A stretch of DNA of 64,000 nt, taken from Bugulina stolonifera (taxonomy: Eukaryota; Bryozoa; Gymnolaemata; Cheilostomatida; Bugulidae). Positions 1 to 64,000 of the stretch are shown here, piece by piece. Position numbers and translations under genes: made by a program. The first letter of the stretch is position 1. The number at the start of each line of letters is the position of its first letter. The DNA lies in NCBI GenBank assembly GCA_935421135.1, contig OW285190.1:2480001-2544000 (forward strand), written 5' to 3'. The notes under the pieces were generated by a model. It was not told the origin of the DNA and did no database searches. It saw nothing but the letters and a program-made list of their open reading frames with translations.

Positions 1-530
1 TTTATTTTGCATATGATTTAGATGATTCGAAGCATCTTTTGTAATAACCCGACCCATTTTGGGTCGGCCATCGGGCTTCCGGCCGCCATGTTGTTGCACA
101 ATTTCCGGATGACCCTACGTCGTCTTTTCCCGACACTACGCCGGCCTTTTTACCGGAACTTCCTCCGGAATTCCTCTTACTATATAAAGGGCATTGTTTT
201 TACGTTTGTTGTCTCAGTTCATGCTTGGATCTCAGTAAAGACACATCTATACTTATATACAGAGACTTTCACTTCGTAGATAGGTCATTTTAGTTGTTAA
301 GGTCCTCGACCTTGCAACACGAACTGCCTACTAGGTCGGATCACTCTCTTTCTCAGTATAGTAAACAAGCATTGACTCGGGATCATATGGGTCGTCTTTG
401 GTAGTTCTTTGACTACTGACACCGATCAATCTTTCATGTAATGAGAAGGCCTAGCACCACTCATAGGAACTTCACTTTGGACTCGGGAGTTGCCTTAGGA
501 CGACCATACCAGAAACCAAAATCCATTCCA
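1..530 (+). repeat. LTR-A, 5'-truncated by window edge (solo or 3' LTR)
   Basis: This matches the LTRs of the full element at 34.8-40.0 kb. It has the CCGACC/GGTCGG-rich U3 block (about 48-150), a TATA box (tatataaagg near 180), a poly(A)-type signal near 230 (cagtaaagacac, AATAAA in the other copies) and the 3' motif with a TAATG core. It ends in CCATTCCA at 530 and is followed by ATAC, the target duplication used by sibling copies. The left end is outside the window. Confidence 0.75.
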
Positions 531-1149
531 ATACAGTAGATTTATACATTGGAGGAATTATAGCAGAAGCCTTCTGAAGTTATGCTATAATACATAAATA
601 CCACTGTTTTAATTACAGTGGCCAGGGTACGACAATGGGACCATCTGGTATGAACAGTTATCTACAGGGCAGTATATAGCGTAGCTTACATGTAGGTTAG
701 TGATTTAAGTGTGTACATTGTATAACCTCACTATTTCATTTTCCATCTACCATATACAGTAATTCATGTAAAAGTTCAATTTGTACATGTCCCCAGCAGT
801 CTCAAGGTTTTAGCAAGTAGTAACTAAGATTAACTTCCCACCAAGTTAAATTCAGTTTTTGTTGGATGCACCTTAAGTTTAGTTTTATATAGTCTAAGTT
901 TTTATAGAGGCCTTGAATTATTTCTTCTGCAGTTTTAGTAAAATATGGTAACATTAGTAGTATAGAAGTTTCCGGTTCAAGTTTCACTTTCATTTATTAA
1001 TTCAGTATTTATAATTGCAAACCTGTATAAAATTGCAATCACAGATCACAGTAGGAAGCGTGCATGAGTACTAAACATTGATCTAGATGCTTAAAGCATC
1101 ATCTATGGTCTAAAATTACCACGTGTTATGTGTATGTGGATATTATGTA

Positions 1150-1297
1150 GCAATTATACCAAACTATGCTGATGTTATGCTCAAACAGTAAACTAGGAGA
1201 GCATAACCAAGCAGCTTGCTCTCCGCTCCTTATCTACTATATATGTATATAAGTAAGTTATGCCATCGTACCCAAGACTCATCCAGGTGTCTTCATC
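1150..1297 (+). promoter_or_regulatory. conserved promoter module of secreted-protein family, copy A
   Basis: About 140 bp just upstream of the start codon are closely matched at 41.73-41.87 kb and 48.95-49.07 kb, the other two places where the 5' end of this family is found. Shared parts are a block around 1183-1222 (stem GCATAACCAAGC), a TATA-like stretch ctactatata at 1234-1243 and a short leader with an ATCCAGGTGTCTTCATC-like sequence before the ATG. The leader lies 30-60 bp after the TATA-like stretch, as expected for a core promoter. Confidence 0.65.
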
Positions 1298-3654
1298 ATG
1301 TCCAACCTCTGGATATCGGTAAGTAATCAGTAATAATTATACATTTTATTATCATTGAACAGTTTTATTGTAATAACTTGTTTTGAGATTTTCTATGTTC
1401 TATCTTAGGCTTATGATGAGGATTGAAGTAAACAGTCCAACAGCTAAAACAAGTTTGTTGCTCAATCATTGTTGAACAGCTCAATTTTAATATGCACTTC
1501 ATTCTATATTCTATAAACGTTCTATTTTTGAACTGGCCGCATTTCCATTCATTGCTAATTTTTGACTCTTTTGAATAGATGTTCTACATGTATAAACCTA
1601 GGTATTTGAAGATGCTGGTGTGGATTTGTGATAAAATGTACTACTTGGATGCTTTTAATATTTTTGTTTCATTGTTTGACATTAGTCCTAGTATCACCAT
1701 CAGAGGGACATAAATTCATTTGACCAACATTGTGTTCGCCTGACAATGATACTAGGGCTAGTAACAAAATATCAGGAATAAAAATCGAAAGTGCACTTTG
1801 CATTCCTTTTTATACTGGGTATAGACGTGTTGCATAATATGTGTTGCATAATATGTGTTGCATAATACGTGTTGCATAACACATGTTACTTAATACATGT
1901 TACATAAGACGTGTTGCATAATACTTGTTGCATAATATTGCTGCATAATATGCTTTGCATAATACGTAAACATCCACATGGGTAGGAAGTTCTGTTGTAC
2001 CATAGAGATACTTTTGTCAGTATAGTTTAAAATAATGACAGCATACAAAAATTGCATAGTGTAGTGATTTTTACAAATCCTTCCTTTACAATATGCCAGA
2101 TGAAAGTTTGTTTTATAGCTTAACCAAGTGTCTGAGTTAACCTAATTTGCATGCATGAATATATCCATATACATGCATATTATATAGGGTATATTTTGTT
2201 GTTTCTGCTTGCAGTTGATGTTGATCTTTACAATTATACTCTTGAGCAAAAGTCATCCACACCAACAGGGTCAGCCTGCAGCAAATAAAGAGAATACTGG
2301 AAGTCATCCAGAAGAACTGGGTAAATCTGCAGCAAAGAAAGAGAATACTGGAAGTCATCCAGAAGAACAGGGTAAACCTGCGGCCAGCAAGGAAAACACT
2401 GAAAGCCATTCAGAAGAAGAGAAGGGGAAAGATAATGTGGACATTTTAGAAACAGAAATGACTCAAGATAAACGGTCTAGAAAGCTATTATCTTCACTGT
2501 CTGAATACTACATAAAAAAACAGCTTGTGAAGATTGTTAACACCTTGAAGAAAAAAAGACCAAAATACATGAAAAACAATGAAAATCAGTGGGTTATAGC
2601 GACACCTTTGAAAATTGGCCTGGAAGATAATGGCAGACTGACAGTGGACCATGAGATAGATGAAAAAGATGATGGTGAAAATGAGGTGTACACCAATCGT
2701 GATTACGGAGATGAATGGCTTAAAGCAACATGCAAAGACACCTGTGAAGATGGACTCAACGGTCTACTAACAAAGATGCAATCTGATAAGGTGTTAAATG
2801 AACAGTTTAGCAACAAAGTTCATACTGAGCTGCAAATGTTGTACAGAGATGATAACTTCAACTTGATGGATAAAGAAACTAACAAAGACAAAGTGATACT
2901 CGTTTACTCTTACTACATCCCATGTGCTCAAATTCAGTTTGAGAATGGTGGAGTGTTTGCGGAATGTGCTGGAGAAATGACTGCTTTCAGAGCTGACCCA
3001 GAAAAGAATAAAAACAACAACTATTTCATTATCATCTATGAATCTACTGATTACCTACGCACAGTTGCAACGGTTTCTCGACTTTACATGGAACTTGGAG
3101 GAATACCTTCTTTTCACTACAGGCGGAAGGGAGACAAGAGAAAAAACCGAAAAAAGAATCTCTACAAAGATGAGCATGTTCTTGGCTTCTCCAAAACCTA
3201 TTTTATTGGCAAACCAGTTGCTATACACTTTCCGCGACCTCTCAATAATGATAAGTACAAGTTTAGTAGTACTCAGCTATTCACAGATTGTTTGGCCAGA
3301 AACAGCTTCCTTGTGGCAGATATTGAGACTAGTTTTAAAGAGAAATTCAATACTGTTATCCGCTACATGTATAATGATGCTCGTGAGGACCTAAATAAGG
3401 GCTATGTTGCTTTGCATAGGAAAATAAAAAAGAAACTTGAACCCGAATCACATGATTACATTATTGTAGTATCATGCTACAAGTTTACAGGATATTTTGA
3501 AATGGATATGTACACTGCCGATGTGATATCTGATGATGTGCGGAATCACTATTATAATTATGAAGGATACCATAAAGAAACTCGCAGACTACCAGACACT
3601 GAACAACCCGCCTACCAAGAAATGGTTAACAGGTTGAATAAATTGTTTAAGTGA
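1298..3654 (+). CDS. secreted protein with deaminase-like HxE / PC...C motifs, copy A (2 exons)
   Basis: The spliced CDS is 1298-1318 plus 2215-3654. Exon 1 is only 7 codons (MSNLWIS) before a GTAAGT donor. The acceptor cttgcag ends at 2214 and both exons are phase 0. Joined, the N-terminus is a short leader plus LMLIFTIILL, a good signal peptide followed by SKSHP, so the product (about 486 aa) should be secreted. Next come three degenerate ~20-aa Glu/Lys-rich repeats (2263-2440), then a conserved region with H210-T-E212, P243-C244 and C258-A-G-E-M. HxE followed by PC...C recalls the zinc site of the cytidine deaminase fold, though the 13-residue gap between the two Cys is long. Other Cys (CKDTC; SCYKF) suggest disulfides. 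Copy B (49.1-51.4 kb) conserves all of these. Function is unknown; deaminase is an inference from motifs only. Confidence 0.75.
1828..1968 (+). repeat. 14-bp tandem repeat in intron 1 of copy A
   Basis: About nine degenerate units of a GTTGCATAATAYGT-type 14-mer lie inside the 896-bp intron (1319-2214). They are absent from the intron of copy B, so they are not part of the shared gene structure. Confidence 0.8.
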
Positions 3655-4250
3655 GATCAGTAGTTTAATATGTTCTCTTCCTGAATCTAGACTCCTGGCT
3701 AGTCGACGCATCACTGCAAACTTCTTTTTGTCTAAAAACACCATATTATTTGATCTGTAACTATTTATTACATTTTACATCTTTGCAAGTTAGTATTGTA
3801 TCACCAAAATATCTATGGGATGTTAATGCTGATGCTCATGTTTTATCATCTTTATCTGGTAATTATACTGTACTATTTTACGTCGAGAAATTGTTTTAAT
3901 GTTTATTTTGTGTGCAAACTGAAAATGCAACAAGCTATTAAATAATTCAATATTTATTTGCGAGCTAAAAGTAGATTGCCCTAAAAGCGGATACTGTTTG
4001 AGAGTTTTAACTTTTGCTAGCGAGTGACAAAGTCACAACGAGTATCTATCGCTATCAAATTTTGCTTTCAAAATGATTTAAATAAATACTGGTTCAAACT
4101 GACCATATGTGCAGCTATTTAGCTATATGATGCACAGTTGGATGCCTAAAAAAGCAGCAAATATTTGGTGTAACATAATTGGTAAGCAGTGTAGAGTAGA
4201 TTAGTGTTGTACTGTAGTCCCTTTATTATTATAACTCATTCTCTAAGCAT
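3655..4250. other. 3' flank of copy A, no gene seen
   Basis: AT-rich sequence without a coding-like frame. It presumably contains the 3' UTR of the upstream gene; no strong AATAAA signal was identified directly after the stop. Confidence 0.5.
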
Positions 4251-4343
4251 CTACTTATATACAAAGCTACTTATATACAAAGCTACTTATATACAAAGCT
4301 ACTTATATACAAAGCTACTTATATACAAAGCTACTTATATACA
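4251..4343 (+). repeat. 16-bp minisatellite
   Basis: Five to six near-perfect copies of ACTTATATACAAAGCT, directly next to a second minisatellite that shares the ACAAAG core. The second may have arisen from the first. Confidence 0.9.
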
Positions 4344-4361
4344 CGTGGCTCCGGATCCACC

Positions 4362-4728
4362 GGCTACAAAGCCACTAGCTACAAAGTCACTAGCTACAAA
4401 GCCACTAGCTACAAAGCCACTAGCTACAAAGCCACTAGCTACAAAGTCACTAGCTACAAAGTCACTAGCTACAAAGCCACTAGCTACAAAGTCACAAGCT
4501 ACAAAGCCACTAGCTAAAAGTCACTAGCTACAAAGTCACTAGCTACAAAGTCACTAGCTACAAAGTCACTAGCTACACAGCCACTAGCTACAAAGTCACT
4601 AGCTACAAAGCCACTAGCTACAAAGTCACTAGCTACAAAGTCACTAGCTACAAAGTCACTAGCTACAAAGCCACTAGCTACAAAGTCACTAGATACAAAG
4701 CCACTAGCTACACAGCCACTAGCTACAA
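4362..4728 (+). repeat. 15-bp minisatellite (AGCTACAAAGYCACT)n
   Basis: About 24 copies of a 15-mer that alternates between AAAGCCACT and AAAGTCACT variants. Because 15 is a multiple of 3, both strands stay open and produce repetitive frames (LATKP.. on plus, VASDF.. on minus). I do not regard these as genes. Confidence 0.92.
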
Positions 4729-6184
4729 CTACTAACACTACATTCCTCCATGGGCTTAGATACAGAAATACATAACATCCAAAGTACCAATTGAAGAGAA
4801 AAAGTTTCACAAAGCATACATCATGTAATATAAAACAAAACAGAGAAATCCTATTTGGGATCAAACATTCACACCCTTGCATATAAAAATCCTGAAACCT
4901 TTCAAGAGGGAGAATTTCCAAAATTGACCAAAACTGATCAAAAAGCTGAATGGCTTGTTGGATAGTGCTCAGCTAGAGCTATTCAAAAAAGTTTGCTAGT
5001 GCAAGCGCAGATGATGTCATGATGATGTCATCTGCCACAAATTGATCTCAACAAATGCAGTCTATGGAATCTGAGTAATTCAGTTAACCTTGTTACAAAG
5101 CCCATGGAAAGGTTTTTATTTAATAACTTTTCTATTAACCAAGAGTTTATGAATTCTTTCTACACTTTAGATAACATGATACTTAGCCACATATTATATT
5201 CACGTGCAATTAGCAAGAAAACTTTTCATTTGTTTGAGGGTATACTACAATGAGTAGACAACTTCTTCATATCTTCTAAAAGCTCCCATAAGTGAATAGA
5301 GGCAGTGGGTAGCATATTTTCTGGTATATTTTTAAAATACACATAACTACTTCCACTTGTGGTAAAACAATATTAGCACTGAAAGAGAAATAAAAAACTA
5401 AATTTCGCATGAACGGTTTCCAATTACATTTCTCCACTCATACAAGAGAGGACAACTCAGGAAGACTTCCCAACCTTTGGTGTTTCTTCCACCTTAAGGC
5501 CTTTGCCTAGCCCTGGAACTAATAGTTTGAGCTAACTAAGTTTTCAAATTAACCTAGGCCGAGTTCGACTGTAAATATAAAATATATTTTCTTTTTTATT
5601 ATCTAGCAGAAATTATGTAGTTTTGCAACTCGTTGAATTGATCTAGGTTGCAAATAACATCTCAAGATGGCATCTTAGAATTAGGGTGAACGGATTTAGA
5701 TACGAGATCTTGCTTGGTCAGAGTTAGTCATCCGAGGTTTATTAGAAAACCAGGTTCCTTGCACAAAAATGTGAAATTTGTGTTTGGTCCTGTGTGTGAA
5801 ATCTGTAAAAGGAGTGGATTTAAAAAATTTTGAGGGAGTTCATGTGTCTGAAAGTTCGGGTGCAAATATATCAGGGTTGGGACTGCTGCAGTGGACATGG
5901 TATTATATTCTTTTGTACCAGTGAATGCTGTGTTAAACTCATAATTAAATTTCTACTAGCAATTTAGCTTGTTCACTGATTTTTAAACTCAATTAGTGCA
6001 TTTCCAGCTCGATTTTAAAATTAAAATATCAGATGAAATTATTACACCTTCTGAAGGTGTCTCTACAGTAATATTAAGTGTTTTTCCTTTGTGGGTTACA
6101 ATAATTCAACTAATACTAGTTTTGGACTATCAAGTTAGCAAACCGATAATCTAGAGCATGGGTGATTATGTACATGTATGTACA
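4729..6184. other. AT-rich intergenic stretch
   Basis: No coding-like frame, RNA gene or repeat structure that I recognise. Confidence 0.5.
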
Positions 6185-7403
6185 CAGGGGCGTATTTTAA
6201 GGGGCGGCAGGGAGGCACTGCCGCCCCTGTTTTCAAAATAAAGTGGCCTAAAAACACTACTTTTGAACATTTGACACTGTTTTCCTTAATATTTGCTTCA
6301 TTTCCGGTTTGCGACCGAAGCGTTATCTCTATAGTTTTAACTCTATGGCGTTATCACTCTACTTATAACTCTATGGTGTTGCTGCGTCACAATAACCAGT
6401 AATCTTGGAATAATCACTACATTGCAAGTGGCACACAAAGAGGCCCATAAAACTATGTACTCTGCTAAAAGACTCTATGGTTATGCCAAGGTTAAAAACT
6501 TGCGATCTTGTGAATGAATGAATAAATATTTTTATGGATAGTTATTTATACCAAGGAAAAAATAATAAATGTGAAAGTAAAAGTAGTGAACAGTTGAATC
6601 AGGTGAATCAATTTGTAAGTCACTGCTATCAATGACGTGGTTTCTTCCCTGTCACTGACTACGAGCAGATGCATGAAATTTAATTCCAATATTATTTTGG
6701 CTTCTGATAAAAATATTTATGGTTTTTTCTTTTAATATAATATAATTAAAAGTGTTTCCATTCATTTTAGTCATTCATTCCAGCCATTGCCACTCCACTG
6801 ACAGCTACTACTCTGCTGCTACATTCACTACTAACAACTAAATATGTATTGTAAAGGAAAAATACTAATTTAAAAATAACATAATACAATAATAATTAAG
6901 TATTTTAATTTTAAATTTATATATAATTAATATAATTACACCATTAATATTATCTTAACTTTAATAGGCTGCCACACTTTTCTTGCAAAAATATTTATTT
7001 TAAATACATTTTATTTTAAATAATTAATTTATAATGACAACAGTTGTTGATCAGCTACTAAAATTTGAAAATCTTAATTTAAAAAATACACTTGTGCCTA
7101 TGGACTCTTTGTAAAAATATACAATCATGCAGTATTGTAGTTATTATAAAATTCTACTAACTAGTAATAGTACTGTAACACTTTCACTCCTGTTGCAAGT
7201 AGTAGTAACTTTATTAAGCAGAAGTAGTAATGAGTACTTGTTGTAGTGATGTTAGAACTACCTTGCTGCTATGTCTAATTTTTGCACTTCAGAGAGTGAG
7301 ATTTGAAAATTTTCCGCTGCGCGGGCATTTGCGGGGGGTGCCCGCACCCCCCTCCCACCCAACTTTCTGCCTCCCCACTCAATTTTTCTAACCTACGCCC
7401 CTG
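6185..7403. mobile_element. non-autonomous hAT-like element (MITE)
   Basis: It begins CAGGGGCGTA and ends TACGCCCCTG, perfect 10-bp terminal inverted repeats of the kind common in hAT elements. Just inside each end lies a short G-rich/C-rich block (6200-6230; 7320-7375). The interior (about 1.2 kb) is AT-rich with no transposase frame. Both flanks contain GTACA, but I could not define an exact 8-bp target duplication. Confidence 0.7.
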
Positions 7404-7583
7404 GTACACGTACATGTATTATATAGGCTAGATAAGTAGAGTTCATTATTATAGCTTACAAGTTTTGTGACAAACAATAACTACAAGTACATGTGTTTTT
7501 GCAAAGAGCAACCACCTCAAAACATTATCCAATAATAATCCATCGTTTGTTTAGATTGCCAAACTAAGATTTTGTAAGATACT

Positions 7584-8579
7584 GTAATGTTTTAGTGTTT
7601 ATTTACATACGGGTGCCGAGGGCACGAGTATGCGAAAGGCTTGGAAGCTGGTAGAGGACGACCAAGTGACCTTCCACACATCACATGAAAGAGTGAACAG
7701 TTATTAAGTGCCCTTGTTATTACATGTATATATCTGGACGTAGGCCGATGCTGAGACTCATTAAAGAGTCCAGGGTTGACGTAGGTCTGTAAACCTTATA
7801 CTCCATAGGAGTGTAGTGAAAGATCTGGTATTCTAGGAACTTAAGCCCGACGCTAGTTTCATATAGAATCCGGGATTGACCTAAGTCGTAGAAGTGGTGT
7901 AGAGATATGCTTAAACGAGGATGGGGATGAACTCAAGCCGTATGGATCTATGGATCCGCCGGTGGAGTTACCCGCCTACAAGAGTAAGCCTCTATAGATT
8001 TGAGTTAGGAGATGTTGCTTTATTAGAGCGCAATCAACAACTGATTTTGTACAGAAAATGTGCTGTCTTATATACTAAATCTACTTCCGGCAAAAAGTGG
8101 TCGATAAGGTGTCGGCCGGCCGATAAGGTATCGGGTCCGGAACTGATGCAACAACATGGATGGTTCCGCCCGACGTTAGCCACAAAAAAGGTCAGCCTTG
8201 GCACAAAAGGTGCTTACAATGGTCCAAAATGGAAAGTATACAAATATGAGCCTATTCCAAGATATCGGCCTTGGAAAGTATATGGTAAAAGACTCAGTCT
8301 AGTACAATCAGATAATTGCTTATAATATGTGGGAAAAACCAAGTGTAATTGCAATAATCTGATTGGTGGATAATAATAATAGAGCACACGATAAGTGGTT
8401 GATTGTAATAAAAGTATAAGCATGCATGTATAATAAATGTACAAGGTAAGACAATAATTCATGAGTGGACAATATGGGTAAGTGTCAATACATGTATGTA
8501 TAGAAATAATTATATAAACAATGTCAATGCATATCAGGACAAGAACACAGTCTATGTCTAGGCAGGCTGCTTCACCACA
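7584..8579 (-). repeat. LTR-B solo LTR
   Basis: A 996-bp LTR on the minus strand, reading TGTGGTGAAGCAGCC...AAACATTACA. It is flanked by the 4-bp duplication ATAC (7580-7583 and 8580-8583). It contains the family's TATA region, a poly(A)-type signal before GCAACATCTCC (ctaataaagcaac near 8025), and CCGAC/GTCGG motifs. No internal region is next to it. An apparent frame at 7921-8325 is LTR sequence read in the antisense direction. Confidence 0.88.
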
Positions 8580-8744
8580 ATACACTGCTAACCAGAACCA
8601 CTCCGAAGTCTCTCAAGCAAACTTTAAGTATGATTGTGCTTGCCTTAAAGATTTGGATAACATTGTAGTATCTGTGTGCCACTGGCCAGGGCTTATCCTG
8701 CACAGTCACTACTGGCTTGTAAGAGTAAGAGATGACAAATCACT

Positions 8745-8786
8745 GCATGATTCCAGCCACCTGCTAACAACGCAGGTGGCTCATGC
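8745..8786. other. long perfect hairpin
   Basis: AGCCACCTGC (8755-8764) and GCAGGTGGCT (8772-8781) form a perfect 10-bp stem with a 7-base loop. After a 4-base bulge the stem is extended by GCATGA/TCATGC. There is no U-run or gene to relate it to; it may be part of an unrecognised small repeat. Confidence 0.6.
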
Positions 8787-9055
8787 TAGCTCTGTTACCC
8801 TGTATCTAGTTACCACTTTAAGTAGGTACTGGGTGCACTGTAATCCTAGTCGCTCCTAGATCAAAGCCTCAGTAGTAGGTAGCTTAGATAGAAAGTGTGT
8901 ATTGAGTAAAGCATCCTAGCTAGTTATAATATTGACTGCACAGTATTACACAGCAAAAAAAGAGGCTTAATCATGATTGGCCGGTTGACACAAGATCATA
9001 CGGAGTTTGGCCAGCTATCAACAGCCCAAAAGTAATGAATATAGCAAGTAAATAC

Positions 9056-9731
9056 TGTAAGGGTTTCGTGATTGGTATATGTCGTCTCCACCCGTGTAAC
9101 AAGTGAAGTACCTATGAGTGGTGCTAGGTTTTCTCATTACATGAAAGATCAACAGGTACTAGTAGTCGGATAATTACTCGAGTCAATGCTTGCCGACTAT
9201 ACTGAAAAAGAGAGTGATCCGACCTAGTAGGCAGTTCGGGAGGCAAGGTCAAAGACCTTGGCAACTAGAACGACCTATCTACAAAGTGAAAATCTCTGTA
9301 TAAGTAGTATAGAAGTGTCTTTGTTAAGATCCAAGCACCAACTGAGACAATAAACATAAAAACAATGTGCTTTACATACTGTAAAAGGCCGACGTAGTGT
9401 CGTAAAAAGCCTCTGTAGTGTCGTCCGAAAACTACACAACAAGATGGCGCGGAAGCCCGAGGCCGACCCAAAATAGGTCGGGTTTAACAAAGGATGCTTA
9501 CAATCATCCAATTCATGTACAAAATGAAAATCAAGCATTTCTGAGAGGTCGGCCCTCTTTACATGGGTATAAAAAGGACATACTTGCTCAGTAATGCACA
9601 TTATAAGTACATGTATATAAGTGATAGTTTACTACAGGGATAAGTTAACACAGGCAAGTATATGCAGTAAGTGTTCATAGTAAGTACAATATGATGGGGA
9701 GGCTGAATAGAAAGTTACATGAACCATTACA
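9056..9731 (-). repeat. LTR-A solo LTR
   Basis: A 676-bp LTR-A copy on the minus strand, flanked by ATAC at 9052-9055 and 9732-9735. The termini read TGTAATGGTTC...CCCTTACA on the minus strand. It shares with the other LTR-A copies the poly(A) region (cagaacgac.. / aaagacact near 9315), the CCGACC block and the TAATG 3' motif. It is diverged and lacks an internal region. Confidence 0.85.
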
Positions 9732-9735
9732 ATAC

Positions 9736-10380
9736 AATAATATGAATGTCTCAGGTATACTAGATTAGGTAATTGCTAATTAAAGCATAATCATTACATA
9801 ACAGATAAGATATACAATGTTGATATTAATACGTGGCTACTAGTTGATGCAGAGTCAACTGTTTTGCCAGGTTACTAGGGTGATAGCTTATCCCAGGAGC
9901 CCTGTCCACCGCTATATCAATTGGAATGAATGCTGTAGAATTGGGTCACTCAATATTATAATAATATGATACCAATTATAAAATATTAGAACACACAGCA
10001 ATCCATAAACATAATATGACTATGCAACAAGTGTAAGCAATTAGTGGCAATGAATGTATGTACAAATATATAAAAAATTTCTAATAATTTTATGTTTTTG
10101 TCCTAGAATTGCACAATAGTATCAAATGTGTAGGAACCCAAATTCCAAACCCCCACCCCTCCAAATGAGCCCAATTGCCACTACAATTAAATTTACATGT
10201 ATGATTACCATTCTAACTAAAAACAAGACAGATAATTGTAATTAAGTTGGTAACATTATTTGTACTTATATGTACAATGTGCATACATGTACCCAGCCGA
10301 CTGTAATTATTGTCACATTGAATAAAAAAAGTTGGCAAAAATACAATAGTAGGCCTTAGCTGAAAGAGCACACATCAACT
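9736..10380. other. intergenic, nothing recognised
   Basis: AT-rich sequence with no coding-like frame and no defined repeat. Confidence 0.5.
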
Positions 10381-10439
10381 AAAAACTCTGGGCACTACTT
10401 TCTTACCTTTCTCACCTATCCAACTGTTGTCCTGGGCAA

Positions 10440-12298
10440 GTAGCAGTCCGGCAAGCTCCAAGCTCGATCCGCGAGTGCCACCTCATCCGGTCATTAACAT
10501 CCTATTGCTGTAGACCCCAGTGTTGGCCTGTTTTTTGATTTCTTAATTTGGCATGTGATATTCATATGACTGTGATCCAATGGATATGTCTAAGCATCCT
10601 CATCTCTGTGGCATCCATTCTTTTCTCCATCCTCTGAGTGACTGGCCAGGCTTCCCTTCCATAAGTGAGTGTTGGTTTAATTGACGTCTTATATATATAG
10701 GAGGGCCTGTTAAATAGTTAGGTTCGTATCAATATATAGAATTCTTAGATGTGTCTTCACTCACCAAAGTTCATGAAGATAAGGTTGTAGTTCTTTATCC
10801 AAGCTTTCTCAGCTTTCAACCGGAACTCCTCTTCTATCCCTAGCCAATCGGCAATATCGTACAGTCTCTTCCGAGACGCGTAGAATAGTCGTAATGACTA
10901 TATACATGTAACAGGACCTTTAATTTAGTAGGTACCTTTTTGCCACACATGACCCCAGATAGGTCGCACCACCTGTCCCATGCCACCCCAATCCTCTTTG
11001 CTACCTCTACACCACATCTTCCATCCTTGTCTATCAGAGTTTGAAGGTATTTAAATGTGATAGTCTCCAGCAGTTCACAAAGGTCCTCCTGGCTGTGGCT
11101 TTTCAGTTTGACTGTCTCCAAGTCGACTAAAACTAGTTGGATATCCTGTTGGAACTCTTTCATCTTTTATTGCAATTATCCTTAGACAGAACATAGGCTG
11201 GGTGGTGAACTTTCCTTTCTGGAAGCCATGCTGCCGCTTTGATATTTTCACTATTTCCCTCAGTCTGCGTTCAACAATTCTATTCCAGAGCATAAGACAT
11301 TGACTTAGCAGTTTGATTCCTCTATAATTGAAACAGTTGAGAGGGTCTCTCTTTTGCTTGTGTTATCCAACTCCTTCTCCGAACAGCTGGTATTCCTGGC
11401 TATTGCACCTCTCTCAGTACTGATGTCATCTAAATCACCCTCTCTTGGTCTTGGCTTCCCCTCTCTGTGCTACCTTCCATTTCTTCTTCACTATCTCGAT
11501 AGGGAACTTGTCAGGTCCAGTAGCCTTTCTTGTCTTCATCTTTTCTAGTTGCTCGCGAACTTCTTTTTTTTTCACTAGAGCTATCGACCCTTCTACTCGC
11601 TCGCACTCAGCAAGTTCTTTTCTCCTATTACTGGTGTTGAACAGCTGTTCAAAATACTCTTGCTATCTTCGTTTGATTTCTCCATTCTCTGACAGTACAC
11701 TTCTTTCTCTGTTCATCACAACTTTATTCTGTCTATATCTAGTGACCTCCTCTTCCTTGTTTTGGCCAACTTTTAGAGGTTCTTCTAGATCTCATCTGTA
11801 CAACTCTTCATAAGCCTTCTCTTTAGCCCTGGCTACTTCGATCTTTGACTCTATGTTCTTCATTCTGTACTCCTCTTCATATATCCTCTCTTGGTCTTGG
11901 TTTTCCCCTCTCTGTGCTACCTTCCATTTCTTCTTCCAAAAAAAAAAGGTATTAGCCAGTACCGGATCATGCATTTGAGCCACTTCAAGGATCTTCTCTC
12001 CCTCCTCATTCCTTTGTACCACTGACTCACCTCCATGCCATCTTTCAAAACCTCTCTTATCCTTCCCCATGTAGCCATTCATATCTCTTGGTACAATGAC
12101 TTCCTCCATCCTCGGTACCCGACTGATCACTCCTTCCATCTGTGTCCAAAACCCCTCTTTCGCTACCTGCCTACATCCCTGCTGTGGTGCATAAGAGCAG
12201 ACTACGTTATAGTTCTCTCCTAGTGTTACCAACTTCATTGCCATCATTCTATCAGATATTCTCTGCACATCTATAACCTGATCTTGCCAATACATGCT
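10440..12298 (-). pseudogene. decayed LINE (endonuclease + reverse transcriptase)
   Basis: It reads right to left. 12295-11950 resembles the C-terminal half of an apurinic-type endonuclease of non-LTR retrotransposons (NVVCSYAPQQG, RDMNGYMGKD, RNEEGEKILE, ANTFFF). 11293-11200 resembles the start of a reverse transcriptase (ERRLREIVKISKRQHGF). 11050-10900 resembles its C-terminal part (FKYLQTLIDKDG, RIGVAWDRW, KKVPTKLK). 10680-10560 matches the conserved tail (MRMLRHI). The catalytic YxDD region was not found, and stops and shifts separate the pieces. A 50-bp stretch is duplicated (11430 and 11885). The closest family I would name is the RTE-like group often annotated as craniofacial development protein 2-like. 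Confidence 0.8.
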
Positions 12299-12339
12299 CA
12301 GACAAATCCTACTCCGACTAGCTTTTGATGCCTCAAAAC

Positions 12340-12568
12340 ACTAAGAATTTTCTGTCCCTGCGAAGCATGGAATTGGGCACTTTGAATGACTCCGTAGAAT
12401 ACTTTACTCGGAATAATCAATACGCAGCCATGCGAAGTGAGCCTTCACTCCGATGTATGGAACAGTTCATTCGAAGTGGTTCGCATGATTTGTGGGAAAT
12501 AACATATCGCGGGTTTAAAAGGTGGACTACAATTGCTTGTTTCCGCTGGAGGTTTTTATGAATGCAAG
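12340..12568 (+). repeat. dispersed repeat rich in CGAAGC/CGAAGT motifs, copy 1
   Basis: It starts near TGTCCCTGCGAAGCATGGAAT and ends near CGCTGGAGGTTTTTATGAAT. The same order of blocks is found inverted at 30.45-30.69 kb. It has no coding capacity and both copies share their two ends, so it is probably a small MITE or SINE-like unit. Confidence 0.65.
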
Positions 12569-12569
12569 C

Positions 12570-14250
12570 TAACACTAGCTGAGAGCTGTGAAGGTACATG
12601 CCTGTTATTTCCTAGCCTAAGGTAAACACAAACAAGGAACCAATGCTATCCAAATTTCTCCTCTAAACTGTGCCTACAGGGACCTACAGTTGTAGTACAC
12701 AAGCTAGGTGTGAAAGGTCACTGAAAATATGCATATTTTGTGGCCTTCCTCTGGAACAATAATTACAATATGATTGACAGCCTACACTACACTAGGGACT
12801 GTGTACTGTAGAGCAATGAATTGAATGGCCTGTTATTATACAATAGTTGCAATGTACAATAATATTTACATGACTGATGCCCAGTAATAGCCAATGTACT
12901 GGGTGGCTACTATTTACAGTGTGAATGTTCATGCTACCAACTGCATAGTACATGTATATACGATACTGCTACAAAGACCTATCTGTTTTACTCAGAGATC
13001 ACTGCCATAATAAAGCCAAGTTTTTTGACCTGCCTGTAGTTAGCTGTAAATAGTTGGTAGAAAAACCTAGCAGATTGATTTTATTAAAAAAGTGCTTCAT
13101 TCATTGAAAAAATAAATATTATGAGATCAAACTAAAACTGCAACACCACGTCTACTACTACTGCTACTAGTTTAAAGGCAACACACCCATATTAAAACTC
13201 TATCAAGTAATACCATGTCCAAAACAACAGAGCTCTAATACTTGGGTCTACACAGTTTTTTTTAGGTTGAATTAAAGTTCTCTTACTTAAAACTACCAAG
13301 CTTGAGAAATGCTGCGCAGTAAGCCTGCATGTATGCACATCAGTTGCTCCTTACTCCTCAGTGTATTTTGTCCTCAACAGGGTTATAAAACGTAGTGTGA
13401 TGGTTCATGTAGTTGTGTAGTTTGCAGTTCGGTGGTGAAAAACAAAACTTGGGTCAAAGGTTGATCTCTGCTGCTAACTCTGCTATTATTTTGTTCTTTT
13501 TACCACAAAGAGATAAGATGTAAACTGTGCCAAACTGCCCAAAGTCCCATTGACAGATAAATCAATATTATGTACAGTACATGTGCATGTATGTGCTGCT
13601 ATTCTGCACTTGACTAGACCTAGCATGGTTATAAAAAGTGAATGCATGAATACCAATGATTCTCACAATTTATGAATCTGATTACCATTGCATACATGTA
13701 TGCGTAGCAGGGAGTAGACACACAGTAAAGTCTTATGGGCCATACAATAATTGTACACTATTAATATAATACTTGGCTGTAATTCAGACCACTGAAAATG
13801 CATAATGGTTGTGTTGTTTGTCATATTCCCTACCAGATTACCAAGTAATTCAAGTAATATAATAGCTGCAGTGGTCACCTTGAATACATATATGTTTGTC
13901 CTAGTGCACATACATCACAATGGTGTTCTTATAGCTGCAGTAGTACTATATAATAGATGCACACTGTATAACTACATTTGCCTCAGCGCAAGCTGCTGGC
14001 GTAGGTCCAAGTATCTATTCATTAGTAGTGATTAGTGGTGTAGCTATCGCATGCTCCCCTGGTGAAAATGTTGAGAGGGAACAACTCCGCAAAATTATTT
14101 TGTCAATTTACCTTATCTACAGAAAGAGTGTTTATTGTATATAATGCTATCAAGCCAAAAAAAAAAAAATAACTTACACCCTACTACTATATATATTTTT
14201 ATAGGGAGACTAAACAGAGACACCTACCTTCTAGTCAGCGCATGAACAGA
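12570..14250. other. intergenic, left flank of Polinton fragment
   Basis: AT-rich with no coding-like frame. I could not find the left end of the Polinton here. The stretch beginning AATAACTTACACCCTA at about 14170 recurs at 14343, so a small local duplication precedes the polymerase gene. Confidence 0.4.
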
Positions 14251-14251
14251 G

Positions 14252-17200
14252 ATGTCAACGAGTGAAAAAGAAGGTTAGTGCTAAATGAGGTAGTTGGTAG
14301 CAATTGTGGATTGTTTATTGTTTATAGTAGTGTGAAGTAAAAGAATAACTTACACCCTAGCATTTTGTATTTTTTAAAGGGGGAGAGACCTCTCGTCAGG
14401 CCGAGCACACCTGTCAACTATGCGGTATGGTTCTCAGAACAGCGTTTTCTCTAGACAGGCACACGAAGAGAATGCATGCACAGGCTCACCCGCACAAGTG
14501 CCCGGTTTGTGGCGGATGTTTTGATGGGAGGAGAAAGCTAGGTCATCACATGAGGCGATTTCATAGCGAGGGTAATGTGGAAAAAGATGAGGGAGATGCA
14601 GAGAAGTTTGATGATGTTTTCTGGTCCAAACCACCAACAGCTGAAGAGGGGGATGAGATGGGGGTGCTACTAGCCCGCTATTGGAGCTCCATCAGGTCCG
14701 CAATACACTCTCGTCCCGTAGAAGATATTCTCAACGTTCGAGTGTGGAGAGGGGAAGGTGAAGACGAAGGAGATGAAGAGGTGTGGACTAAGTTGAGAAC
14801 GATGTGGAAGAGAGTGCCTTGTACTGTGAAGATTAACTGTAGCGCTGGAGTCATCCTCGAGCATAAGATCAGTGGAGAGTTGCGCTACTTTCACTCATCG
14901 AGCAACAATGCCGCATTCTTCCCCAAACCAAAAGTGATCAGAACAGAGAATGAGATGAGAGAGTTTTGCGAATCTGTGCAGGAGCTCGACTTGAGAGAGA
15001 GGTCAGCACAAAGGAGACCGAATACCGCTTGAGCTTTACGTCACATTGCGAATCTGACATTCTACGTCTATAAACTCCTAGAGATTGGCAAGGTGGGCGG
15101 CGTAGTGAGAAAACTCCCAGACTACACACTTAACAACCGACACGTGATAGCACTAGACGTAGACTTTTGGGCTAGAGGAGGTGCGTGTCCCTACTCAGAC
15201 AACTTGTGTTTCTTTAGATGCTTGGCCATGATGTATGGCTGTAACTGCGACCAAAAGAAGGGATGTCGTTGTCGTTGCCCCTCTCACACCACAACACATC
15301 GCTTGTTTAACAATACATGCGACAATCTAAATCTTCTTCCCCACCCTCATCAACTTTGTCAGACTTTCCCGGGGTGGACGCGAGTGATCTACTGGCCTTG
15401 GAAGATCATTTTGACATATCTATAATAGTCTTCTGTCTAACTGATGAGGAGGTAGCTCCGATAGTTTGGTCATCTGGGGCACGAAACAAAGCCCATAAAC
15501 TCTTCGTCAACATGTACGAAAGACACTTCAGCTAGATAAAGAATGTTGATTCGTTTGCCAGATGTTTCACCTGCAAGCTGTGCGATAGCGCGTTTACACG
15601 CTTGTCCAGCCTACGACGACACAAGTGCTCGCCAGAAGAGGCATCGGTGTTCGTTTTCCCTGTTGGAACGTTTGGACCCCCGCCAACCATATTCACAAAA
15701 CTCAAGCGAGTGGCGGGAATAGAGGTGGTGAACCCTGACCTCTTATACTACCCCTACTATATCACCTATGATATCGAATGCTTCATGCCAAAAGACAACC
15801 TACCAACTAACACCTCCACGATGACTTTTAGTGCAAGACACGAGTTACTGAGCATATCCGCGTGTTCTAACGCCCCGGGGTTTGAGCGGGCCAAGTGTTT
15901 TGTGAGGAGCGTCGACAGCAAGGATGGGACGAAGTGAATTCGTCAATTCGTCCAATACATAGCAAAGATTGCTGACGTGGCAGGAGATTTGTTTGGGGAA
16001 AGATTCCAGGATGTACGCGAGCGACTCTCTACCTTCCTCGCGGATCGGACGGATAGAGAAGAGGCCTTTGCTGACGACAAGTTCTCTAACGTCTCGACTT
16101 ACAGGGTGAAGTCCGGCCTCTCCGGATTAGAAAGAGAGTTAGAACAGCACATCTCCAGCGTTCCGGTGGTCGGCTTCAACTCGCAAAAGTATGACCTAAA
16201 TATACTAAAGGGACCTTTACTTTGCTCTCTACAAGAGGAGGAGGGAGAAGATTTTGTTTTCATCGTTAAGCGTGTTAACAGTATGTCCTGCGTGGAGAGT
16301 AGACGTTTTAGATTCCTTGACATATGCAACTTTATCGCACCAGGCTTCAACTACTCCAAATACTTGAAGGCATTTGGCGTGCCAGAGAGTAAGGGATTCT
16401 TTCCTTACGACTGGGTAGATTCCCTGAGAAGGTTGGATCATTATGGACTCCCTCCCCGAGAGAGTTTTTTCAACTCGCTGACTCAGCAAGAATTGAGCGA
16501 ACAAGATTATCACCAATGCCAGCTCGTGTGGGAAAGAGAGAACATGGAAACGTTCAGGGATTTCCTCATCTGGTACAACAACCTCGATGTGGCCCCATTC
16601 ATCGAGGCCATTGCACGTCAGAGCTCTATCTATCAACAAAAGGGTATTGATATGTTGAAATCTGCAATCTCGCTTCCAGGCTTGGCTATCAGATGGTTGT
16701 TTATGGAGGTGGAGGCCCGACCTTATGGCTACTCTCCTCCGCAAGCCGCTCTCCCGCTGCATAGGTTAATGTCTCTCCGAGACGAACTTTGCAACTCACA
16801 GCCCATATGTCTGTTCGATGAGGAGAGCAAAAGTCTGTACCACACTCTTCGCGATAACCTCGTGGGAGGGCCAAGCATCATCTTTCACAGACATCATGAA
16901 GTTGGAGTGACCTCTATTCGGGAGCAGATTTATGGCACATCCGCAAAACCCTGTAGGTTCATTCTGGGAGTCGATGCCAACGCTCTCTACCTATACTGCA
17001 TGATGGGGAATATGCCTGCGGGTTATCCAAGGCGGAGGCTAGAGAGCCGAGGCTTTGCTCTAGAACCCGTTAAAAAGTTCAGCAAAGTGGCGCATGGATG
17101 GCTAGAGTTCCAATCGTGGAAGAGAGGAGAGGTCATCCTTCACCAACAGAATGGAGGAGAAATGAGGATAGGCTGTCACAACCTACCGGTGGATGGTTAT

Positions 17201-18915
17201 AGCGGACAGAGTCGGACTGTGTACCAATTCCACGGTTGCTACTGGCACGGACACGAGTGCGAGCTGGGAGGGAATGGAAAAGGTGTCAGAAACATGACGA
17301 ATGAAGAGCTCCGAGTGGACACTGCGACGAAAGGAGATTACATCAAGGCTCTAGGCTATAAGCTCATCACCACTCGGGAGTGTGAGTGGGGAGCGCGAGT
17401 TCGTTCGGATGAAGAGGTTAGGACATTTCTCTCCGTCTTCTTTTCTTCTCTCTATCCAGAGAGGGGTTGCGTCAACCTCGATAAAATAATCAACAACATT
17501 CATAGTGGAGAGTACTACGGCTTAGTGGAGTGTGACATTTCCGTACTCGAAGAGCTAAAAGCGAAGTTCTCTGAGATGGCACCTATTTTCAAGAATGTAA
17601 ATGTGGGAAGAGAACATCTTAGCGAACACATGCGTGCTTTTGCCAAACAGAACGGACTCTTGAAGAGACCTCAGCGAATGCTCGTGGGGAGTCTTTTTGG
17701 CGAGCGAATCACACTACTCACCGACCTGGCTAGATGGTATCTAAATCAAGGTTTGATAATTACCAGGGTCTATCAGTTCGTTCACTTTATCCCACGAGCC
17801 GTCTTCAAAGACTTTGGTTCTTCGGTCTCAGACGCAAGGAGAAGGGGAGATCTGGACCCCGATCTGGCCCTCTTGGCCAGCACCAGCAAGCTCGTTGGGA
17901 ATTCAGCCTACGGAAAGACCATAACAAATAAGGAGAAACATAAGACTGTCAAGTATGTAGAGACGGTAGAGGGGGCGGCCGTCAAAGTGAGGAGTAGGCA
18001 CTTTTCTAGTCTCAACGAAGTTGATGAAAACTATTTTGAGATAGAGCTTCACAAGAAAAAGGTAAGTGTTGACAATCTTTCTTACTTTGACTCTTGATTT
18101 GACAAAACTTTTTCCGAGTGGAAGGGTGAACTTTCTCTCTCTCTCTCTCTTTCTTTTAGATTCGAATGGATGTTCCATCCGTCGTAGGATTCATCATCCT
18201 CCAGAGAGCCAAGTTGAGGATGCTAGAGTTCTACTACGACTTTATGGATAGGTGAGTAGAACTAGGCTATACAAAGATTTTATCAAATCCTTTTCTATTT
18301 ATTCTTCGGTGCCAGCACCCTCCAACCCGTCCGTTTTATTTTCACAGATTCGTCAGCAGAGAGGACTTTGAGTACGTAGAAGTGGACACGGATAGCGCTT
18401 ACATGGCCCTGAGTGCTCGCAGTATAGATGAGGTCATCCGAAAAGATAAAAAAGAAGAGTTCTACAGAGAGTATGGTAAATGGTTTCCCAGACCCTTCTG
18501 CGATAGCCACAAGGGAGACTTTATCACAACCAAGGTGCTTGGGCAAGAGTGGGAGATGAGGGAATGTTGTGAGAAGGTGCAGCGATACGAAACACGAACC
18601 CCCGGCCTGTTTAAGGAGGAGTTTCGGGGGGAGGGGGTCATCGCGCTCAACTCAAAAACATACTTTTGTTGGTCCGCTGACGGTGATAGCAAGTATAGCA
18701 GCAAAGGACTAAATAAAAGAGGAAACACCCTAACCAAAGAAAAGTTCCTCTCCGTGCTCAAAACAGGGGAGTCGGTGAGGGGAGACAATCGGGGTTTTAT
18801 CAGAAGAAGAAACCAAACGTATAGCTATACCCAGCTAAAGACCGGACTCACCTACTTCTACGGTAAGCGGAAGGTTGCGGAAGACGGGGTGAGTACGAGT
18901 CCTATAGAATGCTAG
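14252..18915 (+). pseudogene. Polinton/Maverick protein-primed DNA polymerase B, broken
   Basis: Exon 1 (14252-14273) joins in phase to 14380. The N-terminus has two C2H2 fingers (CQLCG..., CPVCGG...). Then come DNLCFFRC (~15205) and a further finger (CFTCKLC, ~15560). The exonuclease has YDIE (~15773), FNSQKYD (~16175) and YNNLD (~16575). The polymerase has DANALYLY (~16975), the HGCYWHGH insertion (~17232), KLVGNSAYGK (~17890) and, after small introns 18062-18159 and 18252-18347, DTDSAY (~18390), ending GVSTSPIEC. Breaks: in-frame TGA at 15030-15032, a frameshift between about 15300 and 15365, TAG at 15533-15535 and TGA at 15935-15937, each with family-like sequence on both sides. The last 900 or so codons are clean, so decay is recent. 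No integrase, ATPase, protease or capsid genes are present. Confidence 0.9.
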
Positions 18916-19037
18916 TACTGATTTCTCGGAGATGAGACTACTTCATTCGATAAATCGGAGAGTAAACGAACAGTGCATCATAACCCTTGTATATATCCGT
19001 ATAATTTTTTTCACATTCACTCTCTATTGTAAGGGGT

Positions 19038-19056
19038 CTCCGTTCTCAAAACGGAG
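19038..19056 (+). terminator. hairpin downstream of Polinton polymerase
   Basis: CTCCGTT, loop CTCAA, AACGGAG forms a perfect 7-bp stem 120 bp after the polymerase stop. An AATAAA follows at about 19087. It could mark the transcript 3' end; this is inference from position only. Confidence 0.4.
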
Positions 19057-19627
19057 TGTTTACCGGTTGTAGCCTTAAAACCGAGCAATAAAACACTAGC
19101 TAATACATTAAAAACCATTTACCTCTCCAAACCAAAGGGGTAGACGGTACTAGCGCAGCTTCCGCTCATACTCACCCCTTATCAGTTCACATTTCTTCTA
19201 ATGTCTTCATTCGTAGGTGGGGGGTGACATCGCACGCGCACGATGCGCTCTCTCCCTATCAGAGTTTGCTACCCGGGGGAAAGTGGACACGGTGGTCAAA
19301 GAAATTGGTGGCGAGTCAACGACATCATCGTAGAGGCGGGTCTATTTGTAGGATCATGATGACGATGCCGATGGCGATGACAATGAGAAGACGAGCGTTC
19401 ATCTATCCCGTTTATCTATTTCTACCCCTCCGAGCGATGATGTCGTCGGCTAACCTCCTCGCAAAGTCTACGGTTTGAAGCGCGGAAGAGCCACTGCCTT
19501 CACTTTCCCTCGCCACTCGTCACGGGGACGGGCGATTTCCCTAGGGGAGGGCCCGGGGGAAATGAGGGTTAAGGCGCGAGTCTTTCATCGGACAGGTGGG
19601 GTTTGCGGAGCGGGGGGAAGGGGGGGG

Positions 19628-19653
19628 GGGGCGCGCGCGTACGCGCGCGCCCC
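19628..19653. repeat. 26-bp perfect GC palindrome in Polinton terminal region
   Basis: A perfect palindrome centred on GTAC at 19639-19642. It is made of GC repeats bounded by G4 and C4 and embedded in a G-run. It is unusual in an AT-rich genome. Confidence 0.8.
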
Positions 19654-19956
19654 TTCGCTCGAGCCGTGGGACGGGGACGGGGCGAAGGGTTTGCTCTTTA
19701 GACTGGGTTCTGCGGAACAGCCGATGAGGTTTTCGAAACCCCACCCGCGATCGTGGGGTAGGTTCTAGGGCTTTGCACATAAAGTGAGGTTTAGGGAAGG
19801 GGAGAGGGCGAGAGGACGGGTGGGGTGGTCGTCCGCCCGGGGAGTTTTTAGATCTAGGGCTAATGAGGCGCGGAAATGGCTGGGTGTCTGTGCAGATCTG
19901 CACTGACTATACTACTTTTGTGCAACAGAAGTTAAAGACTGTAACAACATAACAAC

Positions 19957-19985
19957 ATACATGTACATGTACATGTACATGTACA
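19957..19985. repeat. (ACATGT)n short repeat
   Basis: About five units. TACATGTA octamers are scattered throughout the window. Confidence 0.8.
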
Positions 19986-20187
19986 GCAGATTCAAACAAT
20001 AGCCAAGCCCTTCCACTATTATAATATAGCCAATAGACCCAATGCATTTATGGCAAAATAAACAGTAACAGTTACCCAGTGTACTGCAGTGTTTCCCTTA
20101 GCTAGCCAATAAAAGTTAAGTGGATAATCAAGCTCCCTATGACAGATTGGTATAACTGATGTTTTATTGTATACATTATGTGAATAT

Positions 20188-20865
20188 TGTAATGGTACGC
20201 ACAGTCGTCTCCTACACCTGACACTCATTATTGTGTGCACATACATGTATAATATATCTGCTTGTACTTTACTCTATGTAACTCCTATATTATCGTATAT
20301 ACTTGTATAATTATTACTAAGTCTTTTAATGCCTTTTATACCCATGTACAGAGGCCCGACCTCTCAGAATCCATTGATATTCATTTTGTACATGAATTGG
20401 ACCATTATAAGCAACTTTTGTATAACCCGACCTATTTTGGGTCGACCGTCGGGCTTCCGGCGGCCATGTTGTTGCGCAACTTCCGGACGACCTTGTGACG
20501 TCTTTTCCCGACACTACGTCGGGCGAAAGTCCTTATACTATATAAAGGGCATTGTTTAACTGTTCATTGTCTCAGTCTTCACTTGGCTTTCAATAAAGAC
20601 ACATCTATACTTGATACAGAGACTTTCACTTCCTTTTGTCAGGTCATTCGCTTAGCGAACCGCCTACTAGGTCGGATCACTCTCTTTCATAGTATAGTCT
20701 GAAGGTCAGACTTGGAACCAGATAGGTCGTCTCTGGTAGTTATTGGGCTACTGAGACCGCTCGATCTTTCATGTAATGCGAAGGCCTAGCACCACGCATA
20801 GGCACTTCAATTCTGGGTCGGTAGTCGTCCAAGGACGACCGCACCAAATCACAGAAACCATTACA
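20188..20865 (+). repeat. LTR-A solo LTR
   Basis: A 678-bp LTR reading TGTAATGGTACGC...GAAACCATTACA, flanked by ATAT at 20184-20187 and 20866-20869. It contains ctatataaagg (TATA), caataaagaca (poly(A) signal) and the CCGAC-rich U3. It closely matches the LTRs of the full element at 34.8-40.0 kb. Confidence 0.92.
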
Positions 20866-20869
20866 ATAT

Positions 20870-22250
20870 TTTAGCCAATTAAAAATAAGTATGATATTAC
20901 TTAATAGTATCACAAAAAGTACAAAAAGAAATGACACCATATTATTACACGCTTACTGATTTAGTATTTTAACCTTGTTAAGTTGTGAACATTTTACCTA
21001 ATTAGCTTTGTATTTTAATGTGTGTATTGCACGTATACTCCCTGTTGCCTTGTTAAATAAATTGTGTATTTAGAAGTCAAATAGAAAATGAATATGAGAA
21101 AATGAAAAGAATTTAAAATTGGAGTTGTTTATTGCGTATCCAATTATGGTATATAGGTAAGCATGAAGCGTGATGTAGTACATTGATGGGTGAGCTAATG
21201 ATATATGGATATAAATAAATTGAATTGATAGCCAGCATATTGCGTATTAGACATACATGTGGATAATATTAGTAACTGTACATGGAATTATTAGAGGCAG
21301 ATGGTATACTGCTTGTTGTAGTAATTATAATAATCAGTGGCTGATCCAGGAATGGAGTAAGGGTGGTGCAAAATTGAGAGTGGGGCTTTTCTTAAGGTAA
21401 AACTCCAGTTTTCATGTGCGGCTCGCTTCGTGCCCTGTAACACTGCATTGCAGTGTCCCTTCTAGCTGGGGGTTTGGAGGGCGCTGGAAGCCCCCCAACA
21501 GGGTCGGGGGCGTGCCCCGGCCGCCAAGCAAAATTCTGGCATCTGTGGGTCCAGGAGGACCTAAGAGTCAGTTCAGTTCATTCAGTTAAATGAGTTGGTG
21601 GCAAGTTGAGTTTGGTTGAATAGTAGTAACTAACCTACATTGTATAATTGTTTTGTTTTAAAGCAAAACATAAATGATAATAAATAATATATTTATTCAA
21701 TGAACAATATAATTATATAAGCAAAATGAATAAAAATATTTATCTTTTTATCTATTCTATGGGCCGGCCTAGAAATAAATTAAATAAGACAAAGAGTTTC
21801 TTGTGACTAAGATTTGACAATGCAGCTCATTTGACTCAGACTTATATTATGTAAATGGCCAAAGTGGTTGGAATATTTACATGGATCAAGAAATATGATA
21901 ACATATCACATGTTTTTGAACCCCTATGCGGTACAAAAAAATATTTTTGTGCTAGGTTGACACACACATTTGAATAATTAGCAAAAATAATCAACAAAAC
22001 ACAAAACAATTTAAAAAAAGTAACAATCTTAGATATAGATAAGTGTTCTATGATATTACATTGTATAGAAAATATTGTGGATAATTCAGTGGATAATTTA
22101 ATTACGGTGTTATAGGAATTTTGTCTAATTACAAAAACCTTGATATACATGTAGATATTGGTTAATGGGACATTCTGGATAGTGATATAGTGTTTCATCT
22201 CATCTAGCCTGCATTGACTATACCTTAATTGCATTTTCACTTGTACATTG
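20870..22250. other. intergenic with one possible hAT end
   Basis: Mostly AT-rich and without genes. At 21339 the sequence CAGTGGCTGATCCAGGA looks like a hAT-type terminus, followed by a GC-rich block with palindromic stretches (21420-21550). I did not find a matching opposite end. Confidence 0.4.
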
Positions 22251-23784
22251 TCTATTACTGCCATTACTATCACTATTAGCCAATCACGTTTGCCTAAACT
22301 TGCCTATTATCGTTTACTATACATTACACATCATTATATAGCAAGTTTGCATTATTGTATTAATTGTTCTAAGTCTCTTTGCCTATTGTAAATAATGGCC
22401 GATGTCTTGGACCATAGTAGTTTTTACATATAATCTTTTCCACATGATTGTAAGCTTTTTTTTGTACATGGCCGACCCTCGGACCTCGGGCACTTTTCAG
22501 CCATATTGTTATGAAATTTCCCGGGCCGATACCTTATCGTCCCACCCGATACCTTATCGAGCTTTTTGCCGGAAATTAGATTAGTATAAAAGCAAGCACA
22601 ATTTCTTATGCTAGTCAGTTATTGACTGCGCTCTAATAATGCAACGTCTCCTAACTCAACCTACAGAGTCTTACTTTTGCAGGCTGGCAGCTCCAGCCCT
22701 GTTCCCCTGGACATTTAGCGCCCGAGTTCATCTTCATAATCGTATAAGACTCTTACAGGGTTGGGAACTTTGATATACTTTCGCATTCAATTTTCGATTA
22801 TGCTGATTGAACCAAAGAATACAAGCATTCGATTGTTACTTTACCAAATTAATGATTGTACTTCAATCGATTTTACAATCGATGACGATTTTAGAAAATG
22901 CACATGTATATGGGTATAATTTTTGTAAAAATAGAGAAAGTCATTGTTTTTACTAATTTTGTCTATTACTTTAAAATGTTATAACAAACATGCCTAATAT
23001 TACCAGTGTTATTTGCATTTTCTCATAGCTCAGAGTTATCTCCTCTACCTACATGTTTCTTTTTAGCCTCCAAATATTTATATGTACAGCAAATCTTAGC
23101 CAGAAATACCAGGCTATTATTTCTTTTTTATTGCTAGTCACTAACATTTCATCCTAGCTTGCAAATAGAGGCTATTATTTTATTATTACATAAAACAGTT
23201 CATCATCATTTCTTTTATTAAAAAGAGAAGAACTAAGCTACGAGGCTTTTTATTTATTTCCTGTACTAAACATTACTAGCAGATCAATTAGCAGTTTAGT
23301 GACAATCGAATGTAGCTGTAACCCTATAAAACCAACGAATACATGCATTTCGATGGCTTTGTTGGAAACCAACGATTAGGTGGAACCGATGGTGAATAGA
23401 CCAACGAAAATTGCCATCGAACATCGAAATGCTATTGGCAATTTCCAATCCAGGACTCTTACTACACTCTTGATGAATATTCATCGGACCTTAGTCGATC
23501 ATTGACTCTTCAATGAGCCTAAGCATTGGGCCTACGTCCCCAGTTCAATACTAAGAACTTTTACACTCTTAGGAGTGTAAACCATCGGACCTACGCCGAT
23601 CCTTAACTCTTTAATGAGCCTAAGCATTGAACCTACGTCCTTAGAACACTAATAAGAGCTACATAACTGTTCACTCTTTATGTAATGGTGGAAGTACAAC
23701 TTGGCAGCCGACTACCACTCCCAAGCACTTCCCCCACTCGTGCCAACATCGGCATTGGTGTGACATATCCATAAACACATTACA
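22250..23784 (+). repeat. LTR-B, diverged, interrupted by a hAT MITE
   Basis: LTR-B-like blocks on the plus strand: GGCCGATGTC..., paired GATACCTTATCG repeats (22528-22560), AGTATAAAAGC, GCAACGTCTCCTAACTCAAC. After the insertion the 3' half follows (ATGAGCC repeats, TTTATGTAATGG, ending CACATTACA at 23784). The left boundary is uncertain. Confidence 0.6.
22757..23454. mobile_element. hAT-type MITE inserted in LTR-B
   Basis: A 698-bp insertion flanked by a perfect 8-bp duplication ACTCTTAC (22749-22756 and 23455-23462), the size typical of hAT. The ends AGGGTTGGGAAC and (reverse complement) CCTGGATTGGAAATT are loosely similar. Internal subterminal sequences with a CATTCGATTG core are also inverted. 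No coding capacity. Confidence 0.72.
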
Positions 23785-24071
23785 GTAATATTGTTGAGAT
23801 TTATATAAATAGACTATTATGGGGTCATAGTATAGCTTTACACTCCTTCGTATCTGGTTTGTCGGGCCAGCGAGCCGCTAGCAGTCATAATATTTGGAAT
23901 TACATGTAGTTATTTAATCATAACAGGTTGTTGGTCGTTCTCAAGTTGTCCCCCTTATCATATACACACAGTACTGTTTAATACATCCTGATGTATTCGA
24001 CCGCTCAGACTTCCTAGAGAACCGGCACAGTTACCTCCCTCCTCATAGTTGATCAGCTGAGTGTGACGTAT

Positions 24072-25075
24072 TGTGGTGAAACAGCCTGCCTGGATACAAA
24101 CTGTATTCTCATAAACATTGTACATAAACATTGACAATATCTTTATCCATATTCATTCATGCATGATGCCTTACCTTATACTGCAATTATACTCATGCGT
24201 GTTACCTTACCTATATTCAATCAACTTATATTGTATACTATGTGCCTTTTATTATACTTGTCAATCAGACCATTGGAATTACACTTGTATTGCAACTTGG
24301 TTTTCCCACATATGTTGTTAGTAATTGCTTGCCCTTGCCTGATTGAATTAAATAGAGTCTTTTGCCATTTTATATTAAGTAACCTTGTGGCCGATGTTAT
24401 GGATTGGACTCATAATTATATATCTTATGTTTCACACTATTGTAAGCACATTTTGTGCCAAGGCTGACCCTTTTTGTGGCCGACATCGGGCGGAACCATC
24501 CATGTTGTTGCATCAGTTTCGGGAGCCGAACCATGTCAGCCGGCCGATACCATGTCGGGTTCTTTTGGCCGAAAGTAGATATAGTATAAAAGGCAGTACA
24601 TTTTTGGTATCAAATCAGTTGTTGATTGCACTTCAATAAAGCAACATCTCCTAACTCAAACCTATAGAGGCTTACTCTTGTAGGCGGATAACTCTACCGG
24701 AGGATCCTTAGATCCAGTACGGCTCGAGTTCATCCCCATCCTCGTTTAAGCATATCTCTACACTCCTTTCTCAGACTTAGGTCGATCCCGGATTCTATAT
24801 GAATCTAGCGTCGGGCTTAAGATCTTAGAGTACATTATCTTTCATTGCACTCCTCTGGAGTATAAAGCCTACATGATCTACGTCGGTCCTGAGCTCCAGT
24901 GAGTCTCGGCATCGGCCTACGTCTGATATAATATACAAATAAGAGCACATATAATAACTGTTCACTCTTTATGTAATGAGCAGAAGGTTACTTGGTCGGC
25001 CTCTACCACCTTCCAAGCCCTTCACATACTTGTAGCCCTCGGCTCCTGTATGTAGCATACTCCAAAAACATTACA
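24072..25075 (+). repeat. LTR-B solo LTR
   Basis: A 1004-bp LTR reading TGTGGTGAAACAGCC...AAAACATTACA, flanked by GTAT at 24068-24071 and 25076-25079. It contains agtataaaagg and caataaagcaac, about 50 bp apart. Confidence 0.9.
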
Positions 25076-25134
25076 GTATTTCATCATATCTACAACAACA
25101 CATACATGTACATATACAGTAGTATCTGCACACA

Positions 25135-25440
25135 CCCAACACGGTTTCATCACACATGACAGCTGCGATCTCTCTGCTTTTACCAATTAGTGTCCCCACG
25201 TTCAGGGTTGCTATCCACAGTTCTGGTTATGCCCCTCTCTTTTATTCTTCGCAGCGTCGGGACAAAGGCAGTTCTGCTGCGTGCCGCATAAAACAGGCGG
25301 CCTTCTAGCATTCTCTGATTGTCTGTTGGAACTTGCATAATTCTATTGCTGCAGATTGTACAGCGGGATGCCCTTCCTGTCACCAACTCTCTGTGTTCTT
25401 TCGGGTTTGAGACCGGCTGTCTGAGTACTGGCTTGCACCC
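25135..25440 (-). pseudogene. LINE 5' fragment (endonuclease N-terminus)
   Basis: On the minus strand near 25230-25140 one frame reads LWIATLNVGTLIGKSREI, the typical start of the endonuclease of LINE elements. It is cut off after about 30 codons. The sequence before it may be 5' UTR of the same element. It could belong to the same family as the LINE at 10.4-12.3 kb. Confidence 0.6.
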
Positions 25441-25449
25441 CAACAGGCC

Positions 25450-26280
25450 ACAGTCTGGGCTCTAATGAAGCTATTGCCTTATACGGCATGTCAAAAGGTG
25501 AACTACTTGTACATTAATCAATCACAGAGATGTAACTTTCTGACATAAAGTAGTGCGCAATAACATGGAAACATGGTGGGAACTCGTGCATAAAAGCCGG
25601 TAAACTAAACAGACTCCACTACAATAATCTTAAAGATTAAGTGCACTAACCAGGCAGGAAATTTTTTCTATTAATAGAATAAAATGCAGTATTTATTATT
25701 CTAAAGTTTTTTTTCAAAAAAAGCATTTTAAAAAAACCAATTTATTTTATCAGAGGGTAAAATTTTTGTTTACATTTTATATCGCAGTAGTAAGCTCCGC
25801 CCAAAATCCATATGTAACTAGAAATTTTAATTCTAGGTATTTTGATCCCATTACTTCTTTTGGAGTGAATAGCTTGAGCTAGATCTGCTAGCTAGCTACC
25901 GGTTGGAGATTAATAAAGTACTTTGGAGCAAGATATTAATCAGATCAACTTTATATTGCTCCTTAGACAACGTAGATATCTTTTAGAATATTAAAATAAA
26001 ATTCAACAGGTGCCCTCTGTACCTTTGTTACTAATTGCTACTTGCGGCGTTACTAGACTTGGGCTATTCATCAGCATTGCTCCCAAATCAACAAATAAAG
26101 GTAATTTCAAAGCCTTAGATCTAAAAATTGTTCATAGACTTTAGAATAAAACTCCTTCAGTATACTAATAAGATATTGAAGAAAGCTCACACAGGTTCTT
26201 GGAGCAAAGTCTATGATGAAATCTTTGAACAAAGCCCTTGAAAATCTTAACAACCGCATGATTGAATCAACAATGTCACG
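25450..26280. other. intergenic, nothing recognised
   Basis: AT-rich, no coding-like frame. Confidence 0.45.
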
Positions 26281-26286
26281 TGATAT

Positions 26287-27264
26287 TGTGGTGAAACAGC
26301 CTCTGTGGTAATGGCACCTAGGCCAGCCACACTGACAATATTATTAGCTGACATTCAATATCTTATCCATATACTGTTATTCACACTATCCATGCATTCA
26401 TTACCTTGTTTTCCACTGCGTGTCTTATATACATGTCTGTACTAGCAATCAAGCCTTGGAATTACGTTCTATTGCAACTTGGTTTTTCCCACATTTATAC
26501 TTATTTAGTAATTGTCTATCCTTACTTGATTGTGAATTATTAGAGTCTTTTGCCACTTTGTATTGTAACCACGTGGCCGACCTTATGGATTCAGCTCATA
26601 TTTATACACGACATGTTTCTACTTATTGTAAGCACATTTTGTGCAATGGCCGACCTTTTCATATGGCCGAGTCGGGCGGAACCAGACATATTGTTGCGTA
26701 AGTTCCGGAGCCGACCCCATGTCGGATAATCGACACCATGTCGTTCCTTTTTACCGGAAGTTTGTTATGTATATAAGGCAGTGCATTTTGTGTTGCAAAT
26801 CAGTTGTTGATTGCGCTTGAATAAAGCAACATCTCCTAACTCAACCTACAGAGGCTTACTCTTTAGGCAGGTAGTTCCACCTGAGAATCCTTTGGATTCA
26901 GTACGGCTCGAGCTCATCTCATCCTAGGCTAAGCACATCTCTATTTACCCCTTAGGCTTAGGCTGATCCCGGGTTCCAATGAACCTAGCGTCGGACTTAG
27001 GCTCTCAAGGTTAGATCTTCTTTCTCTACACTCCCTCGGAGTGTGAACTCTACAAGACCTACGTCGGTCCTGAGCTCCAATGAGTCTCGGCATCGGCCTA
27101 CGTCTAATATAATCTATAATCTACACTATAAAGAGCACCCATAACTGTTCACTCTTTTATCTAATGAGCAGAAGGTACACTTGGTCGGCTTCTACCACCT
27201 TCCAAGCCCTTCACATACTTGTAGCCCTTGGCTCCCGTATGCAATAGTACTCAAAAACATTACA
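26287..27264 (+). repeat. LTR-B solo LTR
   Basis: A 978-bp LTR flanked by ATAT at 26283-26286 and 27265-27268. It is closest to the copies at 29.3 and 33.9 kb. It has a TATA-like gtatataagg, gaataaagcaac, and the gypsy-like TG...CA ends. Confidence 0.9.
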
Positions 27265-27935
27265 ATATATTATGTCTAGTTACGTGCGTAAATTACTTGA
27301 ACATGTGCTTTGTGTTTACATCGGTGTTTTCAATGTAAACACTGGAATTAATCTCAAACAGATTTATTTTTTGTAGTTTACATTTTGGATTAGTGCATTT
27401 TTTAATATTTTGATTACAGAAATGAAAAAAGCTTACTGGATTTGATGTCTGAAACTTTAGTAGGTTGTTGGAAATGCAGCTATTCTTTAAAGGTAGTATT
27501 GAAAGCTTTGTCTTTTAATACATATTCACTGGCTTTCGATGCTTCGCACTACTACGAAGCCAGATTTCGTTCAAAGTTATCCACTCAATTCGACGTGAGC
27601 ATGTCCATGCCTCGCAGTACATGCAGTAGACACCGGAGTTGTCTGTTCAATAGCATTATCCACTTTGTAGTCAAGTTTTATTTTGTATGGTAGTTGTCTA
27701 CTCCTACTGTATGTTGCTTATAAATATTTTACATGTGCATGTTATTGATAAATGATAAGTAAATATTATATTTTAGATCAAATAATTTTGTTTATTAGAT
27801 CATAATCATTATAAAGCACACATCTGAATTAAAATAACACAATTAAGCATCAATATGTTATAATTTCACAAGCAAGAGGTAAGTTAGTAGCAATTATCTA
27901 AAACAATTTCCCTTGATTAGTTTGGAAGTTAGGTT

Positions 27936-28136
27936 TCCTTGATCTGTGATGATGAGGAAACTGTACGGCAGGCTGCAGCTTGTTTGAAGGCTATTTTGCC
28001 AGCTTGCACAAACTTGGCTAGCCCACAACTAAACTGCCACAGTGGTCATTCCTTTTCTACACCAGCAGGAAGAAGGATATCATCATTTTCACAAAATCAT
28101 GAAATATTCATAGATATAAAGGAGAAACAGGCATAG
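27936..28136 (+). other. possible coding exon, unassigned
   Basis: A 60-codon frame (CDDEETVRQAAACLKAIL...) has better coding texture than its surroundings and starts near a possible acceptor, but it ends at a stop with no donor. The start is weakly reminiscent of a HEAT/ARM helix. It may equally be chance. Confidence 0.2.
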
Positions 28137-28139
28137 AAA

Positions 28140-29332
28140 GAAGAAAAAAAAAACCAAACACTTCAACAATTAGTCAATATCAGGCACAGTATACCTAGCA
28201 TTAGCATTCTCAACCGCAATAGATGATAGGAGAGTTGTGAAAGATTGTTGTGAAGAAGCATGTATGGAAACGGATATTGAAAGAGAACTGAGGACAAGAG
28301 TGAGAGGTAAAAGATGGTTGTTAGAAAGGTGCACTTGGAGTGTTATAATGTGCTGATGGTGTTGGATATACAAAAGAAGTAGTTGGTGCATGTATATAGG
28401 GGGCCTATGTGCACATGTGGAGTAGAAGTGATTGCAGAGTAGCTGGCTTCTCTGTGAGGTTGGAAGATTGACTGACAAATAAATTACACATCATAAAAGA
28501 GAAGCCTTCCATCATGACCCTGTTTGACTATGAAATATCCTGCTAAAGGCTTCCATATTGACTGCTCGCGATGCTCCATTTCTTGGCAGAGTTTCGGGTA
28601 TAGAGAGTTTTATGTCTGTCAACAGAAGAAAAAGCATTCATCCAGCATTTCATAATATTTCATGCTGATATCAAGCAATAAAAGCTAAATATGATGATCC
28701 GAAGCTGTGGAAATTCATTAGCAACAGACTAATGTGACAGATTATTGTGCGAATGTCTTCTCTTGTTGGTTTTCCAAATTTGTGAGAGTATGACGTCTCA
28801 ACATAACAAAAACAGTCACATCAAAGGGAGCCTGCAGGAGAGATTATTAGCTAAGTAAAGTAAGAGTGGGATAGGATTCATAGGAAGCATAGAACAGTTA
28901 TTCATCAGAATGTAAAGCTATTAGAATGAGAGTAGTTTAACCAAGCATGCAGTGTGGTTAGGTTACAGGTCATTCCACTTGCACCAAAGGTAGAAGACAT
29001 CACATAAATACATGTATACTTGTCTGAATTTTTAACGTGCAGGATATCCTGGTCCCTGGAATATATATTCATATAGATATAGAATATTCTTTAACATGAT
29101 TGTATTGTACTGAAAAAATTACCAAAATTAAATACACTATGTTTTCTCTAATAATATGAAATTTATAATAATAATAAGCAAATCAATCAATTTACCATTA
29201 CAACAAATTTATAATAAATTCTACTTCATTATTGCAATGGAATGACCAGCGTTAATTGAATGATATTTTGATAAAAATGAATTTTAAATTCAACTCAATT
29301 TTTTCCATTTGAAAAACATCGATTATAAAATA
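28140..29332. other. intergenic, nothing recognised
   Basis: AT-rich with no coding-like frame, apart from a short low-quality minus-strand frame (28170-28478) that I do not support. Confidence 0.45.
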
Positions 29333-29336
29333 TTAT

Positions 29337-30151
29337 TGTATGTGAAGGGCTTGGAAGGTGGTAGAGGCCGACCGACGTAGGTCTAGTAGAGTTTAGAGTT
29401 TATACTCCGAGGGAGTGTAGTGAAGAAGATCTAACCTTGAGAACCCGGGATCAGCCTAAGCCTAAGGGGTGGATAGAGATATGCTTAGCCTAGGATGAGG
29501 TGAACTCGAGCCGTACTGAATCCAAGGGATTCTCAGGTGGAGTTACCCGCCTAAAGAGTAAGCCTCTGTAGGTTGAGTTAGGAGATGTTGCTTTATTCAA
29601 GCGCAATCAACAACTAATTCACAATAGAAAATGCTCTGCCTTATATACATGACAAACTTCCGGCAAAAATGGTACGACATGGTATCGGTGGCAGACAGGA
29701 GGTCGGCTCCGGAACTTACGCAACAATATGTCTGGTTCCGCCCGACCTGGCCATGAAAAGGTCGACCATGGCACAAAAAGTGCTTACAATAGGTAAAAAC
29801 ATCTCGTGTGTAAATATGAGCTAAATCCATAAGGTCGGCCACGTAGTTACAGTATAGAGTGGCAAAAAGACTCTAACAATAGGCAATCAAGCAAGGATAG
29901 ACGATTACTAAATAGGTATAAATGTGGGAAAAACCAAGTTGCAATAGAGAGTAATTCCAAGACTTGATTGCTAATACAGACATGTATATAAGACACGCAG
30001 TGGATAATAGGGTATTGAATGCATAGATAATAATATATAGACAATGCATGGATATGTGTATAACAGTATATGAATAAGGTTAATTGTCAGCTAATGATAT
30101 TGTCAGTGTGGCTGGCCTAGGTGCCATTACCACGGAGGCTGTTTCACCACA
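29337..30151 (-). repeat. LTR-B solo LTR with internal deletions
   Basis: An 815-bp minus-strand copy flanked by TTAT at 29333-29336 and 30152-30155. Compared with the other LTR-B copies it lacks two blocks, one close to the 3' end of the LTR and one around the ACTCATTGG/ATGAGTCTC region, yet keeps its terminal TG...CA. Confidence 0.82.
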
Positions 30152-30449
30152 TTATTCCATGTAGTTATACCTAATTTTGAACTTTCCATCTTCCTTTCAT
30201 TTCACCTGCTATTAGCGCCCTGTCTTCTTCTCCCAAGCAGTAGTATGATTTTCATTTACGATTTTGCTAGACCAGCTAGCTGACAAATTAATCTTTTTGT
30301 GTTGGATTGGTACCTTTCAACAATATTTCTGAATGATTTCGTTTCTTTGACCAAAGCTTAAAATACTAATATTTCATCGTCTTCTACGAAGTAACCATGA
30401 TAGCTAACAGTTTTGAAAACAGAATTAATATTAGATTTATGCTACTCAA

Positions 30450-30690
30450 CAATTCATAAAAACCTCCAGCGGAAACAAGCACTTGCAGTCGACCTTTTGA
30501 ACCCACGGGAGATTCTTTTTCACATACCCTGCGAAGCGATTTGAATGAACTATTCCATACTTCGAAGCGATGTCTCACTTGATGTCTCACTTCGCATGGC
30601 TTCGTAGGAAGCATACAAAGTCATTCGGCATACAAAGTCATTCGCAGTACCCCATTCCATGCTTCGCAGGGGCAGACAATCGGACACGTA
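30450..30690 (-). repeat. dispersed CGAAGC-rich repeat, copy 2
   Basis: Inverted relative to 12.34-12.57 kb, with the same ends (CTGCGAAGCATGGAAT and CGCTGGAGGTTTTTATGAAT) and several shared internal CGAAG motifs. No coding capacity. Confidence 0.65.
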
Positions 30691-30719
30691 AGTATAACTT
30701 TGTTTTGTAGGATATGGTG

Positions 30720-31252
30720 TAGGCCTGCAACGATGAATCGATAACGATTCTCGATACGATTAATTTGCAGTATTTTCAATATCGATTCTTGTTAAATATA
30801 TACTTAGTCTTGGTAATCCCAAGTTATGACCATAGCATGGTGGCAGAGCGCTCGCTTTACAAACGTGTGGTCATGAGATCGAGTCTCAGTGAAGCACAAT
30901 TTTTTTCTAGTAATTTTGTTGGCAATAAGTGGATAGCTATGAAATACATCATGTGCTAAGATGTATTACTAATATAAGTTTATAATTATATAAATGCCCC
31001 AAACACGCAATTGTATTTTTGATATTCCACACAATTAGAAGGGTATGCTTCTGGAATCTACTCATTCTACTCTTTTTAGTGATTCTAAAATGGAATTATC
31101 AACTCAACTACTACAACTGACAGTGTTCTAAAATACTGTTGCGAAGAACTACTGCAACGTAAATGGTATCGAATCGAATCGAAAAAATCGAAAAAGTTAA
31201 TTGGCAGAATCGAAAAAATCGAAACAGTATTTTGTGAATCGTTGCAGGCCTA
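30720..31252. mobile_element. hAT-type MITE with tRNA-like segment
   Basis: A 533-bp element beginning TAGGCCTGCAACGATG and ending AATCGTTGCAGGCCTA, flanked by a perfect 8-bp duplication ATATGGTG (30712-30719 and 31253-31260). Subterminal ATCGAT/TCGAATCG repeats are present. A second copy carries a large insertion at 42.8-46.6 kb. Confidence 0.88.
30834..30897 (+). other. tRNA-derived segment inside hAT MITE
   Basis: Box A-like TGGCAGAGCGC and box B-like GATCGAGTCTC (GGTTCGAATCT in the second copy at 42974-43037) are spaced as in a tRNA, with CTTTACAA at the anticodon position. The acceptor ends do not pair, so this is a tRNA relic and not a working gene. Confidence 0.55.
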
Positions 31253-31260
31253 ATATGGTG

Positions 31261-33255
31261 TACCAGCACTGATGCTTTGCACCTTGCTGATCATTGGGAT
31301 CGCTTGCTTCGCAAACCTGGGTCTTCCAGTACACCACCAAGTATGCTGTTATGCACAATAGCTATGACCCAACAGTTGCCGTGACACATTGCACATTGTG
31401 TTGCTAATGGGTGGCTTGATGATATTGAGAACAAGCCTGGGTGCCCATGAACAGTGCAATAGTTATACATAATATAACTACAGTATTATTGATACTGACC
31501 CGACTGTTACAGCAACACATTGCACGTTGTGTTGATTATGTCGTTTAAGACATAATTTAGCGAAGAGAATGGCATTTACTTTGCCAGCGCAATCAACCTA
31601 GGGGCTCTAATGCTATAATCTGAATTATGCAGTTGACATAATATTTGCCCAAGTTATGCAAAAATTTCCTCTCATTTTCTGACTTTTCTAGAAAGCAGAC
31701 AACTCCAACATGTTAAAACTGCTAAAATATATGTCCTACAATAACAACCTATGTTATTTTATACTATTAACCATGACTAGAGCCATTTCAGTCTTGCCAG
31801 CTCACTTGCTACATATATGTACGGTACATGTACATATATATTGTACTTGTATTATGTAACTTTGTGTTAGTAGGGCCAAATTAAAAGTAAACTTATTTAC
31901 AACAAAAATATCGAACACTACTTTAGTATTTAGTACATCATAATGCCGCATCGTACTTGATAAAAGTACAGACCAGACAATAATTTAATAGCCTGCTTCA
32001 GCTTATGAGAGAAAAAGTTCTGTATGATTAATTGTATCGACTCATACAAAGTGCCAGTCAATTTCCAACATAATGTGTTTCTTAAACAATCTTAAGATTA
32101 CCAACATTATGTAAACATACGCTTGTACCTTGTGTACATTATAAGCATTTCAGTCTTGAATGAATGATTAGTGTATGGCATTTCACACTTCCAGCATCTG
32201 ATTCATAGCAGGTGTAGGTGTATGTGTAGCTGTAGGTGTACATGTAGATGACTGGCTAATACACAATGTCAAGACTTACTATGGTGCTTTGAGCTAATGT
32301 AGTAGTACTCTGCATACTCTTGAGATACAATTGTTTTGGATAAGGCACCTCAGGAGAGTTAAGCCCTGCTAAGCAATGTTTGCTTCATTGTGGAAAAGAT
32401 TTACAAAAACAATATCGATGTTTGTTAACATTGTAGTAACCAGTACCTATAAAACATAAAAATCATGTAAGGTCTGAATGTAGACTCATTATATTTATGA
32501 CTGTCATGCTGTTTTGATGATTTCATTCTTAAGTGAAGAGCAGCATCACCCTGGTGCGTTGACCAAACTATAAAGCATCATCAGATCTCAAAATGTATAG
32601 ATGTTCCTTAATTGTACTGGATAGAATAGCACTCTACTAGAGCATCAATTATAGTCATGTCATCAGTGAATACCAGTATAATAAAACAACACCGTTGAGT
32701 CAAGCAACAGAGCATCTATTTATTAACAGATGGTTTGGTTTCAGAGCATTGTTTATATGTAAAAATATTCAGTATGATGATTGTTGCTTGCTTGAATCTC
32801 ATAAACTAGCACCTCAGATGCATTTTCAGATGGTTTTAATATTTAAATGAATACCTAATGGAAAAAAGATGCAGCTGTAAGTCAAAGACTATAATATAAG
32901 GGCAGAACCAAATATTTTGAACTGGCAATCTTTCCTAGCTGACAGGCAACAGCCTTTACCTTTGACTCACGATTAATTGGATACATTATATACATGTAGT
33001 AGTACTATAATATTATGTAGCTACATCTACACTCTGTATGCTAATATAGAGAGTAGACCACAACTACATTGTGAAGGTAAAGGTGATGTGCATGATTGTC
33101 AACAGGAGCATACTAGCGTGTTCATTACATGAGTTTGATTGTTACCAGCAACCTAACTTTATGGTATTTTGCCAATAATGAGTGCAAGGAGCTGTAAGTA
33201 AATCATGGATGTCTACTGTAAAAAAATTCTAGTGCTGAGTAAAATACTATCTTAT
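31261..33255. other. intergenic, no gene
   Basis: AT-rich with no coding-like frame. A roughly 45-bp unit with the core CACATTGCAC.TTGTGTTG occurs twice (31380 and 31515). 32.64-32.82 kb is related to the duplicated flank found at 46.86-47.05 and 53.09-53.27 kb. Confidence 0.45.
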
Positions 33256-33261
33256 ATTATC

Positions 33262-33530
33262 TCATTCTACATGTATCTCATACTATCTCATTCTATCTCA
33301 TACTATCTCATTCTATCTCATACTATCTCATACTATCTCATCCTATCTCATACTATCTTATATTATCTCATACTATCTTATATTATCACATACTATCTCA
33401 TTCTATCTCATACTATCTCATACTATCTCATACTATCTCATACTATCTCATACTACCTCATACTATCTCATACTATCTTATATTATCACATACTATCTCA
33501 TACTATCTCATACTATCTCATACTATCTGG
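33262..33530 (+). repeat. 10-bp minisatellite (CATACTATCT)n
   Basis: About 27 copies of a 10-mer with CATTCTATCT and TATTATCTTA-like variants. The apparent frame through it is an artefact of the repeat. Confidence 0.93.
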
Positions 33531-34785
33531 CAGGGGTGGGAGTCGATAGTTTCAAGAATAGAGTAATATGTGCTATTAGCTATTCACTACAAGAATAGAG
33601 AATCTGCCTATGTGATAGTGAAATTTAAAAATAGAGACTAGTTTTTATAATCGCTGAATCGCTATTAGTTATAAGTTGTCTTCTCTCAAATCAGACAATT
33701 CAAAGGCGCCCATTCATTTCCATAAAAATTATAAAGCACAAACACAGCTATTTCTTGTTTACTTCTCTTCAGCTTCATTATTCTGCAGAGTTCATATTGT
33801 GTTTATATGATTTTCTACAATGCACAGTAGGGCTGCGTCATGGATTTGAAACATCATTGATAACGTGATAAGAAGGCATCAGGGTAGCAGCAATATACTG
33901 TAATGTTTTTGAGTGTGTAGTTACATAAAAGAGCTGAGGGCTACAGGTATAGGAAGGGCTTGGACGGTGGTAGAGGCCGTCCAAGTGTACCTTCGACTCA
34001 TTACATAAAAGAGTGAACAGTTATGTGTGCTCTTTATGAGTGTATTGTAGATTATATCAGACGTAGGCCGATGCCGAGACTCATTGGAGCTCAGGACCGA
34101 CGTAGGTCATGTAGAGTTTATACTGCGAGAGAGTGCAGAGAAGGATTGTCTAACCTTGAGAGCCTAAGCTCGACGCTAGGCTCATTAGAACCCGGGATCG
34201 GCCTAAGTCTACGGGGTGGATAGAGATATGCTTAGCCTAGGATAAGGTGAACTCGAGCCGTACTGAATCTAAAGGATTCTCAGGTGGAGTTACCCGCCTA
34301 AAGAGTAAGCCTCTGTATGTTGAGTTAGGTGATGTTGCTTTATTCAAGCGCAATCAACAACTGATTTACAACACAAAATGCACTGCCTTATATACATAAC
34401 AAACTTCCGGCCAAAAGAGCTCGACATGGTATCGGCTATCCGACATGGTATCGGCTATCCGACATGGTATCGGCTCCGGAACTGATGCAACAACATGGAT
34501 GGTTCCGCCCGACGTCGGCCACATAAAAGGTCGGCCTTTGCACAAAATGTGCTTACAATAAGGAGAAACATGTCATATATAATTATGAGCTTAATCTATA
34601 AGGTCGGCCATGAAGTTACTATATGAAATGGCAAAAAGACTCTAACAATTTACAATCAAGCGAGAGTAGACAATTACTAAATATGTATATAAATGTGGGA
34701 AAAACCAAGTTGCAATAGAACGTAATCCCAAAGCTTGATTGCTAGTATATGTATATATAAGACACGCAGGTTAATCAGACAATAT

Positions 34786-35448
34786 TGTGATGGTACGCCC
34801 AGTCGTATCTTACATCTGACACTCATTATTGCGTGCATACATGTATATATCTGCTTGTACTTTACTCTTATATTGTTATATATGATTGTATGATTATTTC
34901 TAAGTCTTTTAATGCCTTTTATACCCATGTACAGAGGCCCGACCTCTCAGAATCCATTGATATTCATTTTGTACATGAATTGGACCATTATAAGCAACTT
35001 TTGTAGAACCCGACCTATTTTGGGTCGGCCGTCGGGCTTCCGGCGGCCATCTTGTTGCGCAACTTCCGGACGACCACACGTCGTCTTTTCCCGACGTCAC
35101 GTCGGCCGGAAGTCCTTATACTATATAAAGGGCACTGTTTTACTGTTCATTGTCTCAGTCTACACTTGGCTTTCAATAAAGACACATCTATACTTGATAC
35201 AGGGACTTTCTCTTCCTTTTACTAGGTCATTCGCTTTGCGAACCGCCTACTAGGTTGAACTACTCTCTTTCACTGTATAGTCTGAAGGTCGGACTTGAGA
35301 TCAGATGGGTCGTCTTTGGTAGTATTTGGGCTACTGAGACCGCTCTATCTTTCATGTAATGCGAAGTCCTATTACCACTCATAGGCACTTCATTTCTGGG
35401 TCGATAGTCGTCCAAGGACGACCGCACCAAATCACAGAAACCATTACA
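34786..35448 (+). repeat. 5' LTR of full-length LTR-A element
   Basis: 663 bp, reading TGTGATGGTACG...AACCATTACA, preceded by ATAT (34782-34785). It differs from the 3' LTR at only two positions that I could see (near 35106 and 35347). TATA (tatataaagg, ~35130) lies about 50 bp before AATAAA (~35176). Confidence 0.95.
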
Positions 35449-35754
35449 TTACTCTTACGATACGAAGAGAAGGAAGGTGACCTCGGCCTCGGGTGACCGA
35501 CCGACCTCATTCTTCAATACTTCTACGGCGATTTAGGACTCGGACCCGGGAACCTTGGATACGAGAAGGTGACAAACGCTAAAGTGCACCCATAATTCTC
35601 GTGGTTCCGCTGGATGTAGCCCGACCTACGCCGGATCTTCAATCAAAGACCGACCTCGGATCCAGAACAGATTGACGGTACTCAGTACGACCATTAGGCC
35701 GACACGGCCTAACAAACCAAAGCAGTTTTACTCACTACCCGACACCCTACCGAC

Positions 35755-38700
35755 ATGGACCAAATAAGGAACCTGCTCCAGCAGGTGATGTACCAAGCCG
35801 AGCAGGACCTCAAAACACTCAGCTACAACGGACAAGAGGACGTCGAACTCTTCATAGAAGACTTCACCGCTATGGCAGAGTGTTGCAACTGGAATGACAG
35901 AGCACGCCTCATACGGCTTAAAGCCGCCCTACACGGGCCCGCACAAGAATGCGGCCGACCCCGATCAGTCGAAGAGATATTTTCCCGACTGAGGGAGCAA
36001 TATGGACTATCTGCCAAAGAAGCCCGATGGAAGCTGTCCATACTGGAACAGCCAGCCCACACGTCACTCAGAGACTATGCAGCTCTCATCCGTAGACTGA
36101 TGGCAACAGCCTTTGAAGGAGCACCCCCTGCATTTTTGGACGAATGGGCTGTAGAGAAGTTCTGCCTCACAGTCCACGACCACGGCCTACGCTGGTACTA
36201 TACATGGTTACAGCCCGATGATATGGAGGAAGCACTGGAAGCCGGAATGGCCTTCCGGAGTAACAAGGATGACAAGGCCAGCCCTCCAAAACCACAAGAA
36301 GAGCTTCCCGCCGACCTCCTACGGAAAGCCCTACATACCCTCCTACAGAAATGTCAAGGCGCAGATGATGGACCAACGGTCACACCGGAGCCCGTCCCAG
36401 TAGACGACCCCATTCCTACTGTAGCCGACACAGACAACAACCCAGGAGAAGGTGGACTCAACCACAATGGTCGTCCACAGAGGCCGACGGACACACCAGG
36501 ACCCGTCCCAGTAGACGAACCCATTCCTACTGGAGCCCAGCAAGGAGAAGGTGGACCACCCCACATTGGTCGTCCACAAAGGCCGACGGATACATCAGAA
36601 CCCGTCCCAGTAGATGAACCCATTCCTACTGCGGCCAAACCCAAGAAGAGTGGACCAAACCACATTGGTCGTCCACAAAGGCCGACGGATACATCAGAAC
36701 CCGTCCCAGTAGATGAACCCATTCCTACTGCGGCCAAACCCAAGAAGAGTGGACCAAACCACAATGGTTGTCCACTGAGGCCGACGGACACATCAGAACC
36801 CGTCCTAGTGGAAGAACCTATACCCACTAAGCCTAAAGTCAAGAGTAGCCACTCCAAACAGAAAACCCCACGGGTAACTAGCCCATCACACTCCAGGCCG
36901 ACGGCGTCACCTACACCCGTCACAGTGGATGAACCTAAACCCACTAGGCCAACACCAGGCAAGAAACGACTCCACTCAAAGCCGGACACATCCGAAGTGA
37001 CCACAGATCACCCCCCAAGGCTGAAAGGACGACTCATATGTCCCGCCCCGTCGGAACAAACCTCACAAGGTAACCCCGACCTATCCTCAACTCAGAAGGA
37101 TCAACAGGATCTGGCCACGTCCAGACCCGACACTAATCAGCAATTGATTCCCGCCAAAATTCAGTATGCCCCGACGGACGACTTATCGTGTGTAGAACTG
37201 CCAGACACCACAGTCCAAGTCCGCGGCCTGAGGATCGACACGGAGCAAACCGTGCTGGACCAAACCGTGCTGGACCAAACCAGAGAGCTACCTCTGAACC
37301 TCTCGAAGAATGTTCAAGTTTCAACAGCCCGACCTGATCCAGAGGACGCGAAATGTCGCGTAGCCGAACCTCAAGACATAATCCCAACGACGGAGATACA
37401 GTCTATACTGCCAGCAGTTCAAGTACACAAAGCAAAACGCTCTTGTACGGAATCTAGCATTGCCGAACAGTTTCAGCCGAAAATACAGATTGCCGAACTC
37501 TCGAAGTCCCCTAAAGCGGATAAGAAGCAATCGAAGGCAACTATTGCCGTGTTCCCGCGCTTATTTGACGAGTCGAACAAAGAAAATGTGCCTGAGGCAT
37601 TGCCTACAATTGAGCCAATTGCTCATCCCTCGGCTAGTATAAATACGACAGCTCACAGACGAGTAGTCCTTTCTCGTTCAGCACTTCACCGAAGCACATG
37701 TATCCCTACATGTGGCAACTTCTGCACTCCTTGTGTCACTGGTGAAGTTAACAGCACTCGTCTCCTTTCTCATTCTCGTGCAGACGAGACGGCTACTCCT
37801 TCTAGTATGGATCACTCCAACCAGCCTGTCTTCACAGCTGAAGGTGAGCAAATCTCAGTGTTACCAGTAGGGAACAAATCAGAATTAGAGGAACAATCCA
37901 CACCTGTGGGACTGTCAGGCATGAATTCTCTCTCCCTCCCCACTCGGCATAGACCAGTCGGGACAGAGGAGAATTCCCCTGAACATTCTCACAGGAAAGA
38001 GCATGAGTTAGAAGGCGGAGGATACACATCAGATGAATTATGTGTTGTAGATGCATCTCCTCTACGGAAGACGCTCACGCCAGACGGCACGCCTCCACCC
38101 ACTCCATCTCCTGTTACCTCTACCCTGAAGTTAGCTACCATTAAGCTGCACAAACTCACTGACAAGCTGCCCATAGAGTCGTCCCAGCATTCCGGAGCCA
38201 CTAAGCCATGGATTAGTACCTTCACTCAACAAGCCCGAGACGACTTGGCTAGAAGGAGTCAACCTAACCTCAAATGTGCAAAGTGTGGCTTCTCCGGCAC
38301 CCTCAAGAGACTGAACATTCACATTTGGCAGCACTTTGCCCGCTTCTACTGTCGCTGCGGACGCAGCTCAGTTAGCCGTGATGCTCTAGGCCATCACTTC
38401 AGTCGGAGATCCAGTATCTGTGGGAAACGTCTCTTCCTCACGGACGGGCCCAGCTATGGGGCCCTCATGGAATGGTGGGGCGTAAAGGATCCCCCACCAT
38501 TTCTACCATGTCGTCCTACTATGGACGGACAGTCGGGGACAAATAAACCAGTCTATTTGCCTAGCTCCTCCTCCACAAGGAAGCGACCTCCCAAGAGACG
38601 GCACAGCCCATCTCCAGAACAGACCCCCGACTCCGCACCTTCTGATGCTACCTCCTCCTCTTCCTCGTCGCCTACCACTCCTGCTGGACCTTCTCCCTGG

Positions 38701-39315
38701 CGACCTCCTGCTAGTACCTCCGCAGTAAGTGTCGGCCCCCCTGGCCGACGCGGACGTCTACCCTCTTGGAAGACAAGGCCTGCTCCAAGGAAGAGTATGC
38801 CTGCTCCTCAGTCAGGCCCTCTCTACGAAGGCTCTCCACCCAAGGTCTCATGTGCAGCTTCTTGTACAGCTTCTCCGACTCTACTGATCGAGCCACTGCA
38901 GTCCAGGCCCACACTAGAGGTCTCACCGCACCGCTCTCCTTATACACCTGCCAGGGACCTACTCCGAGCCACTCCAGACTCTCCTGCCGTCCAGTCCCCA
39001 CCTCCTGCATCTCCTGTACTAACTCAGCCGAATGCCACACGTCCTGCATCTCCGGATCCGTCGTTCATGCAACAACTTGCTGAACTCAAGCCACGGATTC
39101 ACTACCTTGCCAGCCGTCAACAGGTGGGAGACACTCTACGCCAACATCTGGAACCTCTCTATGCTCGAGAAATAGCTCTTCGTGAACTAGCCAACCAGCA
39201 TCTAAACCACCCCCGACAACTCCAGCTTGTACAAGCAGACTTGGATATAGTATCCAGAGAATCTACACTGTACCGTACCCTTCTTAACTTGACACTAGAG
39301 ACACCCATGACCTAG
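35755..39315 (+). CDS. large gag-like protein with C2H2-type fingers
   Basis: An uninterrupted 1186-aa frame. Residues ~20-170 look like a Ty3/gypsy-type capsid (FIEDFTAMAECCNW, RLKAALHGPAQE, SLRDYAALIRRL, LEAGMAF). Residues ~200-400 are a Pro-rich linker with a 33-aa tandem repeat (99-bp period, four units from 36482). ~840-895 holds two Cys/His modules (CAKCG...HIWQH and CRCG...HH...C) in place of the usual CCHC knuckle. A Ser/Pro-rich stretch follows, and the last ~80 residues look helical (LYAREIALRELA). No protease D-S/T-G motif was found. The intact length and nearly identical LTRs argue for recent activity. Confidence 0.85.
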   Translation: MDQIRNLLQQVMYQAEQDLKTLSYNGQEDVELFIEDFTAMAECCNWNDRARLIRLKAALHGPAQECGRPRSVEEIFSRLREQYGLSAKEARWKLSILEQPAHTSLRDYAALIRRLMATAFEGAPPAFLDEWAVEKFCLTVHDHGLRWYYTWLQPDDMEEALEAGMAFRSNKDDKASPPKPQEELPADLLRKALHTLLQKCQGADDGPTVTPEPVPVDDPIPTVADTDNNPGEGGLNHNGRPQRPTDTPGPVPVDEPIPTGAQQGEGGPPHIGRPQRPTDTSEPVPVDEPIPTAAKPKKSGPNHIGRPQRPTDTSEPVPVDEPIPTAAKPKKSGPNHNGCPLRPTDTSEPVLVEEPIPTKPKVKSSHSKQKTPRVTSPSHSRPTASPTPVTVDEPKPTRPTPGKKRLHSKPDTSEVTTDHPPRLKGRLICPAPSEQTSQGNPDLSSTQKDQQDLATSRPDTNQQLIPAKIQYAPTDDLSCVELPDTTVQVRGLRIDTEQTVLDQTVLDQTRELPLNLSKNVQVSTARPDPEDAKCRVAEPQDIIPTTEIQSILPAVQVHKAKRSCTESSIAEQFQPKIQIAELSKSPKADKKQSKATIAVFPRLFDESNKENVPEALPTIEPIAHPSASINTTAHRRVVLSRSALHRSTCIPTCGNFCTPCVTGEVNSTRLLSHSRADETATPSSMDHSNQPVFTAEGEQISVLPVGNKSELEEQSTPVGLSGMNSLSLPTRHRPVGTEENSPEHSHRKEHELEGGGYTSDELCVVDASPLRKTLTPDGTPPPTPSPVTSTLKLATIKLHKLTDKLPIESSQHSGATKPWISTFTQQARDDLARRSQPNLKCAKCGFSGTLKRLNIHIWQHFARFYCRCGRSSVSRDALGHHFSRRSSICGKRLFLTDGPSYGALMEWWGVKDPPPFLPCRPTMDGQSGTNKPVYLPSSSSTRKRPPKRRHSPSPEQTPDSAPSDATSSSSSSPTTPAGPSPWRPPASTSAVSVGPPGRRGRLPSWKTRPAPRKSMPAPQSGPLYEGSPPKVSCAASCTASPTLLIEPLQSRPTLEVSPHRSPYTPARDLLRATPDSPAVQSPPPASPVLTQPNATRPASPDPSFMQQLAELKPRIHYLASRQQVGDTLRQHLEPLYAREIALRELANQHLNHPRQLQLVQADLDIVSRESTLYRTLLNLTLETPMT
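36370..36880 (+). repeat. 99-bp in-frame tandem repeat in gag
   Basis: The mark GGCCGACGGA recurs at 36482, 36581, 36680 and 36779, exactly 99 bp apart. It encodes a Pro-rich 33-aa unit (core RPTDTSEPVPVDEPIPT). The two middle units are almost identical, so copy number may vary. Confidence 0.92.
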
Positions 39316-39328
39316 TGTGAGGGGGCTA

Positions 39329-39991
39329 TGTGATGGTACGCCCAGTCGTATCTTACATCTGACACTCATTATTGCGTGCATACATGTATATATCTGCTTG
39401 TACTTTACTCTTATATTGTTATATATGATTGTATGATTATTTCTAAGTCTTTTAATGCCTTTTATACCCATGTACAGAGGCCCGACCTCTCAGAATCCAT
39501 TGATATTCATTTTGTACATGAATTGGACCATTATAAGCAACTTTTGTAGAACCCGACCTATTTTGGGTCGGCCGTCGGGCTTCCGGCGGCCATCTTGTTG
39601 CGCAACTTCCGGACGACCACACGTCGTCTTTTCCCGACGTCACGTTGGCCGGAAGTCCTTATACTATATAAAGGGCACTGTTTTACTGTTCATTGTCTCA
39701 GTCTACACTTGGCTTTCAATAAAGACACATCTATACTTGATACAGGGACTTTCTCTTCCTTTTACTAGGTCATTCGCTTTGCGAACCGCCTACTAGGTTG
39801 AACTACTCTCTTTCACTGTATAGTCTGAAGGTCGGACTTGAGATCAGATGGGTCGTCTTTGGTAGTATTTGGGCTACTGAGACCGCTCGATCTTTCATGT
39901 AATGCGAAGTCCTATTACCACTCATAGGCACTTCATTTCTGGGTCGATAGTCGTCCAAGGACGACCGCACCAAATCACAGAAACCATTACA
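39329..39991 (+). repeat. 3' LTR of full-length LTR-A element
   Basis: 663 bp, followed by ATAT (39992-39995). It is nearly identical to the 5' LTR. Apparent short frames on either strand are LTR sequence. Confidence 0.95.
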
Positions 39992-40619
39992 ATATAATAA
40001 TGAATGAATGAATAAATGAATGAGTATATGAACGATATAATAAGTGTCACGCAAGGATAAAATTATATATATGGTAATGTCAGCTATTATAATGTTAAAC
40101 CACTACTGTCGCACTATTCAATATTTGCACAATAGTATTGTCCATCCTTTTTCAGTAAGATTGATGTGTTGCTTGTGTTTGGAAACCTAGCTGCTGCCAA
40201 GAAACTGCTATTTTAATATTGGCTAATATCACCTTCAATCAGCCTATGTTGGGAATTTTGGAAGCACTCAAGCAGTCAATATAAAACAGTGCAATGAATG
40301 ACAGTTAGTGTTGGCTCAATTAGATTACTGGGCTATTTTATGCTAGTAGCTTACCTATGTACATAAGTTACAAGTATAGACTTAGGACAGGCATAGCCAT
40401 GGGAACTTAACAGGTCTCAATGCTGACTGGAGGTCATAATAGCCAATGTTCAAATGGGTTTATCTTGACTACCACTAGGTTTACAAAGACAAACAACACA
40501 TCAATCTTCATGAAATAAGATGAACAATATCCCTTGCAAATGTTGAATGGTGAGACAGTAGTGGTTTAAGTACAATGTGAGTACAGTTCGTGTCCAGGCA
40601 GGCTGTTTCACCACAATAC

Positions 40620-41720
40620 TCAATTTAATATAGCCAAGACAAATGCATGTGTATTTGGCATCAGATATACAATGTATAGCCTTCAAATTGACTGTGGAAA
40701 CTGTAGAAGCTTTAGTGTTGTACAGTTGTACATATATACTATTGCAGCAGTATTATACATGTACAAAGTAAAATTTAGATTTATCCCCCCATGGTTTTTG
40801 TCAATGTCTAAAATATTATACATTTGTGGTTGAACTGGTAGTATTTACGACTTCTAATATAAAAATTTTCACCACACATGCTATAATTTATTCTTTGTAT
40901 GTTTCTGTCTTGTAAAGACTATGTTTTTGAAGTAGAAAAAGCTTTAAACACCTATATAATCCGGATATTAAATTGAGTTGGTTAGCAACTTCACATGTAT
41001 AATAGTTAAGGCGGCCAGAGGGCACTAGGGCACTAGTTACTAGCTACTAGTTACTGGCTAATAGCAGATTGGGCTGATAATCAAAGCGGATTGGTTGAAC
41101 TGCTATTAAAAATTGACAGAAATTGAAAGAAGAGTGTCACAGCTGTTCGCTGGTGCAAAAGAAGGTATTAGCACAATCGAATAGCATTTCAACCGAATAG
41201 CATTTCAACCGCGCTAGTCCCATCCCTGGTATCTGGTACTATCTACAATATCTTGTACTATCAATAAGCACAACCATGTACATTTTGTCACTGTGTGGAT
41301 AGATTTCAACTGATCATCTCATGTAATTACTAGGAGTCTAGCTTTGTTTGCAACATTTCTACTGGTTTCCTCAACCTTTCTTCCAAAGTTTCTCTGTTAA
41401 AGTTTCACTCTAAGACATCTTGGCATCTTGTCTCCATATCTAGATGCATCAGCTCTAGAGGCTTGCTTACTTTGAGAAGAAACATGAACCCAGTGTAGAC
41501 CAAACAGTTATCTTTCATTTTTTAGATGTAAATTGAAAATTTTGTAAGTTATTGCACTGCTCTACCATTTGAAACAGCAGACCTTTCGGTTTGAATTTGA
41601 CATCATGCCATTGAATAGGCTGAGTATAATAATGAAGCATACCAAACACAGATGTTGTTGGTAAAACCTTATCACTGGTCAAAATATTTCATAACAATGA
41701 CATATTGGTGTTCTATGAAA
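40620..41720. other. intergenic, nothing recognised
   Basis: AT-rich with no coding-like frame. Confidence 0.45.
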
Positions 41721-41724
41721 TACC

Positions 41725-42829
41725 AAGCTATGCCGATGTGTTGCTCATAAAATAAATTGTAGAAGCATAACCAAGCAGTTTGTTTTCTCTCCTCGTCTAC
41801 TACATAAGTAAGTCTCAGCATATTATCCAAGGTATCCTCATCCAGGTGTCTCCATCAGGATACCGGTAAGTTATTGTTAGTCTGTGTCTCATTTCTATTG
41901 GGCTATTTTACAGCAGTATTATATCAAGCACTTTTACCTGCAGTACTAGAGGCGCAGCAATGGTTAACATGCAACAATGTCAAGAACCCCAAGTTAAAAC
42001 AAGCTTGTTATACAAACATTAGGGTATCTGGAAACTGTACTGTTTCATACGAGACTGCATTGAATAACTGAATGCCTTATGAGTATTCATAACTGTGCGT
42101 GGTAATAGGCCGTTGTGTAATACTGGAAAGAAATTAATGGTTATTGTAGTGCATTGCTATTTATCTAGCATGCACGAGAAATATCCGAACATGCCTATTG
42201 TTAGGTAGGTTTTCACATAAGCTTATTGTAAGGATCTTGCTTCAGATTACAATGATCAATGACTCTTACCATTATTCCTGTTTGCATTACTAACTTTCTC
42301 TTGCTAGTCATGTACACTGTAGCGTATCTTTAGTGTTCTTTTAAGGCTCATGAAGATGGTGACACAGTGTCTCTCTCCTGTATAATATACAGAAGAGAGA
42401 CACAAATATAAACATTATTATGAAGACTATCTCATTCTTTAAAGTAAACTGTCTATTTGCAATAAGATCCGATTGTCTTACTTTTGGTAATGATAGGCCT
42501 ATTAGTAATGTGGTGGAATGTGTCTATCAACTTATGGAATCTCCTTTGCTACTACATTGTACATGTATGTTATCCATGATAGTGACATGCACACCGAATT
42601 TTAGTTTAATAGTGGATTGCTGGATAGAAGACATGGCTAGGTTGGGGGTTAAGAAGATAACAGCTTGATGTAATAATATTACATGACATAGAATAACTGA
42701 GTGTTCATTGGGAACCTGTGGACTGTGATTAATAGGAATAACCACAATCAAAATTAATGGAATTTTAACACATTCTACCTAAAAATAGTAACATTGTTTT
42801 TAGAATTTATTTAGGACTTCTGGTACAAT
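41725..42829 (+). pseudogene. collapsed copy of secreted deaminase-like gene
   Basis: The promoter module (41725-41850) and the exon-1 donor region (GGATACCGGTAAGT at 41857) are preserved, but the start codon is deleted. Most of exon 2 is missing. A scrap matching the middle of exon 2 of copy B (GAAGATGGTGACACAG at 42353) is followed directly by sequence aligning with the 3' flank of copy B (42420-42770 versus 51735-52090). It is a duplicate that lost its coding sequence. Its 3' flank was later hit by a hAT element. Confidence 0.78.
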
Positions 42830-43700
42830 TTAGTTACTAGGCCTGCAACGATGAATCGATAACGATTCTCGATACGATTAATTTCAGCATTTTCAATATC
42901 GATTCATTGCACTCAATATTTTCGATTCTTGTTAATTATATACTTAGTGTTGGGAATCCCAAGTTATCACCATAGCATGGTGGCAGAGCGCCCGCTTTAC
43001 AAACGTGTGGTCATGGGTTCGAATCTCAGTGAAGCACAATTTTTTTCTAGTAATTTTGTTGGCAATAGGTAGATAGCTATAAAATACATCATGTGCTAAG
43101 ATGTATTACTAATATAAGTCTATAATTATATAAATGCCCCAAACATACAATTTATATTTGATATTCCACACAATTAGAAGGGTATGCTTCTGGAATCTAC
43201 TCATTCTAGTCTTTTTGGTGATTCTAAAATGGAATTATCAACTCAATTACTACAACTGACAGTGTTCTAAAATAATGGTAAATGGGTAAATGATTCAAAT
43301 AAATAGCAACATTGATAATTGTGGTCACTGTCTTCATTCACTGCTAGTAGTATAGTCAGTGCACTTCTATACAGACACGCACTCATTGACCCCTGTTTTC
43401 AACCAATCACAAGCCGGTATTTCCGATTTCAACCAATCACAGAAGAGCACAAAAATTTTGCACACGACCTTGCCAAGGTCACCCCAAAATCCCCCCTTCT
43501 GATTGGTCGAAAAAACATTTGCACACTTGACCCCAAACCCGGCCACGACCCCTTCCCTCCCTGCTTCCCACCCTCCTCCCCTCCCCCTCCCCCACCCCCA
43601 TTCCTCCCTCCTCCCCGCCACCGCCCTCGTCCCGTCCGCACCACCACCACCGCCGCCGCCACCACCACCCTCACCACCGCCGCCGCCACCGCCACCACCG

Positions 43701-43735
<35 letters not shown>

Positions 43736-44339
43736 GCCGCCACCGCCACCGCCGCCACCGCCGCCATCACCGCCGCCATCACCGCCGCCATCACCGCCGC
43801 CATCACCGCCGCCATCACCGCCGCCATCACCGTCATCACCGTCATCACCGCCACCCCTCTTCCACCCCGCCCACCCTCCCCCGCAACCCCCACTCACCCG
43901 AACGACCGATCGTTTGAGGCGGTCAAGCCGCGTCCGCCTACGTTGCGTGCGGCGCCGATCGTACACGTGGGGCGCCGATCGTACACGTGGAGGCGACGCC
44001 CGTGCCCCGTATCCACCGGGCCAAGCGACTAGGCTGTGGCCCGCCGCCCATCCCGAGTTCCACTGGGGTGGGACTGGAAAAGATAAGCTGGTCTGATGGT
44101 GGCATTATTGCGAGGAAGGATCGGTTCTATGATATACATTGTATTGACAAGAAAGAAATGTAGGTCAGTACTTCATATCTGTTATAAGTAATAAAAAAAA
44201 AGTAGAACTATAATATAATGATTATTAGGATGAATGAATAAAAGGTTGTGTGCAAGTGTTAGATTTTTGCTTGTCAATAGAGTTTAGTAGGAGACTGAGA
44301 AAAATGTTAAAATAGTCACATTGTGGTAAAAGGGTTATA

Positions 44340-44371
44340 GAGTGTGAGAGAGAGAGAGAGAGAGAGAGAGA
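44340..44371 (+). repeat. (GA)n microsatellite
   Basis: About 14 GA dinucleotides. Confidence 0.9.
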
Positions 44372-44400
44372 TGAGTTTAGGTACTTATTACTCATCTTCA

Positions 44401-44763
44401 TCAGAAGTTGTAGGAGCTATAATATGATGTTTACGACTTCGCTATCAGCATACTCTAATTGATATGCTCCAGCTCCAAACTCTTGACACAGTCTTACCTA
44501 CAAGATAATTTTAGTTTTTTACTCATACGAAGATCGCTCAAGGTGGTCAAAGCAAGAAATCTATACTTCTTATGCATATTTCTCTTATGTTGTTGGTCCC
44601 TTATCATTTCCGGAGATTTGTAGAGGTGAGCTAGTTGTTGAGTGGTTTCACTTTTGTAGTTACGAACTTCAGAATCAGCTCCCAATCTTAGACATGTATG
44701 TAGACATTCGTAGTCTTCATTCTCTATGGCAATGTGAGATGGGGCGTACCCATCTCCCATTCG
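44401..44763 (-). CDS. ankyrin-repeat exons inside the palindromic element
   Basis: On the minus strand, acceptor TATTATAG opens an exon (44763-44498) reading GYAPSHIAIENEDYECLH then LRLGADSEVRN, a recognisable ankyrin repeat, followed by a basic stretch. The exon ends at a GTAAGA donor, and acceptor ATTATAG leads in phase to a short last exon (44416-44401) with a stop. Upstream exons are not visible in the element, so the 5' end is missing or lost. It is either a captured host gene end or a gene of the element; no role can be assigned. Confidence 0.55.
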
Positions 44764-44814
44764 CTATAATACCAAACAAGGACATTGAATTAGACTCCCC
44801 ATCTTACTTATCAT

Positions 44815-45657
44815 TTTACAATACTAGCAATAGAATGAATAAATGTGTACACATGTTAAAATACCATTATATAATAATTTAAACACAATTGAATGAATAA
44901 AAGGCACATATGTAAAGGAGTATGACATACCTATTATTAGCAAGAAAAGGCTGTGTGCATGTGTTAAGTCAGCATATATAATACATTAAATAAACTTTTC
45001 ACAAAGTCAGCATAATATATAATACATTAAATAAACTTTTCACAATAGTAGCAATAGAATAAATAAAAGGTTGTGTGCATGTGTTAAGTCAGCATTATGT
45101 AATTCATTAAATAAACTTTTCACAATAGAAGCAATGGAATAAATAAAAGGTTGTATGCATGTGTTAAGTCAGCATTATGTAATTCATTAAATAAACTTTT
45201 CACAATAGTAGCAATAGAATAAATAAAAGGTTGTATGCATGTGTTAAGTCAGCATTATGTAATTTATTAAATAAACTTTTCACAATAGTAGCAATAGAAT
45301 AAATAAAAGGTTGTATGCATGTGTTAAGTCAGCATTATGTAATTCATTAAATAAACTTTTCACAATAGTAGCAATAGAATAAATAAAAGGTTGTATGCAT
45401 GTGTTAAGTCAGCATTATGTAATACATTAAATAAACTTTTTATAATACTAGCAATATAATGAATAAATGTGTACACATGTTAAAATACCATTATATAATA
45501 ATTTAAACACAATTGAATGAATAAAAGGCACATATGTAAAGGAGTATGACATACCTATTATTAGCAAGAAAAGGCTGCGTGCATGTGTTAAGTCAGCATA
45601 TATAATACATTAAATAAACTTTTCACAAAGTCAGCATAATATATAATACATTAAATA
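44815..45657 (+). repeat. 80-bp tandem repeats between ~220-bp direct repeats
   Basis: Five copies of an 80-bp unit (marks at about 45059, 45139, 45219, 45299, 45379; core AATAAAAGGTTGTATGCATG) are bracketed by a ~220-bp direct repeat (44815-45035 and 45435-45655) that contains related sequence. Each unit carries AATAAA and TTAAATAAAC. Confidence 0.9.
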
Positions 45658-46594
45658 ACAGATATGAAGTACTGACCTACATTTCTTTCTTGTCAATACA
45701 ATGTATATCATAGAACCGATCCTTCCTCGCAATAATGCCACCATCAGACCAGCTTATCTTTTACAGTCCCACCCCAGTGGAACTCGGGATGGGCGGCGGG
45801 CCGCGGCCTAGTCGCTTGGCCCGGTGGATACGGGGCACGGGCGTCGTCTCCACGTGTGCGATCGGCGCCGCACGCAACGTAGGCGGACGCGGCTTGACCG
45901 CCTCAAACGATCGGTCGTTCGGGTGAGTGGGGGTTGCGGGGGAGGGTGGGCGGGGTGGAGGAGGGGTGGCGGTGATGACGGTGATGGCGGCGGTGATGGC
46001 GGCGGTGGTGGTAGCGGTGGCGGCGGTGGCGGCGGCGGTGGTGAGGGTGGTGGTGGCGGCGGTGGCGGTGGTGCGGACGGGACGAGGGCGGTGGCGGGGA
46101 GGAGGGAGGAATGGGGGTGGGGGAGGGGGAGGGGAGGAGGGTGGGAAGGAGGGAGGGAAGGGGTCGTGGCCGGGTTTGGGGTCAAGTGTGCAAATGTTTT
46201 TTCGACCAATCAGAAGGGGGGATTTTGGGGTGACCTTGGCAAGGTCGTGTGCAAAATTTTTGTGCTCTTCTGTGATTGGTTGAAATCGGAAATACCGGCT
46301 TGTGATTGGTTGAAAACAGGGGTCAATGAGTGCGTGTCTGTATAGAAGTGCACTGACTATACTACTACTGCTTGCTTGGGGTTACAGTAACACGATTGCC
46401 TATTGTTGTACTACATAGTTACATTATTTCAGTAAAATTGTGAGATACTGCTATTGGTCTGATTGACCTCACTAGTGTATTTTCTGTTAATTTTGCGCAA
46501 TGAAGTATCGAATCGAAAAAATCGAAAAAGTTAATTGGCAGAATGGAAAAAATCAAAACAGTATTTTGTGAATCATTGCAGGCCTATTAGTTAC

Positions 46595-47110
46595 AATGTT
46601 TCACCAAAATCTGAATAATGCCCTATGATTTTGTAAACAAAACTAGCTAAGCAGAAAAAAGTTGAATTGGTTTAGTACTCGTAGATAACTTGATAAAAAA
46701 TTTAATTTCCTGGGAACATGCTTGTAAAGATCTATCTTGCATTCAAAATTTTTAATCAATCACTAAAATAATTGACTTGTAACTTGAAGACTCATAACGA
46801 AGGGTTGGCCATGGAAACTTGAGTTTCCAAAATAAAACTGGCAAGCATCTCTGTAAACATATTCACCAGTGAATACCAGTATGAAACAACACAGCAAGCA
46901 ACACACCATAATGGTTAGTGATAGTCATGCTACTCTAGTTGCCGAGCATCATCATGTTTAAAATATTCAGTATGATGATGCTTGTACAATGTACATTGTA
47001 CATGTATTATACAATGCTTGATTCTCATAAACTACTAATTGGTGCAGCAAGTGCACCATGAGACCATGATGTAAGCCATTCAAGCAGCCATCTCGGGATG
47101 TAAAATCTGC
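46595..47110 (+). repeat. duplicated flank of secreted-gene block, unit 1
   Basis: Aligns with 52.80-53.32 kb (TGTTTC.CCAAAA, GGAACAT, GTTGGCCATGG.AACTTGAG, GCAGCAAGTGCACCATGAGACCATGATG, CCATTCAAGCAGCCA). In the second unit this sequence leads straight into coding sequence of copy C. In this unit no coding sequence follows. Confidence 0.75.
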
Positions 47111-47331
47111 TTTTCCATATCAATAGTTGAGGAAATTGGGACAGTTCAGACATAATCTATGATCTTTATGGGTCATACGATAATGGCCCTTGTAACTGAC
47201 AAAACACCTGTTATCTATTATAGGTCAGCTACATGGACATGTAAATTGGATGATGATTATTATCAATATTTACAACACAGAACAGTTTTTGTGTATTTTA
47301 TTGGCAGCGATCAGGCTGAACGAAAGTAGCC

Positions 47332-47520
47332 GTAGCAGTAGCAGTGGCAGTGGCAGTGGCAGTGGCAGTAGCAGTGGCAGTGGCAGTGGCAGTGGCAGTG
47401 GCAGTGGCAGTGGCAGTGGCAGTGGCAGTGGCAGTGGCAGTGGCAGTGGCAGTGGCAGTGGCAGTGGCAGTGGCAGTGGCAGTGGCAGTGGCAGTGGCAG
47501 TAGCAGTTACAGTGACAGTG
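47332..47520 (+). repeat. (GGCAGT)n hexamer repeat
   Basis: About 30 copies. It produces Gly-Ser, Ala-Val and Ala-Thr alternating frames, which I treat as artefacts. Confidence 0.93.
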
Positions 47521-47799
47521 GCAGTGGTAGTGACAGTGGCAGTAAAAGTAAAAGTAGAAGCAGTAATATCAACAGCAGCAGTTGAAGCAGTAGTTGTGGC
47601 AGATGGACAATAATTCATTGCTGAAGCAAGCAACAGAGAATGTACATGTATGTTTCAATAAATGTTGATGTGTTTAGTTTCAGTGCATCGGTAATGTTTT
47701 GAAATATCTAGTACTATGATGATACAACCAGTTGCTTATAATGCTCGATTCTCGTAAACCAGTAATATTGATAATTCACATGTACAATGTATGCTGATA

Positions 47800-48107
47800 T
47801 CTTTAGCACCCAAGCTCGTCCTCATACTCGTATAAGTCTCTTACTCCACTCCTTGAAGAGTATAAACCAGTTGTTAAGGTCTTCGACCTTGCAACCCGAA
47901 CTGCCTTCTAGGTCAGATCACTTTCTTTCTCAGTATAGCAAACAAGCATCGGCTCGGGACCACATGGGTCGTCTTGAGGAGTTATTTGATTACTAGTACC
48001 TATTGATCTTTCTTGTAATGAGAAGGTCTAGCACCACTCATAGGCTCTTCATTTTGGACTCGGGAGTTGTCTTAAGACGACAGCACAACCCCCCAAAAAC
48101 CATTACA
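47800..48107 (+). repeat. LTR-A, 3' part only
   Basis: Matches the 3' half of the copy at 1-530 (TTGTTAAGGTC.TCGACCTTGCAAC; TCGGCTCGGGA; TAATGAGAAGG). It ends AAACCATTACA at 48107, followed by ATAT. The 5' part, with TATA and poly(A) signal, is absent. Confidence 0.75.
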
Positions 48108-48329
48108 ATATAACCACGTACTTATACCCTGAATCCATGTCATGTGCTCTATTAGTATTATACTTACAGTATATTGTGCGCTTACTCAACATGATTGCAA
48201 ATAGTCAACTACCTGTTGTTCAACCTACAATTATGTTTGGTTATAGACAATTGCAAATGTAGGACCGAGGTCCCTATCAATATTATATAATCCAAATTTA
48301 TTTATTATACTAAATATACTGTTATATGC

Positions 48330-48818
48330 ATCTTTTGACTCTGACTGATCCAAGAGATCGGCCCTCGCACTCTTTTCCTCCATGTTGTTGTGCCATACCT
48401 ATGCCGGTACTATATCGTACTTAACCAAAACTTTTATCGGAAACACAACTTCTATAATATGAAGTGAATAAATTTCATGTATTATTTAGTTTTTGCCTGG
48501 ACTTCAATAAAGACACATCTATACAGATCTACAGAGTCTTCTTTCCTAGCTAAGCTAATTCCAGCTCTAAATCCTTTCGGACTTGAAAGCCTGAACTTCC
48601 TACTAAGTAAGAACATACTCTCACACACAGCAGGCAACATCTCAGTACGACTTATGGGTCATACCTACAGCTCACAGCAATAATAATAAGTCATCACACA
48701 TACTGGTTCAGTCTTTTACGCAACGAGGAAGGCCTGGCACCACTTATAGGTCTGTCCGAAACTTGAACCACTATCGGTACTCGTGTGTATACACAACCAC
48801 ACCAGCATAGACATTACA
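48330..48818 (+). repeat. diverged LTR of the same superfamily
   Basis: It contains CAATAAAGACACATCTATAC and ACAGAGTCTT as in LTR-A, a GGCCTGGCACCAC.TATAGG block near the end and a CATTACA terminus (48818), but the U3 is diverged. The left boundary could not be set. Confidence 0.55.
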
Positions 48819-48944
48819 TTAATATTGAAGCAGCCAATATAAAAAAACATGGATTTAGTTACTTCAGGTTATCAACTAATGTTTAAAAATATTTTAAGTT
48901 ATGTTAATGTTACATGTACATGTACATGTATGTAAACATCAAAC

Positions 48945-49072
48945 CATGCTGATGTGATGCTCAGACAGTAAACTATGGGAGCGTAACCAAGCGGCTTGTT
49001 TCCTCTCGTTATCTACTATATAAGTAAGTTTAGACATCGTATCCAATACATAGTCATTCAGGGGACTTCATC
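48945..49072 (+). promoter_or_regulatory. conserved promoter module of copy B
   Basis: Matches 1150-1297: GCTGATGTGATGCTCA, GCGTAACCAAGCGGCTTG, TATCTACTATATAAG (TATA) and a leader with GACTTCATC before the ATG. The 50-60 bp from TATA to ATG is kept. Confidence 0.68.
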
Positions 49073-51447
49073 ATGCTTGCCCTCAAGATATTGGTAAGTT
49101 ATCGTCAGTACATGTATGTGTCACATTGTCAATGTCATTATACAGTATAATAACATTACTTCAAAAATATTTTCTTTACATTTCCGAATTCATATCAAAC
49201 TATGAGTTACACACCCATGTTAAAACCGGCTTTAAATATTAGAGGAATTTGTGTTCAAAGATTAAAAGAACATTGTTATTCGTGTTATCAAAAGAGCTGA
49301 GAGACAGAATCAGTGCTGCAAATTGAAATGTGGTCGATGGCACTAACCTCAATCTCCAACCTTCCCTGCCAATCCCCTACGCTTTTACTGCCTTTAACAG
49401 TTTAAAATGGTGGTTCCAAAACTCTGCTGAATGTTAAATAATATCTTTGAACTGTAAATAATTGCTACTATTATATTCCAACACTTATGGCTTCCCCAGC
49501 CTTTAGTGCGCTTATCATTATAGCTGATACATAGCAAGCTGAACAGGCCTTGGAAGTCGATTCTTGTCTGCTGTATACTTTACAGAGCTTATCATGAGTT
49601 ACACAATGCTGGTTGTTGATATTCCACACAGTTCTTTGCAGAACACATCTGCAAGGTTTCATTTTAATTCTTAGGACCTCAGGTTGAAACCTCTGTCAAA
49701 GACAGGCTACTTAAACAAATATGGAGGCTTGTCCTTGTCAGCTCACAAATAAATTATTCTTGCTACAAAATTATCTCAGACTTTTCCTTTTACAGGTGCT
49801 AACATCTTCTGTATTGTATTGTCAGCATGTCATGTTTTGTTGAAGCGAATGGAGTCACTTTAGCTGAAGAAATGCAGCCTCTGTATGACTGTGTGAAAGT
49901 GGTCACTGACCAGTATTTGCTTTGCTGATTGTACACATAAATTTTGTCTACTAATATGTGCACCAGTCTCATCTATACCAGAGTAAATTATCATGTTTAA
50001 GCAACATCACTGCATCATCATAAAAGATGCTAGAAATATTTGATCTATGCTGACTTAAAACTGCAGTATTTTAGTCCTTAAGCACAGAAACTATCTTTCT
50101 CTTCCAAAAATCAATTTTGATTTGTTATTGGATGTATTCTTACAGTTGATAGTGATTTTCACACTCATACTCTTCAGTGAGAGCCATCCTGAAGATGATG
50201 GATGGTCGAAGGCACAATCAAGAAATGCTAGGAAGAAAGCCAAAGCAAGTGCCGCGGTGGAACAGGAACAGAGAGAGTCAGAGACCGAACAGCTGTCCAA
50301 AGAACTTATTTCGAAGCTTCATATCCCAGCCATAAAGAACCGCCTGAGAGATATTTGCCAGGATATGGTAAGCAAGAGGGCATACGCTCCAAATCAAGGA
50401 TATGACCAGTGGGTCGTTGCAGTGGCTTTGGACATTAAAAAGGAAAGGGGTGGGCAGCTCACCTTAACTTACAACATTGATCAAGCCCACCAAGTTTATT
50501 CTAACCATGATTTTGACTCAGAAGCAAGGGAAGATATGTGTAATCAAGGGTGTGTAAATAATCTCAATCGCTTAAAGACAAGAATACGGATTGATAAAAA
50601 GTTAGATGAAGAACAAGACAACGTCATTCACACAGAGATTCAGATGATGTACAGAAGTGACAGGTATAACTTGATGAGCAAAGGTACCAACAAAGACAAG
50701 GTCATACTTGTCTACTCCCTCTACATCCCTTGTTCCCAGAACCAGTTCAGCAATGGAGGTGTGTTTGCAGAATGTGCAGGAGAGATGAATGCTTTCAGAG
50801 CTATCAAGGCCAAAAACAGAAACAATAACTATTTCATCGTATTCTACGAGACGGCACATGAAGATGGTGACACAGTCAAACCTGTCTCTAAGTTATACAT
50901 GGAGCTTGGAGGGATTCCATCATTCCTGTACAACTCTGTTGCCAACACAATAACACAGGATCCACTGGTTCTGCAATATCAAAAGAATTACTTTGTTGAA
51001 AATCCAGTCAGCCTGTGGTTTCCACGTCCACTAAAGGATGCCAACTACAAGTTTAGCAAAACTCAGCTGTTTGTGGACTGCCTTGCTGGAAATTTATTTT
51101 TAATGCACAAAATTGCAGATACTGCGAAAAACAAGTATAATGCAATTAAAGACTACATATATGCAAAATTCGGAACTGAAATGGGTGGTGACACAGACCT
51201 TGGCAAAATGTTAGGAAGGTTACAAAAGTCAAGAAAAGGATCACATGATCACATCATTGTGCAGTCTTGCCACAAGTTCACTGTAGCATTCAGTACAGAT
51301 GAGCACAAGCAAGCCGTTATTTCTGATACTAAAACAAACAACTACTACAATTATGATGGGTATGCCCACAATGAATTGGATGGAATCAACAAGAGGACAA
51401 CAAGCTACCAAAAGATGTTGGAGAAGCTGAACAGATATTTTGGATAA
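49073..51447 (+). CDS. secreted protein with deaminase-like motifs, copy B (2 exons)
   Basis: The spliced CDS is 49073-49093 plus 50146-51447 (intron 1052 bp, GTAAGT...TTACAG, phase 0). The product is about 440 aa. MLALKIL from exon 1 joins a hydrophobic LIVIFTLILF core and SESHP, so a signal peptide is split by the intron as in copy A. It lacks copy A's N-terminal repeats. Conserved: CNQGC, H169-T-E171, P202-C203, C217-A-G-E-M, VSKLYMELGGIPSF, FVDCLAGN, SCHKF and a C-terminal NNYYNYDGY. No close named family is recognised. The HxE/PC..C pattern suggests a zinc-dependent deaminase fold, but the PC-x13-C spacing is atypical and neither activity nor substrate can be read from the sequence. Confidence 0.8.
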
Positions 51448-52111
51448 GGTTGCAAACAAATTAACAGTGCACACTCTTTACAACCTGCAGATTTCCATCT
51501 CATTCCCAAACAACTAACATTGAAACTGATACATTCAAACTGCTGCAATCCACATCGATACAAAATAATATCTCAATAAGTATCCACATTCATAAACAAT
51601 GTGTTCTGTAATTCCTCTCAACTCCGTATTGAATATTACTATTCTATCCAGTATCTTTCCTAATCTCTAATGTCCATACGCATTGGCAACTGAGAGTTTG
51701 TACATGTGTGTCTATTTCTGTTTCTCTCTTCTGTATATGAAGACTATTTTGTTCTTTAAAGTAATAAACTGTCTACTTGCAATGAGACACGATTGTCTTA
51801 CTTTTGATAACGGTCGGCTAATTAGTAGTGTGGTGGAATATATCTGTCAAATTATGGAATCTCTTTCTCTATTACAATCATTGTACACCTATTATTGTTG
51901 TCCCTGATAATGACAACATAAACGCACAATTTAGTTTATTATTAGACTGCTGGAGAAGAGACATGGTTAGGTGTTAAAAAGATAACAGCTCCATGTGTTA
52001 CATAATCATAGATTAACCGGGTTTGCATTGGGAACCTGTGTATTGCAATACATAGAAATAGCCACAATCAAAATTAATGAAATTATAACGCATATTACAA
52101 AAAAAGCAGTA
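51448..52111. other. 3' flank of copy B
   Basis: No coding frame. 51735-52090 aligns with the 3' flank of the collapsed copy (42420-42770), showing that the duplication unit included at least ~650 bp after the stop. Confidence 0.6.
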
Positions 52112-52115
52112 ATAT

Positions 52116-52778
52116 TGTAATGGTTTCTGTGTTTTGGTGCGGTCGTCCTTGGACGACTATCGACCCAGAAAGAAGTGCCTATGAGTGGTAATAGGACTTC
52201 GCATTACATGAAAGATCGAGCGGTCTCAGTAGCCCAAATACTACCAAAGACGACCCATCTGACCTCAAGTCCGACCTTCAGACTATACAATGAAAGAGAA
52301 AGATCCGACCTAGTAGGCAGTTCGCTAGGCGAATGACCTGGCAAAAGGAAGTGAAGATCTCTGTATCAAGTATAGATGTGTCTTTATTGAAAGCCAAGTG
52401 AAGACTGAGACAATGAACAGTAAAACAATGCTCTTTATATAGTATAAGGACTTCCGGCCGACGTGACGTCGGGAAAAGACGACGTGTGGTCGTCCGGAAG
52501 TTGCGCAACAAGATGGCCGCCGGAAGCCCGACGGCCGACCCAAAATAGGTCGGGTTCTACAAAAGTTGCTTAAAATGGTCCAATTCATGTACAAAATGAA
52601 TATCAATGGATTCTGAGAGGTCGGGCCTCTGTACATGGGTATAAGAGGCATTAAAAGACTTAGTAACAATCAGTCAACTATATATAATAACATATAGTAA
52701 AGTACAAGCAGATAAATACATGTATGTGCACACAATAATGAGTGTCAGATAGAAGATACGACTTGGCGTACTATCACA
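52116..52778 (-). repeat. LTR-A solo LTR
   Basis: 663 bp, exactly the length of the LTRs of the full element and very similar in sequence, with ATAT at 52112-52115 and 52779-52782. It is inserted in the 3' flank of copy B. Reading frames on either strand here are LTR sequence. Confidence 0.93.
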
Positions 52779-53269
52779 ATATTGTCTTCAGGATTAGAAC
52801 TTCCGCTAACGTCCAGTTGCACTGTTTCCCCAAAACCTGAAGAATCCCCAATGGTTTCATAAAGAAACCAGCTAGACAAGATTGAATTGTGACTTGACTT
52901 GTAGCTGATTTAATAGATCACCTGATAAAAAATGTTTCTTGGGAACATTAAAGGTATATCTTATAATTTTAATTTTTTAATTAGTCACCAAAAAGAATTG
53001 ATTTGTAACCCAGAGAGAAGAGTCACAACTAAGAGTTGGCCATGGCAACTTGAGGTTGCAAAATAAAACTTGCAAACATCTCTGTAGAGATGTCACCAGT
53101 CAATACTCATATACAACAACACTGTTGAAGCAATCAACAAAGCATGTATATTTGCTGACAGTGATGTTGTTTTATTTTCAAACTTATCATGTTTAGAAAT
53201 ATCCATGTGTACAATGCTTGATTCATATACATTATAGTACAATGTGCATACTAGTAATATCAGTGCAGC

Positions 53270-53990
53270 AAGTGCACCATGAGACCATGATGGGTTGTGA
53301 ACCATTCAAGCAGCCAGATAAAATGTGTGACAACGGCTGTATTCATAATTTAAACCATCTAACAACTAGAATTCTGATCGACAAGAGAATGGGTGCGAGG
53401 ACGGACAATGAATTATTCATACTTCACACTGAGATGCAGGAGTGATTAGTTTAACTTGATGAAGAAACAAAAAAATGGGGAAACGGTTATACTTGTCTAC
53501 TCCCTCTACATCTCTTGTTCTCAGAACCAGTTCAGCAATAGAGGTGTGTTTGCCGAATGTGCAGGAGAAATGGCCGCTTTCAGAGCAAAGAAGAATGTAA
53601 ACAATAACTATTTCATTGTCGTCTATAAAACAGCTCATGTAGACGGTGACACAGTCGAACCAGTGTCAAGGTTATATATGGAGTTAGGAGGGATTCCATC
53701 TTTTCGATATGATGGTCACTCACTCAAACATGACCAACGTGTTCTTGGTTCACTGAAAAGAGATTTTATTAACAAGCCGGTCAGCCTGTCATTTCGAAAA
53801 ACATGTTTTATACGATCAAGAATTACATATTATACAGGAATACTTGAAACTGAAATGGGTGGTTACACAGACCTTGGTAACATGTTAAAAAGGCTACAAA
53901 AGTTAAGAAACACAATCAAGCTGTTATTTCTGATACTAAAACAAATAACTACTACAATTTTGATTTGTGTTGTCACACTACATTGGGTAG
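53270..53990 (+). pseudogene. broken copy C of secreted deaminase-like gene
   Basis: It starts in the middle of the family sequence (CDNGCIHNLNHL, then HTEMQE) with no promoter, first exon or signal peptide. A small deletion and a stop follow HTEMQE (53443-53445), and the frame shifts. The next part (53456 on) keeps VILVYSLYISCSQNQF, FAECAGEM and YMELGGIPSF, but the Pro of the PC motif is Ser. A deletion and another frame change follow after ~53790 and ~53900. It is a dead relative, closest to copy B. Confidence 0.85.
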
Positions 53991-54024
53991 AACAGACACC
54001 ATGACACCACGTTTAGGCATAATA

Positions 54025-54165
54025 TGTCTGTGTCTGTATGTCTGTGTCCGTATGTCTATGGCTGTATGTCTATGTCTGTATGTCTATGGCTGTATATCTA
54101 TGTCTGTATGTCTATGTCTGTATGTCTATATTATCTGTATGTTTATGTCTGTATGGTTGGTTGGT
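54025..54165 (+). repeat. TGTCTATGTCTGTA-type tandem repeat
   Basis: About ten degenerate 12-14-bp units based on TGTCTRTGTCTGTA. Confidence 0.85.
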
Positions 54166-54697
54166 TGAGAAGTTATCATCATCTGCTTGATTACTCTTAG
54201 TCTCAGAATCTTCTGTTTCTAATGCCCCACCATCTTGGATTTTGATATGATGTTTGGCCTCATTTAGAACAGTTAATTGTTGTGTAGTGCTCATTTTAAA
54301 ATAACAAGGTGTAGATACTTATCACAATATAAAAAACCTTCGAGGCTTTTAAACAGACATTTTATTTCAGGAATTTAAACATACATGTACTGGTACATAT
54401 ACCTGTGAGTTGTTTGCTCACTTGAATGGTTGTTATAGCACACACAATAAATCAGTAGCTAGTCACATCTAAGATAGGCTAGTGAATTACATTGTATAGT
54501 GATGTCACATGTTACAGCTACAATATTAGTTTCTGCAAGCTAGATCCGCGTAACTTATTAATGTGCAGGATGCTTCACCCTCCACTGACCAGCATCAGTT
54601 GAAGAGACACTACCTATGATGTACAATATCCTTGTTGGTTGGTCAGTTAATAAGCTGGCACCTGCAATGGTTGCCATTGGTAGCTTATCCATGGAAG

Positions 54698-55090
54698 TCA
54701 CAGCAACATCAGTTCTCTATAATATGCCTTGATAGCCTCCAATCCTTGTTCACATACTTCTAAAGGCGGAGAAGTGAGTGATTGACACCCTGAAACATCA
54801 AGTGTCTCAAGCCGAGGCATTTCCACTATTGCTTCTGTTAACGATAACAATGGTGAATTGTAATCTTCGTCAGATATGTCAAGACTGACAAGATCTTTCA
54901 GCACAGCAATCCATGGCGGTAGAATTCTGATTTTGTTGTTTGACATGTGGAGATCACTCAGTCCCTGAAGTTTCTTTATGCTAAAATAACATCAATTAAG
55001 ACCATCTTGAGGTGTAGTGATGCTGGTTATAAATAATGTACTCATGCAGTTTGGGAATGCCAGTGAACTGTGGTAAGATTTCGCTTGTAT
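54698..55090 (-). CDS. leucine-rich-repeat protein, 3'-terminal exons
   Basis: Two minus-strand exons: 55090-55042 (acceptor TTTATAG) and 54980-54698 (acceptor ATTTTAG). They are in compatible phase across a ~60-bp intron. They read SEILPQFTGIPKL, then LQGLSDLHMSNNKIRILPPW, LVSLDISDED, LETLDVSGCQSL, ending PPLEVCEQGLEAIKAYYREL and a stop at 54698-54700. The PP.EVC.QG..AI..YY ending is typical of the last LRR and cap of ROCO/MFHAS1/SHOC2-like proteins. The 5' exons were not found, so it may be a fragment; the donor of the first exon (GTACAT) is weak. Confidence 0.6.
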
Positions 55091-55339
55091 CTATAAAATT
55101 GGTGAGTGAACAGAGGTTTGATATAATGCTTCTAAATTGTAGTAATATATTATTGACTAAAATTCTAAGGGTTAGTCACACACCTAGCCCGAAGACTGGC
55201 GGTGAGACAGTAGGGCACATCTGCAATTGCTGTGCCAATCTTGCTCTCAGCTTATATTACATTATATGTACTGTAGCAGATTAAGTCAGAATCAAATACA
55301 ACACATTCCTGTATAGAAGCATTGGTCTAATTATTGTAA

Positions 55340-56110
55340 AAAATACACCAAGAAAAGTAGAAAACACAAAAGACAACTGTGCGAAATATTTTCAGACGTA
55401 GGGCTACCTATTACAACCAAAGCCAACATCTCATCTGTTAACTTCCTTGATGTGACACTGAACTTATATAAAAACCAGTACACATCATTTCTGAAGAAAG
55501 GTAACATCCCAAGGTACATACATATACACATCAACATCAACCACCTACCAAAGCTACATTGTAATAAATAACATACCAGCGGCAGTAAATAAGCGACTCA
55601 GTAATGTATCAGCAAATGAGAGTAACTTTGAGAGTGAAATTAATCAATGCCAGGAATCTCTTTGCTCCAGCAGTTATACCCACAAGCTGAAGTACATGGA
55701 AAGCCAAACGCCTCACAACAGCAAACCTAAATATAAGTCGAGCAGAAACAGAAACATTATACGGACCAGTATAATCCACCATTCAATTTGTCAGTTTCAA
55801 CTAACTTAAGAAAAAGGCTCTTAAATATTATAAACAGCAGCTTCCCTGCCAACCGTACTCTGAGACAAATATTCAACATAAATGCTGTAAAGGTGAGCTA
55901 TGCCTGTATGCCAAACATGGCAACATTGATAGCTGCAACAAAAAAGCGAAAATTACCAGCTAAGACTGCAATACAGATGCCAGAACAAACAGGCAGTTGT
56001 TGAGTAAAGGAACAATGTCTAAATGAAAGCTGCCAAATACAAAGTTTAATCTATCAAGCAACAGCGATCACCAGCAGAAATGAAAGAGAGACAATGCATA
56101 GGCCTAACAT
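55340..56110 (+). pseudogene. decayed Penelope-like element (reverse transcriptase end + GIY-YIG start)
   Basis: Pieces in shifting frames read VNFLDVTLNLYKNQYTSF, PAAVNKRLSNVSANESNFE, YTHKLKY, VSTNLRKRLLNIINSSFP and VNAVKVSYACMPNM-like sequence, then CQIQSLIYQATAIT. This order matches the thumb and linker of Penelope-type and similar reverse transcriptases that carry a GIY-YIG endonuclease. At least two frame changes and several stops. The upstream catalytic part is missing. Confidence 0.7.
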
Positions 56111-56433
56111 AAAACACTTATGAAACTAGAATGATATATTAGCTACATGTCATCCATTAGAAACAACAAGTACAGGAACTCGACAGAGCTAAGTAAACAC
56201 ATTTGGCGTTGAAATAACAAAAGCTTAAAGTGGTTGTGACACGTGATTTGACGCGCAAAATTACGCAACTCGGAGTTGTCTTACGCTGTATATTAGCAAC
56301 GAGCGAAAACAGTAGAAAACCATCTATTTTTAATCGGGTTCGCTGTGAGGAACTAATCGTTGGCTTAGTAATGCACAAGTTATAATTGGAGCAGCTGTGT
56401 TCGCGAAAACGAGGCAACGTGTTCATACAAGAA

Positions 56434-57099
56434 ATGGCTGATTGTCAAGACAGCGGTGATCAGTTAACTCACAATCGAATGGATGCAAGTGACACTTTAT
56501 CGGACGGCTATGGTTTGGACCCACGGTATACTGATGAAGAGTTTGCAGCACTACAGATTGAAGAGCAAGATGATGCAAGGGAGAGAGCTGGGCATCGAAC
56601 TCGTGAAGGTGATTGGTGTCAGTGTGGAAACTGCCATGTTAGTCGTGAGATGTGGGCTGCAGAGTGCGTTTGTTGCAGAGATAGCAATGACCCAGATGTT
56701 GGTGAGCAGGTCAGATCGCTGTTGAAAGAGGCTCCTCCTGGTCAAGCAATTGATTTTGAGGTACCCGTGAATCACTACAACTGTGTGACTCATCACCACG
56801 CATTCCGGGCATTGTGTCTCTACCAACGAAACTTGTACAACGCAGCACGCAGATACCGGGCTGACTATGGTCAGGGTAGCTTGAGGTTTCGTAATGAAAA
56901 CCGGTTGCTCAGATATCTAGCATATCGTGAGTTTATCAGGTGGACATTTGGGTATTTAGGAAAGCATATCAGGAAAGTTATTCCTGCATGTGTGGTGTTT
57001 GAAATCAGACACGCTTTTCCTAAAAATGCTCAAGAGACTTATGAAGGCTTCCACTATGCTGATGACTTTGACCCAGATCTTGAGCGATTGTTCATGTGA
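56434..57099 (+). CDS. P2X7-ballast-like Cys-rich domain protein
   Basis: 221 aa from ATG 56434; this start was preferred because the frame upstream has no other ATG. An acidic N-terminus (~60 aa) is followed by WCQCGNC, ECVCC, CVTHHHAFRALCLY, RYRADYG, a basic LRYLAYREFIRWTFGYLGKHIRKVIPAC stretch (positions 56913-56990) and a final YEGFHYAD. The Cys/His order and the closing IPACVV..IR..FP are those of the zinc-binding cytosolic 'ballast' domain of P2X7 receptors, also known in unrelated invertebrate proteins. No membrane segment, so it is not a channel. It is unspliced and lies within the transposon, convergent with the transposase, so it may be an accessory protein of the element. Confidence 0.75.
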   Translation: MADCQDSGDQLTHNRMDASDTLSDGYGLDPRYTDEEFAALQIEEQDDARERAGHRTREGDWCQCGNCHVSREMWAAECVCCRDSNDPDVGEQVRSLLKEAPPGQAIDFEVPVNHYNCVTHHHAFRALCLYQRNLYNAARRYRADYGQGSLRFRNENRLLRYLAYREFIRWTFGYLGKHIRKVIPACVVFEIRHAFPKNAQETYEGFHYADDFDPDLERLFM

Positions 57100-58007
57100 T
57101 CTCAGTTGCTGAATCTTAACCCAATGGCCCTCGTCAGGGCCGCCAAGTATTGCTCAAAGAGTGCTGTTCAAACCTTGCTAAAACCATTGATCTAATTGAA
57201 AATGAATGCGATGTCAAGTTCATACTGTGTTGCAGCTTCATATTGTTCATTTATGTTTTAAATTCATGCGTGGTGTTGACACTAATGATTATGTTATTCC
57301 CTAACATATTTATTCTTCTAGTGATAGATTCTTACAAACTTGCTGTTCCACTAACTCTGTATGGACTAAATGTGTTAGGTGGGTGCAATTCCCACGAGGT
57401 TTCATCAGACCTCTAGTAGTCACTAACACTACTGTTGCCATACTTTGTTGTAGCAAATAGGGATTGTCGGTTGCAAAGTAGGCCCTGTAGTCAAAACTTA
57501 TTGTGGTGGCATGTTTTATATCTGTAGTGTATGTCGATGTATGTTTGTTACAAATGCATTGTTTGCTTCAACTATATATGCTTCAGCTCTGACCTTGGTA
57601 ACAAACTCGATAATTACTGCCAAATACATGAAAATGTGGACATTCTGTGTTGGTGCTAACATGGAGTTTGGGCTCCGTAGGAGTTGCACCTACTCAGCAC
57701 AGCTATGTCCAAATTAGGTGAACTGTCGTTCTATGTTGTGTATGACAGTTAGTTTTATGTTACAGGAGCAATTAACATGGCGTTATTCAAATGGGTAAGC
57801 AATACTACATATGCTAGGATACATGTTTTTTGGCACCAATTAGTTTCGCAAGTCAGAGTTTCTGGGATTGCTACTTACAGGGAGTACCACGTGAAGGTTT
57901 GGCAGCCATTACTCCCCTGCAAAGTAGAGAGGCGGGCATCGCACCTACTCATGCCAACGCACATCTCTACCCGCTAAAATAACCACTAACCTTTACATCA
58001 CATCACA
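57100..58007. other. spacer between the two transposon genes
   Basis: No coding-like frame. It should hold the two convergent 3' UTRs. Confidence 0.5.
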
Positions 58008-60846
58008 TCACATAAAGGAGAACCGAGCCTCATGATGTTCAATGGCCGCATTCTTATCTTTCGCCACGCTGAGTGCATCTGTCATACTAGGAGGCGGTTC
58101 AGGAAGTGTCGTCTGAAGTACAAACTGTTCATCATTCATCAGCTTCAGGACAACCTCTTGAAGTTCAGTTATGTAATCTGCAAGTATAACATACCATTAC
58201 ATAATATTATGCCCTTCTAACAAACCGACTCTTCAATAAAATATAATCAATAATTGTACTTGTAGTATTGCAGATACACTTTGACTGTCAAAATTGTCGA
58301 ATTTATATGGCCTGCTATTGTTGTTGATTGGAGAATACCTGTTGGGTCTTTGTTTATATAAATATAGGCCTACATGTACACTGTATGTGTCTAGCTACTA
58401 ACCATAACTATTATGAACTTTTAGAGGTTTCACTGAAGCTCTCCCTCCTTTGTACTTCCTGAAGGAGTAATTGTATTGGATCTCCTAGCTGTTGGTTTTT
58501 GCTACAGGTCTGCTCGAATTTTCGTTGAAGTGCATAGCACAAAGTTGGAGTCTAAAATTGATAAAACAAGGGTTCACATTGTCTGTTGTAGGAACCAGGG
58601 TGATTATAAATAAATAAATCAATGTTCGCTAACTACAATATGTTAGCAGAGAATAAGGCAAAAGGGTGGAAGGGTAGCAAAAACTATGTCATGAGATGGT
58701 TTAGTAATTACTATGTCATACCGTGCAAGCATTCCATTGTAGCTATAGTGGATATGCTTGGGTGCAAAATACAAAATCAACGCGTGCCACGCCTCACAGA
58801 TGTAGGTTTGGCCCTCGGCACTCATTCGGCAGATGTCTTTCTCCTTCTTGATCAGCAGCTTCGACACTTCACTGAAGCTCCTTGAACCTGTGGTACACAA
58901 ATTATAATAGTTGAAACAAATGTTATGGTGTTGCTACTTATTGCGCAAATTATAATTAAAATATTATGTCATGAGTGATAACCACATGCTCACGAAAGTT
59001 GAGCGATCGCACCGACTAACAAAAATAATTTGCAACTGAAATATTTACCAGCATCTAGTGGAATTCCTTTGTATGGCATCTCATGGCCACAAGAGTGGTA
59101 CCATGAGTTTCCAGGATGCTGGTGTATGCCCTGCAAATGCCTCAGCATGCCCTTAAACTGCTCATGCATTCGCATGGCATAACTTGAGTCTAGCTCGGTT
59201 CGTCCTGCCATCTTGTAGAGCCTGTTCTTAATGCTCGGGATTTTCTCACTAATGCCTTCACACTCTGGGAGCCTGGACAGTGCCACAAGTTTCTTCTCAA
59301 TGCCTGAAATAGTAAAATACCCAATCTTTTTTATTTAGAGTGCACATACAGAAAACGCAAAGCCTTCTAACGACAACGACTGTTGCGCCCATGTGTAAAG
59401 TATAAAGATAGAGTGGTTACCTTTAACAACATGCCAGCAATCAAAGTACAGCGGTACTCTGGGCTCTGGCTGCTCCTTCACCATGTATTTATTAATACCT
59501 GGATGCCTGTCAGTGACAACATGTTTAATTGGCATCACTTCCTTCAGCTCAGAGATTCCATCAATAAAGGTAGCTTTCTCCATGGCTCCACTCTTGTTCC
59601 CAGTCTGGGTTCTCTACACAAATAAAGACATTGGGTAGCCATGCGAAGTTCAATGCAAATTGTGCAACGATTGACATTGGTTGCAACACATCTGGTTGCA
59701 GCATGAATACCTGCATACACACATCTAGAGACAGGGTTGCTAGAATTCATGGTTATCTAACAAGCATATTAAACAGCTAGCCTAGGTACTCAGATACACG
59801 CAACTGCAGGTAATTTTTAAACGAAACTTACTGACAACAGTTTCAGAAGAATAATCTTCTTCCTCTGAAGATCGAAGAACCCATAAGACATGTAGTGAGC
59901 ACTGAATCCCATACTGTCACATCTGTAAATATAAGAATGAGAATTATGAATTGATTTTGTAGCGCTTACATCTCACACTCTTCATCTTCTTGGCTCTCTT
60001 CCAGATCAATGCCATCTCCAGTTTCATCAATCACCTCTTCTAGATATTCGACTTCTTCCACATCCTCTTCCTCTTCGCTGTCGCTACACGGCTCAGATGG
60101 CAACCAACCTATAATAAACACAAAAAAGTTAGCTGATTGAACCTTTATATACTTTAGACACCATTGTGTGATTTGATTAGATGAGATAACTACCTTGGGA
60201 GTGAGGGGCTGTAGATAGTCCCTTCTGAGCAGCTTGTTCACGTAGTGGCTTGCCATGGATAAACTGGGGAATAGCACCCTTGACCAATGTGAATCTACAG
60301 AAAGTACAACAACATAGCATTCAATTTGTGACTGTTCGAAAGAAGACAGTTCAAAATCCCAAAATTGTCAACTAGTTTTTTATTTAATCAGTTAAATTAA
60401 TTAATCAAAAGTAATCATTTGTAAGTTGTGTTCTTCCAAATGTAATCTACACAGCTTCGAACGTGATATACATGGAAAATTACCAGGTGATAATAAACAA
60501 TTCACTTGCTAGTTGTTGGCTATATGTTTTTTTTGTGTCAAATAGAAAATTTGCTCAATGCATGTATTCTGACCTTTTCTGTGTGCATAACTAACCTTGT
60601 TTGATGACCTTGCTTCAGGTTGTCCAGCTCGTGAGCGATGTTATTGATGTCAGTAATAGGGAAATGCTCTGTACACACGACGAAAGATCTATCAGTCAGA
60701 GCATCAGGATTTATCTTTCTATTTAAGGCAAGCCACATTCTCCACTTTCTATTAGTTGCCGGATCCTTAGGAATAGTGTGTAGTGACCAATGAGCACTTG
60801 GTGTCTTAGTGCTGTTGTCACACATTGGCACTACACATCTACCCAT
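58008..60846 (-). pseudogene. THAP-domain DDE transposase, nine exons, one in-frame stop
   Basis: Exons (minus): 60846-60596, 60294-60194, 60108-59970, 59922-59832, 59613-59421, 59303-59049, 58887-58722, 58551-58403, 58177-58008. All introns are GT-AG, all phases agree and the total is 505 codons. Exon 1 is a THAP finger (CVVPMC...CTEHF). Exon 3 is acidic (EEEEDVEEVEYLEE). The transposase core has CDSMGFSAHY, VVTDRHPGINKY, FDCWHVVKG and GMLAR/LQLCAMHFNEN; the D's of CDSM and VTDRH are candidate catalytic residues. A single TAG at 58485-58487 in exon 8 interrupts an otherwise family-like frame. It may be a fresh mutation or a shorter product. Confidence 0.8.
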
Positions 60847-61954
60847 GTTGCACTACAATACCAAAGGGAAAATCAATATGTAGTAGAGCTAGCGTTCCAT
60901 CATTATACAAACAAGCTTTTTGCAAGCTAACATTGTAACTAACAATTTGAATTTACCTGCTAATGTGTTGTAGGTGTAACCAACAAACAACCTAGCAGAG
61001 AGTGATAATAATGTCATTTAGTTCATAGCTGATTTTGCTGAAATGAGTCAATCATGGCTGAACCTTACACTTCAACCTTGCCATGAACTTACCTGGTTGC
61101 AAGCAGTAAATAATTCAGTCAAATGCTAACAAACATGAAACATCTTCCTTTGAATACTGAAATACTCATACTAATACTCTACTGTTACACCCATTATTTT
61201 AAACTTTCTTTGATATCAATCAAAACATGAGAAATGATACCAGGTAATGTCACACATGACAATCACATAGATGATAGCTATAGAATAGTATATATTTGCA
61301 ATAATCATCAACAACACGAACAGCAAAATGCAATTTAACAGTAGTGATTACTAGTCATATTTACCTTGTTTAAACTCACGAAAAACAAGAATTTAAAATT
61401 GAATAATAAAAATCGCAAAACATGAACTAGTCGTTTCAGCACAATTATTAGTTATAACTAAAGCGCACCAAACCTTAGTCTGCTGCTAGTAAACTTAGCT
61501 AAAAACTTAAACAGATATATTGGAAACAAGGCTACTGTAACTGTGGACGACAAATGCGTGTCACCACACAACACTACAGCTACGAGCTCATCTATAAATT
61601 GCTGCTCTTAGAGTTATCTCCCTCTATGATGCTGCCTAAAAGAAAACCAACACAGAAAAATCTAAAAAGTTGCAAAAGTTTTTGTTTATTAATGCATAAC
61701 ATGCTCCTGAAATAGTTTTATTCTAAGCACAATATTTATTATAAAACAACCAAAAAATTGAAAAATTCTATATAAGCTATCGTGCGGCTTGTTGCGTCTT
61801 CATCTTCAAGTTGCGTTTGAATCAGCATCCAATAGCGTCACGCGATTCAACGTAGCCAAGAGAGCACAACTCCGTGACTTTCAAGTCCATTATTGGTAAC
61901 CTGAATAACAAAGTCTGGTATGAATATGGACATAAAACAGATGGCATAACCCCT
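60847..61954. other. 5' flank of transposase to right end of transposon
   Basis: No gene. It should contain the transposase promoter. CTCTATGATGCTGCC near 61622 recurs inverted just outside the element near 61990. Confidence 0.45.
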
Positions 61955-61958
61955 TTAA

Positions 61959-62911
61959 ACATGATATAAAATGGAACGTGCTAGCTAGGGCAGCATCATA
62001 GAGCGTGGCTACAAAGGGCTTATTATCTGTAATCTATGTATAGCCAAGAAATTTTATATAATCTTCCAGAGTCCACCACCAACCGAAATGAGCTGAGTTC
62101 ATCTTGTAGGCATACGGCCAAATATAAACTATCCAACTTTTTGAAAAACAGCTAGAGGACTAGGCTAGCACATAGTTATAGTATACTATAATGTTACATG
62201 TTCATCTAAAAACCTCCTCAATAACATTGCTGTTTGATGATTGGTGGATGTACCATTAGCATTGCCATGAAACAGCAATAATATTATTTTATTCATAAAC
62301 CATAATATTTTATATAACCTGCTCAGTTCTTGTTGCGAACCAGCTGCTGGCCACAAGATCAATATCATTCAGTGTGTCAACCAGATTTGGCACAGGTTAA
62401 CACCAAATGAGACCAGGGCCAAGGGGTCCGATTTCAACTGGTTTTTGATTAAAATGCGGTGAAAAACCGAATGTGCATGGGGAGACAAAACTGTGCATGC
62501 CTAATTCCGACCCAAGTTTCTCACAGCCTAGTATTGGGTCATGCCAACGTAGGTCGGTTGGGATTCCACCGCCATGAACTCCATCCTTGTTGGAGGTGGG
62601 CGTTTCCCTCTATCTTGGACCAAGTACAAAGGTTGTCCATGGCATGACTTGTGTCTTACTGTCTTAACTGGGTGATAAGCACATTTAATTGAGTGTCTGC
62701 TTGCCTTCTAGTCTCCAGTGCTCTGGCTGAATGTTGTACCACTGAGCTCTCACTATCCAGCCAGATACAACACTGATGGCAGCTTGTGGAGATTTTATAA
62801 AATTGCGAATATAGATTATTGATTATGTTCTTATTGGTGCTGGTTGTAAAGGTGATAGCAGTCATCTCCTCCGCAACCATACTCAATTGGGATAAGGTGG
62901 CAATTTATTAC
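61959..62911. other. intergenic, nothing recognised
   Basis: No coding-like frame. 62.40-62.65 kb is less AT-rich and looks like the remains of a repeat. Confidence 0.4.
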
Positions 62912-63156
62912 TGTAGTAATTATATGAATGAACTAGAATATAGTGTTATTTCAAACTGTTTATTTCAACTGACTATCCCGACACCACAGCAATATGATTC
63001 AGTAAGACATGAACATAGAAAAGACAAAAAACATGTATAGGTTATAAGGTCAAGTGATTAAACATGGTATACTAATTAGGCCTACACTAAACACTAACAG
63101 TCTACAAGCCACTAACACTAACAGTCTACTCTATTCAAAATTACATATTTCCAACA
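62912..63156 (-). repeat. 3' LTR of a Ty1/copia element
   Basis: Minus strand: the purine tract AAGTGGAAG is directly followed by TGTTGGAAATATG, a typical copia LTR start. About 245 bp later the sequence reaches ATTACTACA, a plausible CA end. A GAAATAAACAG poly(A) signal lies inside. The right boundary (63156) is firm; the other is inferred. Confidence 0.6.
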
Positions 63157-63211
63157 CTTCCACTTAATTTTGATTTGGTATTATTCTGACACGCATCCTG
63201 ATCCCTGCTGT

Positions 63212-64000
63212 CTACCGCACAACACCCATGGCCGCCCTCAGTTTTTCATACTTTTGTTTTGTTAACGGCTTGGTCATAATATCTGCAACCATTTCGTCTG
63301 TAGGACAGTATTTAATCTCAATACTTCCATTCTCCTTGGCTTCACGTACATAGTGAAATTTGATGTCAATGTGCTTCGTTCGAGCATGGAAAATGGGATT
63401 AGAAGACATAGCAATTGTTCCCTGGTTATCTTCACAGATGGTTGTTGGCTTCTCAATACTGCTGCATTTTGGTCTTAGATCTTTCAGTAGCCTCTTTAGC
63501 CAGACAGCTTCCTGTGTAGCAGAACAAAGGGCTATATACTCTGCCTCTGTGGTGGAAAGAGCAACCACAGGTTGCTTTTTACTCATCCAACTAATTGCTC
63601 CTCCAGCCAATGTAAATACCTGTCCTGATGTGGAATGTCTGTCATCTATGTCACCAGCATAATCTGCATCAGAAAAACCAAGCATTTCTCCAGTAGTTGA
63701 TTTGTTGTATTGTAATTTATGACCAATAGTTCCTTTTAGATAGCGAAATATTCTCTTTACTGCTGTCAGGTGGCTATTGTTTGGACTCGAGTTGAACTTT
63801 GAGACAGCACTCACAGCTAGAGCTATATCTGGTCTTGTTCCTAAGGCTACATATAGTAGACTACCTGTCATCGATTGGTACAGCTTAGCATCCACTCCTT
63901 GGCTAACTCCATCATCCTTGCACAGTCTGACATTTGTATCAGCAGGTGTAGCCACAGTGTACGCATCTGATAATCCAAACTTTTCTATTATTTGCTGTAT
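63212..64000 (-). CDS. Ty1/copia polyprotein, C-terminal end (reverse transcriptase tail + RNase H)
   Basis: Open from the window edge on the minus strand to a stop at 63212-63214. The first residues (IIEKFGLSDAY..ATPADT) and YQSMTGSLLYVALGTRPDIALAVS are the end of a copia reverse transcriptase. FSDADYAGDIDDRHSTSG, ALSTTEAEYIAL, CEDNQGTIAM, RTKHIDIKFHYVRE and MVADIMTKPL are the D-E-D-type RNase H. No breaks in the visible part, and it sits 55 bp from its LTR, so it may belong to an intact element. The 5' part is outside the window. Confidence 0.93.
   Translation of the reverse strand: MQQIIEKFGLSDAYTVATPADTNVRLCKDDGVSQGVDAKLYQSMTGSLLYVALGTRPDIALAVSAVSKFNSSPNNSHLTAVKRIFRYLKGTIGHKLQYNKSTTGEMLGFSDADYAGDIDDRHSTSGQVFTLAGGAISWMSKKQPVVALSTTEAEYIALCSATQEAVWLKRLLKDLRPKCSSIEKPTTICEDNQGTIAMSSNPIFHARTKHIDIKFHYVREAKENGSIEIKYCPTDEMVADIMTKPLTKQKYEKLRAAMGVVR

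Follow-up and report, generated by a model that had tools for sequence, protein, structure and literature searches.

In characterised APOBECs, a His and two Cys residues hold a zinc ion, a Glu activates water, and cytosine is converted into uracil; the zinc cysteines of deaminases are usually 2 to 4 residues apart. Secreted relatives of these enzymes, the SNADs (secreted AID/APOBEC-like deaminases), were named in 2018 by Krishnan et al. (PMC11004436, PMC8201067, PMC9207270). SNAD1 is in print for fish and sharks and was detected in shark plasma (PMC11004436, PMC9207270, PMC8201067), and SNAD4 was reported from sponges only (PMC11004436). Immune roles have been claimed for SNADs (PMC11004436, PMC9207270, PMC8201067), and one paper states that knowledge of their catalytic activity and biochemistry was absent as of 2024 (PMC11004436). 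Classic AID/APOBECs, including the AID-like proteins of sea urchin and brachiopod, read H[AVS]E-x(24-36)-PCxxC (PMC5956068), and the sea urchin proteins SpAIDL1 and 4a are 193 and 194 aa long (Liu et al. 2018, PMC5956068).

We analysed a window of 64,000 nucleotides (C4 2,480,001-2,544,000) from chromosome 4 of Bugulina stolonifera, a cheilostome bryozoan. It carries two genes, A and B, and a broken copy, C, with the following layout (window positions):

1140-1297, plus strand: proximal upstream region of copy A with a TATATAA box, aligned to 48910-49072 upstream of copy B
1298-1318, plus strand: copy A exon 1 (MSNLWIS), first portion of the putative signal peptide, followed by a GTAAGT donor; layout as in copy B and L011
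2215-3654, plus strand: copy A exon 2, with the remaining putative signal peptide, charged repeats, deaminase-like domain, helical C-terminal region and stop
49073-49093, plus strand: copy B exon 1 (MLALKIL)
50146-51447, plus strand: copy B exon 2, giving 440 aa together with exon 1
53323-53985, plus strand: copy C, broken, in two frames with one stop and PC changed to SC

Splice signals and translation make copy A an intact two-exon gene (1298-3654) with a product of 486 aa. In both A and B, splicing as inferred from the splice signals would join a hydrophobic start that is split by the intron. A pattern search for such a short exon, opening with ATG and with GTAAGT behind it, also found one for L011, on C11, and none for L012-L015 in the stretch of each locus examined; an AG acceptor directly precedes exon 2 in all five. 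Upstream of the ATG, A and B agree at 128 of 148 ungapped positions, in a stretch that contains the TATATAA box; the first intron, used as a control, gave 362 of 489 with many more gaps. A and B are old paralogues that are still intact, and among the differences between them the silent ones far outnumber those that alter an amino acid. The similarity of copy C to B falls into three pieces. The first-pass annotation had described C as a dead copy keeping most of the core, which holds for HTE and ECAGEM and fails for PC. A live short form was rejected for copy C on account of the two frames and one stop at 53323-53985.

Several other features were seen in the window. A dispersed repeat, about 490-530 bases when whole, occurs in both orientations at 1-533, 9101-9528, 20380-20868, 34963-35452, 39506-39994, 47869-48110 and 52113-52600, and is 73-84% identical to its first copy; A and C each have one of these copies upstream. 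A tandem array at 4260-4730 has short units reading, by eye, like ACTAGCTACAAAGCC and ATACAAAGCTACTT. A 221-aa open frame (56434-57099) encodes a P2X7-type intracellular domain (PF20478, E 1.1e-19), and a 604-aa frame (16283-18097) matches DNA polymerase type B, organellar and viral (PF03175, E 1e-7); our guess is that the latter perhaps comes from a large DNA transposon.

Copies A and B both read HTE-x30-PC-x13-C, which confirms the deaminase-like signature noted for them earlier. The elements of this signature, and the domains that carry them, are located as follows:

2551-3186, plus strand: copy A region aligning to APOBEC structures (model residues 31-242)
2821-2829, plus strand: HTE of copy A, whose His would bind zinc and whose Glu would be catalytic; both are unchanged in all 25 rows
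2920-2925, plus strand: copy A PC, first proposed zinc Cys, right after strand 145-152; Cys invariant in 25 of 25
2965-2967, plus strand: Cys of ECAGEM in copy A, the second putative zinc Cys, with which helix 169-178 begins; unchanged in all 25 rows
50365-51075, plus strand: deaminase-like domain of copy B, modelled by itself (pLDDT 85.0, pTM 0.85)
50629-50637, plus strand: copy B HTE
50728-50733, plus strand: copy B PC
50773-50775, plus strand: copy B second proposed zinc Cys

A loose form of the motif (H.E, 20-40 residues, PC, 2-15 residues, C) appeared in 0.095% (A) and 0.10% (B) of composition shuffles, 20,000 being made for each.

Relatives of A and B were collected in the genome (234,951,659 bases in 27 contigs, slightly short of the 234,982,697 bases in 30 scaffolds that PMC10213821 gives for tzBugStol2.1) by three one-protein searches, whose counts are lower bounds. 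Copy A found at least 11 places, at least 10 of them with open frames. P0012, a protein of another bryozoan, Bugula neritina, recovered at least nine of these, L017 and L018 not among them, and L019 recovered at least ten, copy C not among them. Taken together, the searches gave seven long-loop copies that are intact (A, B, two on C11, two on C3 and another on C4), copy C with its broken frame, and the divergent open frames L017-L019, located on C9, C5 and C10. By itself, L019 matched A, B, L011-L015, L017 and L018 at E 3.0e-9 to 5.0e-4; since these single-sequence matches reach members of both classes, we conclude that the two loop classes are homologous. Three protein searches added the relatives P0002-P0016. 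As regards kinship with the polymorphic-toxin deaminases of bacteria or phages, the bacterial, viral and phage collections yielded no tblastn-confirmed relative, at a sensitivity that distant kinship could escape. In a tree of 25 rows, P0012 and eight others came together in a starred group (100/99) that excluded the long-loop copies of B. stolonifera, as lineage-specific expansion would give; 7 of the 22 inner branches were starred and 7 open, and the five divergent rows sat on very long branches.

The 25-row alignment has six columns without variation (H, E, C, C, S and I). All four residues needed by a zinc deaminase are among them, with identity to A falling as low as 18-24% in the relatives compared. 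The Thr of HTE and the Pro of PC are conserved in at least 90% of rows (P0013 has LC in place of PC). The conservation in homologues that the first-pass annotation wished to see checked is thus present, and the long Cys-Cys spacing that it flagged as its main caution is real. In 20 of the 25 proteins it amounts to 13-15 residues, and the five divergent proteins have 9 or 10; within this genome, L017 reads PC-x10-C, L018 and L019 read PC-x9-C, and the long-loop copies have x13 or x14. None of the 25 fits PC-x2-4-C. The distance from HxE to PC is 28-35 residues in 24 proteins and 41 in P0002.

Some members also carry Arg/Gly-rich C-terminal tails of at least 35 residues (L013, L014, L015, P0002 and P0012, 5 of the 16 members examined), in which R+G amounts to 23-45%, against 7-9% in the cores of the same proteins. 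L013 has an RS-like tail, L014 and P0012 have RGG-like ones, and that of L015 is a long GGYGN repeat; such tails could bind nucleic acid or matrix. A zinc loop longer than 2-4 residues in every family protein, together with Arg/Gly/Tyr-rich tails that could bind polyanions or form matrix, would suit a deaminase fold turned binder, with structural zinc, a loop widened for recognition of microbes, mucus or kin, and no catalysis. A pure binder would, however, be expected to lose somewhere the Glu of HxE, which in known deaminases is catalytic and not a ligand, and this Glu is kept in 25 of 25 proteins, so that we consider a binder unlikely. The reading that we find likely is that A and B are secreted AID/APOBEC-like zinc deaminases, part of a multi-member family in this bryozoan.

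The predicted structures point the same way. In the models of A and B, the elements follow the APOBEC-like order strand-strand-helix (with HTE)-strand-(PC...C)-helix-strand-helix-strand, plus a few extras, and both models show the deaminase sandwich in which a helix separates strand 4 from strand 5. On the predicted secondary structure, H, E, C and C occupy positions that we take to be those of known deaminases. All fold matches listed for the two models were deaminases, the best 29 rows with A and the best 43 with the B domain being AID/APOBEC without exception, and the best structural matches were APOBEC3A/B/G. PDB sequence searches with A, L018, A2 and A6 returned no deaminase.

At the level of sequence profiles, the nearest Pfam signal was SNAD1 (PF18744), found with L018 (E 1.7e-4, 22.0 bits, spanning all four residues), P0002 (E 0.0088, 16.4 bits), A (E 0.021, 15.1 bits, in a stretch containing HTE and PC) and P0016 (E 0.13, 12.6 bits). 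P0009 matched NAD1 (E 0.0025) and SNAD4 (E 0.036, 14.5 bits), and P0012 matched APOBEC4 (E 0.17); copy B had no deaminase family match in the Pfam scans, and the SNAD4 profile matched none of A, B and C. Unrelated families scored alike (DEK_C with L013, E 0.0017; OptrA and Cas1b with P0005, E 0.0024 and 8.3e-4), so that lone weak matches mean little and it is recurrence over the motif that counts. Among 24 members scanned, SNAD1 (4 members) and NAD1 (2) were the only families matched more than once, and 14 further families, mostly unrelated, were matched once each. Six proteins scanned against NCBIfam and PADLOC matched unrelated families only, and weakly. The homology chain from the family to SNAD1 runs via L018 and supports both the deaminase-like fold and the signature. 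The deaminase-like fold and signature proposed for A and B are supported by structure prediction, fold search, the H/E/C/C invariance in 25 relatives and this chain, and we regard the fold as very probable.

A rival reading is a secreted deaminase acting on small molecules (nucleosides, nucleotides or other amines) instead of polynucleotides. The fold rows cited above were AID/APOBEC throughout, and the deaminase families matched in Pfam all belong to AID/APOBEC-like clades, which makes small-molecule substrates improbable.

Every deaminase profile score of the long-spacing family lies below its curated cut-off (25 bits for SNAD1, 27 bits for SNAD4, PF18750), and we therefore file the family as SNAD-like, neither SNAD1 nor SNAD4. 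It shares with SNAD1 of fish, sharks and other cold-blooded vertebrates the signal peptide (judged here by hydropathy), the HxE...PC...C arrangement and the multigene character, but has 9-15 residues between the zinc cysteines where SNAD1 reads CVxxC (PMC11004436), and carries added N- and C-terminal parts. SNAD4, like A and B on our reading, belongs to an invertebrate secreted clade, and it is represented in the same bryozoan genome: L020 (C10:11051833-11052027) and L021 (C10:11064613-11064891) match it above the cut-off, with HAE and PCxxC, unlike the HTE and PC-x13-C of A and B. Another locus, L024 (C7:1784960-1785211, minus strand), is an open frame that starts like a signal peptide, contains LPCMEC and weakly resembles NAD1 (23.9 bits for a cut-off of 27); it may be a pseudoenzyme, HxE not being obvious by eye at the expected place. 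Compared with classic AID/APOBECs, A and B have the same predicted fold and an HxE-to-PC distance (x30) within the approximately 24-36 residues of that group, but read HTE in place of H[AVS]E, depart from its PCx2-4C, and at 440-486 aa exceed the sea urchin proteins. The first-pass annotation had held that a secreted deaminase-fold effector would be new, which the SNADs in print since 2018, sponge SNAD4 and fish and shark SNAD1 included, do not support. What is new, as far as our searches reach, is a bryozoan clade with 9-15 residues between the zinc cysteines and added parts. In the literature searched, with subscription papers mostly outside its scope, no title or abstract named a bryozoan deaminase; the words deaminase, bryozoan and APOBEC co-occurred in PMC8129030 and PMC8195603.

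Secretion was examined by reading the hydrophobic start from the splice acceptors and judging signal peptides by hydropathy. In all seven intact long-loop copies, exon 2 opens with a hydrophobic stretch whose hydropathy is that of a putative signal peptide, as in SNAD1; in six, this start holds the most hydrophobic 10-mer of the protein, the exception being L015 (exon 2 alone). A hydrophobic stretch near the start was also seen in P0003, P0007, P0008, P0010, P0011, P0012 and P0014, weakly in P0009, and not in the records of P0002, P0004, P0006, P0013 and P0015, some of which perhaps lack the true start, nor in L018 and L019 in the frame read. Non-zinc cysteines are kept in the long-loop rows at model positions 91 and 95 (20 of 20 each), 277 (19/20), 339 (16/16), 385 (14/16) and at one more C-terminal place (12 of the 12 rows with a letter). 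The last two C-terminal cysteines occur together in 14 of 16 frames, while A and B have neither, as would fit a disulphide that was lost whole, perhaps in a single event. Together with the hydrophobic exon 2 starts, this jointly present or absent pair upholds the proposed secretion behind a signal peptide, which we regard as probable, with good confidence, for A and B. The strong hydrophobic core right at their start could also be an uncleaved anchor or an ER retention start, making a membrane enzyme with its domain luminal or outside, and a membrane-anchored N-terminus was reported in 6 of 38 fish SNAD1 proteins analysed (PMC11004436). As judged by eye, however, the segment is short and is followed by small residues (SKSHP, SESHP) suiting cleavage, and an anchor seems to us quite improbable. 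Chance resemblance, with another fold in which HTE, PC and C serve unrelated purposes, could explain why the match to known families is weak and why unrelated ones sometimes score alike, but it is very hard to reconcile with two confident models whose listed fold matches are all deaminases and with H, E, C and C invariant among relatives down to 18-24% identity with A.

If A and B are secreted AID/APOBEC-like deaminases, their mechanism may be pictured by analogy with APOBECs. The His and both Cys would hold one zinc, the Glu would shuttle a proton, and water would attack C4 of cytosine in single-stranded DNA or RNA. The 13-residue inter-Cys loop would be an insertion beside the active site, reshaping or gating the substrate pocket, and disulphides would stabilise the protein outside the cell, where the enzyme would be released against foreign nucleic acid, be it viral, microbial or that of a rival colony. 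We give catalytic activity of A and B a somewhat better than even chance, and a polynucleotide substrate slightly less than an even one. As the proteins are probably secreted and form a family of several members, and as SNADs have been credited with immune roles, they would most likely serve to defend against foreign nucleic acid.

The family is unusual in its stretched zinc-Cys spacing, its extra C-terminal region and its at least 10 open-frame places in the genome. Tentatively, it may be a separate and uncatalogued, bryozoan-expanded clade of secreted AID/APOBEC-like deaminases, in which the 9-15 residues between the cysteines would form an active-site rim of a new kind, whose RGG/RS/GY-tailed members would bind nucleic acid or matrix, and which would act as an extracellular mutator against viruses, microbes or rival colonies. 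With at least 10 family members in open frame, two SNAD4 matches and laboratory culture on record (PMC10213821), this colonial invertebrate is a practical system for the function of extracellular deaminases, and the stretched zinc loop of the family is a natural test of how far PCxxC can be remodelled with the catalytic Glu fixed.
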